Source: Myxococcus sp. RHSTA-1-4
GTDB lineage: Bacteria; Myxococcota; Myxococcia; Myxococcales; Myxococcaceae
Assembly: GCF_020037125.1 (NCBI RefSeq)
Contig: NZ_JAIQDG010000003.1
Location: forward strand, 62,001-126,000
DNA: 64,000 bases
Direction: 5' to 3'
Under the pieces are notes generated by a model. The model ran no database searches. It was not told the DNA's origin and saw only the letters and a program-made list of their open reading frames with translations. The translations under genes were made by a program, and so were the position numbers. Shown piece after piece: positions 1 to 64,000 of this stretch; the first letter of the stretch is position 1; every line of letters starts with the position of its first letter.

Positions 1-673
1 CGGCATGGGCGGGACCGTGCAGGGCCAGTTGGTTCAAGGCGAATTCGTCGAGCGATTCGGCAATGTCGGGGTGGCTCTGGCCGAGGGCGGCTTCGAAAAT
101 GGCGAGCGCCCTCTGGAACAAGGGCTCGGCGCGAGCGTGCTTCCCCTGGTCGCGGTAGAGGTTGGCGAGGTTGTGGAGTGAGGTGGCGACGTCGGGGTGG
201 CCCTGGCCGAGCGCCGATTCCCAGATGACGAGCGCCCGCTGGTACAGCGTCTCGGCGCGAGCGTACTGCCCCTGGTCGAGGTAGAGAATGGCGAGGCAAT
301 TGAGCGAGGTGGCGACGTCGGGGTGGTTCTGGCCGAGGGTGGCTTCCCGAATGGCGAGTGCGCGTTGAAGGAGCGGCTCCGCTCGTGACACGTCGCCCTG
401 CCGCCGAAACAGATCTCCTAGCTGATTCAGGCTGGTGGCCACCTCGGGACTTGTGGCTCCGCGCACAGCCCCTCGTAATGCGAGGGCATGCTCGCTTTCT
501 TTGATGGCGTCGGTGTACCTGCCAGCCTCTTTGAGTCTTTGCGCTTCGTCGAACGCCGTCTGCGCTTCTAACAGCCGCGCATCCGATTGTTCCTCGCTGG
601 CCAAGGCACCCGTCGCGCAGCACAGGACGACCACGCACAACCATCTCAGCACTCGCCACATATCAGCACCCAT
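1..673 (-). CDS. Secreted TPR-repeat protein, kinesin-light-chain type (3' part outside window)
   Basis: Reading the minus strand from the left edge gives an open frame that begins at ATG 673 (in-frame ATG at 661 is an alternative) and runs off the window, so the C-terminus is missing. The N-terminus is a signal peptide (WLCVVVLCCATGALA), followed by at least four roughly 42-residue TPR units of the kinesin-light-chain pattern (A-x-SLxxLAxLYxxQGxxARAEPLxxRALAI). Such arrays are protein-protein interaction scaffolds and in myxobacteria often sit in exported or kinase-associated proteins. The repeats are very alike at DNA level, as expected of a recently expanded array. The partner is not known. 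A 69-bp gap separates it from the ADYC gene on the same strand. Confidence 0.8.
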   Translation of the reverse strand, partial: MGADMWRVLRWLCVVVLCCATGALASEEQSDARLLEAQTAFDEAQRLKEAGRYTDAIKESEHALALRGAVRGATSPEVATSLNQLGDLFRRQGDVSRAEPLLQRALAIREATLGQNHPDVATSLNCLAILYLDQGQYARAETLYQRALVIWESALGQGHPDVATSLHNLANLYRDQGKHARAEPLFQRALAIFEAALGQSHPDIAESLDEFALNQLALHGPAHA

Positions 674-742
674 GAACGTTGAAGGCGGTGGACTCGCGCA
701 CTGCAGGCGGGTCCACTCGCGATGCGGTCAATCGGCTGTGTC

Positions 743-1804
743 TCAGCGGCTGCACTGAGAGCGGTTGCGCAGCAGGGCCGTCCCGGGGCTCATGCCCTCG
801 CGCCGCACCGTGCAGCGGTCTCCATCACCCAGGTCCACCGCCGCGCCCGTGCGGAAGCGGCCGGGGCACTCCTGGAGGATGGTCTCCATCGCCCGTCCAT
901 CCCGCGTGCGCGCGAGGCAGGCCGCGCCGTCCGGCGCCCACGCCGCCTCGAACGCGGCACGCGCCATGTCCCAGGCCGCCGAGGACTCCGTCGTCCGCGA
1001 CTGCACTCCGAGTCCGTCGTACAGGTCGATGACGGTGTTGTCGCGCGTGTGGCTCCGGCCATTGCCGCAGTAGTCCGCGCGAGCCATGCGCGTGCAGGCC
1101 TGGTGCAGGTCGGCCAGCGACTTCCCGTCACGCTCCGCCCACGGCTTGTAGCCCCAGCGCACGCACTTGCTGATGGCGCCCGTCTCGCACGCCAGCGTCA
1201 GCTTGCCCGGCGCGTCCCGCCGTGCCCCACTCCCATCCCAGACACCCCGCACCGCCAGCGCCCGGGGCGCGGGCACACGGCCGTCGGCCAGGCACGGGTT
1301 CTCCCACTCCTGGGACACCGCGTTCCACGCCTCGATGCGGTACCACACCAGCTCCGGGTCCTCGGGAGAGGGCTCGGCGCCGCAGATGGCGACCTCCACC
1401 GGCTGGCCGTCACTGGCGGTGCCCTGGAGCACCGTGCCCACCACGTCGCCGGACGCCTCGGGCCAGGCCACCAGGCGCCCCTCCTCCAGCCGCACCGCCC
1501 TCACCCCGGCCTCGCTCTTCCGCACGTCGTCACTATCGACGGAGACGAGCACGCTGCTCCGCTCGTCCGCGGCCTGCTCGGAGTCCCACGTCCGCTTCGT
1601 GCCCCACAGCGCCGTGCCCTGCGGGTTGTTGCTCCGCTCGGGCGCCTGGCCCTGGCACCGGCGCGCGTACCGCTCCTCCGCGGACAGCGACGTGACGGCC
1701 CGCTCCGGCCGGCTGCCGGGAGAGGGCGCCGGTGCGGCGGCGAACACCGGCGTCGTGAGCAGCAGGTACACGGAGGCGAGCAGGGACTTCTTCAGCGCTT
1801 TCAT
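743..1804 (-). CDS. Secreted ADYC-domain protein
   Basis: 353 residues with an N-terminal signal peptide (residues 1-23, LLASVYLLLTTPVFA). The C-terminal half carries the motif that names the ADYC family: CVRWGYKPW, then HQACTRMARADYCGNG and a conserved TVIDLYD. There are about ten cysteines in the mature part, so disulfides in an extracytoplasmic protein are likely. ADYC proteins occur mainly in myxobacteria and have no known function. The start at 1804 is followed directly by the signal peptide; a GGAG-type sequence lies just upstream. The 100-bp gap to the upstream kinase gene suggests separate transcription or a loose operon. Confidence 0.75.
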   Translation of the reverse strand: MKALKKSLLASVYLLLTTPVFAAAPAPSPGSRPERAVTSLSAEERYARRCQGQAPERSNNPQGTALWGTKRTWDSEQAADERSSVLVSVDSDDVRKSEAGVRAVRLEEGRLVAWPEASGDVVGTVLQGTASDGQPVEVAICGAEPSPEDPELVWYRIEAWNAVSQEWENPCLADGRVPAPRALAVRGVWDGSGARRDAPGKLTLACETGAISKCVRWGYKPWAERDGKSLADLHQACTRMARADYCGNGRSHTRDNTVIDLYDGLGVQSRTTESSAAWDMARAAFEAAWAPDGAACLARTRDGRAMETILQECPGRFRTGAAVDLGDGDRCTVRREGMSPGTALLRNRSQCSR

Positions 1805-1904
1805 GGACGTACCCCTCCCTTTTGACGAGGCGGCCGGCAGGTGCCGGTGCCTTCACTGAAAAGGAGCCCCCGGGTCGGAGCGCTATGCAGGAATTCGTAC
1901 GTGC

Positions 1905-4900
1905 CTACCGGGGGGGATACGAGGCACAGACACGCACGCCCGTCGTCATGTCGCGGAGGGTGGGTGTGCCCGCGGTGCGGTTGGCCGTGAGCGCGGTGGC
2001 GGACTCGTAGTACCAGGCGCCCCCCTTCAGGACGATGCGCCCCAGGTCCGCCGTCACGGACCGCGTGAGCTCATACGCGTTGCCCGCCATGTCCATGAGG
2101 CCGAAGGGACTCGCCGACACCGGGTACGAGCCCACCATGTCGGGGCCAAAGGCCGAGGGCTCCCGGCCGTAGGTCGTGTCGAAGTTGGCGTCGTCCGGCA
2201 GCAGCCGGTCGCCATGCGGGAAGGCCCGGCCGTCGGCCCCGCGCGCGGCGTACTCCCATTCGTGCTCGGTGCACAGGCGCGCTCCCGGGAGCCGCCCCGT
2301 GCGGTCCAGCCAGTAGAAGTACCCCGCGAGGTCCTCCGTGGAGACGCCGGACAGCGGCAACCGGCGCCAGTCGGCGCTCTGGCGTCGAGAGCGGCCCGGG
2401 TAGTGGATGTCCTCTCCTTCCCGAGCGGAGAGGACGTCGTCCCCCGCGACGTGGAAGGAGAACGTCCAGCCCGTGCGCGCCTGGTGCTTCAGCGTGACGG
2501 CCTTGCCGCTGCCGTTGAAGCGCGGCTCCTCGAGGATGCGCCGGGCCGCGGCCTCCGGAGGCAGCGAGTCCAGCCAGGCCACCCAGTCGCCGAACGTCAC
2601 CTCCGTCCGGCCGATGACGTACCCCTCCGTGAGACAGTGACGGTGGAGCGGCGCGGCATGCAGGAAGTCACGCATCCGCTCGGGGTCGGCGCTGCCCAGC
2701 AGGAAGCACCCGGGCGGGATGTACACATAGCCGTCAGGCACGGAGGCTGGCAGCGAGAGCCGGACCTTCTCGTGCGTCCCCCGCGTGAGGAGGACCGGCA
2801 GGTCGACCGTCGCGTGGCCGGGATGGCTGATGCGCAGGTGATACGAGCCCGCGGGCAGCCGCGTACCGGTGAGGGGCGTCGTGCCGAGCGGAGGCCGGGG
2901 CTCGCGGCGCAGCACTCCCTGGGCGTCCTTCACATAGCGCCCGAGCTCGACGCGCGCGCCCGGAGGCTCCGTCTCCACCTGGAACTCCGCCGGGAGCTGG
3001 AGCCGGTACAGCCAGGCGCCCTCGTCCGTCTCGTCCACCAGCCGCTCCAGCCGCCCCCGCAGCTCGGCGGCCGGTGGGTCCTGATGGAAGTCCTCGGCGA
3101 GCCGCATCCGCTCGTGGAGGACCTCCGCGAGGAGCCGGTGCGCGTCCCCATAGCCACGCTCGCGTTCGAGCGCCCGCTCCAGGAACTCGGTGGCCCGGGC
3201 GAAGGACGCATCGGTCTCCTCGCGCAGCCGGAGGGCCTCGGCCCAAAGCTTCTCGGGAAGGCTCCAGGCCAGGTGCGTGGGCGCGCTTCCCGGGGGCGGA
3301 GAGACACGGCCGCTGAACAGCGCGAGCGCCTCCTCGCGGCGCGCCCGGGTCTTCTCCGCCAGCTCGCGGCCTTCGGCGAAGTCTTCCCGTGCTGCCGCGA
3401 CATGGCCGTCGATGAAGCGCTGGTCCTCGAGGTGCCCGTGCAGGCGAAGGCCGCCATAGAGGCCCGCCAGCGCGAGCACCCCCCCGAGCGCGGCGAGGTA
3501 GCGGCCCCACCGCTGAAGCCTCACGGCCCGCTGGGACGCCGCGAGGAAGGCCCGCTCGCGGGGGCCCAGCAGGGCGGAGTCCAGCGGGCGCGCCTCGTCG
3601 ACGTGCCGCTGGCCCCACAGCGCCTCCGGGGCACGCGACAGGCGCTCCCACTCGGCGCTGGCCGCCTCCAGGCGCTGGCGCACCGCGCGGTGGCCGATGT
3701 CCCGGTCCCTCCAGTTTCGCAGCGTGCCCCAGCTCTCGATGAGCGAGTCGTGGGCAATCACATACCGGGCCGCCCAGCCGACCGTATAGGTGTGGAGGAT
3801 GCGGCCCTCGGTGAGCGCGCGCAGGGCGGTGCGTGGCGCGGCGTCCGGCGTCGGCAGGAGCTCCGCCTCGCCCAGCTCGAGGCGTGTCCCCTCGGCCGTC
3901 ACCAGGTTCAGCAGGAGCCGCCGCGCCGCCTCCTTCTCCGTCGGCGTCAGCCGCGCGAGCACCCCGTCCGCGTGCCGCGACAGCGCTCCGGCCACGCCGC
4001 CCATCGCCTCCAGCGCCTCCTTCGTGATGCGGCTGTGCGCCGGGTTGCGCCGCTCCCACAGCTCCGCCAGCGCGAACTGGAGGAGGGGCAGGCTGCCCGC
4101 GCCATGCGCCATGGACTCGACGAGCGTCTGGATGAGCTCCTCGGACTCGAAGCTCACCCCCCGGCCGCGCGCCGGGCCGATGATGGCCTCGCGCACGCCC
4201 GCGGGCGTCATCGGGCGGAGGATGTACAGCGCGCGCTCGGCCTCGTCTCCCAGGCCCGGCAGCGAGGACACGCTCGTCAGGAAGTCGCCGCGCACCGCCA
4301 TCAGCACGCGCACGCCCGGAGAGGGCAGGGCCAGCTCCCCCAGGAGCAGCGCGAAGCGCGCCGCCTGTGCCGGCTCCGCCTGGGTGAGCAGCTCCTCCAA
4401 CTGGTCGATGAAGATGAGCAGCCCCCGCCGCTCCTGGTACGCAGTGCGCAGCGTGGGCCCCAGCCAGTCCGGCACCGCCGTGAGCGCATGCACCACGTCC
4501 TGCTCCTTCATGCCCAGCACGGGCACGAGCGCGGCGGCGAGCGCCTGCAGCGGACGCGGGCCGGGCCACAGCGTCACCGTCACCATGTGCCGGCCCCCGT
4601 CCAGGGCGCCGGCCTCCACCCGGGGCAACACGCCCGCCCGGCACAGCGAGGACTTGCCCACGCCCGAGTCGCCCGCGACGAGCACCATGGGCAGGCGGCG
4701 CAGGCGCTCGATGACCGCGCGGATGTCCGCGTCGCGCCCGAAGAAGAGCGAGCGGTGCTCGGCCTCGAAGGGCGCCAGTCCCCGGTAGGGATTACCCGCC
4801 GCGAGCGGCGTGGCCGCGTGGAGCTGTTCGAGCCGCTCCAGCGCCTCGCGCAGGAGGTCGGCCGAGCCGGGCCGCTCGGCCGGGGCGGGCGCGAGGCAGT

Positions 4901-5924
4901 GCATGATGAGCGCCGCGAACTCCGGGTCGACGTCCGGCGCGAGGCCGCTCCCGGGCGTGTCGGCCCCGGGCGCGCCGTGTGGGAGCCCCTTGACGGGAGT
5001 GCCCGGCGGCGTGCTGCCCGTGCACAGCTCGTAGAGGGTGACGCCGAGCGAGTAGATATCGCTCTGCGGGGACGCGGGCTCGCCCTGGAAGAGCTCGGGC
5101 GCCATGTAGCGGGGCGTGCCCGCCGCCTGCCGCGCCCGGGAGGCCGGGGACAGGGTGCCCGGGTCGAAGTACTCGGCCAGGCCGAAGTCCAGCAGCTTCA
5201 CCACGTCGTCATCGGTGACGAGGGCATTCGACGGCTTGAGGTCCCGGTGGAGCACGCCCTGGCGGTGCGCCGCCGCGAGCCCGCGCGCCAGCCCGAGTCC
5301 CAGCGTGAGCACCCGCCGCCACGGCAGCGGCACGGGCAGGTGCGCGAGGCTCCGCCCGACGACGTACTCGGAGACGATGTACGGCTGCCCATCCACCGTG
5401 CCGACGCGGTACACGGTGACGACGTTGGGATGTTGCAGCCGGGCAATGGCCCGCGCCTCCGTCTCGAAGTACGCGCGCACCATGGGCCGGGGACGCGAGG
5501 AGGCGATGAACTTCACCGCCACCGCCCGCCCCAGCGAGGTGTCCTGCGCGAGGTACACGAGCCCCATGCCCCCACGGCCCAGCAGCGGCCCGAGCCGGAA
5601 CTCGTCGAACTCGGCGGGAGGTGTCCAGGGCGTCGCCGGCTCCGGCGCTGGCTCCTCGGCCACCTCGGCCGGGGGCGGCCGTGCGGGGGGGACGGGAATG
5701 GACTGGGTGCTGTCCTGGACGGGCACGGCCGCGGCTCCCATGGCCAGGCCGCCCCTGGCGACGGTGGCCATCAGCTTGCGGCAGGCGTCACACCCGGCGG
5801 CGTGCCGGTGGAGGCGGGCCAGTACGTCCGCGGACAGCCGACCCTCCATCAAATCCACCAGGAGCTCGTCGGATAGACACTGTCCTGCGCCCGCCCCCTC
5901 CTGGGCTGCGTTTGACGAAGTCAT
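1905..5924 (-). CDS. Zinc-finger / Ser-Thr kinase / STAND NTPase / PEGA / FGE-sulfatase fusion protein
   Basis: 1339 residues. Order: an anti-sigma-type zinc finger (about 15-60, H-x3-C-x2-C in HAAGCDAC); a protein kinase (about 105-375) with GRGGMG loop, VAVKF lysine, HRDLKPSN, DFG and APE, so catalytically complete; a STAND-type NTPase (about 378-790) with Walker A GDSGVGKSS near 420 and Walker B LLIFIDQLEE; one membrane segment near 810-830; a helical region; a PEGA domain (about 990-1050); and a formylglycine-generating-enzyme/sulfatase-modifying domain from about 1065 to the end. The N-terminal half is predicted cytoplasmic and the C-terminal part extracytoplasmic. It is divergent from a sigma factor 85 bp away, and its zinc finger suggests it could bind that factor. 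FGE modules in such bacterial kinases often act as binding rather than catalytic domains. Confidence 0.85.
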   Translation of the reverse strand: MTSSNAAQEGAGAGQCLSDELLVDLMEGRLSADVLARLHRHAAGCDACRKLMATVARGGLAMGAAAVPVQDSTQSIPVPPARPPPAEVAEEPAPEPATPWTPPAEFDEFRLGPLLGRGGMGLVYLAQDTSLGRAVAVKFIASSRPRPMVRAYFETEARAIARLQHPNVVTVYRVGTVDGQPYIVSEYVVGRSLAHLPVPLPWRRVLTLGLGLARGLAAAHRQGVLHRDLKPSNALVTDDDVVKLLDFGLAEYFDPGTLSPASRARQAAGTPRYMAPELFQGEPASPQSDIYSLGVTLYELCTGSTPPGTPVKGLPHGAPGADTPGSGLAPDVDPEFAALIMHCLAPAPAERPGSADLLREALERLEQLHAATPLAAGNPYRGLAPFEAEHRSLFFGRDADIRAVIERLRRLPMVLVAGDSGVGKSSLCRAGVLPRVEAGALDGGRHMVTVTLWPGPRPLQALAAALVPVLGMKEQDVVHALTAVPDWLGPTLRTAYQERRGLLIFIDQLEELLTQAEPAQAARFALLLGELALPSPGVRVLMAVRGDFLTSVSSLPGLGDEAERALYILRPMTPAGVREAIIGPARGRGVSFESEELIQTLVESMAHGAGSLPLLQFALAELWERRNPAHSRITKEALEAMGGVAGALSRHADGVLARLTPTEKEAARRLLLNLVTAEGTRLELGEAELLPTPDAAPRTALRALTEGRILHTYTVGWAARYVIAHDSLIESWGTLRNWRDRDIGHRAVRQRLEAASAEWERLSRAPEALWGQRHVDEARPLDSALLGPRERAFLAASQRAVRLQRWGRYLAALGGVLALAGLYGGLRLHGHLEDQRFIDGHVAAAREDFAEGRELAEKTRARREEALALFSGRVSPPPGSAPTHLAWSLPEKLWAEALRLREETDASFARATEFLERALERERGYGDAHRLLAEVLHERMRLAEDFHQDPPAAELRGRLERLVDETDEGAWLYRLQLPAEFQVETEPPGARVELGRYVKDAQGVLRREPRPPLGTTPLTGTRLPAGSYHLRISHPGHATVDLPVLLTRGTHEKVRLSLPASVPDGYVYIPPGCFLLGSADPERMRDFLHAAPLHRHCLTEGYVIGRTEVTFGDWVAWLDSLPPEAAARRILEEPRFNGSGKAVTLKHQARTGWTFSFHVAGDDVLSAREGEDIHYPGRSRRQSADWRRLPLSGVSTEDLAGYFYWLDRTGRLPGARLCTEHEWEYAARGADGRAFPHGDRLLPDDANFDTTYGREPSAFGPDMVGSYPVSASPFGLMDMAGNAYELTRSVTADLGRIVLKGGAWYYESATALTANRTAGTPTLRDMTTGVRVCASYPPR

Positions 5925-5936
5925 GGTGAGTGGTGC

Positions 5937-5970
5937 GAGAGTCTCTCAGACGGGTTGAAGCGGTTTCAAC
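5937..5970. promoter_or_regulatory. Two inverted repeats in the divergent kinase/sigma promoter region
   Basis: The 85-bp spacer between the divergent kinase and sigma genes holds an 11-bp palindrome (GAGAG-T-CTCTC, 5937-5947) and a 17-bp inverted repeat (GTTGAA, 5-nt spacer, TTCAAC, 5954-5970). Their place between two divergent starts fits an operator or a shared promoter element. The binding protein is not known. Confidence 0.4.
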
Positions 5971-6009
5971 ATCCAGACTCGAAAGAGACAGTGGAGGGAT
6001 GAGGCTCAC

Positions 6010-6933
6010 ATGGGGAACGGTCCGGGACTGGTTGCCACATTCGTTACACATGCCAGGGTGCGCCTTGCCCCACCCGGCGACCCCGCCCCCCTCGAAAGCC
6101 TGCTCAGCCACGCCTGGAATTCCTCTCGCGCGCGGTGGCCCGGCGTGGACGTCTCCGCGGAGACGTTCGTGCGTCACCTCGCCGAGCGGTTCCCCGAGGT
6201 GGGCCCCGGGAGTCCGCTCGCGCCGGTGCTGGAGTCGCTCTCCGTGGAGGAGCTGTACCTCGCGTGCGCCTGCGCGCGGGGACTTCCCCTGGCCACGGAG
6301 GCCTTCGAGGTGCACTACCTGGCGAAGCTGCCAGGAATGCTCGCCTACCTGAAGCAGCCCGCCGCCGTGGTGGACGATATCTGTCAATTGACTCGCGTGA
6401 AGCTCCTGGTCCACACGCCAGGGAAGGGTCCGCGAATCAATGACTATACGGGCCGGGGCGCGCTGATGAGCTGGGTGCGCGTCACCGCCGTGCGCATCGC
6501 CCTCAAGCTCCAGGCCGCCGGCAGGCCCGAGTCGGACGAGGACGTGGCCGAGGTGCTCGAAGCCCTTCCGGCGCCGGGCGGGGACGCGGAGCTGGAGCTC
6601 ATCCGGCAGCGCCACCAGGCGGAGTTCCGCCAGGCACTCCGCGACGCCTTCTCCGCGCTGTCCTCCGACGAGCGGCACCTGCTCCGGCTCTACTTCCTGG
6701 ACAGGCTCTCCACCACGGAGCTGGGCGCGCTGCTGCGGGTGAACCAGTCCACCGTCTCGCGCTGGTTGAAGAGCGCGCGAAAGACGCTCCATGACGAGAC
6801 GAAGCGCCACCTGCAGGCGCGGCTGAACCTCTCCGCCGCGGGCTTCCAGAGCTTCCTCTCCATCCTCGACAGCCAGCTCGACCTGAGCATCAGCCAGCTC
6901 TTCAGCGAGGAGGACCGGCTCGGAGGCGTGTAG
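6010..6933 (+). CDS. Sigma-70-like factor, Myxococcales-type
   Basis: 307 residues. The C-terminal third is a clear sigma region 4: residues near 200-260 read FRQALRDAFSALSSDERHLL, then a helix-turn-helix (TELGALLRVNQSTVSRWLKSARK). The N-terminal part is a divergent region 2 (GRGALMSWVRVTAVRIAL). The length exceeds a typical ECF factor and the protein looks like the large Myxococcales-only sigma groups (TIGR03001-like; assigned from memory). GAGG lies 6 nt before the ATG. It is divergent from the zinc-finger kinase, which could be its regulator (inference). The 236 bp to the next gene hold a modest GC-rich hairpin near 7053-7073. Confidence 0.75.
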   Translation: MGNGPGLVATFVTHARVRLAPPGDPAPLESLLSHAWNSSRARWPGVDVSAETFVRHLAERFPEVGPGSPLAPVLESLSVEELYLACACARGLPLATEAFEVHYLAKLPGMLAYLKQPAAVVDDICQLTRVKLLVHTPGKGPRINDYTGRGALMSWVRVTAVRIALKLQAAGRPESDEDVAEVLEALPAPGGDAELELIRQRHQAEFRQALRDAFSALSSDERHLLRLYFLDRLSTTELGALLRVNQSTVSRWLKSARKTLHDETKRHLQARLNLSAAGFQSFLSILDSQLDLSISQLFSEEDRLGGV

Positions 6934-7169
6934 CCCTTCCCGTCACTCTCACGGACGGCCGCCCGGACTTCGAGGCCAGCGGCTCCGGGTGGCGGACCGC
7001 GCCGCGGTGGGGCCTGGGGCTGCTGGAGACTGTTCCTGCGCTCGCCGTGAGGCGGGCCGGGCCCTGGGGCCCGTGATGAAACGATGATGAAGTGCGGAGC
7101 CCGCCGTGCGGCTGGGAGGGGGCGGCCCGTGGAACAAGAGAACCATCCCGATGACGGAGGTCCTTCCGG

Positions 7170-9137
7170 ATGAAGCCCGCGCTCCGAAAAGTCCTGCTGT
7201 GCGTCCTCTTCCTGCTCGCCCCGCCGGCCCTGGCGGATGACGGGTTCGGCGTCCTCATGGGCACGGTGATGGATGGTGAGTCCCGCTCGGTCATAGAGGG
7301 CGTGGTCGTCACCGCCACCTCTCCCAGCCTCATGGGGGAGCGGACCGTCGTCACCGACGAGAACGGCCTCTACTGGTTTCCGCAGCTCCCCGCGGGCCTC
7401 TACACGCTCCGCTTCGAGGCCGTGCCGTTCAGGCCCGACGCCCGGGATGTCTATGTGCGCATCAACACCACCTACCGGTTGAACGTGGAGTTGATGCCGG
7501 AGGGTATGACGGAGTGTGTGAGAATCGTGGGAGGCTCCGCGAGCGTCCCCTGGAACCCCGGGCGAATCCGCGCCGGCTCGCGGAGTGCCTACAGTGACGT
7601 GGTCAGCTACACGCCGGCGAGCCCGTACGCGCTCGCGCAGATGCCCGGCCAGTACGGGAGCGGCACGAGGGTGGCGCCGCCCCGGTCGGGCACCACCGAG
7701 AAGGCCTTCCTGGAGATGTACTTCCAGGGCTACGGGGTGAATCCCACGGTGGAGACGGAGGAGGAGCGCTTCTCCACCTTCTCCGTGGACGTGGACACCG
7801 CCTCGTACTCGCTGGCGCGCGGCTACCTGGAGCGCGGCGTGTTGCCGGATGAGCGGGCCGTGCGCGTGGAGGAGTTCGTCAACGCCTTCGACTACGGCTA
7901 CGAGAGCGGCCCGGACGTGCCCTTCGCCGTGCACGTGGAGGGCTTCCCGTCTCCCAACCGTCCCGGCTACCACGTGCTCCACGTGGGCCTGAAGGCGCGC
8001 GAGGTGCCCCGCGCCCAGCGCAAGCCGTCGCACCTCATCTTCACCATCGACACCTCCGGCTCCATGGACGACCCCAAGAAGCTCGCGGTGGTGAAGCAGG
8101 CGCTGCGGCTGCTGGTGGACGCGCTCGATGAGCGGGACCGGGTGTCCATCGTCACCTACGGCCCCTCCGCCTGGCTGGTGCTGCCGCCCACCAGCGTGCT
8201 GCGGCGGGAGGTGCTGCTGAGCACCATCGACGGGCTGGCGGCCGAGGGTTCCACCAACGTGCAGGCGGGCCTGGACCTGGCCTACTCGCTCGCCTCGAGC
8301 CACATGCTGGAGGGTGGAATCAACCGCGTCATCCTCTGCTCGGACGGCGTGGCCAACAACGGCGTCACCGACGCGGACGGCATCTGGGCGCGGGTGAAGG
8401 ACTCCGCGGCCCGGGGCATCACCCTGTCCACGGTGGGCTTCGGCATGGGCCACTACAACGACGTCCTCCTGGAGCGGCTGTCCCACGTGGGGGAGGGCAA
8501 CTACGCGTACGTGGACCGGCTCGACGAGGCGCGCCGCATCTTCGTGCAGAACCTCACCGGCACGTTCCAGGTGGTGGCCAGGGACGTGAAGGTGCAGCTC
8601 GAGTTCGACCCGCGCGCCATCGCCCGCTACCGGCTGGTGGGTTACGAGAACCGCATCCTCGGCAAGGAGCAGTTCACGGACGACGCGGTGGACGCGGGCG
8701 AGGTCGGCTCCGGCCACACCGTCACGGCCATCTACGAGGTGAAGACGCGGGGCGAGTGGACGGGGGGCGACTTCGCCACCCTGCGCCTGCGCTACAAGGC
8801 GCCGGAGGGCGGAAGCTCCCAGGAGGTGGTGAAGGCGCTGCCCTCCCGCGTCCTGCGCGCGTCCTACGCCAGCGCCGCGCCGCCCACGCGCCTGTCCTAT
8901 GTGGCCGCCGCCTTCGCGGAGAAGCTGCGGGCCTCCTACTGGATGCGGCCGCTGACGTGGGAGCAGCTCAGCACCCTGTTCGAGGGCGTGGGGGAGCCGC
9001 TGCGCAACAGGCCCGAGGTGGCGGAATTGGGCTCGCTCATCCGCAAGTCCGCGTCGCTGGACCAGCGCACCGACCGCTTCGAGACGATTGCCCCGGTGCG
9101 CACGATGGACTTCGACCGGGTGCCGCGCATCGAGTAG
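7170..9137 (+). CDS. Secreted von Willebrand factor A protein (YfbK-like) with carboxypeptidase-regulatory domain
   Basis: 655 residues. Signal peptide MKPALRKVLLCVLFLLAPPALA; a carboxypeptidase-regulatory-like beta-sandwich at about 30-110 (GTVMDGESRSVIEGVVVTAT); then the three-part arrangement of Escherichia coli YfbK: an N-terminal VWF-associated domain (STFSVDVDTASYSLARGYL), a VWA domain with an intact MIDAS motif (DTSGS near 293), and the C-terminal DUF3520-type domain (TAIYEVK). The MIDAS implies metal-dependent ligand binding in the periplasm or outside the cell; the ligand is not known. GGAGG lies 9 nt before the ATG. No partner genes adjoin it; thiL follows 54 bp downstream. Confidence 0.85.
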   Translation: MKPALRKVLLCVLFLLAPPALADDGFGVLMGTVMDGESRSVIEGVVVTATSPSLMGERTVVTDENGLYWFPQLPAGLYTLRFEAVPFRPDARDVYVRINTTYRLNVELMPEGMTECVRIVGGSASVPWNPGRIRAGSRSAYSDVVSYTPASPYALAQMPGQYGSGTRVAPPRSGTTEKAFLEMYFQGYGVNPTVETEEERFSTFSVDVDTASYSLARGYLERGVLPDERAVRVEEFVNAFDYGYESGPDVPFAVHVEGFPSPNRPGYHVLHVGLKAREVPRAQRKPSHLIFTIDTSGSMDDPKKLAVVKQALRLLVDALDERDRVSIVTYGPSAWLVLPPTSVLRREVLLSTIDGLAAEGSTNVQAGLDLAYSLASSHMLEGGINRVILCSDGVANNGVTDADGIWARVKDSAARGITLSTVGFGMGHYNDVLLERLSHVGEGNYAYVDRLDEARRIFVQNLTGTFQVVARDVKVQLEFDPRAIARYRLVGYENRILGKEQFTDDAVDAGEVGSGHTVTAIYEVKTRGEWTGGDFATLRLRYKAPEGGSSQEVVKALPSRVLRASYASAAPPTRLSYVAAAFAEKLRASYWMRPLTWEQLSTLFEGVGEPLRNRPEVAELGSLIRKSASLDQRTDRFETIAPVRTMDFDRVPRIE

Positions 9138-9191
9138 GGCCACACGCAAGTCCATTGCTCCCGGGCACCGGCTGGTCTTTCCTCCGCCGCG

Positions 9192-10187
9192 ATGCCCGGT
9201 GAGTTCGACTTCATCCGCCTCTTCCTGAGCCACTTCCCCCGGGCCCGCGTGCCCGTGGGGCCTGGTGACGACTGCGCCGTGCTTGCCCCGCAGCGCGGCG
9301 CGCTCTGTGTCACCACCGATGCCGTGGTGGAGGACGTGCACTTCACCCGCGCGGCCTTCTCGCCCGGGGACATCGGCCACAAGGCCCTGGCGGTGAACCT
9401 CTCCGACCTCGCGTCCATGGGCTGCACCCCGCGCTGGTTCGTCTGCGCGCTGGCCATGCCCAGGGGCTTCCCGGAGCGTGAGCTGTCCGGCATCGCGCGT
9501 GGCATGGCGGCCCTGGCCCGCGAGCACCGCATCGCCCTCGTCGGTGGCAACTTCACCTCCGCCCGCGAGCTGTCCATCACCATCACCGCCACCGGCGAGC
9601 TGTCCCGCCCGCCGCTCACCCGCGCCGGCGCCCGTCCCGGGGACCTCCTCTATGTGTCCGGCACCCTCGGTGAGGCGCGCCTCGGACTGCAACAGCTCCT
9701 TTCAGGCCTGAAGCGCGGCGCCGCCGTGCGCCGCCAGCGCCGCCCCGAGCCTCGCGTGGCCCTGGGGCGGCTCGCCTCGCGCTTCGCGTCCGGCGCGCTG
9801 GACATCTCCGACGGGCTCGCCCAGGACCTGGGCCACCTGTGCGCCGCCTCGCGTGTGCACGCGACGCTGGAGCTGGAGCGGCTGCCCATGACGGCCGCGG
9901 TGCGCAAGGCGCTCGGACCCGAGGGCGCGCTGGCCGGCGGCGAGGACTACGAGCTGCTGCTGTCCGTCCCCCCGGGACGCGGCCGGGCATTCGAGCGCGC
10001 GTGCGCCAGGGCGGGACTCCCCGTCACCCGCATCGGCCACTTCTCAGAGGGAAGCGGGTGGGTTTGCCGGGACATGACAGGCCGCGTTCTCCCACCGCCA
10101 GCCGGGTTCGACCACTTCCGGGCACCGACCGCCGGATTGACCCTGCGGAACAGCAAGGCTAAACCCGTGGCGCTTCTCCTCCCCTGA
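9192..10187 (+). CDS. thiL: Thiamine-monophosphate kinase
   Basis: 331 residues, the usual length for ThiL. It phosphorylates thiamine monophosphate to thiamine diphosphate, the last step of cofactor synthesis, in the cytosol. Diagnostic stretches: an acidic Mg-ATP site near the N-terminus (VGPGDDCAV), TTDAVVEDVHF, the glycine-rich VNLSDLASMGC, LVGGNFT, the DISDGL motif near 199 and GGEDYELL. There is no convincing Shine-Dalgarno sequence before the ATG at 9192, but the frame and family alignment begin here (EFDFIRLF). Other thiamine genes are absent from the window. Confidence 0.92.
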   Translation: MPGEFDFIRLFLSHFPRARVPVGPGDDCAVLAPQRGALCVTTDAVVEDVHFTRAAFSPGDIGHKALAVNLSDLASMGCTPRWFVCALAMPRGFPERELSGIARGMAALAREHRIALVGGNFTSARELSITITATGELSRPPLTRAGARPGDLLYVSGTLGEARLGLQQLLSGLKRGAAVRRQRRPEPRVALGRLASRFASGALDISDGLAQDLGHLCAASRVHATLELERLPMTAAVRKALGPEGALAGGEDYELLLSVPPGRGRAFERACARAGLPVTRIGHFSEGSGWVCRDMTGRVLPPPAGFDHFRAPTAGLTLRNSKAKPVALLLP

Positions 10188-10196
10188 AAGCATCCC

Positions 10197-11575
10197 GTGC
10201 GCCGTCCCCTTCGCGACGACACATCCCCCGGACTCACTCCCCGCCGCGAGCCCGTGCAGCGACTGCTCCGGGCCGTGGACAGCCCCCGTGCCACCCGCGA
10301 GGTCTCCCTCCACCGGAAGATTCTCAACGGGTACGTCGTGCTCGGGCTGCTGCTCATCGTGTGGATGTTCTCGTCGGACATCCTCTTCCGTGAGCTGAGC
10401 CCCGGGCCGGGCCTCTGGAAGGACCTGGTGCGCGGCGGCGTCGCCGTCTTCATCACCGGCGCGGCCGCGGCGCTGCTGCCCTCGCTGCTCGCGCGCGTCA
10501 CCCGCGTGAAGGTGCTCAGCCGCTCCGCCTACGAAATCTCCCAGGGCGACCTGTCCAAGCCCGTGGCCGCCGAGGCCGGCAGCACCCGCGACGAAATCGA
10601 CGAGCTGACCGGCGCCATCACCCGCATGCAGGAGAACCTGCGCGAGCTGGTGGGCAAGATTCAGGAGACCGCCAAGAGCGTCGCCGACACCGCCATCGAC
10701 CTGCAGCGCTCGGCGGAGAACGTCAACGGCTCCACCGAGGAGGTGGGCTCGTCGATGCACAAGATTGCCTCCGGCGCCGAGTCGCAGTCGCAGCTCGTCT
10801 CCAAGGCGTCCAAGGTCATCACCGAGATGGCCGGCAGCATCCAGCGCACCACGGCCAGCGCCGAGGACGCGGCGAAGACGGCGCTGGAGACCAGCGGCGC
10901 GGCCGACGACGGCTCCAAGGCGGCGCGCCTGGCCGGCGACAAGGTGAAGAAGGTCTTCAACCGCATCGAGTCCGCCAGCCAGCAGGTGTTCGCCTTCGGC
11001 GAGAAGACGCAGGAAATCTCAAAAATCGTCGTCGCGATTACGCAGGTGGCGCAGCAGACGAACCTGCTCGCGCTCAACGCCACCATCGAGGCGGCGCGCG
11101 CGGGTGAGTACGGCCGCGGCTTCGCGGTGGTGGCCGACGAGGTCCGCAAGCTGGCGGAGAGCTCCGGCCGCTCGGCGGAGCAGATTTCCAAGCTGGCGAG
11201 CGACATCTCCGGCCAGTCCACCTCCGTCGTGAGCGCCATGAAGGAGGGCATCGCGGAGCTGGCCGAGGGCCGCGAGGACCTGGGCAACATCGTCCGCTCC
11301 ATGGGCGCCATCACCGACACCATCCGCAAGGGCGCCGAGAAGGTGCACCTCATCTCCGAGACCACCCGCGAGCAGCTCAAGGGCAGCGAGGAGATGGTGA
11401 AGGCCATCGAGGAAATCAAGCTGGTGGCGCGCAACAACGCCGCCTCCACCGAGGCCATCCAGGAAGTCATCCAGGAGCAGACGGCCGCCGTGTCGCGCAT
11501 GACGTCGCTGGCCAGCGAGCTGACCAACCTCTCCGTCGAGCTGCAGAGCGTCGTCCGCAGCTTCCGCCTGAGCCC

Positions 11576-11579
<4 letters not shown>
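10197..11579 (+). CDS. Methyl-accepting chemotaxis protein without a periplasmic sensor
   Basis: 460 residues from a GTG start. Two membrane helices at about 42-62 and 75-100 are separated by only about 12 residues, so there is no room for a periplasmic ligand-binding domain. A HAMP-like linker ([17 protein letters not shown]) follows, then a long coiled-coil signalling domain with the hairpin-tip consensus ([22 protein letters not shown], split here as [16 protein letters not shown] and [18 protein letters not shown]). It would signal to the CheA encoded downstream. It overlaps the next gene by 4 bp (ATGA), so the two are translationally coupled. Confidence 0.9.
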
Positions 11580-12091
<512 letters not shown>

Positions 12092-12128
12092 CTCAGCGGC
12101 CGGTGGGTCCCGGCCATTTCAGAGCGGA

Positions 12129-12134
12129 TAGAAC
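12129..12134 (+). promoter_or_regulatory. -10-like element giving a probable leaderless cheW mRNA
   Basis: TAGAAC stands 9 nt before the GTG start codon, with no Shine-Dalgarno sequence between them. Transcription starting about 7 nt after the element would begin at or just before the start codon. No good -35 hexamer is seen. Confidence 0.35.
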
Positions 12135-12143
12135 GTTACTCCT

Positions 12144-12566
12144 GTGCGGCACGTCATCTTCCGGGTGGAAAAAGAGCGCTACGGGCTGCCGCTATCGGCG
12201 GTGCGGGAGGTCGTCGTGCCTCCCGCGCGCTTCACCCGCGTGCCCCGCGCCCCCTCGGCGATTACCGGGGTGATGAACCTTCGCGGCAGAGTGGTGACGG
12301 TGGTGGAATTGCGGCAGCTCCTGAACCTCCCGGACAGCCCCACGCCCCCGGCACGGGTCGTGCTGCTGGACCGCGGGCGGCGTGATTTGGGCCTGCTGGT
12401 GACGGATGTAGATGGTATCGAAGCAGTCGAGCGGGTGAGCACGGCACCGGGGAAGTTGACCCCCGCCATCCGGGGGGTTGCCCGGCTGGGAGGTCTGGGA
12501 GTCACCGTTCTGGACCCCGAAGGGTTGGATGCCGCGGTGGTTGCCTTGTTCACCCACTCCAAGTGA
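12144..12566 (+). CDS. CheW-like adaptor
   Basis: 140 residues, a complete single CheW (SH3-like) domain: VIFRVEKERYGLPLSAVREVV, the signature GVMNLRGRVVTVVELRQLL, and LLVTDVDGIEAVE. CheW couples receptors to the kinase CheA at the inner membrane. The GTG start has no Shine-Dalgarno sequence (see the element at 12129). A perfect 8-bp stem-loop separates it from cheY. The symbol cheW is generic, since myxobacteria carry several chemosensory systems and this one cannot be assigned to a named cluster from sequence alone. Confidence 0.88.
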   Translation: MRHVIFRVEKERYGLPLSAVREVVVPPARFTRVPRAPSAITGVMNLRGRVVTVVELRQLLNLPDSPTPPARVVLLDRGRRDLGLLVTDVDGIEAVERVSTAPGKLTPAIRGVARLGGLGVTVLDPEGLDAAVVALFTHSK

Positions 12567-12580
12567 GTAGCCCCCTGGAA

Positions 12581-12604
12581 AGCGCGGATGCTAGTGTCCG
12601 CGCT
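12581..12604 (+). terminator. Stem-loop between cheW and cheY
   Basis: AGCGCGGA and TCCGCGCT form a perfect 8-bp stem around an 8-nt loop. There is no T-run after it. It could be an attenuator, an RNA-processing site or a weak terminator that sets different cheW and cheYAC levels. The loop sequence TGCTAGTG also resembles an extended -10, so an internal promoter is the other reading. Confidence 0.4.
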
Positions 12605-12636
12605 CCTCTAGGTGATTCGGAGGCGGAGTTCTTCAC

Positions 12637-13005
12637 ATGGCTAAGCGGGTCCTGGTCGTCGACGACGCCATCTTCATGCGCAACATGATCAAGGACATCT
12701 TTGCGTCTGGAGGTTTCGAGGTCGTCGGCGAGGCCGCCAACGGCCTTGAAGCGGTTGAGAAGTACAAGGAACTCAAGCCCGACCTCACGACGATGGACAT
12801 CGTGATGCCGTTCAAGAGCGGCATCGAGGCCACCCGGGAAATCATCAAGGCCGACAGCAGCGCCGTGGTCATCATGTGCTCGGCGCTGGGGCAGGAGAGT
12901 CTGGTGATGGAGGCCATCGAGGCCGGGGCGTCCGACTTCATCGTCAAGCCGTTCCGGGCCGAGGACGTGCTCGCGGTGGTGAAGAAGGTACTGGGAGAGA
13001 CGTGA
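12637..13005 (+). CDS. CheY-like single-domain response regulator
   Basis: 122 residues, a receiver domain only. The acidic pair is D9/D10, the phospho-acceptor is D54 (TTMDIVMP), with the conserved Ser in MCSALG and Lys in FIVKPF. It would be phosphorylated by the CheA encoded 50 bp downstream and dephosphorylated by CheC. It has no output domain, so it acts through protein contact (motor, polarity or transcription partner not known). GGAGGCGGAG lies before the ATG, which is a strong ribosome-binding site. Confidence 0.92.
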   Translation: MAKRVLVVDDAIFMRNMIKDIFASGGFEVVGEAANGLEAVEKYKELKPDLTTMDIVMPFKSGIEATREIIKADSSAVVIMCSALGQESLVMEAIEAGASDFIVKPFRAEDVLAVVKKVLGET

Positions 13006-13055
13006 GCGGTATCGCCTCGCGGCGGCCGCTCCCTTCGTGTTGACGAGGCCGGGCC

Positions 13056-15422
13056 ATGACCATGGACATGTCCCGTTACCTCGGGCTCTTCATCTCCGAG
13101 GCCACCGAGCACCTGGAGTCGCTCGGGAGGGACCTCGTGCAGTTGGAGCGCGAGGGCACCGCCACGGTGGTGGACTCCATGTTCCGCCATGCCCACTCCG
13201 TGAAGGGCATGGCGTCGTCGATGGGCTTCGAGTCCATCGCCATCCTCGCCCACCGCGTGGAAGACCTGGTGGACGCCGTCCGGCAGGACCGCGCCCGGCT
13301 GGACCGCGACGTGGTGGACCTGCTCCTCACCGCCGCGGACACCATGCTCGCGCAGGTGCGGGCCGTGGCGGAGAACCAGCAGCCGGATGAGGCCTCCGCG
13401 CTCCTGACGCAGCTCGGCAATCGTGTCACCGCGATGACGGGGAAGGGCCTGGCCACCACCCGCGTCGCGAAGGTGACCGCGCTCAAGCCCGCCGGGACGG
13501 AGGCGGGCGCGGCGGGTACGGCGCAGGCGGGGGGCGGCGCGGCTTCCTCCTCGCAGGTGGCGGGTGCTCCGGCTTCGACGGCTTCCACCACGGGCTCCGC
13601 GGCGGAGGGGGTGAAGTCCGCTGACGCGGGAGCCTCCCCGGGTTCCGCCCGCTCGCCGGGCGTGGTGGGGCTGGCGGGGGCCACGGTGGATATGGGGGCC
13701 CAGGGCCTGCCGCTGCCGCCGGACCTGCTCGCGCCTCCGGGCACGTCTTCCGACACGGCCTCGACGTCCGGTGCGCCCTCGGGCGCGGCGGCCGCCGTGG
13801 CGGCGGCGATGGGGCTCGTGGCCCCGGCCTCGACGGACCTGGGAGACGGGCTGAAGGCGGCCGCGAGCGCTCCGGTGCCGGAGGCCGGCCCGGTCCGGGG
13901 GGCCTCCCCGCCACGCGCCGAGCCCGAGGTGCGCGGCGCGATGCAGCGCTGGGCGGTGCGGCTGCGAATCGCCCCCACATGCCAGGTGCCCGGCGTGCGC
14001 GCGTTCCTGGTGCACAAGCGCCTCACCAACCTGGGCACGCTGGTGGACCTGCGGCCCGCGCTGGAGGAGCTGAAGGCCGGCCGGATTCCCGACGGCTACA
14101 TCCAGCTCGAGCTGGAGACGACGGCGGGCGACACGGGCATCCACGCGTCGCTGCGGAACGTGGCGGAGGTGGAGGTCGTCTCCGTGAAGCCGGCGGTGGC
14201 CGCGCCCGCCCCGGCGGTGGCCGCGCCCGCCGCCTCCGAGGCCGCTCGCGCCAGCCCCGACGCCACGGCGCGCACGGTGCGCGTGCGCACGGAGCTGCTC
14301 GACTACTTCCTGGACACGGTGGGCGAGCTGATGCTCGCCACGGCCCGCCTGCGCGAGGTGGGCAAGGTGCTGCCGGAGAATGCCCGCCCCGCGCTGGAGG
14401 AGGGCGTCTACCGGCTGCACACGCTGGTGAAGGACCTGCACGACAAGGTGATGACGGCGCGCATGACGCCGCTGTCGCTCATCACCGACAGGCTGCCCCG
14501 CGCCGCGCGTGACATCGCCCGGCGCAAGGAGCGCGAGGTCGACCTGGTCATCACCGGCGCGGAAATCGAGCTGGACCGGGCCATCCTCGACGAGCTGGCC
14601 GACCCGTTGATGCACCTGCTGCGCAACTGCATCGACCACGGGCTGGAGTCGCCCGAGGAGCGCATCGCCGCGAAGAAGGGCCCGCGCGGCCGGGTGCTGG
14701 TGGCGGTGAAGCGCGCCAGGGACCGCGTCATCATCGAAATCGAGGACGACGGCCGCGGCATGGACCCGGGGAAGCTGAAGAGCGCCGCGGTGGCTCGCGG
14801 GCTGCTCTCCGTGGAGACCGCGGCGCGCATGACGGACCGCGAGGCCTTCCTGCTGTCATGTCTGCCGGGCGTCTCCACCGCCAAGGACATCACCGACATC
14901 TCCGGCCGCGGCGTGGGCATGGACGCGGTGAAGCGCGTGGTGGAGAACGTCGGCGGCACGCTCGAAATCGACAGCGAGAAGGGCCGGGGCACGCGCTTCA
15001 CGCTGCGGCTGCCGCTGACGGTGGCGGTGGTGCATCTGCTGCTGGTGGAGGTGGGCGAGGAGGTCTTCGGCCTGCCCATCGCCAAGGTGGTGGGCGCCAC
15101 GGAGGCGGATGGCGAGGCGCTCAGCCGCAGCCGCGAGACGGCACTCCTGCCCCATGGCAACTCGCTGCTGCCGGTCCATTCGCTGGACACGCTGGTGGGC
15201 GTGCCCGCGCCGCCGCGACAGGGCGCACGGCCCTTCGTGGTGATGGACGCGGACTCGGGGCGGGTGGCGCTGGCGGTGGACCGGTTGCTGGGCCAGGAAG
15301 AGGTGGTGCTCAAGCCGCTGTCCCGTCCGCTCGACCTGCTGCCCGGGCTGTCGGGAGTGACCATCCTGGGAAGTGGCCGTCCGGTCTTCATCCTGGACGT
15401 GCCGAGGTTACTGTCCGCGTGA
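13056..15422 (+). CDS. cheA: Chemotaxis histidine kinase CheA
   Basis: 788 residues. HPt (P1) domain with phospho-acceptor H47 in HAHSVKG; a long Ala/Pro/Gly-rich linker (about 135-290) with a small tandem PAVAAPA repeat further on; a P2-like response-regulator-binding domain (about 292-375, LRIAPTCQVPGVRAF); dimerisation P3; HATPase P4 (NCIDHGLE, DDGRGMD, GRGVGMD); and a C-terminal CheW-like P5 domain. All kinase motifs are intact. It takes signals from the MCP through CheW and phosphorylates CheY. ATGs at 13062 and 13068 are alternative starts. It overlaps cheC by 4 bp. No cheR or cheB is nearby. Confidence 0.93.
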   Translation: MTMDMSRYLGLFISEATEHLESLGRDLVQLEREGTATVVDSMFRHAHSVKGMASSMGFESIAILAHRVEDLVDAVRQDRARLDRDVVDLLLTAADTMLAQVRAVAENQQPDEASALLTQLGNRVTAMTGKGLATTRVAKVTALKPAGTEAGAAGTAQAGGGAASSSQVAGAPASTASTTGSAAEGVKSADAGASPGSARSPGVVGLAGATVDMGAQGLPLPPDLLAPPGTSSDTASTSGAPSGAAAAVAAAMGLVAPASTDLGDGLKAAASAPVPEAGPVRGASPPRAEPEVRGAMQRWAVRLRIAPTCQVPGVRAFLVHKRLTNLGTLVDLRPALEELKAGRIPDGYIQLELETTAGDTGIHASLRNVAEVEVVSVKPAVAAPAPAVAAPAASEAARASPDATARTVRVRTELLDYFLDTVGELMLATARLREVGKVLPENARPALEEGVYRLHTLVKDLHDKVMTARMTPLSLITDRLPRAARDIARRKEREVDLVITGAEIELDRAILDELADPLMHLLRNCIDHGLESPEERIAAKKGPRGRVLVAVKRARDRVIIEIEDDGRGMDPGKLKSAAVARGLLSVETAARMTDREAFLLSCLPGVSTAKDITDISGRGVGMDAVKRVVENVGGTLEIDSEKGRGTRFTLRLPLTVAVVHLLLVEVGEEVFGLPIAKVVGATEADGEALSRSRETALLPHGNSLLPVHSLDTLVGVPAPPRQGARPFVVMDADSGRVALAVDRLLGQEEVVLKPLSRPLDLLPGLSGVTILGSGRPVFILDVPRLLSA

Positions 15423-16018
15423 GCCTGCCCCTTCCCAGCGACGCGCAGCTCGATGCCCTGCGCGAGGTGGCGAACATCGGCTGCGGCCACGCGGCCAATG
15501 CGCTCTCCCGGCTGTTGGGCGGGCGGAAGGTGGACCTGTCCATTCCCCGCGTGCTCGAGGGCGGCCCGGCCGACACCGTCGCGCTGGTGGGCGGGGACTC
15601 GCGGGTGGTGGCGGCATGGCTGGGCATCCGCGGTGGGCTGCGGGGCGCCATGCTGCTGGTGCTGCCCCGGGAAGACGGCGGCGCGCTGGAGTCGCTGCTG
15701 CTGGGCGGACAGCCCGCGGAGCAGGGCGAGCGCGACAGCGTCATGGCGGAGGTGGCCAACATCGCCGCCAGCGCGTGCCTGTCCGCCCTGGGCGGGCTGA
15801 CGGGTTGGAAGCTGATGCCCACCGTGCCCACGGTGCGCCGCGGGGGCGCGCGAGACGCGGTGACCGAGGCGGTGGCCGGAGTGTCTGGCGACGCGGGCCG
15901 GCTGGTGGTGCTGGAGGCGCGCATCCAGGCGGCCTCGGTGCCCCCGGTGGGCGGGCAGCTCCTGCTGGTGCTGGAGCAGGAGAGCTCCCGGGCGCTGCTG
16001 GCGCGGCTGGGCGTATAG
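15419..16018 (+). CDS. cheC: CheC-type CheY-phosphate phosphatase
   Basis: 199 residues from a GTG that overlaps the cheA stop (GTGA). Both CheC active-site repeats are present: E..N in LREVANIGCGHAANALS ending in IP, and E..N in MAEVANIAASACLSAL ending in VP, so both phosphatase faces look functional. CheC hydrolyses CheY-P. In some bacteria it works with CheD, which is not in this window. Coupling to cheA implies matched synthesis of kinase and phosphatase. Confidence 0.88.
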   Translation: MSLPLPSDAQLDALREVANIGCGHAANALSRLLGGRKVDLSIPRVLEGGPADTVALVGGDSRVVAAWLGIRGGLRGAMLLVLPREDGGALESLLLGGQPAEQGERDSVMAEVANIAASACLSALGGLTGWKLMPTVPTVRRGGARDAVTEAVAGVSGDAGRLVVLEARIQAASVPPVGGQLLLVLEQESSRALLARLGV

Positions 16019-16030
16019 CCCGTTTCGCGG

Positions 16031-16036
16031 TAGACG
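16031..16036 (+). promoter_or_regulatory. -10-like element giving a probable leaderless larB mRNA
   Basis: TAGACG is followed by GGCGCGC and then the ATG of larB, a gap of 7 nt with no ribosome-binding site. Nearly the same arrangement (TAGGAT, GCGCGCC, ATG) precedes the minus-strand gene at 52484. No -35 is evident. Confidence 0.35.
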
Positions 16037-16043
16037 GGCGCGC

Positions 16044-16796
16044 ATGGACGAGAAGGCGCTGAAGCAGCTCCTCGGGAGCGTGAAGTCGGGCCGCGTGTCG
16101 GTGGACGACGCGGTGGGCCGGTTGAAGGACCTGCCCTTCGCCGAGCTGGGCTATGCGACGCTCGACACGCACCGCAACCTGCGTTTCGGCTTCCCGGAGG
16201 TGGTGCTGGGCGAGCCGAAGACGGTGGACCAGCTGCTGGGCATCGTCGGCGCGCTGGTGGAGCGCAAGCAGACGGTGCTGGTGACGCGGCTGCAGCCGGA
16301 CAAGGCGGAGGCCCTGGTGGCGCGCTTCCCCAAGGGCGAGTACCACTCCGTGGCGCGCATCTTCCACCTGAAGCAGGGCAAGGTGCGCGCGGGCCGCGTG
16401 GCGGTGGTGACGGCCGGCACCAGCGACATCCCCGTGGCGGAGGAGGCGGCGCTCACCGCCGAGGCCATGGGCGCGGAGGTGCGGCGCGTCTACGACGTGG
16501 GCGTGGCCGGCATCCACCGGCTGCTGCGGCGGCGCGAGGAAATCCAGGAGTGCCACGCCGCGGTGGTGGTGGCGGGCATGGAGGGCGCGCTGGCGAGCGC
16601 GCTGGGCGGACTGGTGGGCATCCCCGTGGTGGCGGTGCCCACGTCCGTGGGCTACGGCGCCAACTTCAAGGGCGTGTCCGCGCTGCTGGCCATGGTGAAC
16701 TCGTGCGCCTCCAACGTGGCCACGGTGAACATCGACAACGGGTTCGGCGGTGGCTTCTACGCGGCGCTGATTTCCCGGACGAAGGGACGGCGGTGA
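16044..16796 (+). CDS. larB: LarB, pyridinium-3,5-biscarboxylic acid mononucleotide synthase
   Basis: 250 residues. LarB carboxylates and hydrolyses nicotinic acid adenine dinucleotide, the first step toward the nickel-pincer cofactor used by lactate racemase and related enzymes. The C-terminal half is the PurE-like AIR-carboxylase fold: [54 protein letters not shown] and INNIDNGFG-like end ([10 protein letters not shown]). The stop codon overlaps the larC ATG (TGATG), so the two are coupled. The family match is very clear. Confidence 0.93.
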
Positions 16797-17968
16797 TGCG
16801 GCGCATCCTCTACCTGGAGCCGGTGGGCGGCATCGCCGGCGACATGTTCCTTGCGGCGGGCATCGACCTGGGGCTGGCCCCGGCCGACCTCGAGCAGGCG
16901 CTGCGCGGGCTGAGCGTGCCCGGGTGGAAGCTGGCGGTGCAGCGCGCGGTGCGCCACGCCATCAGCGGCACGCACCTGGACGTGGTGCTGGACGCGCGCG
17001 AGGCGCACCCTCACCGGGCCTACGCGGACATCCGCCGGCTCATCGAGGCGGCCCCCACGCTGCCGCCCCGCGCGAAGGAGCGGGCCCTGGCGGTGTTCCG
17101 CGCCATCGGCGAGGCCGAGGCGAAGGTGCACGGCGTCTCCATCGACGACATCCACTTCCATGAGGTGGGCGCGGTGGACTCCATCGTGGACATCTGCGGC
17201 GCGGCGGTGGTGCTGGAGCTGCTGGGCAACCCGGAGGTGTACGCGGCCCCGCCCCCGCTGGGCAGCGGCACCATCCGCGTGGCCCACGGCAACATGCCCA
17301 TTCCGGTGCCCGCCACGCTGGAGTTGCTGCGCGACGTGCCCGTGCGCTTCGAGGGCGTGGGCGAGCTGACGACACCCACCGGCGCGGCGCTGCTGAAGGT
17401 GCTGGCGCACATCGGCCACCCGCCGGACTTCATCGTGGAGAAGGTGGGCTACGGCGTGGGGACGAAGGACTTCCGCGACCGGCCCAACGTGCTGCGCGCG
17501 TCGCTGGGGCGGATGGAAGAGGCCCGCGCCGAGGGCCTCTGGGTGGTGGAGGCCAACCTGGACGACGCCACGCCGCAGCTCCTGGGACACCTGGTGGACC
17601 AGCTGCTCGCCGCGGGCGCGCTCGACACGTGGGTGGCGCCGGTGGTGATGAAGAAGAGCCGGCCCGGGCACCTGCTGGGCGCGCTGGTGGAGGGGGGCAA
17701 GCGCGAGGTGGTGGTGGACGCGGTGCTGCGCGAGTCCACCACGCTGGGGGTGCGCTACCACCGCGTGGAGCGGCAGGCGCTGGAGCGCGACTGGGTGGAG
17801 GTGGAGACACCGTGGGGGAAGGTCCGCGTGAAGCGCGGCCTGCGCGGGGGCGCCGTGCTCAACGCGCACCCGGAGTTCGAGGACTGCCGCAAGGTGGCCG
17901 AGGCCGCGGGCGTGCCCGTGAAGCAGGTGATGGCCGCGGCGGTGGCGGCGCTCGGCCAGAAGGGCTGA
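16796..17968 (+). CDS. larC: LarC, nickel insertion protein of the nickel-pincer cofactor
   Basis: 390 residues from an ATG that shares one base with the larB stop. LarC inserts nickel into the pincer ligand in a CTP-dependent reaction. The N-terminus ([21 protein letters not shown]), [36 protein letters not shown] and [10 protein letters not shown] are family hallmarks. In some lactobacilli larC needs a programmed frameshift; here it is one uninterrupted frame. LarE (sulfur transferase) and the LarA apoenzyme are not in the window. It is convergent with the next gene, with only 3 bp between the stops. Confidence 0.93.
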
Positions 17969-17971
17969 GGC

Positions 17972-18658
17972 TCAGCGGTAGCGGGCGGACCTGCCGGGCA
18001 GGAACAGCACGAGGAGGAGGAGGCACATGGCTCCTCCCGCCGTCCGCGTCCGTCCCGCCCCGTAACGCCAGAGCCCCACGGCGAGGCAGAGGACCGCCGC
18101 CAGCGTCAGCCACCGCACGAGCGGGTGGGGGATGAGCGCCAGCAGCCCCGTGCCTATCGTCGAGTGCTGGGAGTAGATGCGCGCCCAACGGCCTCCGCCT
18201 TCCTCCCGGCGGAGCTGCTCGAGCTGCTGCTTGAAGCGCTCGTCCTCTTCCCGCCGCCGTGCCTCGAGCTGGCGCAGCGCTTCCACCTCGTCCGCGTGCG
18301 TCCGGCTCAGCCCCTGCCGCCGCTGCTGCCAGAGCCGCTCGTTGTATTCGCGCTGCTCGGGTGTCTCCAGGTCGGCGCCGCACACGCCGCATGCCTTCGC
18401 GAAGCGGCCATTCTCGGACTCGCACACCCTGCAGCGGGGGAAGCGCCGCGTCTCCTCCGGGTTGTCCGCGAGGGCCAGGGGGGCATCGCCCTTGAAGCGC
18501 TCCAGGTGGGCCTCGGGGACGGCGGCCTCCGCGTGCGCCTCCTTCCGCTCCTCCAGGGACTCGAAGCGGCCACCGTCCCGCAGCGGGGCGGCCGTTTCAT
18601 CGGAGCGCCCACCCCGCGCGCGCTCCAGGTGCAGGAAGCGGGAGAGCTTGGGTGTCAT
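17972..18658 (-). CDS. Zinc-ribbon, coiled-coil, C-terminal membrane protein
   Basis: 228 residues. A four-Cys zinc ribbon at about 77-98 (CRVCESENGRFAKACGVCG), a charged coiled coil (about 105-155, EVEALRQLEARRREEDERF), then two or three membrane helices at the C-terminus (about 170-222). The ATG overlaps the stop of the upstream AAA+ gene by 4 bp, so the two proteins are made together and may form one complex, the AAA+ ATPase acting on or anchored by this membrane protein (inference). No family was recognised beyond the zinc ribbon. Confidence 0.75.
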   Translation of the reverse strand: MTPKLSRFLHLERARGGRSDETAAPLRDGGRFESLEERKEAHAEAAVPEAHLERFKGDAPLALADNPEETRRFPRCRVCESENGRFAKACGVCGADLETPEQREYNERLWQQRRQGLSRTHADEVEALRQLEARRREEDERFKQQLEQLRREEGGGRWARIYSQHSTIGTGLLALIPHPLVRWLTLAAVLCLAVGLWRYGAGRTRTAGGAMCLLLLVLFLPGRSARYR

Positions 18659-20226
18659 CGGGGGCTCCCGGGGGGGGCGGGAGCCGAGGCGGGACGGGTG
18701 CGGCCCCGGGCCCACTCCCGCAGCCGGTCGATGTCGGCCGCCATCGTCACCGACAGGGGGAAGGTGTCCTGGATGGCGCGCACCAGGTGTCGCTGCTCCA
18801 GCTCCTTCCCCTCGGCGAAGGCCTCGTACAGCGCGGCGATGATGCCCTGCTCGATTTCCGCGCCGCTGAAGCCCTCGGTGAGCGTGGCCAGCTCCTCCAG
18901 GCCGAAGCCCGAGGGCTCGCGCTTCCGGCGCTTGAGGTGGATGCGGAAGATGTCCTGCCGCTCGGCGTGCCCGGGCAGGTCGATGAAGAAGATTTCGTCG
19001 AAGCGCCCCTTGCGCAGCACCTCCGGCGGCAGGCCGTCGATGCGGTTGGCGGTGGCCACCACGAACACCGGCGCCGTCTTCTCCTGGAGCCAGGTGAGCA
19101 GCGTGCCGAACACGCGCGCCGAGACGCCGCTGTCTCCCGTGCTGGAGGAGGCCACGCCCGACAGGCCCTTCTCGATTTCGTCCACCCACAGCACCACCGG
19201 CGCCACGCTCTCCGCCACGCGGATGGCCTTGCGCAGGTTCTCCTCCGAGGAGCCAATCAGCCCGCTGAAGATGCGCCCCATGTCCAGCCGCAACAGCGGC
19301 AGGTTCCAGTGCGCGGAGACGGCCTTGGCGGTGAGGCTCTTGCCGCAGCCCTGCACGCCCAGCAGCAGCAGGCCCCGGGGCTCGGGCAGGCCGAACTGGC
19401 GGGCCCGCTCCCCGAAGGCGGCGGTGCGCTGGCTCAGCCACGCCTTCAGGTTGGAGAGCCCGCCCACGTTCGCCAGGCTCTCGTCGGGCGGGTAGTACTC
19501 CAGCAGCCCGCTCTTGCGGATGACCTGCCGCTTCTCGTCCTGGATGCGCTTGATGTCATCCGAGCTCAGCTTCCCGTCGGTGGCGATGGCCTTGGCGAAG
19601 GCGTTCTCCGCCTCCGACATCGTCAGCCCGAGCGCGGCCTTGATGAGCTGGTCCGCGTGCTCCCGGGACAGCTCGACGGTGGCCTTGTTGTTCCTGCGCA
19701 CCAGCGCGACGATTTCCTTCAGCAGCTTCAGCAGGTCGTTGTACCCGGGCAGGGGCACGTCGACGACGGAGATTTCCTTCTCCAGCTCGATGGGGATGCT
19801 GAGCGCGGGGGACAGGAGGATGACGGTGGTGAAGGTGCTCTTGAGGAAGTGCGCCAGCTCCCGCAGGGCCCGCACCACCTGCTTCTCTTCCAGGTAGGGG
19901 TGGAAGTCCTTGAGCACCACCAGCGCGGGCTCGCCCAGCTTTTCAATGGCGGCCAGCGCCTCCAGGGGCGAGCGCGTGTCCTCGGGCAGGGCCGCGGCGC
20001 GCGAGTTGCCCACGTTGCGCAGGCCCCGGGTGACGGACCAGTGGAAGACGGCCTTGCCGTGCGCGCGGGCCAGCTCGGTGAGGATGGCGTCCACCCGGTG
20101 CTCCTCCCAGGAGACGAGGTAGAGGAGCGGGTAGCGGGCCCGGATGAGGACGTCGAGCTCCTCGAGCCACGGCTCGGTGGGACGGGAGGCGGGGACGGAG
20201 GGGGAGGACGACATATCGAGCATCAT
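18655..20226 (-). CDS. AAA+ ATPase, Ycf46-like
   Basis: 523 residues. The N-terminal 230 hold a degenerate first AAA-like module (LLYLVSWEEHRVDAIL, ALVVLKDFHPYL), as in Ycf46-type proteins. The C-terminal AAA+ module has Walker A GVQGCGKS (about 288-296), Walker B VVLWVDEIEKG (about 342-352), sensor-1 ATANR and arginine fingers in RKGRFDEIF. Ycf46-like proteins of cyanobacteria and bacteria are poorly understood; a role in stress or carbon signalling has been proposed. The start could be 20226 or 20223 (double ATG) or 20214. It is coupled to the downstream zinc-ribbon gene. Confidence 0.85.
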   Translation of the reverse strand: MMLDMSSSPSVPASRPTEPWLEELDVLIRARYPLLYLVSWEEHRVDAILTELARAHGKAVFHWSVTRGLRNVGNSRAAALPEDTRSPLEALAAIEKLGEPALVVLKDFHPYLEEKQVVRALRELAHFLKSTFTTVILLSPALSIPIELEKEISVVDVPLPGYNDLLKLLKEIVALVRRNNKATVELSREHADQLIKAALGLTMSEAENAFAKAIATDGKLSSDDIKRIQDEKRQVIRKSGLLEYYPPDESLANVGGLSNLKAWLSQRTAAFGERARQFGLPEPRGLLLLGVQGCGKSLTAKAVSAHWNLPLLRLDMGRIFSGLIGSSEENLRKAIRVAESVAPVVLWVDEIEKGLSGVASSSTGDSGVSARVFGTLLTWLQEKTAPVFVVATANRIDGLPPEVLRKGRFDEIFFIDLPGHAERQDIFRIHLKRRKREPSGFGLEELATLTEGFSGAEIEQGIIAALYEAFAEGKELEQRHLVRAIQDTFPLSVTMAADIDRLREWARGRTRPASAPAPPGSPR

Positions 20227-20323
20227 CTCCCAGGTGGCGCCCTGCTCATAAGCGCGTGGCGGCCGGGGCGAAAGCGGAAGGGGCCCGGACAGGCAGGCAG
20301 GCCCGGCGCGCGGGGCGCCCGCG

Positions 20324-20821
20324 TCACATCCACTTGAGCGAGAAGCGCCGCGTGCCGCCCCGGTGCGTCACCTTCGCCTCGGTGACAATCTTCCCGAAGC
20401 CCATGAGGAAGCCCCGGAAGGTGCCCAGCAGCAGCGCGCTGGGCAGGCGTGAGTGGCTCTCCAGCTCCGCCGCCAGCGGCGTGAAGGACACGGTGCGCGT
20501 GGAGTCGGACGGCGGCAGCTCCCGCACCATGGCGCGCAGCAGCGCGTCGAAGTCGCCGAACACCTTCTCCACCGAGTCGAAGCCCAGCGAGCGCGCCAGC
20601 GGGAGCGTGCGCATCGCCGAGCGCTGGGCGATGGCCTCCACCGCCCTGTCCCCCAGCGCCACCTGCAGCTCGCCCGTCATGCGGACATAGTCCTCCCACG
20701 CGTACCAGGTGTCGTCGCGCATGCTGTTGATGCGCTGCTGGTGCTGGGGGAAGCGGGACGAGGCCGCGGTCATCGAGCCGAGGATGGCCTTGAACCAGGC
20801 GCCCTGAATCTCACCGGACAT
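20324..20821 (-). CDS. Conserved hypothetical protein, about 165 aa
   Basis: 165 residues. The ATG at 20821 is chosen because GGAGG lies 7 nt upstream; the frame extends farther but without a site. No signal peptide or membrane segment. Mostly helical N-terminus, then beta-rich end (TRRFSLKW). General length and pattern recall the small DUF2378/TIGR02265-like proteins that are multi-copy in myxobacteria, but the match is weak and I do not assign it. The 97 bp before the AAA+ gene allow co-transcription. Confidence 0.6.
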   Translation of the reverse strand: MSGEIQGAWFKAILGSMTAASSRFPQHQQRINSMRDDTWYAWEDYVRMTGELQVALGDRAVEAIAQRSAMRTLPLARSLGFDSVEKVFGDFDALLRAMVRELPPSDSTRTVSFTPLAAELESHSRLPSALLLGTFRGFLMGFGKIVTEAKVTHRGGTRRFSLKWM

Positions 20822-21051
20822 ACGAGGCTCCTCCCTCGGTGACGCGGACGGCGGCCCCCGGCGGGTCCTCGCGGGCCGGGACGCTGGAGGCTCCCGACAC
20901 TCCACGCCCTGGGGCCTTCGCCGGCCATCGGCCCGGCGGCCGCGCGTGAAGGGGCAGACGCTCCGGCCGCTCCCGCGCGGGACTTCCGTCGCCAGGTGGA
21001 TGGTGCAGCCGTGGGGAGCCGGACATCGGAGCGCCTGTCACGACTTCCAGG

Positions 21052-22440
21052 CTACACGGGAAGGCGTACCTGCACACGCGTGCCGCCCGGCTCGGACAGC
21101 ACGCGGAGGTCGCCGCCGTGCCGCTCGATGATGCGGCGGCTGATGTCCAGGCCCAGGCCCGCCGCGTGGGGTTTCGTGCTGAAGAAGGGCTCGAAGAGGC
21201 GCGGCATCAGGTCCTTCGGAATCCCCGGCCCGTTGTCCGCCACCTCCACCACCACCCGCGAGGGCTCGGCCCAGGTGCGCAGCCGCAGGCGCCCGCCGCC
21301 CTCGCCCATGGCCTGGAGCGCGTTGAGCACCAGCTGCGTCCACACCTCTTCCAGCGCGCCGCCCTCCGCCTTCAGCCGCGGCAGGCTCCGCTCGTACTCG
21401 CGCTCCACGGTGAGGCGGCCGCCGGTCAGCCGGTGGCCCAGCACGGCCAGCGTGGCCTCCAGGCCGTCGTGCACGTCCACGTCCTCCGCGGGGGCCGGGT
21501 CCAGGAAGCTGTACGTCTTCAGCGCGTCCACCAGCGCGGAGACGCGCGCCGTGCCTCGCTCCACCTCGGCCAGCAGCACGTCGCCCGTCACCGCTGCCAC
21601 CAGCCACGCGAGCACGTCGCCCAGCAGCGCCGTGCCCACCCGCGTCGACACCGACTCCAGCCAGGGCACGTCCAGCCCCGAGGCCACGAGCACGGGCGCC
21701 GCCTCCCACGCGTCCGCCACCCCGCGCGACTCCAGCCAGGAGCCCATCGCCTCCTCGCGCTCGGCCCGTGCCATGGGCTCCAGCGGAGGGGAGGTCCTTC
21801 CACGCTCGGCGGCCTCCCGGGGCAGGGCGAGCAGGGCCCCGCGCTGTGCCGAGCTCAGCCCGTGCTCGCCGAGCGCCATGGCCCGCGCCGACACCGTCCG
21901 CAACGTCTCGCGCAGCCGCGCCGCGCTCCGGCGCGCCGCCGAGGCGGGATTGTCCAGCTCACCGCCCAGTCCCGCCACGAGCTGGCCCACGGGCAGCAGC
22001 GCCGCCTGCTGCCGGGAGTCCACCTCGTTCGGCGCGGAGCGCTGCGAGGCCACCTCCATCAGCCCCCGGCTCAGCACCGGCGCCACGCGCAGCAGCTCCC
22101 AGAAGGTGGCCGGCTCCAGCCGGAACAGCCGCACGTCCGTCACCGCGTGGCCCGTGGAGGGGTGGGGCGAGTTGAGGAAGAGGATGAGCTCGCCGAAGAG
22201 GTCGCCCGCCTCCAGCGTGTCGGCGTGCACCTCCTGCGTGCCCACGCGGCGCGTCCACTCCGTGCGCCCCTCCAGGATGACGGACAGCCCGTCCGCCGGG
22301 TCTCCCTGCGCGGCGATGCGCGTGCCCGCCGCGAAGTGGAGCTGCCGGCCATGCCGGGCCATCCACTGAAGTTGCTCGCCGGTGAGCCGGGCGAACAGCG
22401 GCACCCGGCGCAGCGCTGTGACGATGTCCTCGCTCTCCAT
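21052..22440 (-). CDS. Cyclic-nucleotide-binding histidine-kinase-like protein lacking the phospho-acceptor His
   Basis: 462 residues. A cyclic-nucleotide-binding domain at about 8-125 (PLFARLTGEQLQWM, GDLFGELILF), a helical middle, and a C-terminal HATPase_c domain (N-box LVLNALQAM, DNGPGIP, FEPFFSTK, GLGLDISR). In this family the DHp helix normally reads AHELNNPxAA. Here it reads GGELDNPASAA: Gly160 (codon 21961-21963) takes the place of His. The ATP lid and glycine boxes are intact, so the protein may bind ATP without classical autophosphorylation, or phosphorylate in trans. No receiver or regulator gene adjoins it. Confidence 0.85.
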   Translation of the reverse strand: MESEDIVTALRRVPLFARLTGEQLQWMARHGRQLHFAAGTRIAAQGDPADGLSVILEGRTEWTRRVGTQEVHADTLEAGDLFGELILFLNSPHPSTGHAVTDVRLFRLEPATFWELLRVAPVLSRGLMEVASQRSAPNEVDSRQQAALLPVGQLVAGLGGELDNPASAARRSAARLRETLRTVSARAMALGEHGLSSAQRGALLALPREAAERGRTSPPLEPMARAEREEAMGSWLESRGVADAWEAAPVLVASGLDVPWLESVSTRVGTALLGDVLAWLVAAVTGDVLLAEVERGTARVSALVDALKTYSFLDPAPAEDVDVHDGLEATLAVLGHRLTGGRLTVEREYERSLPRLKAEGGALEEVWTQLVLNALQAMGEGGGRLRLRTWAEPSRVVVEVADNGPGIPKDLMPRLFEPFFSTKPHAAGLGLDISRRIIERHGGDLRVLSEPGGTRVQVRLPV

Positions 22441-22530
22441 ACGCTCCCGCTGCCGCCTTTCCCCGGGAGGGTGTCCATCTCCCAGTCACTCGTGCCCGCC
22501 CGGGAGGAGGGCCGCCCGGCCACCCACCTT

Positions 22531-24240
22531 CTACCGCAACGGCTGCCGCTCCAGCGCCCGGGCGAAGGCATCCGTCCGGTGCCCGGCCACGCACACCGGC
22601 AGCCCCTCCAGCATGCCGCAGCGCGCGCCCTCCCGGAGGAAGGACGCGAGGTGCTCCGGCGCCACCACGTAGGCCGTGTCCGCGTCCACCCCACCGGGCC
22701 GCAGCGGGGCATTGCACTCCCTCGCCAGCTCCGGCGGCGTGCGCGACGCATAGCCGCTGTTGAAGGTGAGCTCCAGCCGGTAGGCGAGGTAGCCCAGCGC
22801 GTTCACCACCGGCTCGTCGTAGCGGCACACCCACTGGACGTGCGGCGGGAAGAGGGCGAGGTGCTGGTAGGGGCCCTTCAGCTCCGCCCACTCGGGGGCC
22901 TGGAGCCGGCGGAACGGGGTGGGCCGGTGCAGCGGGCTGCGCTGCGCGCGCCAGTCGTACGCCTGCACCGCCACCGCCACCACCAGCGCCGCCGTGCCGG
23001 CCCACGCCCGCTCGCGCCACAGCCGCAGCCACAGCAGCACGGCCCCGGCCACCAGCAGGTAGCACAGCGGCCACACGAAGCGCCCGGACGAGCGGAACGC
23101 CGCCGTCAGCCGGGAGAAGGGCTCGTACAGCGCGCCCAGGTCCGCCACCTGCCGGCCCATCCACGTCACGCGCCAGGACAGCGCGTAGATGGCCATCAGC
23201 AGCACCACCACCGCCAGCGGCACCCCGCGGCGCCAGGGCACGGCGCGCAGCGCGCGGAAGCGCACCGCCGAGGACGCCAGCGCGAGCGCCAGCAGCAGCA
23301 GCGCGCCGGCGCCCAGGTAGCCGAAGCCCTCGCCCTGTCTCGGCGCGGCCCTCAGGTCGGGCAGGAGCCGGGACCAGCCCATGGGGTTGAACAGCGTGGC
23401 CAGGTCCGCGGAGAAGTCGCCGAAGCCCTCCGCGCCCAGCCCGCTGCCGCCGAAGTAGCCGAAGAGGGCGAAGACGAGCACGTCCAGCAGCACCACGCCC
23501 ACTGCCGCCACCATGGCCGCGCCCCACCCGAGCACCCGGCCGAGTGCCAACCGCACGGCCAGTGCCACGGCGAGCGGCGCCAGCATGGCCACGAGGTACG
23601 GGTGCGTGCCCGCGCCCACGGCGTTGAAGAGGGCGGCCAGGGCGAGCGTCCGCCTCGCGGCGCCGGCCTCCGGTGCGTCACGCAGGTGGAGCCACAGCAT
23701 GGCCACCAGCAGCCAGTGCGCGCACAGCGTCGGGTGGCCGAAGCGCGCCGCCATGGGCGGGGCCAGCGCGAAGAGCAGGCCTCCCAGCACCTGGTGCTCC
23801 GGGCGCGATGACACCTCGCGCACCAGCCGCGCGCCGAAGTACCCCATCAGCGCGAAGCACAGCCCGAGCCACAGTCCCGTGTATTGGAAGTCCGCCGGCA
23901 GCAGCGCCTCGAAGGGCTTGAGCAGCACCGCCACCAGCGGGTTGCCGTCCGTGAGCGCCACGGACGTGCCGTAGGGGTGGAGCTGGTTGGGCGAGGCCGA
24001 CAGCGGCAGGCCCCACGGGGCATTGCGGTAGAAGAGCCAGCCGAAGATGTGGCCCGCCCAGTCCTCGCGCATCATCCAGTCGATGCGCGTGGGCGGCAGC
24101 ACCTTCCCGCCGCCCAGCCACAGGAACCAGCCCAGCCCACCGAGCGCGGCCACCCAGGGCGCAAGCCGGCTCGCGCGAGAGGGCGTCGAGGCGGTGGTGG
24201 GGGCGGGCTCCATCAGCGCCGGCGGACTCAGGTTCGACAT
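22531..24240 (-). CDS. Polytopic membrane protein, DUF6311-like
   Basis: 569 residues from ATG 24240 (SNLSPPALMEP). About ten or eleven membrane helices between residues 28 and 440, a first extracytoplasmic loop with acidic and aromatic residues (RIDWMMREDWAGHIFGW), and a soluble C-terminal domain of about 125 residues. The layout fits a GT-C-type glycosyltransferase-like fold, and the sequence resembles DUF6311 proteins of unknown function (from memory). The tail (VDADTAYVVAPEHLASFL) is the kind of domain seen after such membrane parts. No partner gene helps to name a substrate. Confidence 0.7.
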   Translation of the reverse strand: MSNLSPPALMEPAPTTASTPSRASRLAPWVAALGGLGWFLWLGGGKVLPPTRIDWMMREDWAGHIFGWLFYRNAPWGLPLSASPNQLHPYGTSVALTDGNPLVAVLLKPFEALLPADFQYTGLWLGLCFALMGYFGARLVREVSSRPEHQVLGGLLFALAPPMAARFGHPTLCAHWLLVAMLWLHLRDAPEAGAARRTLALAALFNAVGAGTHPYLVAMLAPLAVALAVRLALGRVLGWGAAMVAAVGVVLLDVLVFALFGYFGGSGLGAEGFGDFSADLATLFNPMGWSRLLPDLRAAPRQGEGFGYLGAGALLLLALALASSAVRFRALRAVPWRRGVPLAVVVLLMAIYALSWRVTWMGRQVADLGALYEPFSRLTAAFRSSGRFVWPLCYLLVAGAVLLWLRLWRERAWAGTAALVVAVAVQAYDWRAQRSPLHRPTPFRRLQAPEWAELKGPYQHLALFPPHVQWVCRYDEPVVNALGYLAYRLELTFNSGYASRTPPELARECNAPLRPGGVDADTAYVVAPEHLASFLREGARCGMLEGLPVCVAGHRTDAFARALERQPLR

Positions 24241-24357
24241 GACGGCCTTGGCACGGCCGGCACTGTAGGGCCGCGCTTCCGGCACGGGCAAGCGTGGAGG
24301 CCGGGCCTCCACGTATCCGCCGGGCTCATGTGCCCGCCGCCCGGTCAGTCGAGGGCG

Positions 24358-26385
24358 CTACGGTCCGCAGGCCGTCTCCGCGTTGCGCGCGATGTCGAGG
24401 TCCTCGGCGCGCCCGGTGTACACGCTGCTCGCGAGTGTCGTGGCCAGGCACCCGGGGAGCTTCGGATTGTCCGTGGCGATGAAGTAGGTGCCCACCCGGA
24501 CGAGTCCGCTCAGGCCCAGCTGCGTCAGCTCGGGGTTCTCCTTCACGAGCAGGCCATCCAGCTCGCGCAGGCCGCTGAAGGGAGACAGGCTCGTCAGCGC
24601 GGGGCTGCGCGTCACGTGCAGTCCTTCCAGGCGCAGCAGCCTGCCGAAGGCCGACAGGTCGGTCAGCAGCGTGTTGTCGCTGAGCTCGAGGATGCCCCCC
24701 ACGCTCACCAGGAGGGGGAACTCCATCACGGCCGTCAGCTTCGGGCTGTTGGAGATGCCGAAGTCCTTGTCCACGGACTTGAGGGACAACATCGGCCCCA
24801 CCGTCGCCAGCGAGGCGTTGCCGTTGATGATGATGGAGCCCGCGCGGGAGAGGAAGGAGGTCCCGAAGTCCTGGAGGCTGTCGTTGCCAATCACCTGGAG
24901 GGCGCCGCCAACGCTATGCAGGCTCCACAGCCCCGAGCTGCTCGGCAGCGCGTCGTTGTCGGAGATGAGGAAGTCTCCGCCGACGGTCGTCAGCACATTC
25001 AGTCCCTCGAGCGAGGTGAGCGCATCGTTGTTGAAGAGCTGTACCGTGCCGCCCACCGTGCGCAGGTGGGTGAAGGGCAGCGTTTGCAGGGTGGGATTTC
25101 CCCAGATGCTCAGGGTGCCCGAGAGCTCCTCGAGGTACGGGAACCGGTCCCCTCCCATCAGGAGCGCGTTCTCGGTCACCGTGAAGCTGCCGCGCGGGGA
25201 CACGGCGGCCAGCCCGAACAGCGTCTGGAGCTTCGGGTTGGTGCTCAGTCCCAGGTTGGTGCCCACATGGACCGCGTGCTCCGGAGCCGGGCCGGCCGGA
25301 CCGATGGTCAGCAGCTCGAGGTTGTCGTTGTAGCCCACGAACAGGGCCTCTCCCACGGAGCGCAGGCCCATCAGCTCCACGCGCGTCAGGGCGGCGTTGC
25401 TGGTGATGCTCAGCGAGCCCTCCACCGATACGAGGCCGGGGAGCACCACCTCCGTGAGCTGCGTGTTGGTGATGGTGAGCCCGCCCCGGATGTGGGAGAT
25501 GGCCCCGAGCGCCGCGAAGTCCGCCGCATCCTGCACGAGGTACGAGCCGTCATAGGTGGACGTGGGCTGGCACACGTAGGCGGTGCCGAGCACCTCGTTG
25601 CTGTCGAACACGCCGTCCCCGTTCATGTCCCTGCCGGCCTCCACCGCGATGCCGCCCATGGGGCAGCGCGTGCCCGCCGGCTCCGGCCGCTGGCGCACCC
25701 GGACCAGGGCGGGGTCCACGCAGACGCGGGTGGAGGCTCGTGCCTCCTCGTCGTCGAACACCCCGTCGCGGTCCAGGTCCAGGGCCGCGTCGACGATGGA
25801 GCTGGTCTGCTGGCAGACGAAGGGGGCCCTCGTGAGCAGGCGCACCCGCGTCAGCACCGGCGCCGGCTCCGAGCAGCCATACACCTCGCGCGTGATTTCC
25901 GCGTCCCCCAGCAGCCCGTCTCCGTTCAGGTCCTTCCCGGCGTGGGACACGACGCCGCCATTCGGGCAGTGCTCTCCCGGGGGCACCTGCCGCGTGCGCA
26001 CCAGCACGTCCGGGACGGCGGTGGCGCAGACATACTCGGTGGCCGTCACCTCGGCGTCGTCGAGCTCGCCGTCCCCATCCAGGTCCGGGCCGGTCCGCAC
26101 CGCCTGCCCGCCATGCTCGCAGTGGGCCCCCGCCGCCTCGGGCTGGCTGTACGCGAGCGCCGTGGTGCAGGCGTACTCGGTGTTCGTCACCTCGCTGTCG
26201 TCGAGCACGCCGTTCTCATCGAGGTCCAGGCCGGACAGCACCGCCTGCCCGCCATGTGGGCAGTGGGCGCCGGCGGGCTCCGGGGCCAGGCGCGTGAGCG
26301 CCGGGTGCTGCTTCACGAGCTTCTCCAGCTCGATGCCGTTGCAGCCGGCCGCCAACGCGAACACCGCCATCCAGGTCCAGCGCAT
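24358..26385 (-). CDS. DUF7151 / receptor-L-like lipoprotein, copy 3 of a tandem triplet
   Basis: 675 residues. Lipobox LAAGC (Cys 15) after a short signal peptide, so an outer-membrane or surface lipoprotein. Five DUF7151-type units of about 48 residues (AGxHCPHGGxAVxxGxDLDxDGxLDDxEVTxTEYxC) at about 30-275, acidic and likely calcium-binding. Then about 380 residues of leucine-rich, receptor-L-type beta-helix repeats (hxxhxxNxxLxxLxxhxxL). The start at 26385 has GGAGG 8 nt upstream. Last gene of the sigma/anti-sigma/caspase operon. It shares a 172-bp almost identical block with copy 2. Confidence 0.85.
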   Translation of the reverse strand: MRWTWMAVFALAAGCNGIELEKLVKQHPALTRLAPEPAGAHCPHGGQAVLSGLDLDENGVLDDSEVTNTEYACTTALAYSQPEAAGAHCEHGGQAVRTGPDLDGDGELDDAEVTATEYVCATAVPDVLVRTRQVPPGEHCPNGGVVSHAGKDLNGDGLLGDAEITREVYGCSEPAPVLTRVRLLTRAPFVCQQTSSIVDAALDLDRDGVFDDEEARASTRVCVDPALVRVRQRPEPAGTRCPMGGIAVEAGRDMNGDGVFDSNEVLGTAYVCQPTSTYDGSYLVQDAADFAALGAISHIRGGLTITNTQLTEVVLPGLVSVEGSLSITSNAALTRVELMGLRSVGEALFVGYNDNLELLTIGPAGPAPEHAVHVGTNLGLSTNPKLQTLFGLAAVSPRGSFTVTENALLMGGDRFPYLEELSGTLSIWGNPTLQTLPFTHLRTVGGTVQLFNNDALTSLEGLNVLTTVGGDFLISDNDALPSSSGLWSLHSVGGALQVIGNDSLQDFGTSFLSRAGSIIINGNASLATVGPMLSLKSVDKDFGISNSPKLTAVMEFPLLVSVGGILELSDNTLLTDLSAFGRLLRLEGLHVTRSPALTSLSPFSGLRELDGLLVKENPELTQLGLSGLVRVGTYFIATDNPKLPGCLATTLASSVYTGRAEDLDIARNAETACGP
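25994..26165. repeat. Direct repeat, copy A (172 bp)
   Basis: Identical to 28068-28239 except for four bases by eye (about 98%), while the flanks diverge much more. It encodes one DUF7151 unit and its edges. Such a sharp island of identity between paralogues points to recent gene conversion or unequal crossing-over. Confidence 0.85.
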
Positions 26386-26425
26386 GGTGCAGTTCCTCCG
26401 GGGCAGGTCGTGCCGGCCCCGTCCT

Positions 26426-28459
26426 TCAGTTGCCACAGGTGGCCGTGTCGTCATTGTCGCTGATGCGCAGCTGGGCCGGCGCGCCCGTGTAGACGGCGGC
26501 GGCGAGCCCGGTAGCGAGGCAGGTGGGCAGCTTCGTGTTGCCGGTAACGGTGAACTCATGGGGCACCCGCTCCAGCGCGGTCAGGTCGAACCGGGTGAGG
26601 TTCGCGTTGTCCAGGACGCTCAGCATCTCCACCTCCTGGAGTCCCGCCAGTTCCGCCAGGCTGCTCAGCGCGGGGCTCCGCCGCACGGACAGGCTGCTCA
26701 ACCAGCGCACCCGGGTCAGCCCTTGCAGGCTGGCCAGCAGCGGGTTGTTGTCGATGGACACCTGGGCGACCTGCTGGAGGCTGCCCAGGTTGCGCACGCC
26801 GAGCAGCTTCGGGTGGGAGTCGACCACGAGCCGGGAGCCGATGCTCTGGAGGGAGGGCAGGTCTCCCACCCACTCCAGCTCGGCGTTGAAGCCGAAGGAG
26901 AGGCCGCCCACGTGGCTGAGCTCCGGCAGTCCTTCGGTGGTCCGCAGCGCGTCGTTGCCGGCGACGGTGAGCCAGCTGTTGATGGTCTCGAGCAGGGGCA
27001 TGCCCGACAGGCCTTGCAGCGCGTCGTTGTTGGAGATGGAGAAGGCCCCGCCCACGGACCTCAGGCTCGGCAGCGACAGGCTCCGCAGCGCGGTGTTGTC
27101 GTCGACGTACACGCTGTAGCCCACATGGCGGAGGACCGGGAAGGGGAGGGCGCCCAGCGCGTCATTGCCCGAGACGTAGAGGACTCCCGTGAGGGCCTTC
27201 ACGTTGTCGAAGCCCGTCTGGCCCGGGATATACTCGAGCGCGCCGTTCTCCCGCAGGTAGAGGCTCTGCCGGGGGGACACGCGGCTCAGCCCGCTCAGGC
27301 TCTTCAGCTTGGGGTTGGAGATCAGCCACAGGTCCAGCTCCACCAACAGTTCCTCACCCTGGGCACCGCCAAGCACCAGGGTCTCCAGGTTGGCGTTGGA
27401 CTCGACGGAGAGGTCGTACTTCACGAAGCGCAGGCCGGGCAGTTCCACGCGCGTCAGGGCCGCGTTGCCGTAGATGGTGAGCTGCCCCTCCACCGCCATG
27501 AGGCCGGGGAGGACCACTTCGGTCAGCTCCGTGCCCATCAGGAAGAGGGAGCCGTGGATGTGGGAGATGCCCTGGAGCGCCGCGAGGTCCGCCGCGCTCC
27601 GCACCACGTAGCTTCCGTCGTACGTGTGCAGGGGCTGGCATACGAGCGCCCACGAGGAGCGCTCCTCGTTGCCCAGGTTGCCGTCGCCGTTCACGTCCAG
27701 ACCGGCCACCACCAGCGTGCCACCCGCCGGGCACCGCGTGCCGGCCGGTTCCGGGCGCAGCTCCACCCGCACCGGGTCCACCACCGACGCGCAGAGGCTC
27801 ACCCGCGCCCGGGCCTCGCCGTCATCCAGTTCGCCGTCCTGGTCCATGTCCGGGCCCGCCTCCACCGCCACCGACGCCAGACCGGGGCACTCCTGGGCCG
27901 GCTGCGGGATCGCGCTCAGGCGGGTGACCACCGTCTCCGGCTGTGTGCAGCCATACACCTCGCGGGTGACCTCGCCGTCCTCCAGCTCGCCGTTGCCGTT
28001 GGTGTCCTGCCCGGCGCGGGAGACCTGGCCGCCAAGCGGGCACTCCGCGCCGGGCGGCACCTCCCGGGTGCGCACCAGCACGTCCGGGACGGCGGTGGCG
28101 CAGACGTACTCGGTGGCCGTCACCTCGGCGTCGTCGAGCTCGCCGTCCCCATCCAGGTCCGGGCCGGTCCGCACCGCCTGCCCGCCATGCTCGCAGTGGG
28201 CTCCCGCCGTCTCGGGCTGGCTGTGCGCGAGCGCCGTGGCGCAGACGTACTCGGTGGCCGTCACTTCGCCGTCATCGAGCACGCCGTCTTCATCGAGGTC
28301 CAGGCCGGACAGGAGCGCGCTGCCGCCGTGCGGGCAGTGGGCGCCGGGCGGCTCCGGCGTCACCCGCGTGCGCGCCGGATGCTGATTCACGAGAGGCTCC
28401 AGCTCGATTCCACCGCAGCCCGCCGCCAGCGCGAGTACCGCCATCCAGGTCCAGCGCAT
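26426..28459 (-). CDS. DUF7151 / receptor-L-like lipoprotein, copy 2 of a tandem triplet
   Basis: 677 residues. Starts MRWTWMAVLALAAGCGG with the lipobox at Cys 15, almost the same leader as the neighbours. Five DUF7151 units (for example DLDGDGELDDAEVTATEYVC) are followed by leucine-rich beta-helix repeats and a Cys-containing C-terminal cap (LPTCLATGLAAAVYTGAPAQ). The architecture binds ligands at the cell surface in eukaryotic relatives of the L domain; the bacterial ligand is not known. It sits 40 bp before copy 3 and 56 bp after copy 1 on the minus strand, with no terminator between. Confidence 0.85.
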   Translation of the reverse strand: MRWTWMAVLALAAGCGGIELEPLVNQHPARTRVTPEPPGAHCPHGGSALLSGLDLDEDGVLDDGEVTATEYVCATALAHSQPETAGAHCEHGGQAVRTGPDLDGDGELDDAEVTATEYVCATAVPDVLVRTREVPPGAECPLGGQVSRAGQDTNGNGELEDGEVTREVYGCTQPETVVTRLSAIPQPAQECPGLASVAVEAGPDMDQDGELDDGEARARVSLCASVVDPVRVELRPEPAGTRCPAGGTLVVAGLDVNGDGNLGNEERSSWALVCQPLHTYDGSYVVRSAADLAALQGISHIHGSLFLMGTELTEVVLPGLMAVEGQLTIYGNAALTRVELPGLRFVKYDLSVESNANLETLVLGGAQGEELLVELDLWLISNPKLKSLSGLSRVSPRQSLYLRENGALEYIPGQTGFDNVKALTGVLYVSGNDALGALPFPVLRHVGYSVYVDDNTALRSLSLPSLRSVGGAFSISNNDALQGLSGMPLLETINSWLTVAGNDALRTTEGLPELSHVGGLSFGFNAELEWVGDLPSLQSIGSRLVVDSHPKLLGVRNLGSLQQVAQVSIDNNPLLASLQGLTRVRWLSSLSVRRSPALSSLAELAGLQEVEMLSVLDNANLTRFDLTALERVPHEFTVTGNTKLPTCLATGLAAAVYTGAPAQLRISDNDDTATCGN
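28068..28239. repeat. Direct repeat, copy B (172 bp)
   Basis: Partner of 25994-26165 with four mismatches over 172 bp by eye. It lies in the equivalent DUF7151 unit of the neighbouring paralogue. Confidence 0.85.
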
Positions 28460-28515
28460 CCGTGCCTCTCTTCTGCCGCTCCTGAAGGGGGACGCTCGTC
28501 CCCGCCGGGAGGGGC

Positions 28516-30381
28516 TCAGTCGCAGGTGGCCGTGGAGTCGTTGCCGGTAATCTGGGCCGCGATGCCGGTGAAGGTCCTCGTCGCGAGCGCGGTCGCCTGG
28601 CACGTGGGCAGCACCGGGTTGTCCACGACGGTGAAGGTGCCGGTCACGCTCTCCAGCGCGGGCAGGTCGAGCCGCTTCAAGGTCAGATTGTATGTCACCT
28701 CCAGCCCCTCCAGCGCCCGCAGCCGGCTCAACGCTCCCAGACTCGTCAGGGAGTTGTTGCTGTCCACGTTCAGGAACCTCGCGGTCTGTAGCGTGTCGAG
28801 CCCCGTCAGGCTCGTCAGCCGCGTGTTGTTGCCCACGTGCAGCAGCTCCAGGTGCTGGAGGAAGCGGAAGTCCCCCACGGACACCAACGATGGATTGTTG
28901 TTGATGTCGAGGGCCGTGGTGATGGTCCGTAGGACGGGGAAGGGGCCCGCGTCCGTCAGCTCGGCGTTGCGGTAGACACGCAGAGAGCCCAGCCGCGCGA
29001 GCGACTGCATCCCCGCCAGGGACAGCAGGCGGTCATTGTCCTGGACGATGAGGTTGCCGCCAATGGACTCGAGCTGAGGCATCCCCGACAGGTCCATCAG
29101 CGTGTCGTTGTCTGAGATGGAGACGTCCCCGCTCACGCTGGTCAGGACGGTGCCTGTCAGGGAGGGCAGGGCGGCGTTGCGGGTGATGTCCAGGCTGCCG
29201 CCCAGACGCTCCAGCTTCGCGAATGGCAGCGCCAGCAGGCCGTCATTGTCCGAGATGAAGATGGAGCCCGTGAGCTCGACGAGGGAGTCGAACGTCCCCG
29301 GGAACCGGAGCGCGTCATTGTCCCGCAGGGTGATGCTCCCGCGCGGAACCACCGGGCTCAGGCCGGAGAGGGTGGCCAGGCTCGGGTTGGTCTCGATGAC
29401 CAGTTCCTTCTCCACCCACACTTCGTTTCCGGCACTGCCCACCGCGAGGGTCTCCAGGGCCGCGTTGAAGCCAATGCGCAGGTCCTGCTCCACGAAGCGC
29501 AGCGACGGCAGTTCCACGCGCTTCAGGTCCATGTTGCTGTCGATGAGGAGCTGGTCTTCCACCATCATCAGCGCGGGCAGGACGAGCTCCTTCAAGGGCG
29601 TGCCGACGACCTGGAGCGAGCCGCGGATGCGCGAGATGCCCTCGAGCGCCGCGAGGTCCGCCGCGCTCTTCACGACATAGTGCCCGTCATAGGTGCGCAG
29701 GGCGTTGCACACCGCCATGGTCGCGCCTACCTCGGCGTACTCGAACTCCGTGTCGCCATCGTCGTCGGCGCCGGCCTCCACGCGGATGCCGCCGCTCGGG
29801 CAGGTGACGCTGGCGGGCTCCGCGACCTGGCGTACCCGGACGAGGGCCGGCGCCACGCAGACGATGGCCATCGCCCGGCGCTCCGGGTCATCCAGCGCGC
29901 CGTTCCGGTCCAGGTCGAGGCCCGCCTCCACCAGGGTGCCTTCCAGGTGGCAGGGGCCCGGAGGCGACGGGAGCGCGCTCATGCGCGTGACGACCGCCTC
30001 CGGCTCCGTGCAGCTGTACACCTCGCGGGTGACCTCGCCGTCCTCCAGCTCGCCGTTGCCGTTCACGTCGAGCCCGGCGCGGGAGACGTGGCCACCGAGG
30101 GCGCACCGCTCCCCGGGAGGCACATACCGCGTCAGCACCAGCACGCCGGGCATGGCCGAGGCGCAGCTGTACGCGGTGCTCCGCACCTCCGTGTCGTCGA
30201 GCACGCCGTCGTCGTCGAGGTCCAGGCCCGTCAGCACCGCGCTGCCGCCGTGGGCGCAGTTGGCGCCCGCGGGCTCCGGGGTGATGCGGGTGAGCGGCTC
30301 GTGCTGCTTCAGGAGCTTGTCCAGCTCGATGCCGTCACAGCCGGCCGCCAGCGCCAGCACCGCCACCCAGGTCCATCTCAT
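28516..30381 (-). CDS. DUF7151 / receptor-L-like lipoprotein, copy 1 of a tandem triplet
   Basis: 621 residues. ATG 30381 is chosen because the conserved leader MRWTWVAVLALAAGC begins there and GAGG lies upstream; the frame also contains an ATG at 30399. It is shorter than the other copies, with four DUF7151-type units, then the receptor-L-like leucine-rich region (for example LESIGGNLIVQDNDRLLSL). It follows the caspase gene by 27 bp, so the two are surely co-transcribed. It is the most diverged copy and lacks the 172-bp identical block. Confidence 0.85.
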   Translation of the reverse strand: MRWTWVAVLALAAGCDGIELDKLLKQHEPLTRITPEPAGANCAHGGSAVLTGLDLDDDGVLDDTEVRSTAYSCASAMPGVLVLTRYVPPGERCALGGHVSRAGLDVNGNGELEDGEVTREVYSCTEPEAVVTRMSALPSPPGPCHLEGTLVEAGLDLDRNGALDDPERRAMAIVCVAPALVRVRQVAEPASVTCPSGGIRVEAGADDDGDTEFEYAEVGATMAVCNALRTYDGHYVVKSAADLAALEGISRIRGSLQVVGTPLKELVLPALMMVEDQLLIDSNMDLKRVELPSLRFVEQDLRIGFNAALETLAVGSAGNEVWVEKELVIETNPSLATLSGLSPVVPRGSITLRDNDALRFPGTFDSLVELTGSIFISDNDGLLALPFAKLERLGGSLDITRNAALPSLTGTVLTSVSGDVSISDNDTLMDLSGMPQLESIGGNLIVQDNDRLLSLAGMQSLARLGSLRVYRNAELTDAGPFPVLRTITTALDINNNPSLVSVGDFRFLQHLELLHVGNNTRLTSLTGLDTLQTARFLNVDSNNSLTSLGALSRLRALEGLEVTYNLTLKRLDLPALESVTGTFTVVDNPVLPTCQATALATRTFTGIAAQITGNDSTATCD

Positions 30382-30408
30382 GAATCCGTGCCTCATCACC
30401 CGCTTGCC

Positions 30409-32127
30409 TCAGCGCCGCAGCGCCAGCTCCACGCCGTAGGAGGGGTCCCAGTGGTTGTTTCCGTCGAGCGTGACGAGGTCCGCGGACAGCGTGGCCCCCA
30501 GCCGCAGCTTCAGCCCCGCCAGCGTTCCCGTGACTCCGGCCGCCGCGTGAGTGGTGAGCAGGGTGGAGTCGCCCATCCGCAGCGAGTCCTTCGTCAAGGC
30601 CAGCAGGCCCAGGCCCGCGCCCGCCTCCAGGAACAGCGGCGTGCGGTACAGGCCCTCCGTGCCCACCAGCCCCTGCACCGTGGCACGGTGCAGGCGGAGG
30701 CCGTCGAGCGCCTCCGCCGTCAGCGCGTAGGTGCCGCGCACGCCGTAATAGAGGAAGGGCCGCAGCTCCATCCGCAGCGCCACGCTCGGGCCGGCGGCGA
30801 TGGTGCTCAGCCCCAGCGGGGCCCGCAATGCCGTCAGGCCCCAGTCCCACTGCCGCGTCTGGGGGCCGCGCAGCATCAGGTGCGGCAGCGTGCCTCCTTC
30901 CGCGGGCGGGAAGGCCCGGGCCAGGTCCACCGGCACCAGGCCGGCGGCGGCCACGTATTGCTCGTAGTAGTGCTTGTCCAGCGGCACCGCGAACAGGCCG
31001 CGCCGCAGCGCCTCCTCCGCGGGGCCGCGCTCCTGCATCTCGCGCGAGGCCATCCGCGGCACCCCGGTGGACAGCTCCGCGAGGGTGATGCGCGCCTCGG
31101 CGGTGGGGGTGCGCACCCAGTACACGTCGCGCTCGGGCAGGCGCAGCAGCACGTACTGGTCCTCCGAGCGCCGCACGTCCGCCAGGCGCCGGCCGTCCGC
31201 GTCCTCCACGGAGATGCGCGAGTGCTCGAAGCCGGAGGGCAGGGTGAGGCTGGGGCCCCGTGGGGCGGGGCCCACCAGCGGGCGCCGGGGCTCGCGGGTG
31301 GGTGCGAAGGCGTGGAGGGTCAGCCGCGCGGGCAGGCCCTTCACACCCTTGAGCGACGCGGAGACGAAGGCCCCCAGCTCGCTGTACTCCACCCGCCCGT
31401 CGCCGTTGATGTCCGCCGCGCCCATGAGGCCCGAGCGCGCCACGTGGCTGAACACGCCGGCGCGGATGCGGGACCACTCGTGCGTCTCGCCGTCGTCGCT
31501 CTCCGCGAAGACGGCGCCCACGGTGGGCCGGGTGGCGAGCTGCTCGCGCGCGAGCATGCCGCGCAGCTCCGCCAGCACCGCCGCGTCCGTCTGACCGCCG
31601 CGGCTGCCCACCACGCCGGAGGCGCGGCACGCATCCACGATGACGTGCGTGAAGTCCGCGGCGAGCGGGTCCACCACGTCCGAGTAGAGGGTCGCCTTGT
31701 CCAGCCGGCCGCCCGCGAGGGTGAAGTACGCGCGCCCGGCCTCGTCCGTGTTGCCGTGGCCCACATAGATGACGAGCACGTCCGTCTGACGTCCCAGCTC
31801 GTCGTCGGCGAGGCTGGCCGCGCGCAGCCGGGCCACCTCGCGCTTCACCTCGTCCGGCGTGGGCGGGCGCGCGCCCGCGAGCACGGGCCGACTCCCGGCC
31901 CGAGTCGCCTCGTCCGGGTCCACCAGCAGCGTCGTCTCCACGCCCAGCCGCTGGAGCGTCTCCGCCCACAGCACGCCGTCGTCATCCGCGAAGCGCAGGT
32001 CCGGGAGGGAGGGGTCGTCGCTCCCGTTGTGGGCGATGACCAGGGCGCGGCGCACCACCTCTTCCGCCGAGGCGCTGCTTCCGGAGAGCAGCGCGAAGGC
32101 CCCGAAGAGCAGTCCCAGCTTTTTCAT
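30409..32127 (-). CDS. Secreted caspase-family (C14) protease with C-terminal beta-rich domain
   Basis: 572 residues. Signal peptide (residues 1-21, ending SSASA). The caspase domain covers about 25-235 with catalytic His124 in YVGHGN and Cys167 in VDACRAS; the fold is complete. After it a calcium-loop-like DINGDGRVEYSE (near 218) and a beta-rich region (about 440-572) with alternating hydrophobic residues typical of an outer-membrane barrel or autotransporter-like domain. It is predicted to act outside the cytoplasm, unlike most bacterial metacaspases. Its ATG overlaps the anti-sigma stop by 4 bp (ATGA). Targets are not known. Confidence 0.85.
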   Translation of the reverse strand: MKKLGLLFGAFALLSGSSASAEEVVRRALVIAHNGSDDPSLPDLRFADDDGVLWAETLQRLGVETTLLVDPDEATRAGSRPVLAGARPPTPDEVKREVARLRAASLADDELGRQTDVLVIYVGHGNTDEAGRAYFTLAGGRLDKATLYSDVVDPLAADFTHVIVDACRASGVVGSRGGQTDAAVLAELRGMLAREQLATRPTVGAVFAESDDGETHEWSRIRAGVFSHVARSGLMGAADINGDGRVEYSELGAFVSASLKGVKGLPARLTLHAFAPTREPRRPLVGPAPRGPSLTLPSGFEHSRISVEDADGRRLADVRRSEDQYVLLRLPERDVYWVRTPTAEARITLAELSTGVPRMASREMQERGPAEEALRRGLFAVPLDKHYYEQYVAAAGLVPVDLARAFPPAEGGTLPHLMLRGPQTRQWDWGLTALRAPLGLSTIAAGPSVALRMELRPFLYYGVRGTYALTAEALDGLRLHRATVQGLVGTEGLYRTPLFLEAGAGLGLLALTKDSLRMGDSTLLTTHAAAGVTGTLAGLKLRLGATLSADLVTLDGNNHWDPSYGVELALRR

Positions 32128-32882
32128 GGGCCTTCCTTTACCTTGACCTCCTGCTTGAGCACCACGACTCCCCCGGTCTGCTCACCGCGCAGGGCCGCCA
32201 GTGCCACTGCCGGGTGGTCCGCGAAGGCAGCCGTGACTTCCACCACGCCCGCCTGCTGGGGCATGGGGACGGTCAGCTCCAGGGGGCCTTCCCGACCCGG
32301 GGGACCGGACAGGACGAAGGGACCTGCCGTCACCTCGGCCTTCTTCGCGCCGCGGACCTGGACGGCCACGTGTGAGTAGGGCGCGGTGCCACCGGCGGCG
32401 AAGGCCAGCATCGCGCCTGCCTGGCAGTCGTCCCCCGCGTGCAGCTCGCGCATGGGCTGGCCGGCCGCCGCGCAGAAGATGCGCAGCGCCACGCCCGGAG
32501 GGGGCGTGCCCTCGCCGCGGGACGTGAACTCACGCGTGTCCGTGGCGGGCGGAGTCAGCACCACCGCCAGGAAGACGGCGGCCACCGCGCCCGCGAGCAT
32601 CGCCAGCGAGGGCCAGCGCGCCCGCGCTTCTTCCGCGGGAGCCGCCGCCGCCAGGGCCGCCGCCAGGCCGCCCTCCGTCAGCGCCTGCCGCTCCATGGAG
32701 GAGGGCATGTCCAGGTTGCCGCCCTCGAGGGCTCGGTGGGCCCGGGCCCATTGCTCGTACCGGGCGCCACAGCGGGCGCAGCCATGAGCGTGGCGCAGCA
32801 GGCGGGCGGACTCGCTGGGGGACAGCTCTCCCAGAGACCAGCGCGTCAGACTGGCGTCGATGTGTCTCTCGTACCACCTCAT
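32124..32882 (-). CDS. Transmembrane anti-sigma factor with zinc finger
   Basis: 252 residues from ATG 32882, which overlaps the sigma stop by 4 bp. N-terminal anti-sigma zinc finger with H-x3-C-x2-C (HAHGCARCGARYEQW), an acidic linker, one membrane helix at about 98-118 (LAMLAGAVAAVFLAVVL), and a periplasmic domain of about 130 residues (beta-rich, PYSHVAVQVRG) resembling sensory or DUF4384-like domains. The layout is that of a classical ECF anti-sigma factor: it holds the sigma at the membrane until an outside signal frees it. It precedes the caspase, with a 4-bp overlap. Confidence 0.85.
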   Translation of the reverse strand: MRWYERHIDASLTRWSLGELSPSESARLLRHAHGCARCGARYEQWARAHRALEGGNLDMPSSMERQALTEGGLAAALAAAAPAEEARARWPSLAMLAGAVAAVFLAVVLTPPATDTREFTSRGEGTPPPGVALRIFCAAAGQPMRELHAGDDCQAGAMLAFAAGGTAPYSHVAVQVRGAKKAEVTAGPFVLSGPPGREGPLELTVPMPQQAGVVEVTAAFADHPAVALAALRGEQTGGVVVLKQEVKVKEGP

Positions 32883-33577
32883 GATGGCATGCTCCCTATT
32901 GCGCACAGGGCCATTGAGGCCAGGAGGACTCCCAGCTCCATCCGCCCGGGCTCGGCCGAGGCCTCCAGCCAGCCCGAGGCCTTCAGATGCTCGGTGAACT
33001 GCGTCCGCAGCCGCTTCTCGCGCACCCGGACCTCTCCTCGGGTGAGCTGGAGTTGCTCGGCGGCGGATTCCTGCGACAGCCCTTCCACGAAGCGAAGCTG
33101 TGCCAGCGCGCGTCCCTCTTCCGGCAGCGCGTCCAGGAAGCGGCGCACCAGCGCGCGCACCTCCGTGCCCAGCGCCTCCTCCTCCGGGCTGCGGCTCTCG
33201 GTGGGCAGGTGGCTCAGCTCGGGCGCGTCGTCCATGGGGACGGCTTCTCGCGCCACGCGCCCGGAGGCGCGCATCAAATCAATGGCCGTCGAGCGCGCCA
33301 CCGTCAGCAGGAAGCCCAGGTAGGGACGGACCCCGTCGTAGGCCTGCCGCATGTTGGGCCGGAAGGCGCGGACGAAGGTCTCCTGGTGCGCCGCGTCCAG
33401 GTCCAGCGCGGAGAGGGCCACCGTCCGCGTTCCACCGTCCCCACCCACCGCGAACCGGCGCGAGAGGTAACGCAACACCTCCGGCGAGTACTTCCGGTAC
33501 ACCTGCGTGAGGACGGCCGCATCCCCGCGGCGGAAGGCCTCCAAGACGGACCTGTCATTTCCTGGCAGCACGGACAC
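32879..33577 (-). CDS. ECF-type sigma-70 factor
   Basis: 232 residues. Region 2 (about 25-110) contains DAAHQETFVRAFRPNM and GFLLTVARSTAIDLMRA; region 4 (about 150-205) contains LPEEGRALAQLRFVEGLSQE and the helix-turn-helix AAEQLQLTRGEVRVREKRLR. It is the first gene of a six-gene operon: sigma, anti-sigma, caspase and three lipoproteins. Upstream on the minus strand AACCC is followed 17 nt later by CGTAT, a weak ECF-like promoter, so autoregulation is possible but not shown. The 274 bp to the next gene hold nothing else. Confidence 0.88.
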   Translation of the reverse strand: MSVLPGNDRSVLEAFRRGDAAVLTQVYRKYSPEVLRYLSRRFAVGGDGGTRTVALSALDLDAAHQETFVRAFRPNMRQAYDGVRPYLGFLLTVARSTAIDLMRASGRVAREAVPMDDAPELSHLPTESRSPEEEALGTEVRALVRRFLDALPEEGRALAQLRFVEGLSQESAAEQLQLTRGEVRVREKRLRTQFTEHLKASGWLEASAEPGRMELGVLLASMALCAIGSMPS

Positions 33578-33851
33578 TCCCGGTCCCAGTCGAGCGGCCC
33601 GGGCCCCGTGCCCTGCCGTCCGTCTCCCTCACAAAAAGAGATACGGAACGTGCTCGAAATCTGGGTTGTGCCAAGGAACGACGAACGGTTGATTTATTGA
33701 GCGATTGGGCGGAATTCGTTGCGCGGGCGGGGTTGTACGGGCGCGAACGACAGTCGCCTGGGGGGCTTCCGGCCAGCCGGAGGCAGAGTCAGGGCGGCCC
33801 CATCCTTATATAGGGGCCACTCCGGAGCGCTCCGCCCGGACCCGTGGAGCG

Positions 33852-36185
33852 TCAGAACGCCGAGCCGTTGACGCGCTTGCCGGGGGAGGCGGTGAGGGTG
33901 GAGGACAGGGTGTTGTGCAGCACCCAGCTCCCGGTGGCGCTGGCGTCCGGGCTCCGGTTGTAGGAGACGCCCTGGTAGGTGTCCTGGTAGTTGTGGCTGT
34001 CCTGCACGCTGCCGTCCGGCAGGACGAGGTACACCGTGTCCCCGCTGCCACTCACGTTGACGCCGCGGTTGAAACGCAGCCCCTGATAGACTCCGTTCAA
34101 CAGGCCATTGGAGTAGTCGGCGTTCGTGGCCCCGGCGGGGACGGCGGAAGCCCCCGAGTAGACGACGTACACCTTGCCTGGCTGCAGCACGGTGCCGGCG
34201 GGGAAGGTGTGCCGGGCGGGCCTGGCGCCGCTGTACGACTCGTCATCGTGAATCTTCCAGCCGCCCAGGTCGACGGTGGTGGTGCCCGTGTTGAGCAGCT
34301 CCACGAACATCTGGTCGTAGTCCGGGGTGCTCGTCCCCGGGGCGTTGTTCGGCTGGGGCAGGTACTCGTTGATGAAGACGGCGTGTGGGACGCGGTTCAG
34401 CACGAAGGCGCCATCGCTGGCGTCGGAGAGGGTGGCATCCAGTGCATCGCTCACCCGCACGCGCGCGCCGCTGGACGCGTCGTAGGGCACCGTCCACGCG
34501 TAGCGCCCGGAGGCGGCGGACACGGAGGCGGCCACGTCGCGCCAGGTCGTCCCGTTGTCCACGGAGTACTGCAGCCGCACCGAGTTCACGCCGTTGGAGA
34601 CCCAGGTGATGTTGTACGGTGTCCCCGCCAGCAGCGTCTCCCCGCCGTTGGGTGCGGTGAGCCGGAGGGCTCGCACGTTGCCCTGCCCGAAGTCGTAGCG
34701 GCTGAGGATGGGGTAGTGGTCGGACGTGTTGTCCTTGTAGCCGGTAATCGCCGGGCGAATCACGGTGGTGGAGTTGGCGACGTAGGCCGCGTACACCTCG
34801 TTGGTGGCGAGCTGGTGGTCGATGAAGGTGCTGCGTCCCACCGTACTGCCCACGTTCGCCAGGGACAGGGCCTGGGTGGCGAAGGTGTAGTCGGCCGTGT
34901 CGCTGACGAAGTCGCGGAAGGGCGTGTCCCGCTTCTGCTGCGTCACCGGGTCCGTCACGGTGGACACGTCCACGTCGTCATTCCAGTCGCCCACCACCAT
35001 GACCCGCTGCGTGGGGAGCTGGGTGTCCAGGTAGCTCTTGAGCCTTCCGGCCGCGGCGACGCGCTGGTTGTAGTCGTCCGTGGGGTCGGCGCTCGTCGTG
35101 GCCTTCAGGTGCACCACCAGGACGGTCATGTCCACGCTGGCGCCGCCCCGGGTGACGCGCAGGTCCACCCGCAGCGGAGGCCGCCCGGCGAAGTCATTGT
35201 CGTACTGGGTGAGGACGACGTCCGCCCCGAGCACCCGCACCACGTCCGACTTGAAGAGCACGCCCAGCTTCTGCTCGTTGGTTCGGTAGTAGCTCGCGCC
35301 CGAGGGCACGCGCGTGGCGTCGTCCGCGAGGAAGCCGTCGTAGCCGGGCAGCTGCGCCTTCAGCTCGTTGAACTGCGACGTGCTGACGATTTCCGCCAGG
35401 CCCCAGATGTCCGCGCCCGCGTCGGCGATGACGGCCTGGGCGTTGGCGAGCTGCAGCGGCTCGTCGCTCGGCCCGTAGGTGGTGTCCCCGAACCACTCGA
35501 TGTTCCAGTTGGCCACCGACACCGGGAAGGTGCCCGTCGGGAGCGGGCCGCCGTCTGGCTGCCCCCCGTCTGGCTGCCCCCCGGAGTTGCTCACCCCCAG
35601 CGACAGCCGCGCCTCGGCCGTCGCCCCGCTGGCGTCCTGCACGCGCAGGGTGAACGAATAGATGCCGGCCGCCTGTGGGACGCCGCTCAGCACTCCGTCC
35701 TGGCCGAGGCTCAGTCCCAGGGGCAGCGAGCCGTCCGCCGATGACCAGCGCAGCGGCGGGTGGCCACCGCTGGCGACGAAGGTGTGCAGGTAGTTGCCGC
35801 CCACGGTGGCGCTGGGCATGGCGGCGCCCGACACCGCGAGCGCGGGCCATACCTTCAGCCCGTAGGTGCGGACGTCCTCGTGGCCCTCCGCGTCCTGCAC
35901 GCCCACGGTGAGGGTGAACTCGCCGTCCTCGCTGGCCGGGCCCGTCAGCTTCCCCTCCGCCGTAAGGAAGGAGAAGCCCGGCGGCGGCGCGCCCATGAAC
36001 GAGTAGCGCAGCGGCGGGGTGCCGCCGGTGGCCGTCAGCACGGCCTCGTAGGCGGCTCCCACCGTGGTGGCGGGCAGTTCAATGGCGGGAAGCCTGGGAC
36101 CTTCCGACGGGTCTCCACGACCTTCGGAACAGGCACTCAGCAGGACGAGGACGGCGAGCGTCCCGGCCACTCGGGCGGACAACAT
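33852..36185 (-). CDS. Lipoprotein nuclease/phosphatase: two Ig domains, EEP domain, lamin-tail domain
   Basis: 777 residues. Lipobox LSAC (Cys 19), two He_PIG-type Ig domains at about 30-200, a short repeated GGQPDGG linker, an endonuclease/exonuclease/phosphatase domain at about 215-500 (NIEWFGD, LAEIVSTSQF, HLKATTSADP, GDWNDDV, SDHYPIL), an Ig-like stretch, and a lamin-tail domain at about 620-730 (VFINEYLPQP, MFVELLNTG). This is the pattern of secreted surface nucleases that may digest extracellular DNA. GGAG lies 9 nt before the ATG. Confidence 0.88.
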   Translation of the reverse strand: MLSARVAGTLAVLVLLSACSEGRGDPSEGPRLPAIELPATTVGAAYEAVLTATGGTPPLRYSFMGAPPPGFSFLTAEGKLTGPASEDGEFTLTVGVQDAEGHEDVRTYGLKVWPALAVSGAAMPSATVGGNYLHTFVASGGHPPLRWSSADGSLPLGLSLGQDGVLSGVPQAAGIYSFTLRVQDASGATAEARLSLGVSNSGGQPDGGQPDGGPLPTGTFPVSVANWNIEWFGDTTYGPSDEPLQLANAQAVIADAGADIWGLAEIVSTSQFNELKAQLPGYDGFLADDATRVPSGASYYRTNEQKLGVLFKSDVVRVLGADVVLTQYDNDFAGRPPLRVDLRVTRGGASVDMTVLVVHLKATTSADPTDDYNQRVAAAGRLKSYLDTQLPTQRVMVVGDWNDDVDVSTVTDPVTQQKRDTPFRDFVSDTADYTFATQALSLANVGSTVGRSTFIDHQLATNEVYAAYVANSTTVIRPAITGYKDNTSDHYPILSRYDFGQGNVRALRLTAPNGGETLLAGTPYNITWVSNGVNSVRLQYSVDNGTTWRDVAASVSAASGRYAWTVPYDASSGARVRVSDALDATLSDASDGAFVLNRVPHAVFINEYLPQPNNAPGTSTPDYDQMFVELLNTGTTTVDLGGWKIHDDESYSGARPARHTFPAGTVLQPGKVYVVYSGASAVPAGATNADYSNGLLNGVYQGLRFNRGVNVSGSGDTVYLVLPDGSVQDSHNYQDTYQGVSYNRSPDASATGSWVLHNTLSSTLTASPGKRVNGSAF

Positions 36186-36232
36186 GTCGGCGGGCTCCAG
36201 CGCGGGCCCTGGGGAGGGGGCTCGGCGCGCAT

Positions 36233-36238
36233 ACTCTA
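36233..36238 (-). promoter_or_regulatory. -10-like element of the lamin-tail nuclease gene
   Basis: On the minus strand TAGAGT is followed by ATGCGCGCC about 48 nt before the start codon. No clear -35 is present. It resembles the TAGnnn elements at other genes in the window. Confidence 0.3.
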
Positions 36239-36347
36239 ACGCCTTTCACCGCTCGCTTGCACGAGCCGCGTGACAGATGTTTCACGCGACACGCCCAGGG
36301 CAATCGTCGCGTTTCTCATGCGTGTGTTCAGAAAGCCCAGGAAGGTT

Positions 36348-36376
36348 TTGCGCTCCCGGCGGGCGTGGAGTGGAAT
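36348..36376 (+). promoter_or_regulatory. Possible sigma-70-type promoter of the Lys-rich protein gene
   Basis: TTGCGC and TGGAAT are separated by 17 bp, 43 nt before the ATG at 36419. The match is partial. Confidence 0.35.
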
Positions 36377-36418
36377 GCTTCGAAGGGGGGCCCCGTCGCC
36401 CCACGGAGGACACAGCAC

Positions 36419-36922
36419 ATGGCCGAGAAGTGGGACAAGCAGCTGATGGACTTCCTCAAGCGCACCGGTGACGAGCTCAAGCGCACCACCGAGGACCTGC
36501 GTGGCGAGGCTCAGCGCCTCCTTCATGAGGTGAAGGACCCGCGCAACCAGGCCAAGGTGAAGGAGGGCCTGGAGCAGCTCCGCACCTGGGCCACCACCAC
36601 CAGCAAGGTGGCGACGGAGAAGATTGAGTCCGCCGTGCGCCAGGTGGAGGGCGCCGTGGAGCGCGCCTTCATGCCGGAGGAGGGCGGCCAGGAGCCCACG
36701 GGCGCGAAGGCGGCCCCGGCTCCGTCCGGAGCGGCCACCACGGGCGCCACCGAGGCCCCGAAGGCGGAGCCTCGCGCCGCCAGGAAGGCCGGAACCAAGT
36801 CCATTGGCCGAAAGAAGGCCGCCGCCAAGGGGGCTGCCTCCCGCCCGGCCGCCAAGGCGGCGAAGAAGGGGGCCTCAGCTTCCAAGAAGACGATTGGCCG
36901 AGCGAAGAAGCCCACGTCCTGA
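36419..36922 (+). CDS. Helical protein with Lys/Ala-rich histone-like tail
   Basis: 167 residues with GGAGGA 10 nt before the ATG. The N-terminal 85 residues are one or two long charged amphipathic helices ([20 protein letters not shown]), and the C-terminal half is a basic low-complexity tail ([20 protein letters not shown]) like histone-H1-type tails. The tail suggests DNA or RNA binding. The function is unknown. It lies 110 bp before grpE on the same strand and may share its transcription. No cysteine is present. Confidence 0.75.
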
Positions 36923-37032
36923 GCGTGAAGTTCCACCCCGCATGGAGCCGGTCTGCTCGCACTCCAGGGTTGGGCTCCGGCGGGTGTTCGCTCCAGTTGG
37001 AACGGTCCGCGGTGCGTGAGATAGTGCGCGCC

Positions 37033-37875
37033 GTGGCCGGCGACAATGAGAAGGGCAGCATCCAGACGGACATCGGTCAGGACGTCATCGACGCGGCGGT
37101 GCGCAGCGTGGAGCGTCATATGAGCGAGGACGAGGAGGTGACCGTCGTCGAGGTGCAGGCTTCCGAGCCCGCCTCCGAGGCCCCTCCCGCGGGGGAAGGT
37201 GACTCCGCCACCGCGACGCCCGGGGAGGTCGCGGCGCTGCGCCAGGAGGTGGAGTCGCTCAAGGCGCAAATCGAGTTCAGCCAGGCCAGGGCCCGCGAGA
37301 CGATGGAGCGGCTGCGCGAGGCGCACGAGCGCGCCAAGGAAGCGCAGGAGCGCACCGTCCGCGCCGCCGCGGACCTGGAGAACTACCGCAAGCGCGCCCA
37401 GAAGGAGAAGGAGGAGGTCCAGCGCTTCGGCTCGGAGAAGCTGCTCAAGGACCTGCTCCCCGTCATGGACAACCTGGACCGCGCGCTGGAGGCGGCGTCG
37501 AAGTCTCCGGACATCGACAGCTTCCAGAAGGGCGTGGCCATGACGCGCAAGTCCTTCGAGGACGCGCTCGCCCGCCATGGCGTGAAGTCCTTCAGCGCCA
37601 GGGGCCAGCCGTTCGACCCGCGCATGCACGAGGCCATCCAGCAGGTGGAGACGGCGGAGGTCCCCGCCGGCCACGTCGTCTACGAGGTGGTGCGCGGCTT
37701 CTTCCTCAACGAGCGGCTGGTGCGCCCGTCGCTCGTCGTCGTCGCCCGCGCGCCCGCGCCGGCCGAGGCATCCACCATTACCCAGCCGGCGGAGGTCGAG
37801 GGGACCTCCACGTCCGGCGCGGAGGGGGCCCCCACGCCCCCGCAGTCCGAGAACTCTTCCGGGGGGAGTCAGTAA
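37033..37875 (+). CDS. grpE: GrpE nucleotide-exchange factor (GrpS-like)
   Basis: 280 residues from GTG 37033; other starts are GTG 37012, GTG 36925 and ATG 37120. I chose 37033 because the codons after it are strongly GC-biased, while 37120 has a GGAG 6 nt upstream and remains possible. Long coiled coil (about 60-130, [20 protein letters not shown]), then the GrpE core ([59 protein letters not shown]). It releases ADP from DnaK. It stands 5 bp before dnaK with no dnaJ, like the grpS-sglK pair of M. xanthus. Confidence 0.85.
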
Positions 37876-37880
37876 GCGTC

Positions 37881-39704
<1,824 letters not shown>

Positions 39705-39798
39705 GCCCGGGCTCCGGGCCCACCCCGGGCGCGTGCAATCGTTTCCGCGCCCGGGCGTAGAGGGACGCACCACCGCAGTCCGCTGAAAGGCGTCCGCC

Positions 39799-40095
39799 AT
39801 GGATACCACCGAAGCCGTCGTCACCGTCCTCATCGTGACCATGACGATTGGCATCCCCGTCGCGGGGCTCACCCTGCGCTTCTCCCTCAAGCCGCTGGTG
39901 GAGGCCTTCATCCGCATGCGCGAGGTGCAGCTCGGCGCCTCCGACACCCTCCTGCTGCGAGAGCGCGTGGCCCACCTGGAGCGTGTGCTGGAGGCGCATG
40001 GCCTCCTGGACGCGCGCCAGCCCCTCAGTCTTCACCAGGGCCCGTCCGAGCGGCTCCCCGCCGGCGTCCCCCTGAAGGACCGGGAGCGCGTCTAA
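39799..40095 (+). CDS. Small single-pass membrane protein
   Basis: 98 residues. One membrane helix at about 7-30 (VVTVLIVTMTIGIPVAGLTL), then a short coiled coil (LLLRERVAHLERVLEAHG) and a charged tail. Not recognised. It sits in the 428-bp interval between dnaK and a kinase gene and reads in normal GC-biased codons. Confidence 0.65.
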   Translation: MDTTEAVVTVLIVTMTIGIPVAGLTLRFSLKPLVEAFIRMREVQLGASDTLLLRERVAHLERVLEAHGLLDARQPLSLHQGPSERLPAGVPLKDRERV

Positions 40096-40132
40096 TACGG
40101 GTTTACCCGTCTTCCAGGGGCAGTGGCCGCGG

Positions 40133-41656
40133 GTGTTGAATGCACCCGTGGACTTTCCCTCTCTGCAGACGGAGGTCGCGTTCCTGCGCGGCCTGGTGGC
40201 CGTCCACCGGATGGCCGACGACATCCTCGAGGACTGCCTGGAGCGCGGCCTGGACCTGGACGCCGGGGTGGACGTGTTCCTCACGCAGTGCGCGCGGATG
40301 GTGCACGCGCCCGCGGGTTTCGTGTCGCTGCGGGGCACTCGCGGGCCGGTGCTGACGCGCGTGCTGGGCCACCTGGGTGTGGACGTCTTCGAGGCGGCGC
40401 ACTGGACGGGGCCCCGGCGGTTGCCGGACGGGCGGATGCTCTTCTGCACCCGGCTGAAGCTGGGGAAGCTGGAATTGGGGGGCATGGGGCTGGTGGTGGA
40501 GGGCACCTTCGAGGACGGCGGCGGACTGGTGATGAAGCTGGTGGAGGCCATCGGCGAGCAGCTCGACACGGCGGTGCTGAGCTTCCTGGCGCTCACGGAC
40601 GGGCGGAGCGCGCTGGAGCGGCTGGACGAGCTGGAGCTGGACGACGCGCAGGAGCCCCGCGGGCGCATTGGCCGCTACGAGGTGGTGACGCCGCTGGGCA
40701 CCGGCGGCATGGCGCAGGTGCTGGTGGCGCGGGCGCGCGGGCCGGAGGGGCTGGGCCGGCTGGTGGCGCTCAAGCGCATCCTCCCGCACCTGACGGCGGA
40801 CCCATCCATCATCCAGCAGTTCCTGGACGAGGCTCGCATCGGCCTGCGGCTGTCGCACCCCAACCTGGTGCACGTCTATGACTTCGGCGAGGCGCAGGGC
40901 GCGTACTACATCGCCATGGAGCTGGTGCGGGGCGTGGACCTGGACCGGCTCATCCGCTCGCTGAAGGGCCCGCTGGAGCCGGCGCACGCGGTGGCGGTGG
41001 TGGTGCAGGCGCTGCACGGGCTGCACGCGGCGCACACCCTGCGGGGCGAGGACGGCGCTCCGCTGCGGCTCGTGCACCGGGATTTGTCCCCGCACAACCT
41101 CATGGTGGGGTTTGACGGGCGGGTGAAGGTGCTGGACTTCGGCGTGGCGAAGGCGCGGGCGCAGCGCACGGTGACGCTGCCGGGCATCGTCAAGGGCAAG
41201 CCGCTGTACATGTCCCCGGAGCAGGCGCGGGGGCAGCGGCTGGACGCGCGCAGTGACTTGTTCGCGATGGGCCTCATCCTCTACGAGGCGCTCACGGGCC
41301 GGCGCGCCTTCGACCGCGGCGACGAGCTGGCCTCCATGCAGGCCATCTGCGACGAGCGGCTGCCCCGGCCGGACTCCATCTCCAGGCCCCTGTGGGACAC
41401 GCTGGAGGTGGCGCTGGCCAAGCGGCCCGAGGCGCGCTTCGGCAGCGCGCAGGAGATGGCGGACCGGCTGTCGGAAGTGTGTGCCCCGGCGCGCGAGGTG
41501 GAGCTGGCGCGGCTCACGTCGAGGCACTTCCCGGACCGGCTGCGCCAGTTCAACCAGATGGACAGGACGGAAGCCGCCGGGAGGCCCGGTGTGCGCGACG
41601 GGGCCGAGGAGGAGACGCAGGTCCGCCCCCCCGGCCCCCGCGCGCGCGCTCAGTAG
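40133..41656 (+). CDS. Ser/Thr protein kinase with N-terminal GAF-like domain
   Basis: 507 residues from GTG 40133 (GTG 40145 possible). Residues 1-165 are a GAF-like sensor region (DVFLTQCARMVHAPAGFVSL). The kinase domain (about 180-460) has GTGGMA, VALKRI, DFG and SPE. The catalytic loop is HRDLSPHN, with Ser in place of the usual Lys; this variant is common among myxobacterial kinases and may lower or alter activity. No membrane helix, so it is cytosolic. It overlaps the convergent DUF2382 gene by 7 bp at the 3' ends. Confidence 0.88.
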   Translation: MLNAPVDFPSLQTEVAFLRGLVAVHRMADDILEDCLERGLDLDAGVDVFLTQCARMVHAPAGFVSLRGTRGPVLTRVLGHLGVDVFEAAHWTGPRRLPDGRMLFCTRLKLGKLELGGMGLVVEGTFEDGGGLVMKLVEAIGEQLDTAVLSFLALTDGRSALERLDELELDDAQEPRGRIGRYEVVTPLGTGGMAQVLVARARGPEGLGRLVALKRILPHLTADPSIIQQFLDEARIGLRLSHPNLVHVYDFGEAQGAYYIAMELVRGVDLDRLIRSLKGPLEPAHAVAVVVQALHGLHAAHTLRGEDGAPLRLVHRDLSPHNLMVGFDGRVKVLDFGVAKARAQRTVTLPGIVKGKPLYMSPEQARGQRLDARSDLFAMGLILYEALTGRRAFDRGDELASMQAICDERLPRPDSISRPLWDTLEVALAKRPEARFGSAQEMADRLSEVCAPAREVELARLTSRHFPDRLRQFNQMDRTEAAGRPGVRDGAEEETQVRPPGPRARAQ

Positions 41657-42447
41657 CCGCGCTTGTTCGGGTCCTCGCCAGGCGCGCCCAGTGGACGCGT
41701 GCCGCCCTCCACGTCGCCCTCGGTGCGGATGTTCACGTCCTCGCGGCGGACGCTCTCCGCGACGCGGCGCTCCTCCTCGATGGCGTCCTTGTGGATGACG
41801 ACCTCCTCATCCACCACGGCGCGCTTCTGGACCTCGACCTCCTCGGCGCGCAGCGGCACCACGACAGTCTCCTCCTGGAAGGAGGCGCCCATGGCCGGGC
41901 GGTCCGGCGTCACGTCGCGGCGCTCCACGCGCACGCGCTCGCGGCGCACCGGCACGTCCATCACCTTCTCCTCCTCGATGACGTCCTTGCGGACGCGTAC
42001 CTCACCGGCCTGCTTCTCCCGCTTGAGGACGTCCAACTCCTCCTTGTGCACGGGGATGGAGATGTCCTCCGAGCGCCCCGTCATCGTGCGCTCGCCGCCC
42101 ATGCGGGTGTCGGTGCCGTAGCCCGTCGCGGTGGTCCCCGTGGCCGGCACGCCCACCGCGCCGGGGCCCACGCCCGCGCCACCGCCCAGGCCCGCCGTCG
42201 TGCCCGGCGTCTCCTCGTAGCGCTCCTCGCCCCTCAGCGCATGCAGCGTCTCCTTGCCGTGGTTGAGGATGATTTCCCCGCCGCGGATGTCGCTGATCTC
42301 CGAGTACCGGACGAGATAGTCCTTCGGGAAGAAGAGGCCCTTCTCGATGTGGAACTCGCCGTCACCCACGGCGAACACCTTGCCGAGCTTCTCGCCGTCG
42401 ATGCTGCGGACGGCCATTCCCTCTCTTACGTCGCTGCGCTGGAACAT
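41650..42447 (-). CDS. DUF2171-DUF2382 stress-response protein (YsnF/AvaK-like)
   Basis: 265 residues. N-terminal PRC-barrel-like DUF2171 domain (REGMAVRSIDGEKLGKVFAV), a glycine-rich linker, then two DUF2382 segments (ISIPVHKEELDVLKREKQAG, VRRERVRVERRDV). DUF2382 proteins such as YsnF and AvaK are linked with general stress. The charged beta-hairpin repeats are acidic and basic in turn. It is divergent from a second such gene across a 411-bp spacer. Confidence 0.85.
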   Translation of the reverse strand: MFQRSDVREGMAVRSIDGEKLGKVFAVGDGEFHIEKGLFFPKDYLVRYSEISDIRGGEIILNHGKETLHALRGEERYEETPGTTAGLGGGAGVGPGAVGVPATGTTATGYGTDTRMGGERTMTGRSEDISIPVHKEELDVLKREKQAGEVRVRKDVIEEEKVMDVPVRRERVRVERRDVTPDRPAMGASFQEETVVVPLRAEEVEVQKRAVVDEEVVIHKDAIEEERRVAESVRREDVNIRTEGDVEGGTRPLGAPGEDPNKRGY

Positions 42448-42858
42448 GGCTGGCTCCTTTAACCAGGGTGGGGTTCGCCGAAGCGGAAGGTGCCCCGTGT
42501 CCCTGGTGCGGTGACTGCCTGGCCCGTGCGCATGCACGTGGCCTCGGGTGGGTTCCGCTCCGGTCTTATCGGGAAGGTGGGAGCGGGTGGGCCAAACGGC
42601 AGTGGCCGGGCGTCGGTGCCAGGGGGCTCGGCACCGCGCCTGCCCGCCCGGACGCACGCCCGCCTCCCCGCCTCCCCCCGAGCCGAGGAGCGCGACGGCA
42701 GGCGGGTGTCCCAGCCTGGGACTTCTCACCATGAGAGGGCCCACCCCACCTTCCGTACGCGTGCCGACAGGCCATGAGTGCCCGCGCGGGAGAGGTCCAT
42801 GCGCACCAGTCAGGCGAGCACGCGGCAGGGGCGCTGAGCGACTCGGGAGGAGCACGGC
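42448..42858. other. 411-bp spacer between two divergent DUF2382 genes
   Basis: No gene is seen here; short frames have no ribosome site or homology. It is likely to hold two divergent promoters. A GG-N10-GC match at 42629-42643 resembles a sigma-54 site but has mismatches (see rejected items). Sequence is strongly GC-rich with no long hairpin that I could find. Confidence 0.5.
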
Positions 42859-43566
42859 ATGCGCTGGGACGTACGGGAAGGGATGCGGGTCTTCACGGCG
42901 GACGGTGCGCGGCTGGGCACCGTGGTGGGCTGCGGCGAGGACACCTTCGTCGTCGAGCGCGGGCTGCTCCGGGCACGGGACTACGTGGCCCGCTACGGCG
43001 ATGTGGTGGCGGTGCGCGACGGCGAGGTGCACCTGGGCCTCACTCGGTACGAGGTGGCACCCGGCCCGGGTACGCGCGAGGAGGCGGCCGCTCGCCGTCC
43101 GGAGGCCGTGCGGGCGGGGACCTTCGGCGAGTCGCAGGACATCGTCGTCCCCCTGGCCCGCGAGGAGGCACTCCCGCGCACCGTGCTGCACGAGGTGGGT
43201 CAGCTCCGCCTGCACAAGGTGGTCCGGACGGAGGTGAAACATTTCTCCATTCCCGTGCGGCGCGAGGAATTGGTGGTGGCGCGGGTGTCCGCCGAGGAGC
43301 ACGGGGGCGAGGCCGCCCGGGGGGCGGAGGGCCGTGCCGTGCCGGGTGGGGCGGCGCCCTTCGAGGAGCACACGCTCGTCATCCCCCTGTACGAGGAGCG
43401 GGTGGAGTTCACCAGGACGGCCCATGTCTGGCAGGAGGTCTCCATCTCCAAATCCACCGTCGAGGAGATGCGCCAGGTGCACACCACCGTCCGCCGGGAG
43501 ACGGCGGAGGTGGAGGAGCAGGGTGAGGTGCTTCACGACGGCCCGGTGGATGGGTTGCACTCCTGA
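42859..43566 (+). CDS. DUF2171-DUF2382 protein, second copy
   Basis: 235 residues with GGAGGAG before the ATG. DUF2171-like start (DVREGMRVFTADGARLGTVVG) and two DUF2382 segments (IVVPLAREEALPRT, VIPLYEERVEFTRT), paralogous to the protein encoded divergently. Identity between the two is modest, so this is an old duplication or two lineages. It is followed 121 bp later by the branched-chain ABC operon with its own promoter. Confidence 0.85.
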   Translation: MRWDVREGMRVFTADGARLGTVVGCGEDTFVVERGLLRARDYVARYGDVVAVRDGEVHLGLTRYEVAPGPGTREEAAARRPEAVRAGTFGESQDIVVPLAREEALPRTVLHEVGQLRLHKVVRTEVKHFSIPVRREELVVARVSAEEHGGEAARGAEGRAVPGGAAPFEEHTLVIPLYEERVEFTRTAHVWQEVSISKSTVEEMRQVHTTVRRETAEVEEQGEVLHDGPVDGLHS

Positions 43567-43616
43567 CTGACGCAGTGCACGGCGCATGTGGGGCATGGGG
43601 CGGCTCGGTTGTGAGC

Positions 43617-43645
43617 TTGACCCATGGAGAGGGCTCCCCTAGAAA
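43617..43645 (+). promoter_or_regulatory. Sigma-70-type promoter of the branched-chain ABC operon
   Basis: TTGACC, a 17-bp spacer and TAGAAA, with the expected start about 36 nt before the ATG at 43688. This is the best -35/-10 pair in the window. Confidence 0.5.
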
Positions 43646-43687
43646 ACCGGGGCTTTGCCGTGTCCCCCCTGAAGAGGGAAGCCCCGC

Positions 43688-44899
43688 ATGCGACGACTTG
43701 CCCCGATGCTGCTCGCCGCGCTCGCCTTCCTGGCGGCCGCTTGCGAGAAGAAGACGCAGCCCGCCCCGTCCGGTGAAGGAGGCACGCAGGCCACGCAGCA
43801 GGGCAAGCCCGCCACGCCCGGTGGCGAGGCCCCGGCCGGCGCGGACGTCATCCTCCTGGGGCAGGTGGGCGCGCTCACCGGTGGGCAGGCCACCTTCGGC
43901 ATCTCCACGCGCAATGGCATCGAGATGGCCATCAAGGAGGCCAACGCCGCCGGTGGGGTGAAGGGCAAGAAGCTGGCGATTCGCGTCTACGACAACCAGA
44001 GCAAGCCGGAGGAGGCCGCCCAGGCCACCACCCGCCTGATTACGCAGGACAAGGTGGTGCTCATCCTCGGTGACGTGGCCTCGTCCAACTCGCTGGCCAT
44101 GGCGGAGAAGGCGCAGGCGGCGGGCGTGCCGATGATTACGCCCTCCTCCACCAACACCACCGTCACGCAGAAGGGCGACTACATCTTCCGCGTCTGCTTC
44201 ATCGACCCGTTCCAGGGCTATGTGATGGCGAAGTTCGCCCGCGAGGACCTGAAGCTCAACAAGGTGGCGGTGCTGCAGGACAACAAGAGCGCCTACTCCA
44301 TCGACCTGTCGGACGTCTTCACGCGCAAGTTCACGGAGATGGGCGGCAAGGTCACCACCACGGAGAGCTACAGCCAGGGTGACACGGACTACCGCGCGCA
44401 GCTCACCGCCATCCGCAAGACGCAGCCGGACGGCATCTACGTGCCGGGCTACTACAGCGAGGTGGGCGTCATCGCCCGCCAGGCGCGCGAGGTGGGCCTG
44501 AAGGTCCCGCTGATGGGCGGCGACGGCTGGGACTCCGAGAAGCTCTTCGAGCTGGGCGGCAGCGCCATCCAGGGCAGCTACTTCTCCAACCACTACTCGC
44601 CGGACAACCCGGATCCGCGCGTGCAGAAGTTCATCGCCGACTACAAGGCCGCCTACGGCAGCGTGCCGGACGCGCTGGCGGCGCTCGGCTACGACGCGGC
44701 CCGCGTGGCCCTCGCCGCCCTGGAGCGCGCCAAGGACCTGAGCGGTCCGTCCGTGCGTGACGCCATCGCCCAGACGAAGGACTTCCCGGGCGTGGCGGGC
44801 ACCATCACCCTGGACGACAAGCGGAACGCCGTGAAGTCCGCCGTCGTCCTGAAGGTCGGAGACGGGAAGACGGAGTACGTCACCACGGTCAACCCCTAA
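43688..44899 (+). CDS. ABC transporter substrate-binding lipoprotein, Leu/Ile/Val family
   Basis: 403 residues. Lipobox LAAAC (Cys 20), then a Leu-binding-protein fold: ILLGQVGALTGGQATFGIST, GVKGKKLAIRVYDNQSKPEEA, DVASSNSLA. It captures branched-chain amino acids or a related ligand (the family also takes amides and urea) and hands it to the permeases. It is the first gene of a five-gene operon, and the stop overlaps the next ATG by one base (TAATG). The promoter at 43617 is directly upstream. Confidence 0.9.
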   Translation: MRRLAPMLLAALAFLAAACEKKTQPAPSGEGGTQATQQGKPATPGGEAPAGADVILLGQVGALTGGQATFGISTRNGIEMAIKEANAAGGVKGKKLAIRVYDNQSKPEEAAQATTRLITQDKVVLILGDVASSNSLAMAEKAQAAGVPMITPSSTNTTVTQKGDYIFRVCFIDPFQGYVMAKFAREDLKLNKVAVLQDNKSAYSIDLSDVFTRKFTEMGGKVTTTESYSQGDTDYRAQLTAIRKTQPDGIYVPGYYSEVGVIARQAREVGLKVPLMGGDGWDSEKLFELGGSAIQGSYFSNHYSPDNPDPRVQKFIADYKAAYGSVPDALAALGYDAARVALAALERAKDLSGPSVRDAIAQTKDFPGVAGTITLDDKRNAVKSAVVLKVGDGKTEYVTTVNP

Positions 44900-45819
44900 T
44901 GGCGCAGCTCCTCCAGCACCTCATCAACGGTCTGGCCGCCGGCACCATCTACGCGCTCGTCGCGCTCGGCTACACGATGGTGTACGGCGTCCTCAAGCTC
45001 ATCAACTTCGCCCATGGCGACGTCATGATGGTCGGCGTCTACATGGGCTACGCCACCGCCTTCGTGCTGGGCCGCGAGGCGCGTAGCTCGTTGCTGGGCG
45101 TGGCGCTCATCTTCGCCGTGGCCATGCTGGGCTGCGCGCTGCTCGGCTTCCTCATCGAGCGGTTCGCGTACCGGCCGCTGCGCGAGAAGCCCCGGCTGAC
45201 GGCGCTCATCACCGCCATCGGCATCTCCTTCGCGCTGTCCTACGGCTTCCAGCTCGACATCGGCTTCCTGCCGGGCGCGTCTCCCCGGGCCTTCCCGGAG
45301 GTCATCGAGCCGACGGAGTGGCTCATCATCGGCGACCGCGACGTCGTCGTCTGGAACTGGCAGGTCATCAGCTTCCTCATCGCCGTGGCGCTGATGGTGG
45401 GGCTGCAGTACCTCGTGTTCCGCACGCGCTTCGGGCGGGCGATGCGGGCCGTGTCCTGGGACCACCGGGTGGCGGCGCTGATGGGCATCCCCACCGACCG
45501 CGTGATTGCCCTGACGTTCATGCTGGGCAGCGCGCTGGCGGCGGGCGCGGGCCTGCTCTACGCCATCAAGGACACGTCGGTGAGCCCGCTGATGGGGCTG
45601 TACGTGGGCCTGAAGGCCTTCGTCGCGGCGGTGATTGGCGGCATCGGCCACGTGCCGGGCGCGGTGGTGGGTGCGCTGGTGCTCGGGCTGGTGGAGGAGT
45701 TCGTGGTGGGCTACGCGGCCAGTACCTGGCGTGACGCGGTGGCCTTCGGCTTCCTCATCCTGGTGCTGCTGGTGAAGCCGGGCGGGCTCTTCGGCCGCGT
45801 CGCCGCGGAGAAGGTGTGA
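44899..45819 (+). CDS. livH: Branched-chain amino acid ABC permease (LivH-like)
   Basis: 306 residues with about eight membrane helices. Family marks: LINGLAAGTIYALVALGYTMVYGVL, NFAHGDVMM, and the EAA-like loop MRAVSWDHRVAALMGIP that contacts the ATPases. Inner membrane. Coupled to the genes on both sides by overlapping codons. Confidence 0.92.
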   Translation: MAQLLQHLINGLAAGTIYALVALGYTMVYGVLKLINFAHGDVMMVGVYMGYATAFVLGREARSSLLGVALIFAVAMLGCALLGFLIERFAYRPLREKPRLTALITAIGISFALSYGFQLDIGFLPGASPRAFPEVIEPTEWLIIGDRDVVVWNWQVISFLIAVALMVGLQYLVFRTRFGRAMRAVSWDHRVAALMGIPTDRVIALTFMLGSALAAGAGLLYAIKDTSVSPLMGLYVGLKAFVAAVIGGIGHVPGAVVGALVLGLVEEFVVGYAASTWRDAVAFGFLILVLLVKPGGLFGRVAAEKV

Positions 45820-46886
45820 TGATGGAGACTCCGGCGCTCCCCGTCCCCGAGGCCCGCTCGCCCATTCCGGCCAGCCTGCGCGGCATCTTCCCCGTGCTGG
45901 TGGCGCTGCCCGTGCTGGCGCTGTTCCAGTGGTTGCTCAGCGAGTCCCCCTTCGCCGTCTACCTCCTGTCGGTGATGGGGGTGAACATCATCCTCGCGGT
46001 GAGCCTCAACATCGTGAACGGCATGACGGGCCAGTTCTCCATCGGCCATGCGGGCTTCATGGCGGTGGGGGCGTACATCTCCGGCGTGCTGTCGCTGAAC
46101 CTCAAGGAGGTGGCGCTGTCCTTCCTCCCGGTGGCCGCCAGCGACCAGGTGCTCTTCACCGTGGCGCTGCTGGTGGGCGGGCTGGCCGCGGCGGCGTGCG
46201 GCTTCCTGGTGGGCCTGCCCTCGCTGCGGCTGCGCGGTGACTACCTGGCGATTGTCACGCTGGGCTTCGGCGAAATCATCCGCGTGGTGGTGCAGAACAC
46301 GGACGCCTTCGGCCGCGCGCTGGGCCTGTCCGGCATCCCCCAGTACTCCAGTCCGTACATGGTCTACTTCTGGGTCTTCCTCGTCGTGCTGGTGGCGCGG
46401 CGCATCGCCGGCTCCAGCCATGGCCGCAGCCTGTGGGCCATCCGCGAGGACGAGGTGGCCGCCGAGGCCATGGGCGTGGACACCACCGGCTACAAGGTCC
46501 GCTCGTTCGTCATCTCGTCGTTCTTCGCGGGCATCGCCGGCGGGCTGTTCGCGCACTTCGTGCCCATCATCAACCCCGGCTCCTTCACCTTCGTGAAGTC
46601 GATGGAAATCGTCGTCATGGTGGTGCTGGGGGGCCTTGGCTCCACCACGGGCGCCATCGTCGCGGCCATCTTCCTCACGCTGCTGCCGGAGGGCCTGCGC
46701 TCGCTGTTCAACGCGCTGGGCACCGAGGGCACGCTGGCGCAGAAGGTGGACCAGATTCGCATGCCCATCTACGGCCTGATGCTGGTGGCGCTGATGCTGT
46801 CGAGGCCGCAGGGCCTGTTCGGCATGCGTGAAATCTGGGACGTGCTGCCGCGGTGGATTCCGCGCCGGCGCAGGGGGCTGTCGTGA
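45819..46886 (+). CDS. livM: Branched-chain amino acid ABC permease (LivM-like)
   Basis: 355 residues from ATG 45819, which overlaps the livH stop; an in-frame GTG at 45816 and ATG at 45822 are alternatives. About nine to ten helices, NGMTGQFSIGHAGFMAVGAY, and the coupling loop WAIREDEVAAEAMGVDTTGYK. It forms the membrane pore with LivH. Confidence 0.92.
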   Translation: MMETPALPVPEARSPIPASLRGIFPVLVALPVLALFQWLLSESPFAVYLLSVMGVNIILAVSLNIVNGMTGQFSIGHAGFMAVGAYISGVLSLNLKEVALSFLPVAASDQVLFTVALLVGGLAAAACGFLVGLPSLRLRGDYLAIVTLGFGEIIRVVVQNTDAFGRALGLSGIPQYSSPYMVYFWVFLVVLVARRIAGSSHGRSLWAIREDEVAAEAMGVDTTGYKVRSFVISSFFAGIAGGLFAHFVPIINPGSFTFVKSMEIVVMVVLGGLGSTTGAIVAAIFLTLLPEGLRSLFNALGTEGTLAQKVDQIRMPIYGLMLVALMLSRPQGLFGMREIWDVLPRWIPRRRRGLS

Positions 46887-47764
46887 GCGCGGCGGTGCAG
46901 GCGAGTGTCGGGTCCGGGGCCCCGCTGCTCCAGGCGGACGGGGTGAGCATCCAGTTCGGCGGCCTCAAGGCGCTGACGGACTTCTCCCTCACCATCCGCC
47001 AGGGAGACCTGCAGGGCCTCATCGGCCCCAACGGCGCGGGCAAGTCCACCGCGTTCAACGTGCTGACGGGCGTGTACCAGCCCACCCGGGGCGAGGTGCG
47101 CGTGGGCGGCCTGCGGGTGAACGGGCTCAAGCCTCATCAAATCAACCACCTGGGGCTGGCGCGCACCTTCCAGAACATCCGCCTGTTCCGCGCGCTCACC
47201 GCGCTGGACAACGTGAAGGTGGCGTGCCGGGCGCAGGGCGCGCTGCACCCGCATGACACGGGGTTCGGCGGGAAGGCGAAGAACGCGCTGGCCAACTACC
47301 GCGACTGGTGGCGGGCGCTGCTGCTCACCCCGCGCTTCCAGACGGAGGAGCGGGAGCTGACGCGGCAGGCGGAGCACCTGCTGGAGGTCATGGGCCTCTC
47401 CCACCGCCGGGACGAGGAGGCGCGCAACCTGCCCTACGGCGAGCAGCGCCGGCTGGAGATTGCGCGCGCGCTGGGCACGAAGCCGAAGGTGCTGCTGCTG
47501 GACGAGCCCGCGGCGGGCATGAACACCCGCGAGAAGGCGGACCTGATGGTGCTCATCCGCAAGCTGCGGGACGACTTCCAATTGGGCGTGCTGGTCATCG
47601 AGCACGACATGAAGCTGGTCATGGGCATCTGCGAGCACATCACCGTGCTGGACCACGGGGAGACGATTGCCCGGGGCGCTCCGGCGCAGGTGCGCAGCGA
47701 CAGGAAGGTCATCGAGGCCTACCTGGGTGACAGCTACCTGGAGAGCCACGGAGGGGCGGCGTGA
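46883..47764 (+). CDS. livG: Branched-chain amino acid ABC ATPase (LivG-like)
   Basis: 293 residues from GTG 46883, overlapping the livM stop (GTGA). Walker A GPNGAGKST, the extended loop typical of LivG between the Q-loop and signature, a signature YGEQRR, and Walker B LLLDEPAAGMN. It hydrolyses ATP with LivF to drive uptake. Confidence 0.92.
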   Translation: MSAAVQASVGSGAPLLQADGVSIQFGGLKALTDFSLTIRQGDLQGLIGPNGAGKSTAFNVLTGVYQPTRGEVRVGGLRVNGLKPHQINHLGLARTFQNIRLFRALTALDNVKVACRAQGALHPHDTGFGGKAKNALANYRDWWRALLLTPRFQTEERELTRQAEHLLEVMGLSHRRDEEARNLPYGEQRRLEIARALGTKPKVLLLDEPAAGMNTREKADLMVLIRKLRDDFQLGVLVIEHDMKLVMGICEHITVLDHGETIARGAPAQVRSDRKVIEAYLGDSYLESHGGAA

Positions 47765-48516
47765 GCGAGGCGCAGGTGAAGACGCTGGGCGAGCGCCGGG
47801 CCTTCCCGCCGCTGCTGGCGGTGGACGGCATCAAGGTGCACTACGGCGCCATCCAGGCGCTCAAGGGCGTGTCGCTGACGGTGGGCAAGGGCGAGGTGGT
47901 GGCCCTCATCGGCGCCAACGGCGCGGGCAAGACGAGCACCCTGCGCGCGGTGAGCGGCATGCTCAAGCCCAGCGCCGGGCGCATCACCCTCGACGGCAAG
48001 GACACCACGAACCTGAAGGCGCACCAGCTGGTGCCTCGCGGCATGGCGCACGCGCCGGAGGGGCGGGGCGTCTTCCCCAACCTCACCGTGCAGGAGAACC
48101 TGGAGCTGGGCGCGTACCTGCGCAAGGACACGGCCGCCGTCCAGGAGGACATGGAGAAGGGCTTCACGCTCTTCCCGGTGCTCAAGGAGCGGCGCAGGCA
48201 GCTCGCGGGGACGCTGTCCGGCGGCGAGCAGCAGATGCTGGCCATCGCCCGCGCGCTCCTGAGCCGGCCCCAGTTGTTGCTGCTGGACGAGCCCTCCCTG
48301 GGCCTGGCGCCGCAGGTGACGGAGACCATCTTCCGCACCCTGCGCGAGGTGAACGCCACCGGGGTGAGCGTGCTGCTGGTGGAGCAGAACGCTCACCTGG
48401 CGCTCAACTCGGCCCACTACGGCTACGTGCTGGAGACGGGCGAGGTGGTGATGGCGGGGCCCGGCAGGGCGCTGCTGGACAGCCCCGAGGTGCGCCGCGC
48501 GTACCTCGGCGAATAG
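47761..48516 (+). CDS. livF: Branched-chain amino acid ABC ATPase (LivF-like)
   Basis: 251 residues from a GTG overlapping livG (GTGA). Walker A GANGAGKTS, signature LSGGEQQM, Walker B LLLDEPSLGLAP. Completes the operon: binding protein, two permeases, two ATPases, all coupled. A hairpin follows 37 nt after the stop. Confidence 0.92.
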   Translation: MSEAQVKTLGERRAFPPLLAVDGIKVHYGAIQALKGVSLTVGKGEVVALIGANGAGKTSTLRAVSGMLKPSAGRITLDGKDTTNLKAHQLVPRGMAHAPEGRGVFPNLTVQENLELGAYLRKDTAAVQEDMEKGFTLFPVLKERRRQLAGTLSGGEQQMLAIARALLSRPQLLLLDEPSLGLAPQVTETIFRTLREVNATGVSVLLVEQNAHLALNSAHYGYVLETGEVVMAGPGRALLDSPEVRRAYLGE

Positions 48517-48552
48517 GGCGCTGGACCGGGGGGCGGCTCCCGGATGTCTTTT

Positions 48553-48587
48553 CGTCAAGGGGGACTTGAGACGTCCTCCCGCTGACG
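48553..48587 (+). terminator. Hairpin after the branched-chain ABC operon
   Basis: A 5-bp outer stem (CGTCA/TGACG) and a 7-bp inner stem with one G-T pair (GGGGGAC/GTCCTCC) around a 7-nt loop. No T-run follows. Its place after the last gene supports a terminator. Confidence 0.45.
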
Positions 48588-48710
48588 ATGTCCGGTGAAA
48601 CAAGTCGCAAGGAAACTGGCGAGCCCCCCAATCTCGGGTAGTCAGCAGGCAATCAATTCGTCTAGTTTATTTCGACGCGCCGCGTTCAACCACACTCAGG
48701 AAGCGTGCCC

Positions 48711-49478
48711 ATGCCCCCGTTGTCCCGTCTTCTCGCCGCCGTTGCCACCCTCGCGCTGATTGCCGCCGCGTGCGCCGGTCAGCAGAAGCCCGCCGACGAC
48801 AAGCAAGCCACCTCGACGATTGAGGAGCTTCCCGGAGAGGGTGGCGACACCGGCGCCCCCGCCGCCGACACCGCCTCGATGATGAACACGGTGAACGCGG
48901 AAGAGGGCTTCTCCGTGAAGATGCCGGGGCAGCCGCAGGTCCAGCGGCAGAAGGTCACCATCCCGGCGGGTGACGTGGCCACGGCCGCGTACTCGCTGCA
49001 GACGCCCGAGGGCGTCATCTTCTCCATCAGCACCGCGGACTACCCGGAGAAGGTCGTCGCCGCCCGTCCCCCGGAGGCCTTCCTCAACGAGGGCCGTGAC
49101 GGGCTTACGAACCAGCTCAAGGGCACCGTCAGCAACGAGCAGGAAATCACCATCGACGGTTACCCCGGGAAGTCCTACACGGTGTCCTCGCCCAACGGCG
49201 AGGTGAAGGCGCGCAACTACCTGGTGGGCCCGCGCCTCTACACCATGCTCGTCCTCTACAACCCGAGCATCGGCGCTCCGGGCGCGGACGAGTTCCTGGG
49301 CTCGCTGGCGCTCGTCAACCCGCCGCCCCCGGTGCAGCGCGCCGGCGCGGCTGGCGCGGATGCCGGCACGGCCGACGCCGGGATGATGACCGAGACCGGC
49401 CCGGCCACGGAGATGGGCGCCGCGGACGCGGGCGCCGCTCCCGACGCGGGCACCCGCCGCCGTAAGGGCACGAAGTAG
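48711..49478 (+). CDS. Lipoprotein of unknown function
   Basis: 255 residues from ATG 48711 with AGGAAG upstream; an in-frame GTG at 48705 is less likely. Lipobox AAAC. The middle (about 65-200) is a compact domain (EEGFSVKMPGQPQVQRQKV, YPGKSYTVSSPNGEVKAR, RLYTMLVL) like periplasmic proteins of unknown role. The end is low-complexity Ala/Asp/Gly (DAGTADAG) with a basic tail. No neighbour suggests a role. Confidence 0.75.
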   Translation: MPPLSRLLAAVATLALIAAACAGQQKPADDKQATSTIEELPGEGGDTGAPAADTASMMNTVNAEEGFSVKMPGQPQVQRQKVTIPAGDVATAAYSLQTPEGVIFSISTADYPEKVVAARPPEAFLNEGRDGLTNQLKGTVSNEQEITIDGYPGKSYTVSSPNGEVKARNYLVGPRLYTMLVLYNPSIGAPGADEFLGSLALVNPPPPVQRAGAAGADAGTADAGMMTETGPATEMGAADAGAAPDAGTRRRKGTK

Positions 49479-49489
49479 TCCGCTCCTCG

Positions 49490-49526
49490 CTCCGGGCGCC
49501 CTCTCCCTGAGGGAGCGCGCCCGGAG
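49490..49526 (+). terminator. Strong hairpin terminator
   Basis: A perfect 10-bp stem (CTCCGGGCGC/GCGCCCGGAG) encloses a second 5-bp stem-loop (CTCCC-TGA-GGGAG), 12 nt after the lipoprotein stop. It lacks a T-run, so may need a factor, but it is one of the strongest hairpins in the window. Confidence 0.55.
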
Positions 49527-49652
49527 GAAGGCAGCCTGCCGGGCCCGGTTTCCCTTCCAGCGCGCCGAGTGCCGCGGGTGAGGCGCTGAGCCACCCGGCG
49601 CGTTATGCCTCCTGGCGCGCGGTGCCCGCCGCACCGCCTGGAGGTGGCCGTC

Positions 49653-50420
49653 ATGTGGGACCCGGCGCGGTACTCGCACTTCCGTGACGAGCGGAAGCGC
49701 CCCTTCTTCGAGTTGCTGGCGCGCGTGGACGTGGACGCGCCCTCGCACGTGGCGGACCTGGGCTGCGGCACGGGAGACCTCACGCGCGTGCTGGCCGAGC
49801 GCTGGAAGGGCGCCCGGGTGTACGGCGTGGATTCGTCCGCCGCCATGGTGGAGGAGGCACGCCGCCGCCCCGCGCCGGAGTCGCTGCGCTTCGAGGTGGC
49901 GGACCTGGCGGGCTGGGAGCCGCCCGCGCCGCTGGACGTGCTCGTCTCCAACGCGGCGCTGCACTGGGTACCGGACCATGGCGCGCTGCTGCTGCGGCTG
50001 GTGGCGAAGCTGGCCCCGGGAGGGGTGCTGGCCTTCCAGGTGCCGGCCAACTTCGACGCCCCCTCGCACCGTCACATCGACGAGGTGCGGACCCTGCCGC
50101 GCTTCGCGGCGAAGCTGGCCCAGGTCCGCCGCGGCCATGCGGAGTCCATCGCCGCCTACGAGGAGCTGCTGTCCGGCCTGGGGCTGGTGGTGGACGCGTG
50201 GGAGACGGCGTACCTGCACGTGCTCCCGGGCGAGGACGCGGTGCTGGAGTGGCTGCTGGGCACCACGCTGCGGCCGGTGCTGGCGGCGCTGGAGCCCGAG
50301 GAGGGGCGGGCCTTCCTGGACACGCTGCGGCCGCTGCTGCGCCAGTCCTACCCGGCGCACGCGCGCGGCACGCCGTTCCTCTTCACCCGCCGCTTCGTGG
50401 TGGCGCGGCGGGGACGCTGA
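49653..50420 (+). CDS. tam: Trans-aconitate 2-methyltransferase-like SAM methyltransferase
   Basis: 255 residues. ATG 49653 is chosen over 49605 because GGAGGT lies 6-10 nt upstream and the Tam family starts at MWDPARYSHF. The SAM site is VADLGCGTGDLTRVL with VYGVDSSAAM. NAALHWVPDH and FQVPANFDAPSHR are typical of Tam, which methylates trans-aconitate, an inhibitor of the citric-acid cycle. Cytosolic. The specific substrate is inferred from the family. Confidence 0.83.
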   Translation: MWDPARYSHFRDERKRPFFELLARVDVDAPSHVADLGCGTGDLTRVLAERWKGARVYGVDSSAAMVEEARRRPAPESLRFEVADLAGWEPPAPLDVLVSNAALHWVPDHGALLLRLVAKLAPGGVLAFQVPANFDAPSHRHIDEVRTLPRFAAKLAQVRRGHAESIAAYEELLSGLGLVVDAWETAYLHVLPGEDAVLEWLLGTTLRPVLAALEPEEGRAFLDTLRPLLRQSYPAHARGTPFLFTRRFVVARRGR

Positions 50421-50426
50421 GCCGCG

Positions 50427-52484
50427 TCACTGCGGCCAGTGGAGGATTCGGCCTCCATCGCCCACCACCCACAGGTCCGCCGGGCTGGTGCCGGCGATGT
50501 CGTTGAACCGGGCGCCCGAGACCGTGTGGATCTGCTGCCAGCTCTGGCCGTTGTACCGGTAGATGTGGCCACTCGCGCAGGTGGCATAGGCCGAGGACGC
50601 GCCGAAGGCGACGACGGAGGTCAGGTCGTGGGTGTTGGGGAAGGTCAGCTTGCTCCAGGTCGTGCCGTTCCACCTCACCGCGGAGCCGGAGTCACCCACG
50701 GCGAAGGCGAGCTTCGCGTTCACCACCCAGACACTCACGAGGCGGGCCACGCCTGAAACGCTGTTCTGGATGTTCTCGTTCACCCACCGGTTGTTGGCGG
50801 GGTCATAGCGGTAGGCGCGGGCCGAGGGCGTGCTGATGTACCCGCCGACCAGGAAGAGGGTGTCCCGCGAAACGCCGTGGACGTCGTACACGGGGAGGAT
50901 GGGGTTGGTGGAGGTGTCGTTGAAGGTCACCGCGTCGACGCCGCTCCAGGTGAAGGCCCGTCCCTCGCCGGAAACCGAGCTGTCGCTCGCGCCGTAGATG
51001 AGGAGGCTCCCGGTGTCTCGCAGGCCCACCATGCCGTAGGTGGCCACTCCGGTGAGGGTGACCTCGGTGCAGCCCGAAGCGGTGGGGTCCTGCCAGGCCT
51101 GCCGGCCTCCGACGGAGCCGAACCAGGCGCGGCCGCTGTTGTCCGGGTCTGACCACACGCTGGACCAGGCCGTGGAGTTCGAGGCGTTGGGGCCGACGTT
51201 GCCACACCCGGCCGTGGTGACGTTGAAGGTGGTGCCACCCGGCGACACCACGGCGCGGCGGTTGTTCTCACCCACGGCCCAGACACCCCCGGCCGTCCAG
51301 GTGGAAACCGAGTTCCACACCTGGCTTCCCGAGCCGACGGTCTGCTCACTCCATGCATGCGTCCCGTTCGGGCACGTGGCCGCGGACTCGGGCTGGGTGT
51401 CGCAGTCGTTGTCGAGCTGGTCGCACAGCTCCGTCGCGCCCGGGCGGGTGAACGGATTGCCGTCATCGCAGTCTCCGGCCTGGGTGACGTACCCGGTGCC
51501 CGGGGAAACACAGGACTGGATGGCCGTGCCGCTGCCGTACCCGTCACCGTCCGCGTCGAGCACCCAGCTCGCCGGGCTCTGCGTCAGCTGGCAGACGGCA
51601 TTCCCGGTGACGGTGTCGCACGCGTACTGGCCGCCGCACTGGGTGGCCGCGTCCGTGCAGGCCGAGCCGGGCGTGGGGAAGCCCTCGTTCAGGTTGCCAT
51701 CGCAGTTGTCGTCCAGGTCGTTGCAGCGCTCCTGCGCGCCGGGACGCACGCTGGCGCGGGTGTCGTCGCAGTCATCCGCCGCGTTCGTGGTGTAGCCCGC
51801 GGGCACGGCATCGCAGAAGGACACCGAGGGAGCGTTCTTGTCACCGTGGCCGTCCTGGTCCACGTCCGGGGATGCGACGATGGCGTTGGGGACGGAGCAG
51901 ACGACCTCGCCGTTGCTTCCGCAGCGGAAGGTGCCCGCGCAGCTCTGGGCATTGGTGCAGCCCTGGCCCAGCGACAGCTCCACCGCGTCGGACTGGCCGT
52001 TGCAGTTGTCGTCCTCGTCGTCGTTGCAGCGCTCCGCCACGCCCGGGTTGATGGTGGACGCGTTGTCCCGGCAATCGGTGCCGCCGCTGAGGACATCCAC
52101 ATAGCCGTCATGGTCCGCGTCAGTCGCGAGCAACCGCAGCGTCACCGGGGTCGACTGGCCGCGCGTCATCGTGACGCGCTCCGAGTTGCTCACCACCGGC
52201 TCGCCCACGCAGGTCCGCTCGTAGGCCTGGGCCACCACCTCCACCACGCTGCCCCAGCCGTCAGGGGGCAGCACGCCCACCACGAGGGAGCCGCCGGTGG
52301 GTTCGCCCTTGCCTGGCACTTCCTGGGAGAGCTCCTGGCCACTGGCCGCGTCGCGGGCCACCACCAGCACGCAGCCGGGACGGAAGCCCTGGTACGTCAC
52401 CGTGAGCTTCACGGCACCTTGAGGAGTCTTGTCCTTGCAGCCAGCAAGCGCGAGGAGGGGGAGGAGCCACAGGACGCGTCGCAT
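50427..52484 (-). CDS. Lipoprotein with MopE-type metal-binding repeats and a beta-propeller-like C-terminus
   Basis: 685 residues from ATG 52484 (52493 is inside the -10-like element). Lipobox LAGC. After an N-terminal beta domain come three or four MopE-type Cys/Asp motifs (DCDDTRASVRPGAQERCND-like; DDNCDG, DNDCD) at about 150-345, a family that in MopE proteins binds copper or calcium. The C-terminal half (about 380-685) is made of repeated WAVG/WSSV units like a beta-propeller. It is convergent with tam, with 6 bp between the stops. Confidence 0.8.
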   Translation of the reverse strand: MRRVLWLLPLLALAGCKDKTPQGAVKLTVTYQGFRPGCVLVVARDAASGQELSQEVPGKGEPTGGSLVVGVLPPDGWGSVVEVVAQAYERTCVGEPVVSNSERVTMTRGQSTPVTLRLLATDADHDGYVDVLSGGTDCRDNASTINPGVAERCNDDEDDNCNGQSDAVELSLGQGCTNAQSCAGTFRCGSNGEVVCSVPNAIVASPDVDQDGHGDKNAPSVSFCDAVPAGYTTNAADDCDDTRASVRPGAQERCNDLDDNCDGNLNEGFPTPGSACTDAATQCGGQYACDTVTGNAVCQLTQSPASWVLDADGDGYGSGTAIQSCVSPGTGYVTQAGDCDDGNPFTRPGATELCDQLDNDCDTQPESAATCPNGTHAWSEQTVGSGSQVWNSVSTWTAGGVWAVGENNRRAVVSPGGTTFNVTTAGCGNVGPNASNSTAWSSVWSDPDNSGRAWFGSVGGRQAWQDPTASGCTEVTLTGVATYGMVGLRDTGSLLIYGASDSSVSGEGRAFTWSGVDAVTFNDTSTNPILPVYDVHGVSRDTLFLVGGYISTPSARAYRYDPANNRWVNENIQNSVSGVARLVSVWVVNAKLAFAVGDSGSAVRWNGTTWSKLTFPNTHDLTSVVAFGASSAYATCASGHIYRYNGQSWQQIHTVSGARFNDIAGTSPADLWVVGDGGRILHWPQ

Positions 52485-52491
52485 GGCGCGC

Positions 52492-52497
52492 ATCCTA
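52492..52497 (-). promoter_or_regulatory. -10-like element giving a probable leaderless lipoprotein mRNA
   Basis: On the minus strand TAGGAT is followed by GCGCGCC and ATG, a gap of 7 nt with no ribosome-binding site. It marks ATG 52484 as the start, since the other ATG at 52493 overlaps the element. Confidence 0.4.
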
Positions 52498-52575
52498 TCC
52501 GTCCACCCCCGCTTCCGCGCAGTCCCCGTCCCCGTGGGAGCCGCGCTCACATCCCGGGGATGGGTCCCCGGAGCC

Positions 52576-53193
52576 CTACCGCACCGACGGGAAGTCCGAG
52601 TGCACCACCTCCAGCCGTGTGTCCACGGCGAGGCTCGCGGGTGTCACCAGCTCCAAATCCATGGGCACCTTCCCCCCGTAGCGCTCGCGCATGGGCTTCT
52701 CCAGCCCCGCCACCTTGAGTGAGCCCAGGCGCTCCATCTTCCCGTACTCCACGCCCGCGCTCCGGGCGTACGCCTTGTGCACCAGCTCCGAGCAGTACAT
52801 CGCCTCGTCGCCCCAGCCGAAGCGCCAGTCATACGGCTTGCCCAGGTGCGCCTTCGCCGAGGCCACGGCCTGCTGACGTTGCGTGTCGTTCAGCTCCTTC
52901 GGCCGCAGCACCAGGATGTGGCCCTTCACGCCTCGCGCCTTCCACTTCGAGAAGGGCACGCGCTGCACCGGCTGCACCGCCTCCACCACCCATGCGCCCT
53001 GGGGCGTCACCTCCACCATTCCCACGTGGGACAGCGGGCTCTCCGTCGCCGCCTGGATGAACTGGGACTGCCGCGAGCGCGAGGTGTGGAGGACGATGTC
53101 CCCCGTCCGCAGCAGCTCCTCCAGTCCCGCCCGTGGCGCCGCGACCGCGCCGTGGGCACCGAGCCACACCGCCAGGAGCACACTCCACCGCAT
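52576..53193 (-). CDS. YiiX/YaeF-type permuted papain-like amidase
   Basis: 205 residues from ATG 53193. Signal peptide MRWSVLLAVWLGAHGAVA. C92-type (permuted NlpC/P60) fold: GDIVLHTSRSRQSQFIQAAT, catalytic His in SPLSHVGMVEV, catalytic Cys in AMYCSELVHKAY. Such enzymes cleave amide bonds in the cell wall or lipids, usually in the periplasm. The upstream frame to 53229 lacks a signal for translation. Confidence 0.85.
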   Translation of the reverse strand: MRWSVLLAVWLGAHGAVAAPRAGLEELLRTGDIVLHTSRSRQSQFIQAATESPLSHVGMVEVTPQGAWVVEAVQPVQRVPFSKWKARGVKGHILVLRPKELNDTQRQQAVASAKAHLGKPYDWRFGWGDEAMYCSELVHKAYARSAGVEYGKMERLGSLKVAGLEKPMRERYGGKVPMDLELVTPASLAVDTRLEVVHSDFPSVR

Positions 53194-53271
53194 CGTCGAG
53201 TCCTTTCCGGCGCTTGTCCGCGCCCTCACCCTGGCTTTGCAGGCAGGGTGCCAGCGCCGCCGGAAGCGCCG

Positions 53272-53826
53272 TCACCCCGCGCGCGTGAGTGGCACCTCCA
53301 GGCGGGGCAGGTAGTGCCCTGCCTTGCTCTCGAAGAGGACCAGCCGGTCCACGCGTCCCTCGCCGAAGTCCGAGCCCTCCAGGGCCTTCGCGCACCGGGC
53401 CAGCGCCGGGTCTCCGCGCGGGTCCTTGGAGCGGGCCAGCGTGAGGTGCGCGGTGTACTCGCGGTGCTCGGGCTCGAAGCCCAGCGGCTGGAGCGCGGCG
53501 GCGGCGTCCGCCTGGAGCGCCTTCAGTGCGTCCGTCGCCCCTCGCACGTCCGCCCAGAGCACGCGCGGGCGCGCGGGTGAGCCGAAGCTGCCCCCGCCGC
53601 CCACGGACAGCACGAAGGGCGCGTGGCGCGGGCCCAGGGGCTCCAGCGCCTCTCGCAGGGACGGCAGCCGCGCCTCCTCCACCTCGCCCAGGAACACCAG
53701 CGTGAGGTGGACACCCTCCGTCTTCACGAAGCGGGCGTGTGGCGCCACGGCGCGCAGCCGCTGCAGCTCCTCGATGGCGCGCTGTTCAATCGTGGCTCCC
53801 AGCGTGACGGCGGTGAACAGGCGCAT
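53272..53826 (-). CDS. thpR: RNA 2',3'-cyclic phosphodiesterase (LigT-like)
   Basis: 184 residues. The two catalytic HxT motifs of the 2H family are present: HLTLVFLG and HLTLARS, about 85 residues apart. It opens 2',3'-cyclic phosphate ends of RNA; the physiological role is unsettled. It lies 3 bp after the YdjM-like gene, so the two are co-transcribed. Confidence 0.9.
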   Translation of the reverse strand: MRLFTAVTLGATIEQRAIEELQRLRAVAPHARFVKTEGVHLTLVFLGEVEEARLPSLREALEPLGPRHAPFVLSVGGGGSFGSPARPRVLWADVRGATDALKALQADAAAALQPLGFEPEHREYTAHLTLARSKDPRGDPALARCAKALEGSDFGEGRVDRLVLFESKAGHYLPRLEVPLTRAG

Positions 53827-53829
53827 GGC

Positions 53830-55699
<1,870 letters not shown>

Positions 55700-55777
55700 G
55701 CGCCGGGCTCTCCGCCTCCGGCCGTCACAACTCCAGGAGCGGCACTCCCTCCGGCGAACACGGGAGGAGTGTGACTC

Positions 55778-56638
55778 ATGGCGCAGGGATATTCGTTGAA
55801 CATCGGTCTGAACTCGGTGGACCCGGTCCACTACGCGGGATGGGACGGAGCGCTCCTGGCCTGCGAGGCGGACGCGGAGGACATGGAGCTCATCGCCCGC
55901 GCGCAGAACTACTCGGCGGTGCGCAAGGTGCTGACGAAGGAGGCGACACGCGCCCGGGTGCTGAAGGAGATGGACGAGGCGGCCCGGGTGCTGCAGCCCG
56001 GCGACCTCTTCCTGCTGACGTACTCGGGGCACGGCGGCCAGGTCCCCGACAAGAACAACGACGAGTCGGACGCCGAGGACGAGACGTGGGTGCTCTATGA
56101 CGGGCAGCTCATCGACGACGAAATCTATGGCGCGCTGGCGAAGCTGCGGCAGGGCGTGCGCGTGCTGATGTTCTCCGACAGTTGTCACAGCGGCACCGTG
56201 AGCAAGCTGGCCTACGCGGCGCTGCGCAACAGCGGCAGCCTGGGGATGCTGGCGGAGGAGGTGCAGGGCACGGAGGGCGCGGAGCAGCGCTTCAGGAACA
56301 TGCCGCTGCCCATTGCCCTGCGCACCTACCGCAACAACAAGGCCATGTACGACGCCGTCATGGACGCGCTGCCGAAGGAGGACCCGAAAGCGACGATGAA
56401 GGCGACGGTGCTCCTCATCTCCGGCTGCCAGGACAACCAGCTCTCCAGCGACGGCACCTTCAACGGCCTGTTCACCGCCAACCTGCTGCGCGTCTACAAC
56501 GGCGGCAAGTTCCGCGGCAGCCACCGCACCTTCCACCACCGCATCGGCCGCCGCATGCCGCCGCTGCAGTCGCCCAACTACTCCGTCGTCGGCGTCCCCA
56601 GCCGCGAGTTCGAGCGCCAGACGCCCTTCAAGGTCTGA
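55778..56638 (+). CDS. Cytosolic metacaspase-like C14 protease
   Basis: 286 residues. A single caspase domain with catalytic His85 in YSGHGGQVPD and Cys136 in SDSCHSGT, both surrounded by canonical residues, and an acidic basket (NNDESDAEDETW) of the kind that binds Arg or Lys at P1 in metacaspases. No signal peptide, so it acts in the cytosol, unlike the secreted caspase at 30409. GGAGGAG precedes the ATG. It follows the cyclase gene and could respond to its signal (inference). Confidence 0.88.
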   Translation: MAQGYSLNIGLNSVDPVHYAGWDGALLACEADAEDMELIARAQNYSAVRKVLTKEATRARVLKEMDEAARVLQPGDLFLLTYSGHGGQVPDKNNDESDAEDETWVLYDGQLIDDEIYGALAKLRQGVRVLMFSDSCHSGTVSKLAYAALRNSGSLGMLAEEVQGTEGAEQRFRNMPLPIALRTYRNNKAMYDAVMDALPKEDPKATMKATVLLISGCQDNQLSSDGTFNGLFTANLLRVYNGGKFRGSHRTFHHRIGRRMPPLQSPNYSVVGVPSREFERQTPFKV

Positions 56639-56667
56639 GCGCGCGCACCCATGCACTGAAACGGCGA

Positions 56668-56707
56668 GAGGGCCGGAGGCGGGGAGACCCCCCCGCGCCC
56701 GGCCCTC
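56668..56707. terminator. Bidirectional terminator between metacaspase and proS
   Basis: A perfect 9-bp stem (GAGGGCCGG/CCGGCCCTC) lies between two convergent genes, 30 nt after one stop and 21 nt before the other. Confidence 0.6.
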
Positions 56708-56728
56708 CGTCAACCGCTCACGTGCGGC

Positions 56729-58162
56729 TCAGTACGCCTTGGAGAACACGATGCGGCCCGGCGACGGCTCGCCGGTGACGACGCACTTGCCCGGCTCCTG
56801 CTTGAGGCTGAAGGGCCGGCAGCGCGTGGTGAGCCCCGTCTCCTCCTTGATGCGGGCCTCCACCTTCGGGTCCAGGTTCCAGTGCGCCAGCAGGAAGCCC
56901 GCGTCCGCCTTCTCCTTCATCTCCTCGTAGGAGTTGACCTCGAAGGTGTTGGCGTCACGGAAGGCCTTCGCCTTGTTGAACAGGTCCTTCTGCATGGCGT
57001 CCAGCATGGCCTGGGCCCTGGACACCGCCTCGCCCAGCGGGATGAACTCCTTCTGCTTCAAGTCCCGGCGCACCATGACGCACGAGTCCTTGGCCAGGTC
57101 CTTGGGCCCCAGCTCGATGCGCAGGCACGTGCCGATGAGCTCGTGCTCGAAGTACTTGAAGCCCGGGCCCTTGGACTCGTCGTCGTCCACCGTCACGCCC
57201 AGGCCCGCCTTGCGCAGGTCCGCCGCCAGCGCGTGGCTCTTCTCCAGCACCTGCGCCTTCTCCGCGTCCGACGCCTTGCCGAAGATGGGGATGATGACCA
57301 CGTGGTTGGACGCCAGCTTCGGCGGGACAATCAGGCCGTTGTCATCCGAGTGGGTCATGATGAGGCCGCCGATGAGGCGCGTGGACACGCCCCACGACGT
57401 CTGCCACACGTAGTGCTGCTTGCCGTCGCGGCCCTGGAACTGCGTGTCGAAGGCCTTGGCGAAGTTCTGCCCCAGGTTGTGGCTGGTGCCCGCCTGCAGC
57501 GCCTTCTTGTCCTGCATCATCGCCTCGATGCTGTAGGTGCGCAGCGCGCCGGCGAAGCGCTCCGACTCCGACTTGCGGCCCGGCAGCACCGGCATCGCCA
57601 TGTAGTCCTCGGCGAACGTCCGGTAGACCTCCAGCATCTGGAGCGTCTCCTTCTCCGCGTCCTCCTCCGTCTCGTGGCAGGTGTGGCCCTCCTGCCAGAG
57701 GAACTCCGTCGTCCGCAGGAACAGGCGCGTGCGCATCTCCCAGCGCATCACGTTCGCCCACTGGTTCAGGAGCAGGGGCAAGTCCCGGTAGCTCTGAATC
57801 CACTTGGCGAACGAGCGGTTGATGATGGTCTCACTGGTGGGCCGGATGACGTAGGGCTCCTCCAGCTTGGCGCCGCCCGCGTGCGTGACGACGGCGAGCT
57901 GCGGGTTGAAGCCCTCGACGTGCTCGGCCTCCTTCTTCAGGTAGCTCTCGGGGATGAGCAGCGGGAAGTAGGCGTTCTTGTGGCCCAGGTCCTTGAACAT
58001 CTTGTCCAGGACCCGCTGCATGTTCTCCCAGATGGCGTAGCCGTTGGGCCGGATGACCATGCAGCCCTTCACGTCCGAGTAGTCGGCGAGCTTCGCCTTC
58101 TGGACCAGGTCGACGTACCACTCGGAAAAGCCCTTCTCGCGGGGCGTGAGCTTCTCGGCCAT
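56729..58162 (-). CDS. proS: Prolyl-tRNA synthetase, archaeal/eukaryal type
   Basis: 477 residues. It charges tRNA-Pro. The compact length, start ([20 protein letters not shown]) and C-terminal zinc-domain-like tail mark the archaeal/eukaryal ProS type, with no cis-editing insertion. Class II motifs: RPTSETII, the motif-2 loop [21 protein letters not shown], and motif 3 in [14 protein letters not shown]. Such ProS is also found in some bacteria including myxobacteria. GAAGGGTG lies before the ATG. It is divergent from the DUF4336 gene. Confidence 0.94.
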
Positions 58163-58271
58163 GTGCGGAGCACCCTTCGTAAGTCGTTGAAAGAGGACGG
58201 TTGCCTACGCCGGGCCCACCCGGAAATCAACGGCCCCGTCGCCCCTTGCGTCACCCGCCCCATGGAACGGG

Positions 58272-58300
58272 TTGCGGATTTTTCGACCGGCGGTCAAAAT
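58272..58300 (+). promoter_or_regulatory. Promoter with TetR-type palindromic operator for the DUF4336-TetR pair
   Basis: TTGCGG and CAAAAT are 17 bp apart. Between and over them lies a palindrome at 58281-58299, TTTCGACCG-G-CGGTCAAAA, with one mismatch between 9-bp arms. It resembles the GACCGnCGGTC operators of TetR-family repressors. The TetR gene lies in the downstream unit, so autorepression is likely. Confidence 0.65.
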
Positions 58301-58338
58301 GAGGAGCGAAGGTTGAAAACAGCTCCCGGGAGGTACCC

Positions 58339-59013
58339 ATGCTTCAACCCGTGGCCGAGGGTGTTCACGTTCTCACCGTCGACTTCCGTATGGGAGGCTT
58401 CGACCTGGGAGGCCGGATGACAGTCATCCGCCTGCCGGACGGCGGGCTGTGGGTGCACTCGCCCGTCCGCTTCGGCCCCGAGGTGCGCGCCGCGGTGGAT
58501 GCGCTGGGGCCGGTGCGCTTCCTGGTGGCGCCCAACCTCATGCACCACCTGGCCCTCCAGGACTGGGCGGCGGCGTACCCGGAGGCGAAGGTGGCGGCGC
58601 CGGCGGGCCTGAGGCGCAAGCGGCCGGAGTTGCGCATCGACGTGGAGCTGGGGGACACGCCGGACGCGGGCTGGGCGGGCGCCATCGACCAGGTGCTCGT
58701 GCGGGGCATGCCGAAGCTGGACGAGTGCCTCTTCTTCCACCGCCCCAGCCGCACGGTGCTCGTCACGGACCTGGCCTTCAACATCCACCGGACGGGCTCG
58801 TGGTTCACCCGCGCGTACCTGAAGCTCTGCGGCGCGTGGCAGCGGCTGTCGCCCACGCTCATCACCCGGGCCGTCATGAAGGACAAGGCGGCAGTGCGCG
58901 CGTCGCTGGACAAGGTGCTGGCATGGGACGCGGAGCGGGTGGTGGTGTGCCACGGCGACGTGGTGGAGCGCGGTGGCCGGGAGGCGCTGGTGGATGGCTT
59001 CCGCCGGCTCTAG
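58339..59013 (+). CDS. DUF4336 protein, metallo-beta-lactamase-like
   Basis: 224 residues. Signature of DUF4336: VAPNLMHHLALQDWAAAYPEAKVAAPAG, LVTDLAFNI and VVVCHGDVVERGG. The family resembles the metallo-beta-lactamase fold, with His/Asp residues that could hold metals. No signal peptide. AGGAGCGAAGG-like sequence and GGGAGG precede the ATG. It overlaps the start of the TetR gene, so both are under the palindrome at 58281. Confidence 0.82.
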   Translation: MLQPVAEGVHVLTVDFRMGGFDLGGRMTVIRLPDGGLWVHSPVRFGPEVRAAVDALGPVRFLVAPNLMHHLALQDWAAAYPEAKVAAPAGLRRKRPELRIDVELGDTPDAGWAGAIDQVLVRGMPKLDECLFFHRPSRTVLVTDLAFNIHRTGSWFTRAYLKLCGAWQRLSPTLITRAVMKDKAAVRASLDKVLAWDAERVVVCHGDVVERGGREALVDGFRRL

Positions 59014-59713
59014 TGGAGGAGGGCGGAAGTCCCCCGCCGGCCGCCGCCGTGCGCCGCCCCGGGACGAGGTGCCCGTTTCGGGTGAGGAGGCACGCGAGGC
59101 CCGCAAGGCGCGCCGCCAGGAGGGACGCCGCAAGGCCATCCTCGCCGCCGCGCGCGCGGTGCTGGTGCGCGGAGGTGTCACCGGGCTGACGCTGGAGGCG
59201 GTGGCCGCGGAGGCCGACCTGAGCAAGCCGTCGCTCTTCTACTACTTCCGCTCCAAGGAGGAGCTCGTCGGGGAGCTGGCGGTGGAGGGGCTGGCGCGCG
59301 AGGTGGAGGTGCTGGAGGCGGCGGTGGCCTCCGCCAGCGGCGGGGTGGAGGCCCTGGCGGCGCTGGTGCGGGCCAAGGTGGACCTGTACGCGGAGGACCT
59401 GGACGCCTTCCGCGTCGTCTACCTCTGGCCGCAGTTCCTGGGCCGCCAGTCCGGCTCGCAGCGCGAGCGCGTCTACGCGCTGAGCGCGCGGCTCAATGAC
59501 GCGCTCGAGGCCCGGCTCCAGGCGGACGCGCGCGCGGGCCGCCTCGCTCCGGGCTTCCAGCCGCGCCGGCTGGCCAACGTCGCGTGGACGGTGGCACACG
59601 GCCTGCTGTCGCTGGTGGCGGGATTGGAAAATGCCGGTGGGAACACGCGCTACACGCTGTTGCAACTGCGTGACGAGGCCTGTGCGCTGCTGCTGCGGAC
59701 CGGCGTGCGCTGA
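58994..59713 (+). CDS. TetR/AcrR-family repressor
   Basis: 239 residues from ATG 58994, which lies inside the end of the DUF4336 gene; GTG 58973 or a GTG further in are possible. The helix-turn-helix (about 42-85) reads AILAAARAVLVRGGVTGLTLEAVAAEADLSKPSLF in two parts, and FYYFRSKEELV is the family mark. The C-terminal ligand domain is not assigned. It probably represses its own unit through the palindrome at 58281. Confidence 0.85.
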   Translation: MASAGSSGGGRKSPAGRRRAPPRDEVPVSGEEAREARKARRQEGRRKAILAAARAVLVRGGVTGLTLEAVAAEADLSKPSLFYYFRSKEELVGELAVEGLAREVEVLEAAVASASGGVEALAALVRAKVDLYAEDLDAFRVVYLWPQFLGRQSGSQRERVYALSARLNDALEARLQADARAGRLAPGFQPRRLANVAWTVAHGLLSLVAGLENAGGNTRYTLLQLRDEACALLLRTGVR

Positions 59714-59784
59714 GGGTGCTGTGAACCTTTGCCGCGCCGCGCTAGAAAGGGGCTCCTTCCCAGTCGTATGTCTCAGGAGGCTTC

Positions 59785-60393
59785 ATGCGGTCGTCTCTCT
59801 CGTCTCTCCGGGCTGCCGGCGTCATGGCGGCGTGCCTCGTCTCGGGTTCCGCGCTCGCCTACTCCACCGGTCAGAGCGGCTACAGCGGCAAGCCGCCGGC
59901 CCAGTCGTGCATGAGCTCCACCTGCCACTCGGGGGGCACGACGCCCACGGTGACGCTGGAGGGGCCCGCCAGCCTCGAGGCGGGGGCCACCGGAAACTAC
60001 AAGCTCGTCATCACCGGCGGCCCCGGCGTCCGGGGCGGCTTCAACGTGGGGGTGGACAACGGCACGCTGCAGCCGGGCTCGGGCCAGAAGAAGGATGCGT
60101 CGAGCGGCGAGCTGACGCACTCCCAGCCGAAGGCCTTCAGCAACGGCCGCGTGGAGTTCGACTTCACCCTCGTCGCGCCGTCCAGCGGCGGCACCATCAA
60201 CCTCTACGGCGCCGGCAACTCCACCAACTACAACCAGGATGAGTTCGGTGACGGCGCGGCCCAGTCGCTGAAGGCCATCACCGTGACGGGTGGCGAGGAT
60301 GATGGAGGCGGGTGCGCCGCGGCCGGTGGCGCGCCGCTGCTGGGTGCGGTGCTGATGGTGCTGGGCGCCCGCCTGGGCCGCCGCCGCAAGTAG
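59785..60393 (+). CDS. MXYO-CTERM-anchored protein, MXAN_6652-like
   Basis: 202 residues. Signal peptide, a possible heme-type C-x4-CH motif (CMSSTCHSG) at about 38-46, a beta-rich domain, and the MXYO-CTERM sorting tail: a Gly-Cys motif (GGGCAAAGG), a hydrophobic helix and basic RRRK at the end. Myxosortase-type enzymes are thought to process this tail and anchor the protein at the cell surface. The resemblance to NCBI's MXAN_6652 family is from memory. AGGAGG lies 6 nt before the ATG. Confidence 0.85.
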   Translation: MRSSLSSLRAAGVMAACLVSGSALAYSTGQSGYSGKPPAQSCMSSTCHSGGTTPTVTLEGPASLEAGATGNYKLVITGGPGVRGGFNVGVDNGTLQPGSGQKKDASSGELTHSQPKAFSNGRVEFDFTLVAPSSGGTINLYGAGNSTNYNQDEFGDGAAQSLKAITVTGGEDDGGGCAAAGGAPLLGAVLMVLGARLGRRRK

Positions 60394-60477
60394 TCGCCTG
60401 CCTGCCCGCCGGGCGGGCCCGGGAGGGTGGGGCGACAGGGCGGAGGGACGCGGCCTAACATCCGCGCCCTTCCGACA

Positions 60478-61356
60478 ATGCACCTCCGCCGACTCCTTCC
60501 CATCCTGTTCCTGATGGGGCCGCTCGCGTGTGCGAGCGGTCCCGGCCTCCGTCCACCGGAGGCCCCGGTCGCCTCCGTGCAGCGCAAGACGGGGGAGCTG
60601 CGGGTGATGACCTTCAACATCCAGTCCGGAGCCCGGGGGCTGGAGGGCGTGGCGCGCGTCATCCGCGCCTCGGTGCCGGACGTCGTCGCGCTGCAGGAGG
60701 TGGACGTCGGCTCCACACGCGCGGGCGGGGTGGACCAGGTGGCGGAGCTGTCGCGCCTCACCGGCCTGCCGTACCGCGCGCACTTCCGCACCACGAAGCT
60801 GTACGGCGGTGACTACGGCATCGCCCTCCTGTCCCGCTTCCCGCTGGAGGCGCTGGCGCAGTATCCGCTGCCGGTGCCCGCTGGCGCGGAGCCCCGCACG
60901 CTGGCCCACGCGGTGCTCCAGATGGACGGGCGCGAGGTGAGCGTCTACCTCACCCACCTCATCCGCCGCCCCTTCAACGGGGACGCGCGCGTGCGCCAGA
61001 GCGTGCGGGTGGCCCGGCTGATGGCGGCCGACACGCGGCCCAAGCTGCTCCTGGGAGACCTCAACGACGACCCGGGCTCGCGCCCCATCCGCCTGCTGCG
61101 GCGGAGCATGCAGGACGTGGTCGCCACCACCGGCGGGGCCGGGGGCACGTACCCGCTGCCGCTCTTCCTGCCCACGCTGCGCATCGACTACGTGCTGGCG
61201 TGTGACGCCTTCACGCCCGTCTCCAGCCGGGTGCTGCGCGTGGACGTGTCGGACCACTACCCGGTGGTGGCGGACCTGCGGCTGAAGGAAGAGGCCGCCC
61301 CGGCGGTGGCCGGGCGCGCCGCCCCGGCGTCCCTGCCCGCCAGCTCCGCGCCCTGA
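60478..61356 (+). CDS. Secreted endonuclease/exonuclease/phosphatase-family lipoprotein
   Basis: 292 residues from ATG 60478. Lipobox-like PLAC after a short signal peptide. EEP core: VMTFNIQSG, ALQEVDVGS, IALLSRFPL, HLIRRPF, LLLGDLNDDPGS, IDYVLAC and SDHYPVVADL, so all catalytic residues are there. It may act on nucleic acids or on phospholipid head groups. A TAACAT element lies 16 nt before the start. The tail is Ala/Pro-rich. Confidence 0.88.
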   Translation: MHLRRLLPILFLMGPLACASGPGLRPPEAPVASVQRKTGELRVMTFNIQSGARGLEGVARVIRASVPDVVALQEVDVGSTRAGGVDQVAELSRLTGLPYRAHFRTTKLYGGDYGIALLSRFPLEALAQYPLPVPAGAEPRTLAHAVLQMDGREVSVYLTHLIRRPFNGDARVRQSVRVARLMAADTRPKLLLGDLNDDPGSRPIRLLRRSMQDVVATTGGAGGTYPLPLFLPTLRIDYVLACDAFTPVSSRVLRVDVSDHYPVVADLRLKEEAAPAVAGRAAPASLPASSAP

Positions 61357-61376
61357 GCCGCGCCGGCTCCGCGCAC

Positions 61377-61400
61377 CCGGGTACGGAGCGCCGTACCCGG
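61377..61400. terminator. Bidirectional hairpin terminator
   Basis: A perfect 10-bp stem (CCGGGTACGG/CCGTACCCGG) with a 4-nt loop lies between convergent genes, 20 nt after one stop and 14 nt before the other. Confidence 0.65.
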
Positions 61401-61414
61401 AGCCGCGGTGTCCG

Positions 61415-61966
61415 TCAGCTCACGTTGAAGCGGTAGAGCACGTCCTGGTCGCCCCGGGTGTAGCCCTTGAGCACCTGGTGCGAGAGGTTCTTCGCGCCCA
61501 GGTAGTTGAGGCCGCCGAAGGCGAAGCCCATGACGGACAGCTCGAAGTACACGTGGGGATGGGGCACGTTGGTGATGCTCAGGTCCGTGTAGCCCTGGCC
61601 CGGGTGGACGCTCAGGTCTCCCTCGGTGAAGTAGCCCTTCCAGATGCCGGGCGTGAAGAGGAGGAAGCGCCGCAGGTCTCCGGGGCCGAACATCGTCTTG
61701 AGCTGGCCCTGGCTGAGCGCGTACTCGGCGGACTTGATGCCGAACTGCCACCAGGCGTCCGGGTTGCCGCCGTAGAAGCGCTTCAGCAGCTCCTCGTTGA
61801 GGCGGAGGAAGGCCGAGGCCGGCATGCGCGTCACCGGCATGATGGCGCCGGCGAAGAACGGCTCCTTCTTCGCGAAGTCGCTGAGAAAGGCCTTCCAGGC
61901 CGCCTCGCCGTGGGACTGCACCATCATCTGCTGTCGCGCCAGGAATGCGACGCCTTTGACTTCCAT
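61415..61966 (-). CDS. Conserved hypothetical protein, DUF2378/TIGR02265-like
   Basis: 183 residues from ATG 61966 with AGGAGGG upstream. Pattern VKGVAFLARQQMMVQSHGEAAW, a conserved aromatic SAEYALSQGQL, and GIWKGYFTEGDLSV recalls the TIGR02265-type paralogous family of myxobacteria, also compared with heme-NO-binding folds. The assignment is from memory and not firm. No membrane segment or signal peptide. Confidence 0.6.
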   Translation of the reverse strand: MEVKGVAFLARQQMMVQSHGEAAWKAFLSDFAKKEPFFAGAIMPVTRMPASAFLRLNEELLKRFYGGNPDAWWQFGIKSAEYALSQGQLKTMFGPGDLRRFLLFTPGIWKGYFTEGDLSVHPGQGYTDLSITNVPHPHVYFELSVMGFAFGGLNYLGAKNLSHQVLKGYTRGDQDVLYRFNVS

Positions 61967-62098
61967 ACGAGTGCCCTCCTGAGTGGCCCCTGCCTTGCTG
62001 CCTGATGGGATGCTCCGGCGTGCTCCGGGCACTTCCATTGTGCTTCGGGTTTCCCGGGGATGAAACGAGCGCGCGGCGAAAAGCGCCCGCCCGCCCGG

Positions 62099-62482
62099 TT
62101 ATTCCAGCTGGAGGCCGCAGTCGGCGCAGGCGCCCGCCACCAGCGGGGCGGCGGTGCCGCAGGCCGGGCAGGGCAGCTCGCCGTCCTCACTCGGGGCCGG
62201 CAGGGCCGGGGCGCCATCCGGCAGCAGCCCCTCGCGCTGGAGGGTGTCCACCCAGCGCTGCTGGAGGAGCGCTGCCACGCGGGGGCCGTCTTCGGGGCGC
62301 ACCAGCACCTGGAACTTCGGGCTGCACCCCATCTTCCCGCACGCCTCGCGGTGGACGAGCGCCGGCACGTCCGCGCCCAGGCAGGCCTCCACCAGCCGCC
62401 GCGCATCCATCAGCGGCATCTCCGCGCAGGGCACCAGCTCCGCGCCCGACAGCGCCTTCGTCGCTTCTTGCTCGGTCATCAC
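62099..62482 (-). CDS. DUF2007-like protein with C-terminal zinc ribbon
   Basis: 127 residues. The first 75 resemble small DUF2007 signal-transducing proteins (ALVHREACG, FQVLVRPEDGPRVAALLQQ), and the last 25 hold a four-Cys zinc ribbon (CPACGTAAPLVAGACADCG). ATG 62479 is an alternative start. Cytosolic; role unknown. Confidence 0.7.
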   Translation of the reverse strand: MMTEQEATKALSGAELVPCAEMPLMDARRLVEACLGADVPALVHREACGKMGCSPKFQVLVRPEDGPRVAALLQQRWVDTLQREGLLPDGAPALPAPSEDGELPCPACGTAAPLVAGACADCGLQLE

Positions 62483-62597
62483 CCCGGGATTGGAGCGCAG
62501 GGGGATGGGAGCCGTCCAGTCCGCTCGTTCGTTCGCCTGCCCTCCCCGATGCCCATCAGACGCTCTTCCTACGCCCCCGCCTCTCGCGCGGTTCGAC

Positions 62598-62603
62598 TAC
62601 CCT
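62598..62603 (+). promoter_or_regulatory. -10-like element giving a probable leaderless ydcF-like mRNA
   Basis: TACCCT stands 6 nt before GTG 62610, with no ribosome-binding site. Confidence 0.3.
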
Positions 62604-62609
62604 GGGCCG

Positions 62610-63257
62610 GTGCCTCCTGCGTCCCTGTCCGCCCGGCCCGGGCGCCTGCGTCGCCTCCTGCTCGTGGCGGGAGGCGCGCTGACGTTCGGCGTCTTCGGGC
62701 TGGCCTGGGTGGTGGACCGCTTCGGCCAGCGCGAGCGGGCGGAGGCCGCGGACGCGGTGGTGGTGCTGGGCGCGCGGGTGCTTCCGGGCGGCGTGCCCTC
62801 CGGCGCGCTGCGGGCGCGCACGGAGAAGGCGGTGGAGCTGTACCAGCGCGGCCTCGCGCCCCGGCTCGTCTTCTCCGGAGGCGTGGGAGTGAATCCGCCC
62901 TCCGAGGCGCGGGTGATGCTGGCGCTGGCGACGCGGCTGGGCGTGCCGGAGGCGGCATGCACCCTGGAGGAGGAGAGCCACTCCACGGAGGAGAACGCCC
63001 GCCTCGCGGTGAAGCTGCTGCGCGGGCTGGGCGCGCGGCGCGTGGTGGTGGTCTCGGACCCGTACCACCTGCTGCGCGCGCGCCAGTACTTCCGGCTGAA
63101 CGGACTGGACGTGGCCACCAGCCCCGCGCTGGAGACCGAGCGCAACCTCAGCCCGGTGGACCGCTTCTACTGGACGGTGCGCGAGGCCATCGCCCTGCTG
63201 CTGCACCCGCGCGTGCTGCTGGCCCGCGCGCCCGCGCCTACTCCGCCGGCACCGTGA
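62610..63257 (+). CDS. YdcF/DUF218-family membrane-anchored protein
   Basis: 215 residues from GTG 62610. One membrane helix at about 15-35 (LLLVAGGALTFGVFGLAWVV), then the DUF218 fold: AVVVLGARVLPGGVPS, RTEKAVELYQRG, LVFSGG, ESHSTEENA, VVVVSDPYHLLRA. Members include ElyC/SanA-like envelope proteins. The start is chosen because no upstream ATG in frame gives a plausible leader. It overlaps the convergent protease gene by 20 bp. Confidence 0.83.
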   Translation: MPPASLSARPGRLRRLLLVAGGALTFGVFGLAWVVDRFGQRERAEAADAVVVLGARVLPGGVPSGALRARTEKAVELYQRGLAPRLVFSGGVGVNPPSEARVMLALATRLGVPEAACTLEEESHSTEENARLAVKLLRGLGARRVVVVSDPYHLLRARQYFRLNGLDVATSPALETERNLSPVDRFYWTVREAIALLLHPRVLLARAPAPTPPAP

Positions 63258-64000
63258 GCGCGCGCAGCGCCCGCTGGCCACCGGGCGACACCACGCGCAG
63301 CAGCACGGGCTCGCCGGGCTCCGCCTCGCGCAGCGCGCGGACCAGGTCACGCGCGCGGCGCACGGGCTGACCGCGCGCCTCCACCACCACCATGCCCGGC
63401 GCCAGCCCCGCGCGCTCCGCCACCGAGCCCGCGTCCACATCCGTCACCAGCGCGCCCGAGCCAGGCAGCCCCTGCGCCTGTGCGAGCCGCGCGTCCATGT
63501 CGGAGATGACCAGGCCCACGCGCTGGTCCGGCGGCATCTCCTCCGCGCCGGGGCGGCCGCGCGACGCCACGCCCTCCAGGTCCGGCCGGGTGCCCAGCGT
63601 CGCCTTCACCTCCTCCCGCTTCCCGTCGCGGTAGACGGAGAGGGTGAGCGCGGTACCGGGCGCCTTCAGCGCCACCGCGCGCGTGAGGGCGCCGCCGGAC
63701 GCGATGGGCTGCCCGTCCACGGCGATGATGACGTCATCCGGCCGGAGCCCGGCCGCGGCGGCGGGCGTGTCCTCGCTGACGTCGGTGACGACGGCGCCCT
63801 CGCGCGTGGGCAGGCCCAGCGCCTCGCCCAGGTCCGCCGTCAAGTCCTGCACGGCCACGCCCAGCCAGCCGCGCGTGACGGCGCCCTCCTCCTCGAGCTG
63901 GGGCAGCAGCGCGCGGACGAGGTTGCTCGGCACCGCGAAGCCGATGCCCGAGCCCTGGCCGACGATGGCCGTGTTGATGCCCACCACCTCGCCCCGGAGG
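63238..64000 (-). CDS. HtrA/DegP-type serine protease with two PDZ domains (5' part outside window)
   Basis: The frame enters from the right edge, so the N-terminus, signal peptide and catalytic Ser are missing; the visible part starts GEVVGINTAIVGQGSGIGFAVP, split as GEVVGINTAIVG and QGSGIGFAVP, which directly follows the active site in this family. Two PDZ domains follow at about 55-145 and 165-245 of the visible part (RGWLGVAVQDL, DEDTPAAAAGLRPDDVI-like). It degrades or refolds damaged periplasmic proteins. Stop at 63238. Confidence 0.85.
   Translation of the reverse strand, partial: LRGEVVGINTAIVGQGSGIGFAVPSNLVRALLPQLEEEGAVTRGWLGVAVQDLTADLGEALGLPTREGAVVTDVSEDTPAAAAGLRPDDVIIAVDGQPIASGGALTRAVALKAPGTALTLSVYRDGKREEVKATLGTRPDLEGVASRGRPGAEEMPPDQRVGLVISDMDARLAQAQGLPGSGALVTDVDAGSVAERAGLAPGMVVVEARGQPVRRARDLVRALREAEPGEPVLLRVVSPGGQRALRALTVPAE

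Follow-up and report, generated by a model that had tools for sequence, protein, structure and literature searches.

A conserved myxobacterial operon links an ECF-like sigma factor and its membrane anti-sigma factor to a caspase with a predicted outer-membrane barrel

What a caspase homolog may contribute to a gene row that opens with a sigma factor and closes with surface lipoproteins is the question raised by six minus-strand genes in the window, the 64,000-nucleotide stretch of DNA analysed here from Myxococcus sp. RHSTA-1-4, a soil-dwelling member of a predatory group. In order, these encode a sigma factor, an anti-sigma factor, a caspase and three lipoproteins, and all are present; the 4-bp overlaps at the sigma/anti-sigma and anti-sigma/caspase junctions, and the gaps of 27, 56 and 40 bp downstream of the caspase gene, agree with those described in an earlier, sequence-only reading. 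That reading did not recognize in the arrangement any system known to it, a judgement that holds only in part, since the pairing of sigma factors with caspases has been known since 2012: sigma-70 factors occur in four metacaspase operons of M. xanthus DK1622, accounting for four of its five metacaspases, and similar operons are reported from Anaeromyxobacter, Haliangium, Sorangium, Ralstonia and Fibrobacter, with OmpA domains counted in 14 metacaspase operons and the roles of prokaryotic caspase homologues described as largely unknown (PMC3501461). These operons share with the present one a caspase homolog and a sigma factor in one predicted transcription unit; they differ in that no anti-sigma factor, barrel-caspase fusion, receptor lipoprotein or cleavage motif is named in the accessible portion of that paper, the main text of which has no occurrence of "anti-sigma" or "leucine".

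Upstream of the sigma gene lies an ECF-type promoter-like element, ACAACC-N18-CGTAT (33641..33669, minus strand). The form RACC-N18-CGTA precedes the sigma gene in 42 of 43 orthologous loci, ending 20-70 nt from the start, against a background of 94 in 8600 random 160-nt windows, and no terminator-like sites were found within the operon, where 1.6 would be expected by chance. A single sigma-controlled operon for the six genes, as had been proposed, is plausible on this evidence. The sequence ACRACC-N18-CGTAT has 8 matches in the genome of origin versus 0 for a reversed control, and 87 versus 16 over 12 genomes; in 8 of these genomes the exact form picks out the promoter of the sigma gene, and the rest have GCRACC. 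ECF promoters resemble one another, and the 20 matches that were fetched precede diverse genes, so a regulon defined from this motif was rejected and none is claimed. Rfam and tRNA searches of the 64-kb window gave no match.

The first gene (32879..33577, minus strand; GTG start) encodes an ECF-like sigma-70 factor of 232 aa, which has regions 2 and 4 only and is 66-98% identical across orthologous loci. NCBIfam sigma70-ECF (71.2 bits, cut-off 42.9) and Pfam Sigma70_r4 (31.4 bits) exceed their cut-offs, and Sigma70_r2 falls under its own (18.7 bits, cut-off 24). The adjoining gene (32124..32882, minus strand) encodes a 252-aa protein when read from its ATG; a GTG at 32906 would open a longer frame. 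Its zf-HC2-like N-terminus retains the HxxxCxxC residues (H31, C35, C38) and scores 19.4 bits, under the Pfam cut-off of 22.2; next come one membrane helix at about residues 91-109 and a periplasmic domain, in which 13 of 14 aligned sequences have a pair of Cys residues. The HxxxCxxC signature, single helix and 4-bp overlap mark this protein as the likely cognate membrane anti-sigma factor. Its periplasmic domain, which we had presumed to resemble DUF4384, was not confirmed as such by a Pfam search, which gave it no identity, and a PHROGs search with three of the proteins gave no match.

The third gene (30409..32127, minus strand) encodes a caspase-fold protein of 572 aa, with a signal peptide recognized by eye and a Peptidase_C14 match of 25 bits (cut-off 21.4). 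Its AlphaFold model (pLDDT 81) places the caspase fold at residues 23-291 (31255..32061, minus strand), where His124 (GHG) and Cys167 (DAC) are intact, as had been read from the sequence; fold and dyad together assign it to Peptidase C14. H124, D165 and C167 are invariant in 13/13 sequences and in 32/32 loci partly fetched by a DAC-containing pattern, and a further dyad count of 59/59 was discarded, its frames having been picked by a pattern containing GH and D[AS]C. An EF-hand-like loop, DINGDGRVEYSE, occupies residues 239-250 (31378..31413, minus strand); Pfam EF-hand matches there are below cut-off, and D239, N241, D243 and E250 are invariant in 13/13 and in 32/32, one of the two fetching patterns in the latter case spanning D239-N241. 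Structural comparison by VIA-align ranks metacaspase 4 and legumain highest (Arabidopsis metacaspase 4: Z 19.9, rmsd 5.3, 232 aligned), with GPI-transamidase chains also matching the fold and MALT1 absent among the 50 matches listed; Foldseek puts MALT1 first, with poor whole-chain superposition. The invariant D165, together with the anti-sigma motif discussed below, provides a hint that cleavage would occur after Arg or Lys.

The C-terminal portion of this protein alters the picture of a simply exported enzyme. Residues 419-572 (30412..30873, minus strand) are modelled as an eight-stranded outer-membrane beta-barrel, whose amphipathic antiparallel strands match such barrels by predicted fold: a Legionella porin, 9nh2 (Z 17.7, rmsd 2.4, 151 aligned), and NspA, 1p4t (Z 17.3, rmsd 3.0, 148 aligned), by VIA-align, and OmpA, Ail, NspA, OprF and OmpX by Foldseek. 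Ten-residue blocks of the barrel have mean pLDDT values of 72-94, and its strand alternation was equalled by 2 of 1000 shuffles. Because of the predicted barrel the caspase is probably not free; it is likely to be tethered to the outer membrane and to face the periplasm, where the catalytic domain would most likely lie, since the ends of known eight-stranded barrels are periplasmic. Such tethering counts against the cleavage proposed below, since the enzyme would have to extend to a position next to the inner membrane; the region around residues 352-421, which is partly disordered, might conceivably give it that reach. The likeness to OmpA, NspA and OmpX is confined to the predicted C-terminal barrel, the window protein differing by its N-terminal caspase, and we found no earlier report of such a fusion in the accessible parts of the open-access literature.

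Downstream of the caspase lie lipoproteins 1 (28516..30381), 2 (26426..28459) and 3 (24358..26385), all on the minus strand, in each of which DUF7151 and the LRR-like Recep_L_domain exceed the Pfam cut-off. DUF7151 repeats form four stretches in the first, five in the second and four in the third, where a fifth was seen by eye. The AlphaFold model of lipoprotein 3 (pLDDT 88.8) predicts an LRR-type solenoid at residues about 280-675 above a DUF7151 stalk; its matches to LRR chains span Z 17-25, including RPP1 (7crb, Z 24.6), LIC12759 (4u09, Z 21.4) and LGR4 (4li1, Z 21.1).

Conservation separates these two halves of the operon. A full-length caspase match of at least 60% identity occurs in 49 other genomes, from 43 of which loci were fetched, giving with the window an orthologous set of 44 that includes M. 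xanthus AM003 (L098); one genome with the caspase split over contigs (G074) was left out. The anti-sigma gene is present in 44/44 and the sigma gene in 43/44, the exception (L065) being interrupted by a contig end, and the sigma/anti-sigma/caspase order is kept throughout the family. The six-gene order envisaged earlier therefore stands for its first three members across the 44 loci, and for all six only within Myxococcus, Pyxidicoccus and Citreicoccus loci. LRR lipoproteins, ranging from 1 to 4, follow the caspase in 28/28 loci of those genera and in 0/16 others; when all three unrelated lipoprotein architectures are counted, one or another of them does so in 40/44, and in our reading the lipoproteins coupled to the core are of an exchangeable kind. 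Among ten paralog loci the sigma gene went undetected in one (L086), and in L078-L085 a desaturase-like gene is next in those read. In another set of caspase loci (L117-L141), 21 of 25 have a sigma gene close to the caspase, including 14 of 18 MAG records (L124-L141); none is near it in L128 or in the weak matches L140 and L141, and the L133 record begins at the caspase.

A possible connection between the caspase and the regulators is a short island in the anti-sigma factor, F119-T-S-R122-G123 (32514..32528, minus strand), in which a putative caspase cleavage site would fall between R and G. Alignment revealed it as a conserved sequence, mostly E-[FWL]-x-[ASVP]-R-G, within a variable linker just beyond the membrane helix; the motif was defined post hoc, after the alignment was viewed. 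The form [FWLVYIM]xxRG occurs in all 54 orthologous and paralogous loci, none having been dropped, and in three of these the Cys landmark did not bound its position. Among 20 representatives less than 70% identical, screened with a pattern that left P2 free and allowed Lys as well as Arg at P1, 20/20 have Arg at P1 and P2 is restricted to A, V, P or S (L082 was counted as VEPRG, and an all-locus repeat suggests IAPRG as its site). Flanking positions have majority residues mostly at 14-43%, with P5 Glu (67%) and P3' Gly (57%) also prominent; the 100% Arg of this profile is uninformative, its pattern having fixed that residue. The linker is Pro-rich in Corallococcus, and in many loci its length differs on either side of the island, the helix lying about 9-20 aa from the motif and the Arg 13-24 aa from the Cys. 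Six distinct divergently arranged loci (eight, two being the same contigs as two others) retain the Arg in 6/6 and the exact form in 4/6. The Gly immediately after Arg is missing in L127, L129 and L090, the last being a wrong frame. An earlier motif survey found a parsable anti-sigma factor in 75 of roughly 100 loci, some contigs having been fetched twice, and missed the motif in two of the 75, one of them L090.

Comparison with other zf-HC2 proteins suggests that the motif is tied to the caspase. This control took 60 of 101 matches, the best 30 of 34 from the genome of origin and the best 30 of 67 from three further genomes; 40 of the 60 were parsable, with caspase linkage judged by eye and the linked locus L212 among those dropped. 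The strict form occurs in 1 of 36 proteins not beside a caspase, many of which are large or kinase-like rather than proven anti-sigma factors, and in 2 of 4 caspase-linked proteins, 3 of which have an [RK]G form. Visual inspection placed every anti-sigma match reaching residue 165 or beyond no more than 6 kb from a caspase match. Across the six proteins [FWL]x[ASPV]RG has a single occurrence, in the anti-sigma factor, its rate in the long ORFs of the window being 0.49 per 1000 aa. The motif resembles the cleavage preferences of MALT1, whose S1 pocket takes only Arg, whose S2 accepts Ser, Ala or Pro, and whose P1' is limited to Gly (PMC6207715); orthocaspases likewise cleave after basic residues (PMC6426788). 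Since the sigma inhibitor has a sequence resembling the MALT1 site, the caspase may release its own gene switch, and the earlier view of it as an output of the sigma factor would be enlarged to include a regulatory role. In one locus (L252) the caspase is broken and an ARG motif kept; because its anti-sigma factor also looks frame-shifted, this case is not decisive on the role of the motif.

We tentatively propose, at a little less than an even chance, an autoregulated envelope-signalling operon in which the caspase cuts its own anti-sigma factor and the sigma factor transcribes the operon. The anti-sigma factor would hold sigma at the inner membrane, while the exported caspase, anchored through its barrel in the outer membrane, would most likely present its catalytic domain in the periplasm. 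Activation, perhaps by calcium at the EF-hand-like loop, would lead to cleavage after the Arg of E-[FWL]-x-[ASVP]-R-G, some 9-20 residues beyond the inner membrane; further proteolysis would free sigma to transcribe more caspase, anti-sigma factor and stalked LRR lipoproteins, the last presumably binding a surface ligand. The operon, its conservation, the promoter-like element, the intact dyad and the association of the motif with a neighbouring caspase are seen in the sequences themselves; the barrel and the LRR solenoid come from structural models, and cleavage, its activating direction, control by calcium and ligand binding are inferred.

An alternative that we consider rather unlikely has the caspase as an envelope-remodelling output without control over sigma, which a general site-1 protease would free, the R-G being structural. 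Basic-Gly pairs lacking a hydrophobic P4 do occur near the same place in other caspase-linked anti-sigma factors (ERWKG, NRLKG, NR[LI]KG, TRMKG), so that the pair may mark structurally where the periplasmic domain begins, and motif and domain were found together in every locus looked at, being inseparable on these data. Against this alternative stand the linker around the island, which in many loci varies in length both before and after it, and the joint restriction of P2, P1 and P1'. Relatives such as legumain, PIG-K and gingipain-like enzymes process proteins, and a caspase acting as maturase or sheddase of the surface lipoproteins of the operon would suit both the lipoprotein gene that follows it in 40 of 44 orthologous loci and the legumain and GPI-transamidase matches of its fold. 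However, lipoproteins 1-3 lack [FWL]x[ASPV]RG, 4 of 10 loci of the Corallococcus genus group retain caspase and motif with no lipoprotein detected after the caspase, and in paralogs L078-L085 none of the lipoprotein kinds searched for lies downstream of it, which together make this role improbable. Contact-dependent killing, or the recognition of kin or of prey, had been suggested from the sequence, a reading in which the caspase would act as weapon or death effector; LRR ectodomains are recognition modules, and the window lipoproteins are 48-66% identical to their positional counterparts in near species, compared with 83-89% for the caspase in its five closest relatives. Nothing further was found in its support, and we regard it as very improbable: at E values up to 0.1 none of the six proteins matched a PADLOC family, the operon revealed no toxin/immunity pair, the caspase is conserved and predicted to be membrane-tethered, and the core occurs without LRR lipoproteins in other genera.

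Known systems offer partial parallels to the proposed autoregulatory circuit. Regulated proteolysis of the RseA/RpoE type, with DegS and RseP (PMC10028731), has in common with it a membrane anti-sigma factor and a periplasmic cut, here a proposed one, that frees sigma; in the present operon a caspase of the outer membrane, encoded alongside its substrate, would serve as site-1 protease. Craspase (CASP-sigma) is likened to the present operon as a functional analogue only: in its model Csx30, which inhibits a sigma factor, is a target of the caspase-like Csx29, and its cleavage is proposed to relieve inhibition, but this TPR-CHAT protease is RNA-activated and CRISPR-linked, and the available text mentions neither export nor a barrel, and no membrane anti-sigma factor of the zf-HC2 kind (PMC10028731). 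MALT1 shares the caspase fold, the first Foldseek rank and a cleavage preference close to the anti-sigma motif (PMC6207715), yet belongs to animal immunity and carries death and Ig domains (PMC6207715, PMC4713714, PMC5978004), and VIA-align instead favours metacaspase 4 and legumain. With some reserve, we suggest as a possibility a myxobacterial counterpart of paracaspase signalling, in which the outer-membrane caspase would be a dedicated anti-sigma protease acting at [FWL]-x-[ASVP]-R|G, near the MALT1 sequence, in a module that extends beyond the family and carries exchangeable receptor lipoproteins. Should cleavage indeed occur at the motif, a natural substrate would be in hand for a conserved bacterial caspase, and the mechanism would be regulated anti-sigma proteolysis from the outer membrane, with the operon's own promoter as its readout; if true, the caspase would serve signalling rather than death, as do animal MALT1 and the CRISPR-linked Csx29.

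As to the lipoproteins, a recent triplication was considered and rejected. A FastTree of 73 sequences, read without support values and with L037_1 shortened by trimming and L046_2 added by hand, groups most of them by operon position, lipoproteins 1 and 2 of the window falling in positional clades 1 and 2, respectively; the triplication therefore appears to predate much of the genus.

The six-gene arrangement proposed in the sequence-only reading is borne out, all six genes having been found on the minus strand of the window: an ECF sigma factor (32879-33577), its anti-sigma factor (32124-32882), a caspase (30409-32127) in which both dyad residues, His124 and Cys167, are intact, and lipoproteins 1, 2 and 3 (28516-30381, 26426-28459 and 24358-26385). 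The sigma/anti-sigma and anti-sigma/caspase junctions overlap by 4 bp, the lipoproteins follow at gaps of 27, 56 and 40 bp, and no intrinsic-terminator-like site was found inside the operon (shuffled sequence averages 1.6). The upstream neighbour (33852-36185, minus strand) encodes a 777-aa putative lipoprotein, endonuclease/exonuclease/phosphatase-like by eye, a relative of which also lies upstream on the same strand in several Myxococcus and Citreicoccus loci. The genome (11.24 Mb; closest named relatives, Pyxidicoccus species) contains 13 Peptidase_C14 matches. A second caspase in the window (55778-56638, plus strand; 286 aa, DSCHSG motif) is without an obvious signal peptide.

Conservation of the gene order in relatives, which the earlier proposal set as a test, holds family-wide for the first three genes, whereas in the orthologous loci read the DUF7151/LRR lipoproteins are confined to Myxococcus, Pyxidicoccus and Citreicoccus. 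The caspase was matched in 92 of 96 genomes of the family; 43 orthologous loci (60-89% identity) were fetched from 49 other genomes with a full-length caspase match, along with 10 paralogs near 48% identity and 7 distant loci. With the window included, the anti-sigma is present in 44/44 orthologous loci and the sigma factor in 43/44, the exception being cut by a contig end (L065); the paralog loci retain them in 10/10 and 9/10, respectively. Of the 25 caspase loci L117-L141, 21 have a sigma gene close to the caspase, including 14 of the 18 that come from MAG records (labelled Archangium, Kofleriaceae, Sandaracinaceae, Myxococcales, Deltaproteobacteria or proteobacterium).

The position behind the caspase appears to be an exchangeable slot. 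DUF7151/LRR lipoproteins occupy it in 28/28 Myxococcus, Pyxidicoccus and Citreicoccus loci, in 1-4 copies, and in 0/16 other orthologous loci. In nine of these 16 (6/10 of the Corallococcus genus group, Hyalangium, and two of the Archangium group) the next gene encodes a lipoprotein that we term propeller-like from our own reading of its repeats, Pfam support being a weak BNR match only; in three it encodes an FN3/FG-GAP lipoprotein, and in four, all of the Corallococcus group, no next-gene lipoprotein was detected. Paralog L086 has a beta-helix lipoprotein, and none of the searched kinds follows the caspase in paralogs L078-L085, where the gene in those that were read is one we take to encode a desaturase-like protein. 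In L092, a distant caspase locus of the same genome (contig C42; 36% identity), the anti-sigma carries FTARG, and the protein behind the caspase is 43% identical to the FN3/FG-GAP lipoprotein behind an Archangium-group orthologue.

In the model of lipoprotein 3 (pLDDT 88.8), small beta domains repeat to form a stalk, which is followed from about residue 280 by an LRR solenoid matching RPP1 (Z 24.6), LIC12759 (Z 21.4) and LGR4 (Z 21.1). Its only full-length homologues in the genome are the operon's three lipoproteins. The stalk is better conserved than the LRR half in 19/19 chosen pairs with both parts measured, the twentieth involving a truncated sequence. Outer-membrane placement of all three lipoproteins is plausible, since their +2 residue is D, G or N, not the lysine that, in the available part of one report, mediates inner-membrane retention in M. 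xanthus (PMC3222651).

In an AlphaFold model of the caspase, built on 32 sequences (pLDDT 81, pTM 0.66), residues 23-291 adopt the caspase fold, matching Arabidopsis metacaspase 4 at Z 19.9 and legumain at Z 18.8. A beta domain lies around residues 270-350, and residues 425-571 form eight long strands that resemble outer-membrane barrels, with matches to a Legionella porin (Z 17.7) and to NspA (Z 17.3) and, by Foldseek, to OmpA, Ail, OprF and OmpX. The strand alternation of this region was equalled by 2 of 1000 shuffles, and the modeled protein is probably an outer-membrane protein. Because both ends are periplasmic in known barrels of this size, the caspase domain should face the periplasm. 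Distant homologues L088-L094 align to the query only up to residues 400-421, and therefore seem to be without the barrel. D239, N241, D243 and E250 of an EF-hand-like loop (239-250) are invariant in 13/13 and 32/32 aligned sequences, the latter set having been partly fetched with patterns touching those residues.

The linker that follows the membrane helix of the anti-sigma varies in length, and a single island in it is conserved, in most cases as E-[FWL]-x-[ASVP]-R-G (F119-T-S-R122-G123 in the window). The form [FWLVYIM]xxRG occurs in 54/54 orthologous and paralogous loci, with Thr at P2 in one and Ile at P4 in one; in a wider, partly redundant set it occurs in 73/75, the misses being one wrong frame and one with Arg kept. 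Six distinct divergently arranged loci keep the Arg in 6/6 and the exact form in 4/6. Under a pattern that fixed hydrophobic P4, basic P1 and Gly P1' and left P2 and Arg versus Lys free, 20 representatives less than 70% identical gave P4 F8 W6 L5 V1, P2 A9 V4 P4 S3, P1 R20 and P1' G20. MALT1, in the part of the source available, accepts only Arg in S1 and Ser, Ala or Pro in S2, with P1' restricted to Gly (PMC6207715). Among best-scoring zf-HC2 matches of four genomes, the strict motif was found in 1 of 36 parsed proteins away from a caspase; of four parsed beside one, two had the strict form and three the [RK]G form. Other caspase-linked anti-sigmas have FTARG (L092), FGVKG, NRLKG, ERWKG, NR[LI]KG or TRMKG, a basic-Gly pair where the hydrophobic residue is not always present. 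A second lineage (L253-L255, L261, L262, L216) has R-[LIM]-K-G in place of [FWL]xxRG, perhaps reflecting another protease preference. A Cys pair in the periplasmic domain of the anti-sigma, found in 13/14 aligned sequences and absent from L138, is a possible redox-sensing or structural disulfide.

These features suggest a circuit in which the caspase would cleave its own anti-sigma after R122 and the cut would release sigma, a reading to which we give slightly less than an even chance. Its weakest point is the distance from an outer-membrane anchor to an inner-membrane site. Of the main alternatives, a structural role for the motif is rather unlikely, and processing of the lipoproteins by the caspase is less likely still. 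Negative feedback in place of activation would involve the same cut with the opposite sign. As far as the available parts of the literature go, a 2012 study placed four of the five metacaspases of M. xanthus in operons with sigma-70 factors and described such operons in other genera as well (PMC3501461), the caspase-like protease of Craspase acts on a sigma inhibitor (PMC10028731), and control by proteases was proposed for ECF54 factors, which have no anti-sigma (PMC8999054). The operon type is already known; the caspase barrel, the anti-sigma motif and the exchangeable lipoprotein slot were not found described in the portions of the literature searched.

Upstream of sigma, RACC-N18-CGTA is present in 42/43 orthologous loci (L072 alone has AGCC), ending 20-70 nt ahead of the start, and in 94 of 8600 random 160-nt windows from the same loci; the remaining upstream DNA has largely diverged. 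Such conservation would be expected of an ECF promoter activated by its own sigma factor. Related proteins of 625-669 aa in three genomes (L178, L179 and L185) are preceded by a comparable promoter-like element (ACGACCAGGAATG...CGTAT), and these proteins are possibly a shared sigma target.
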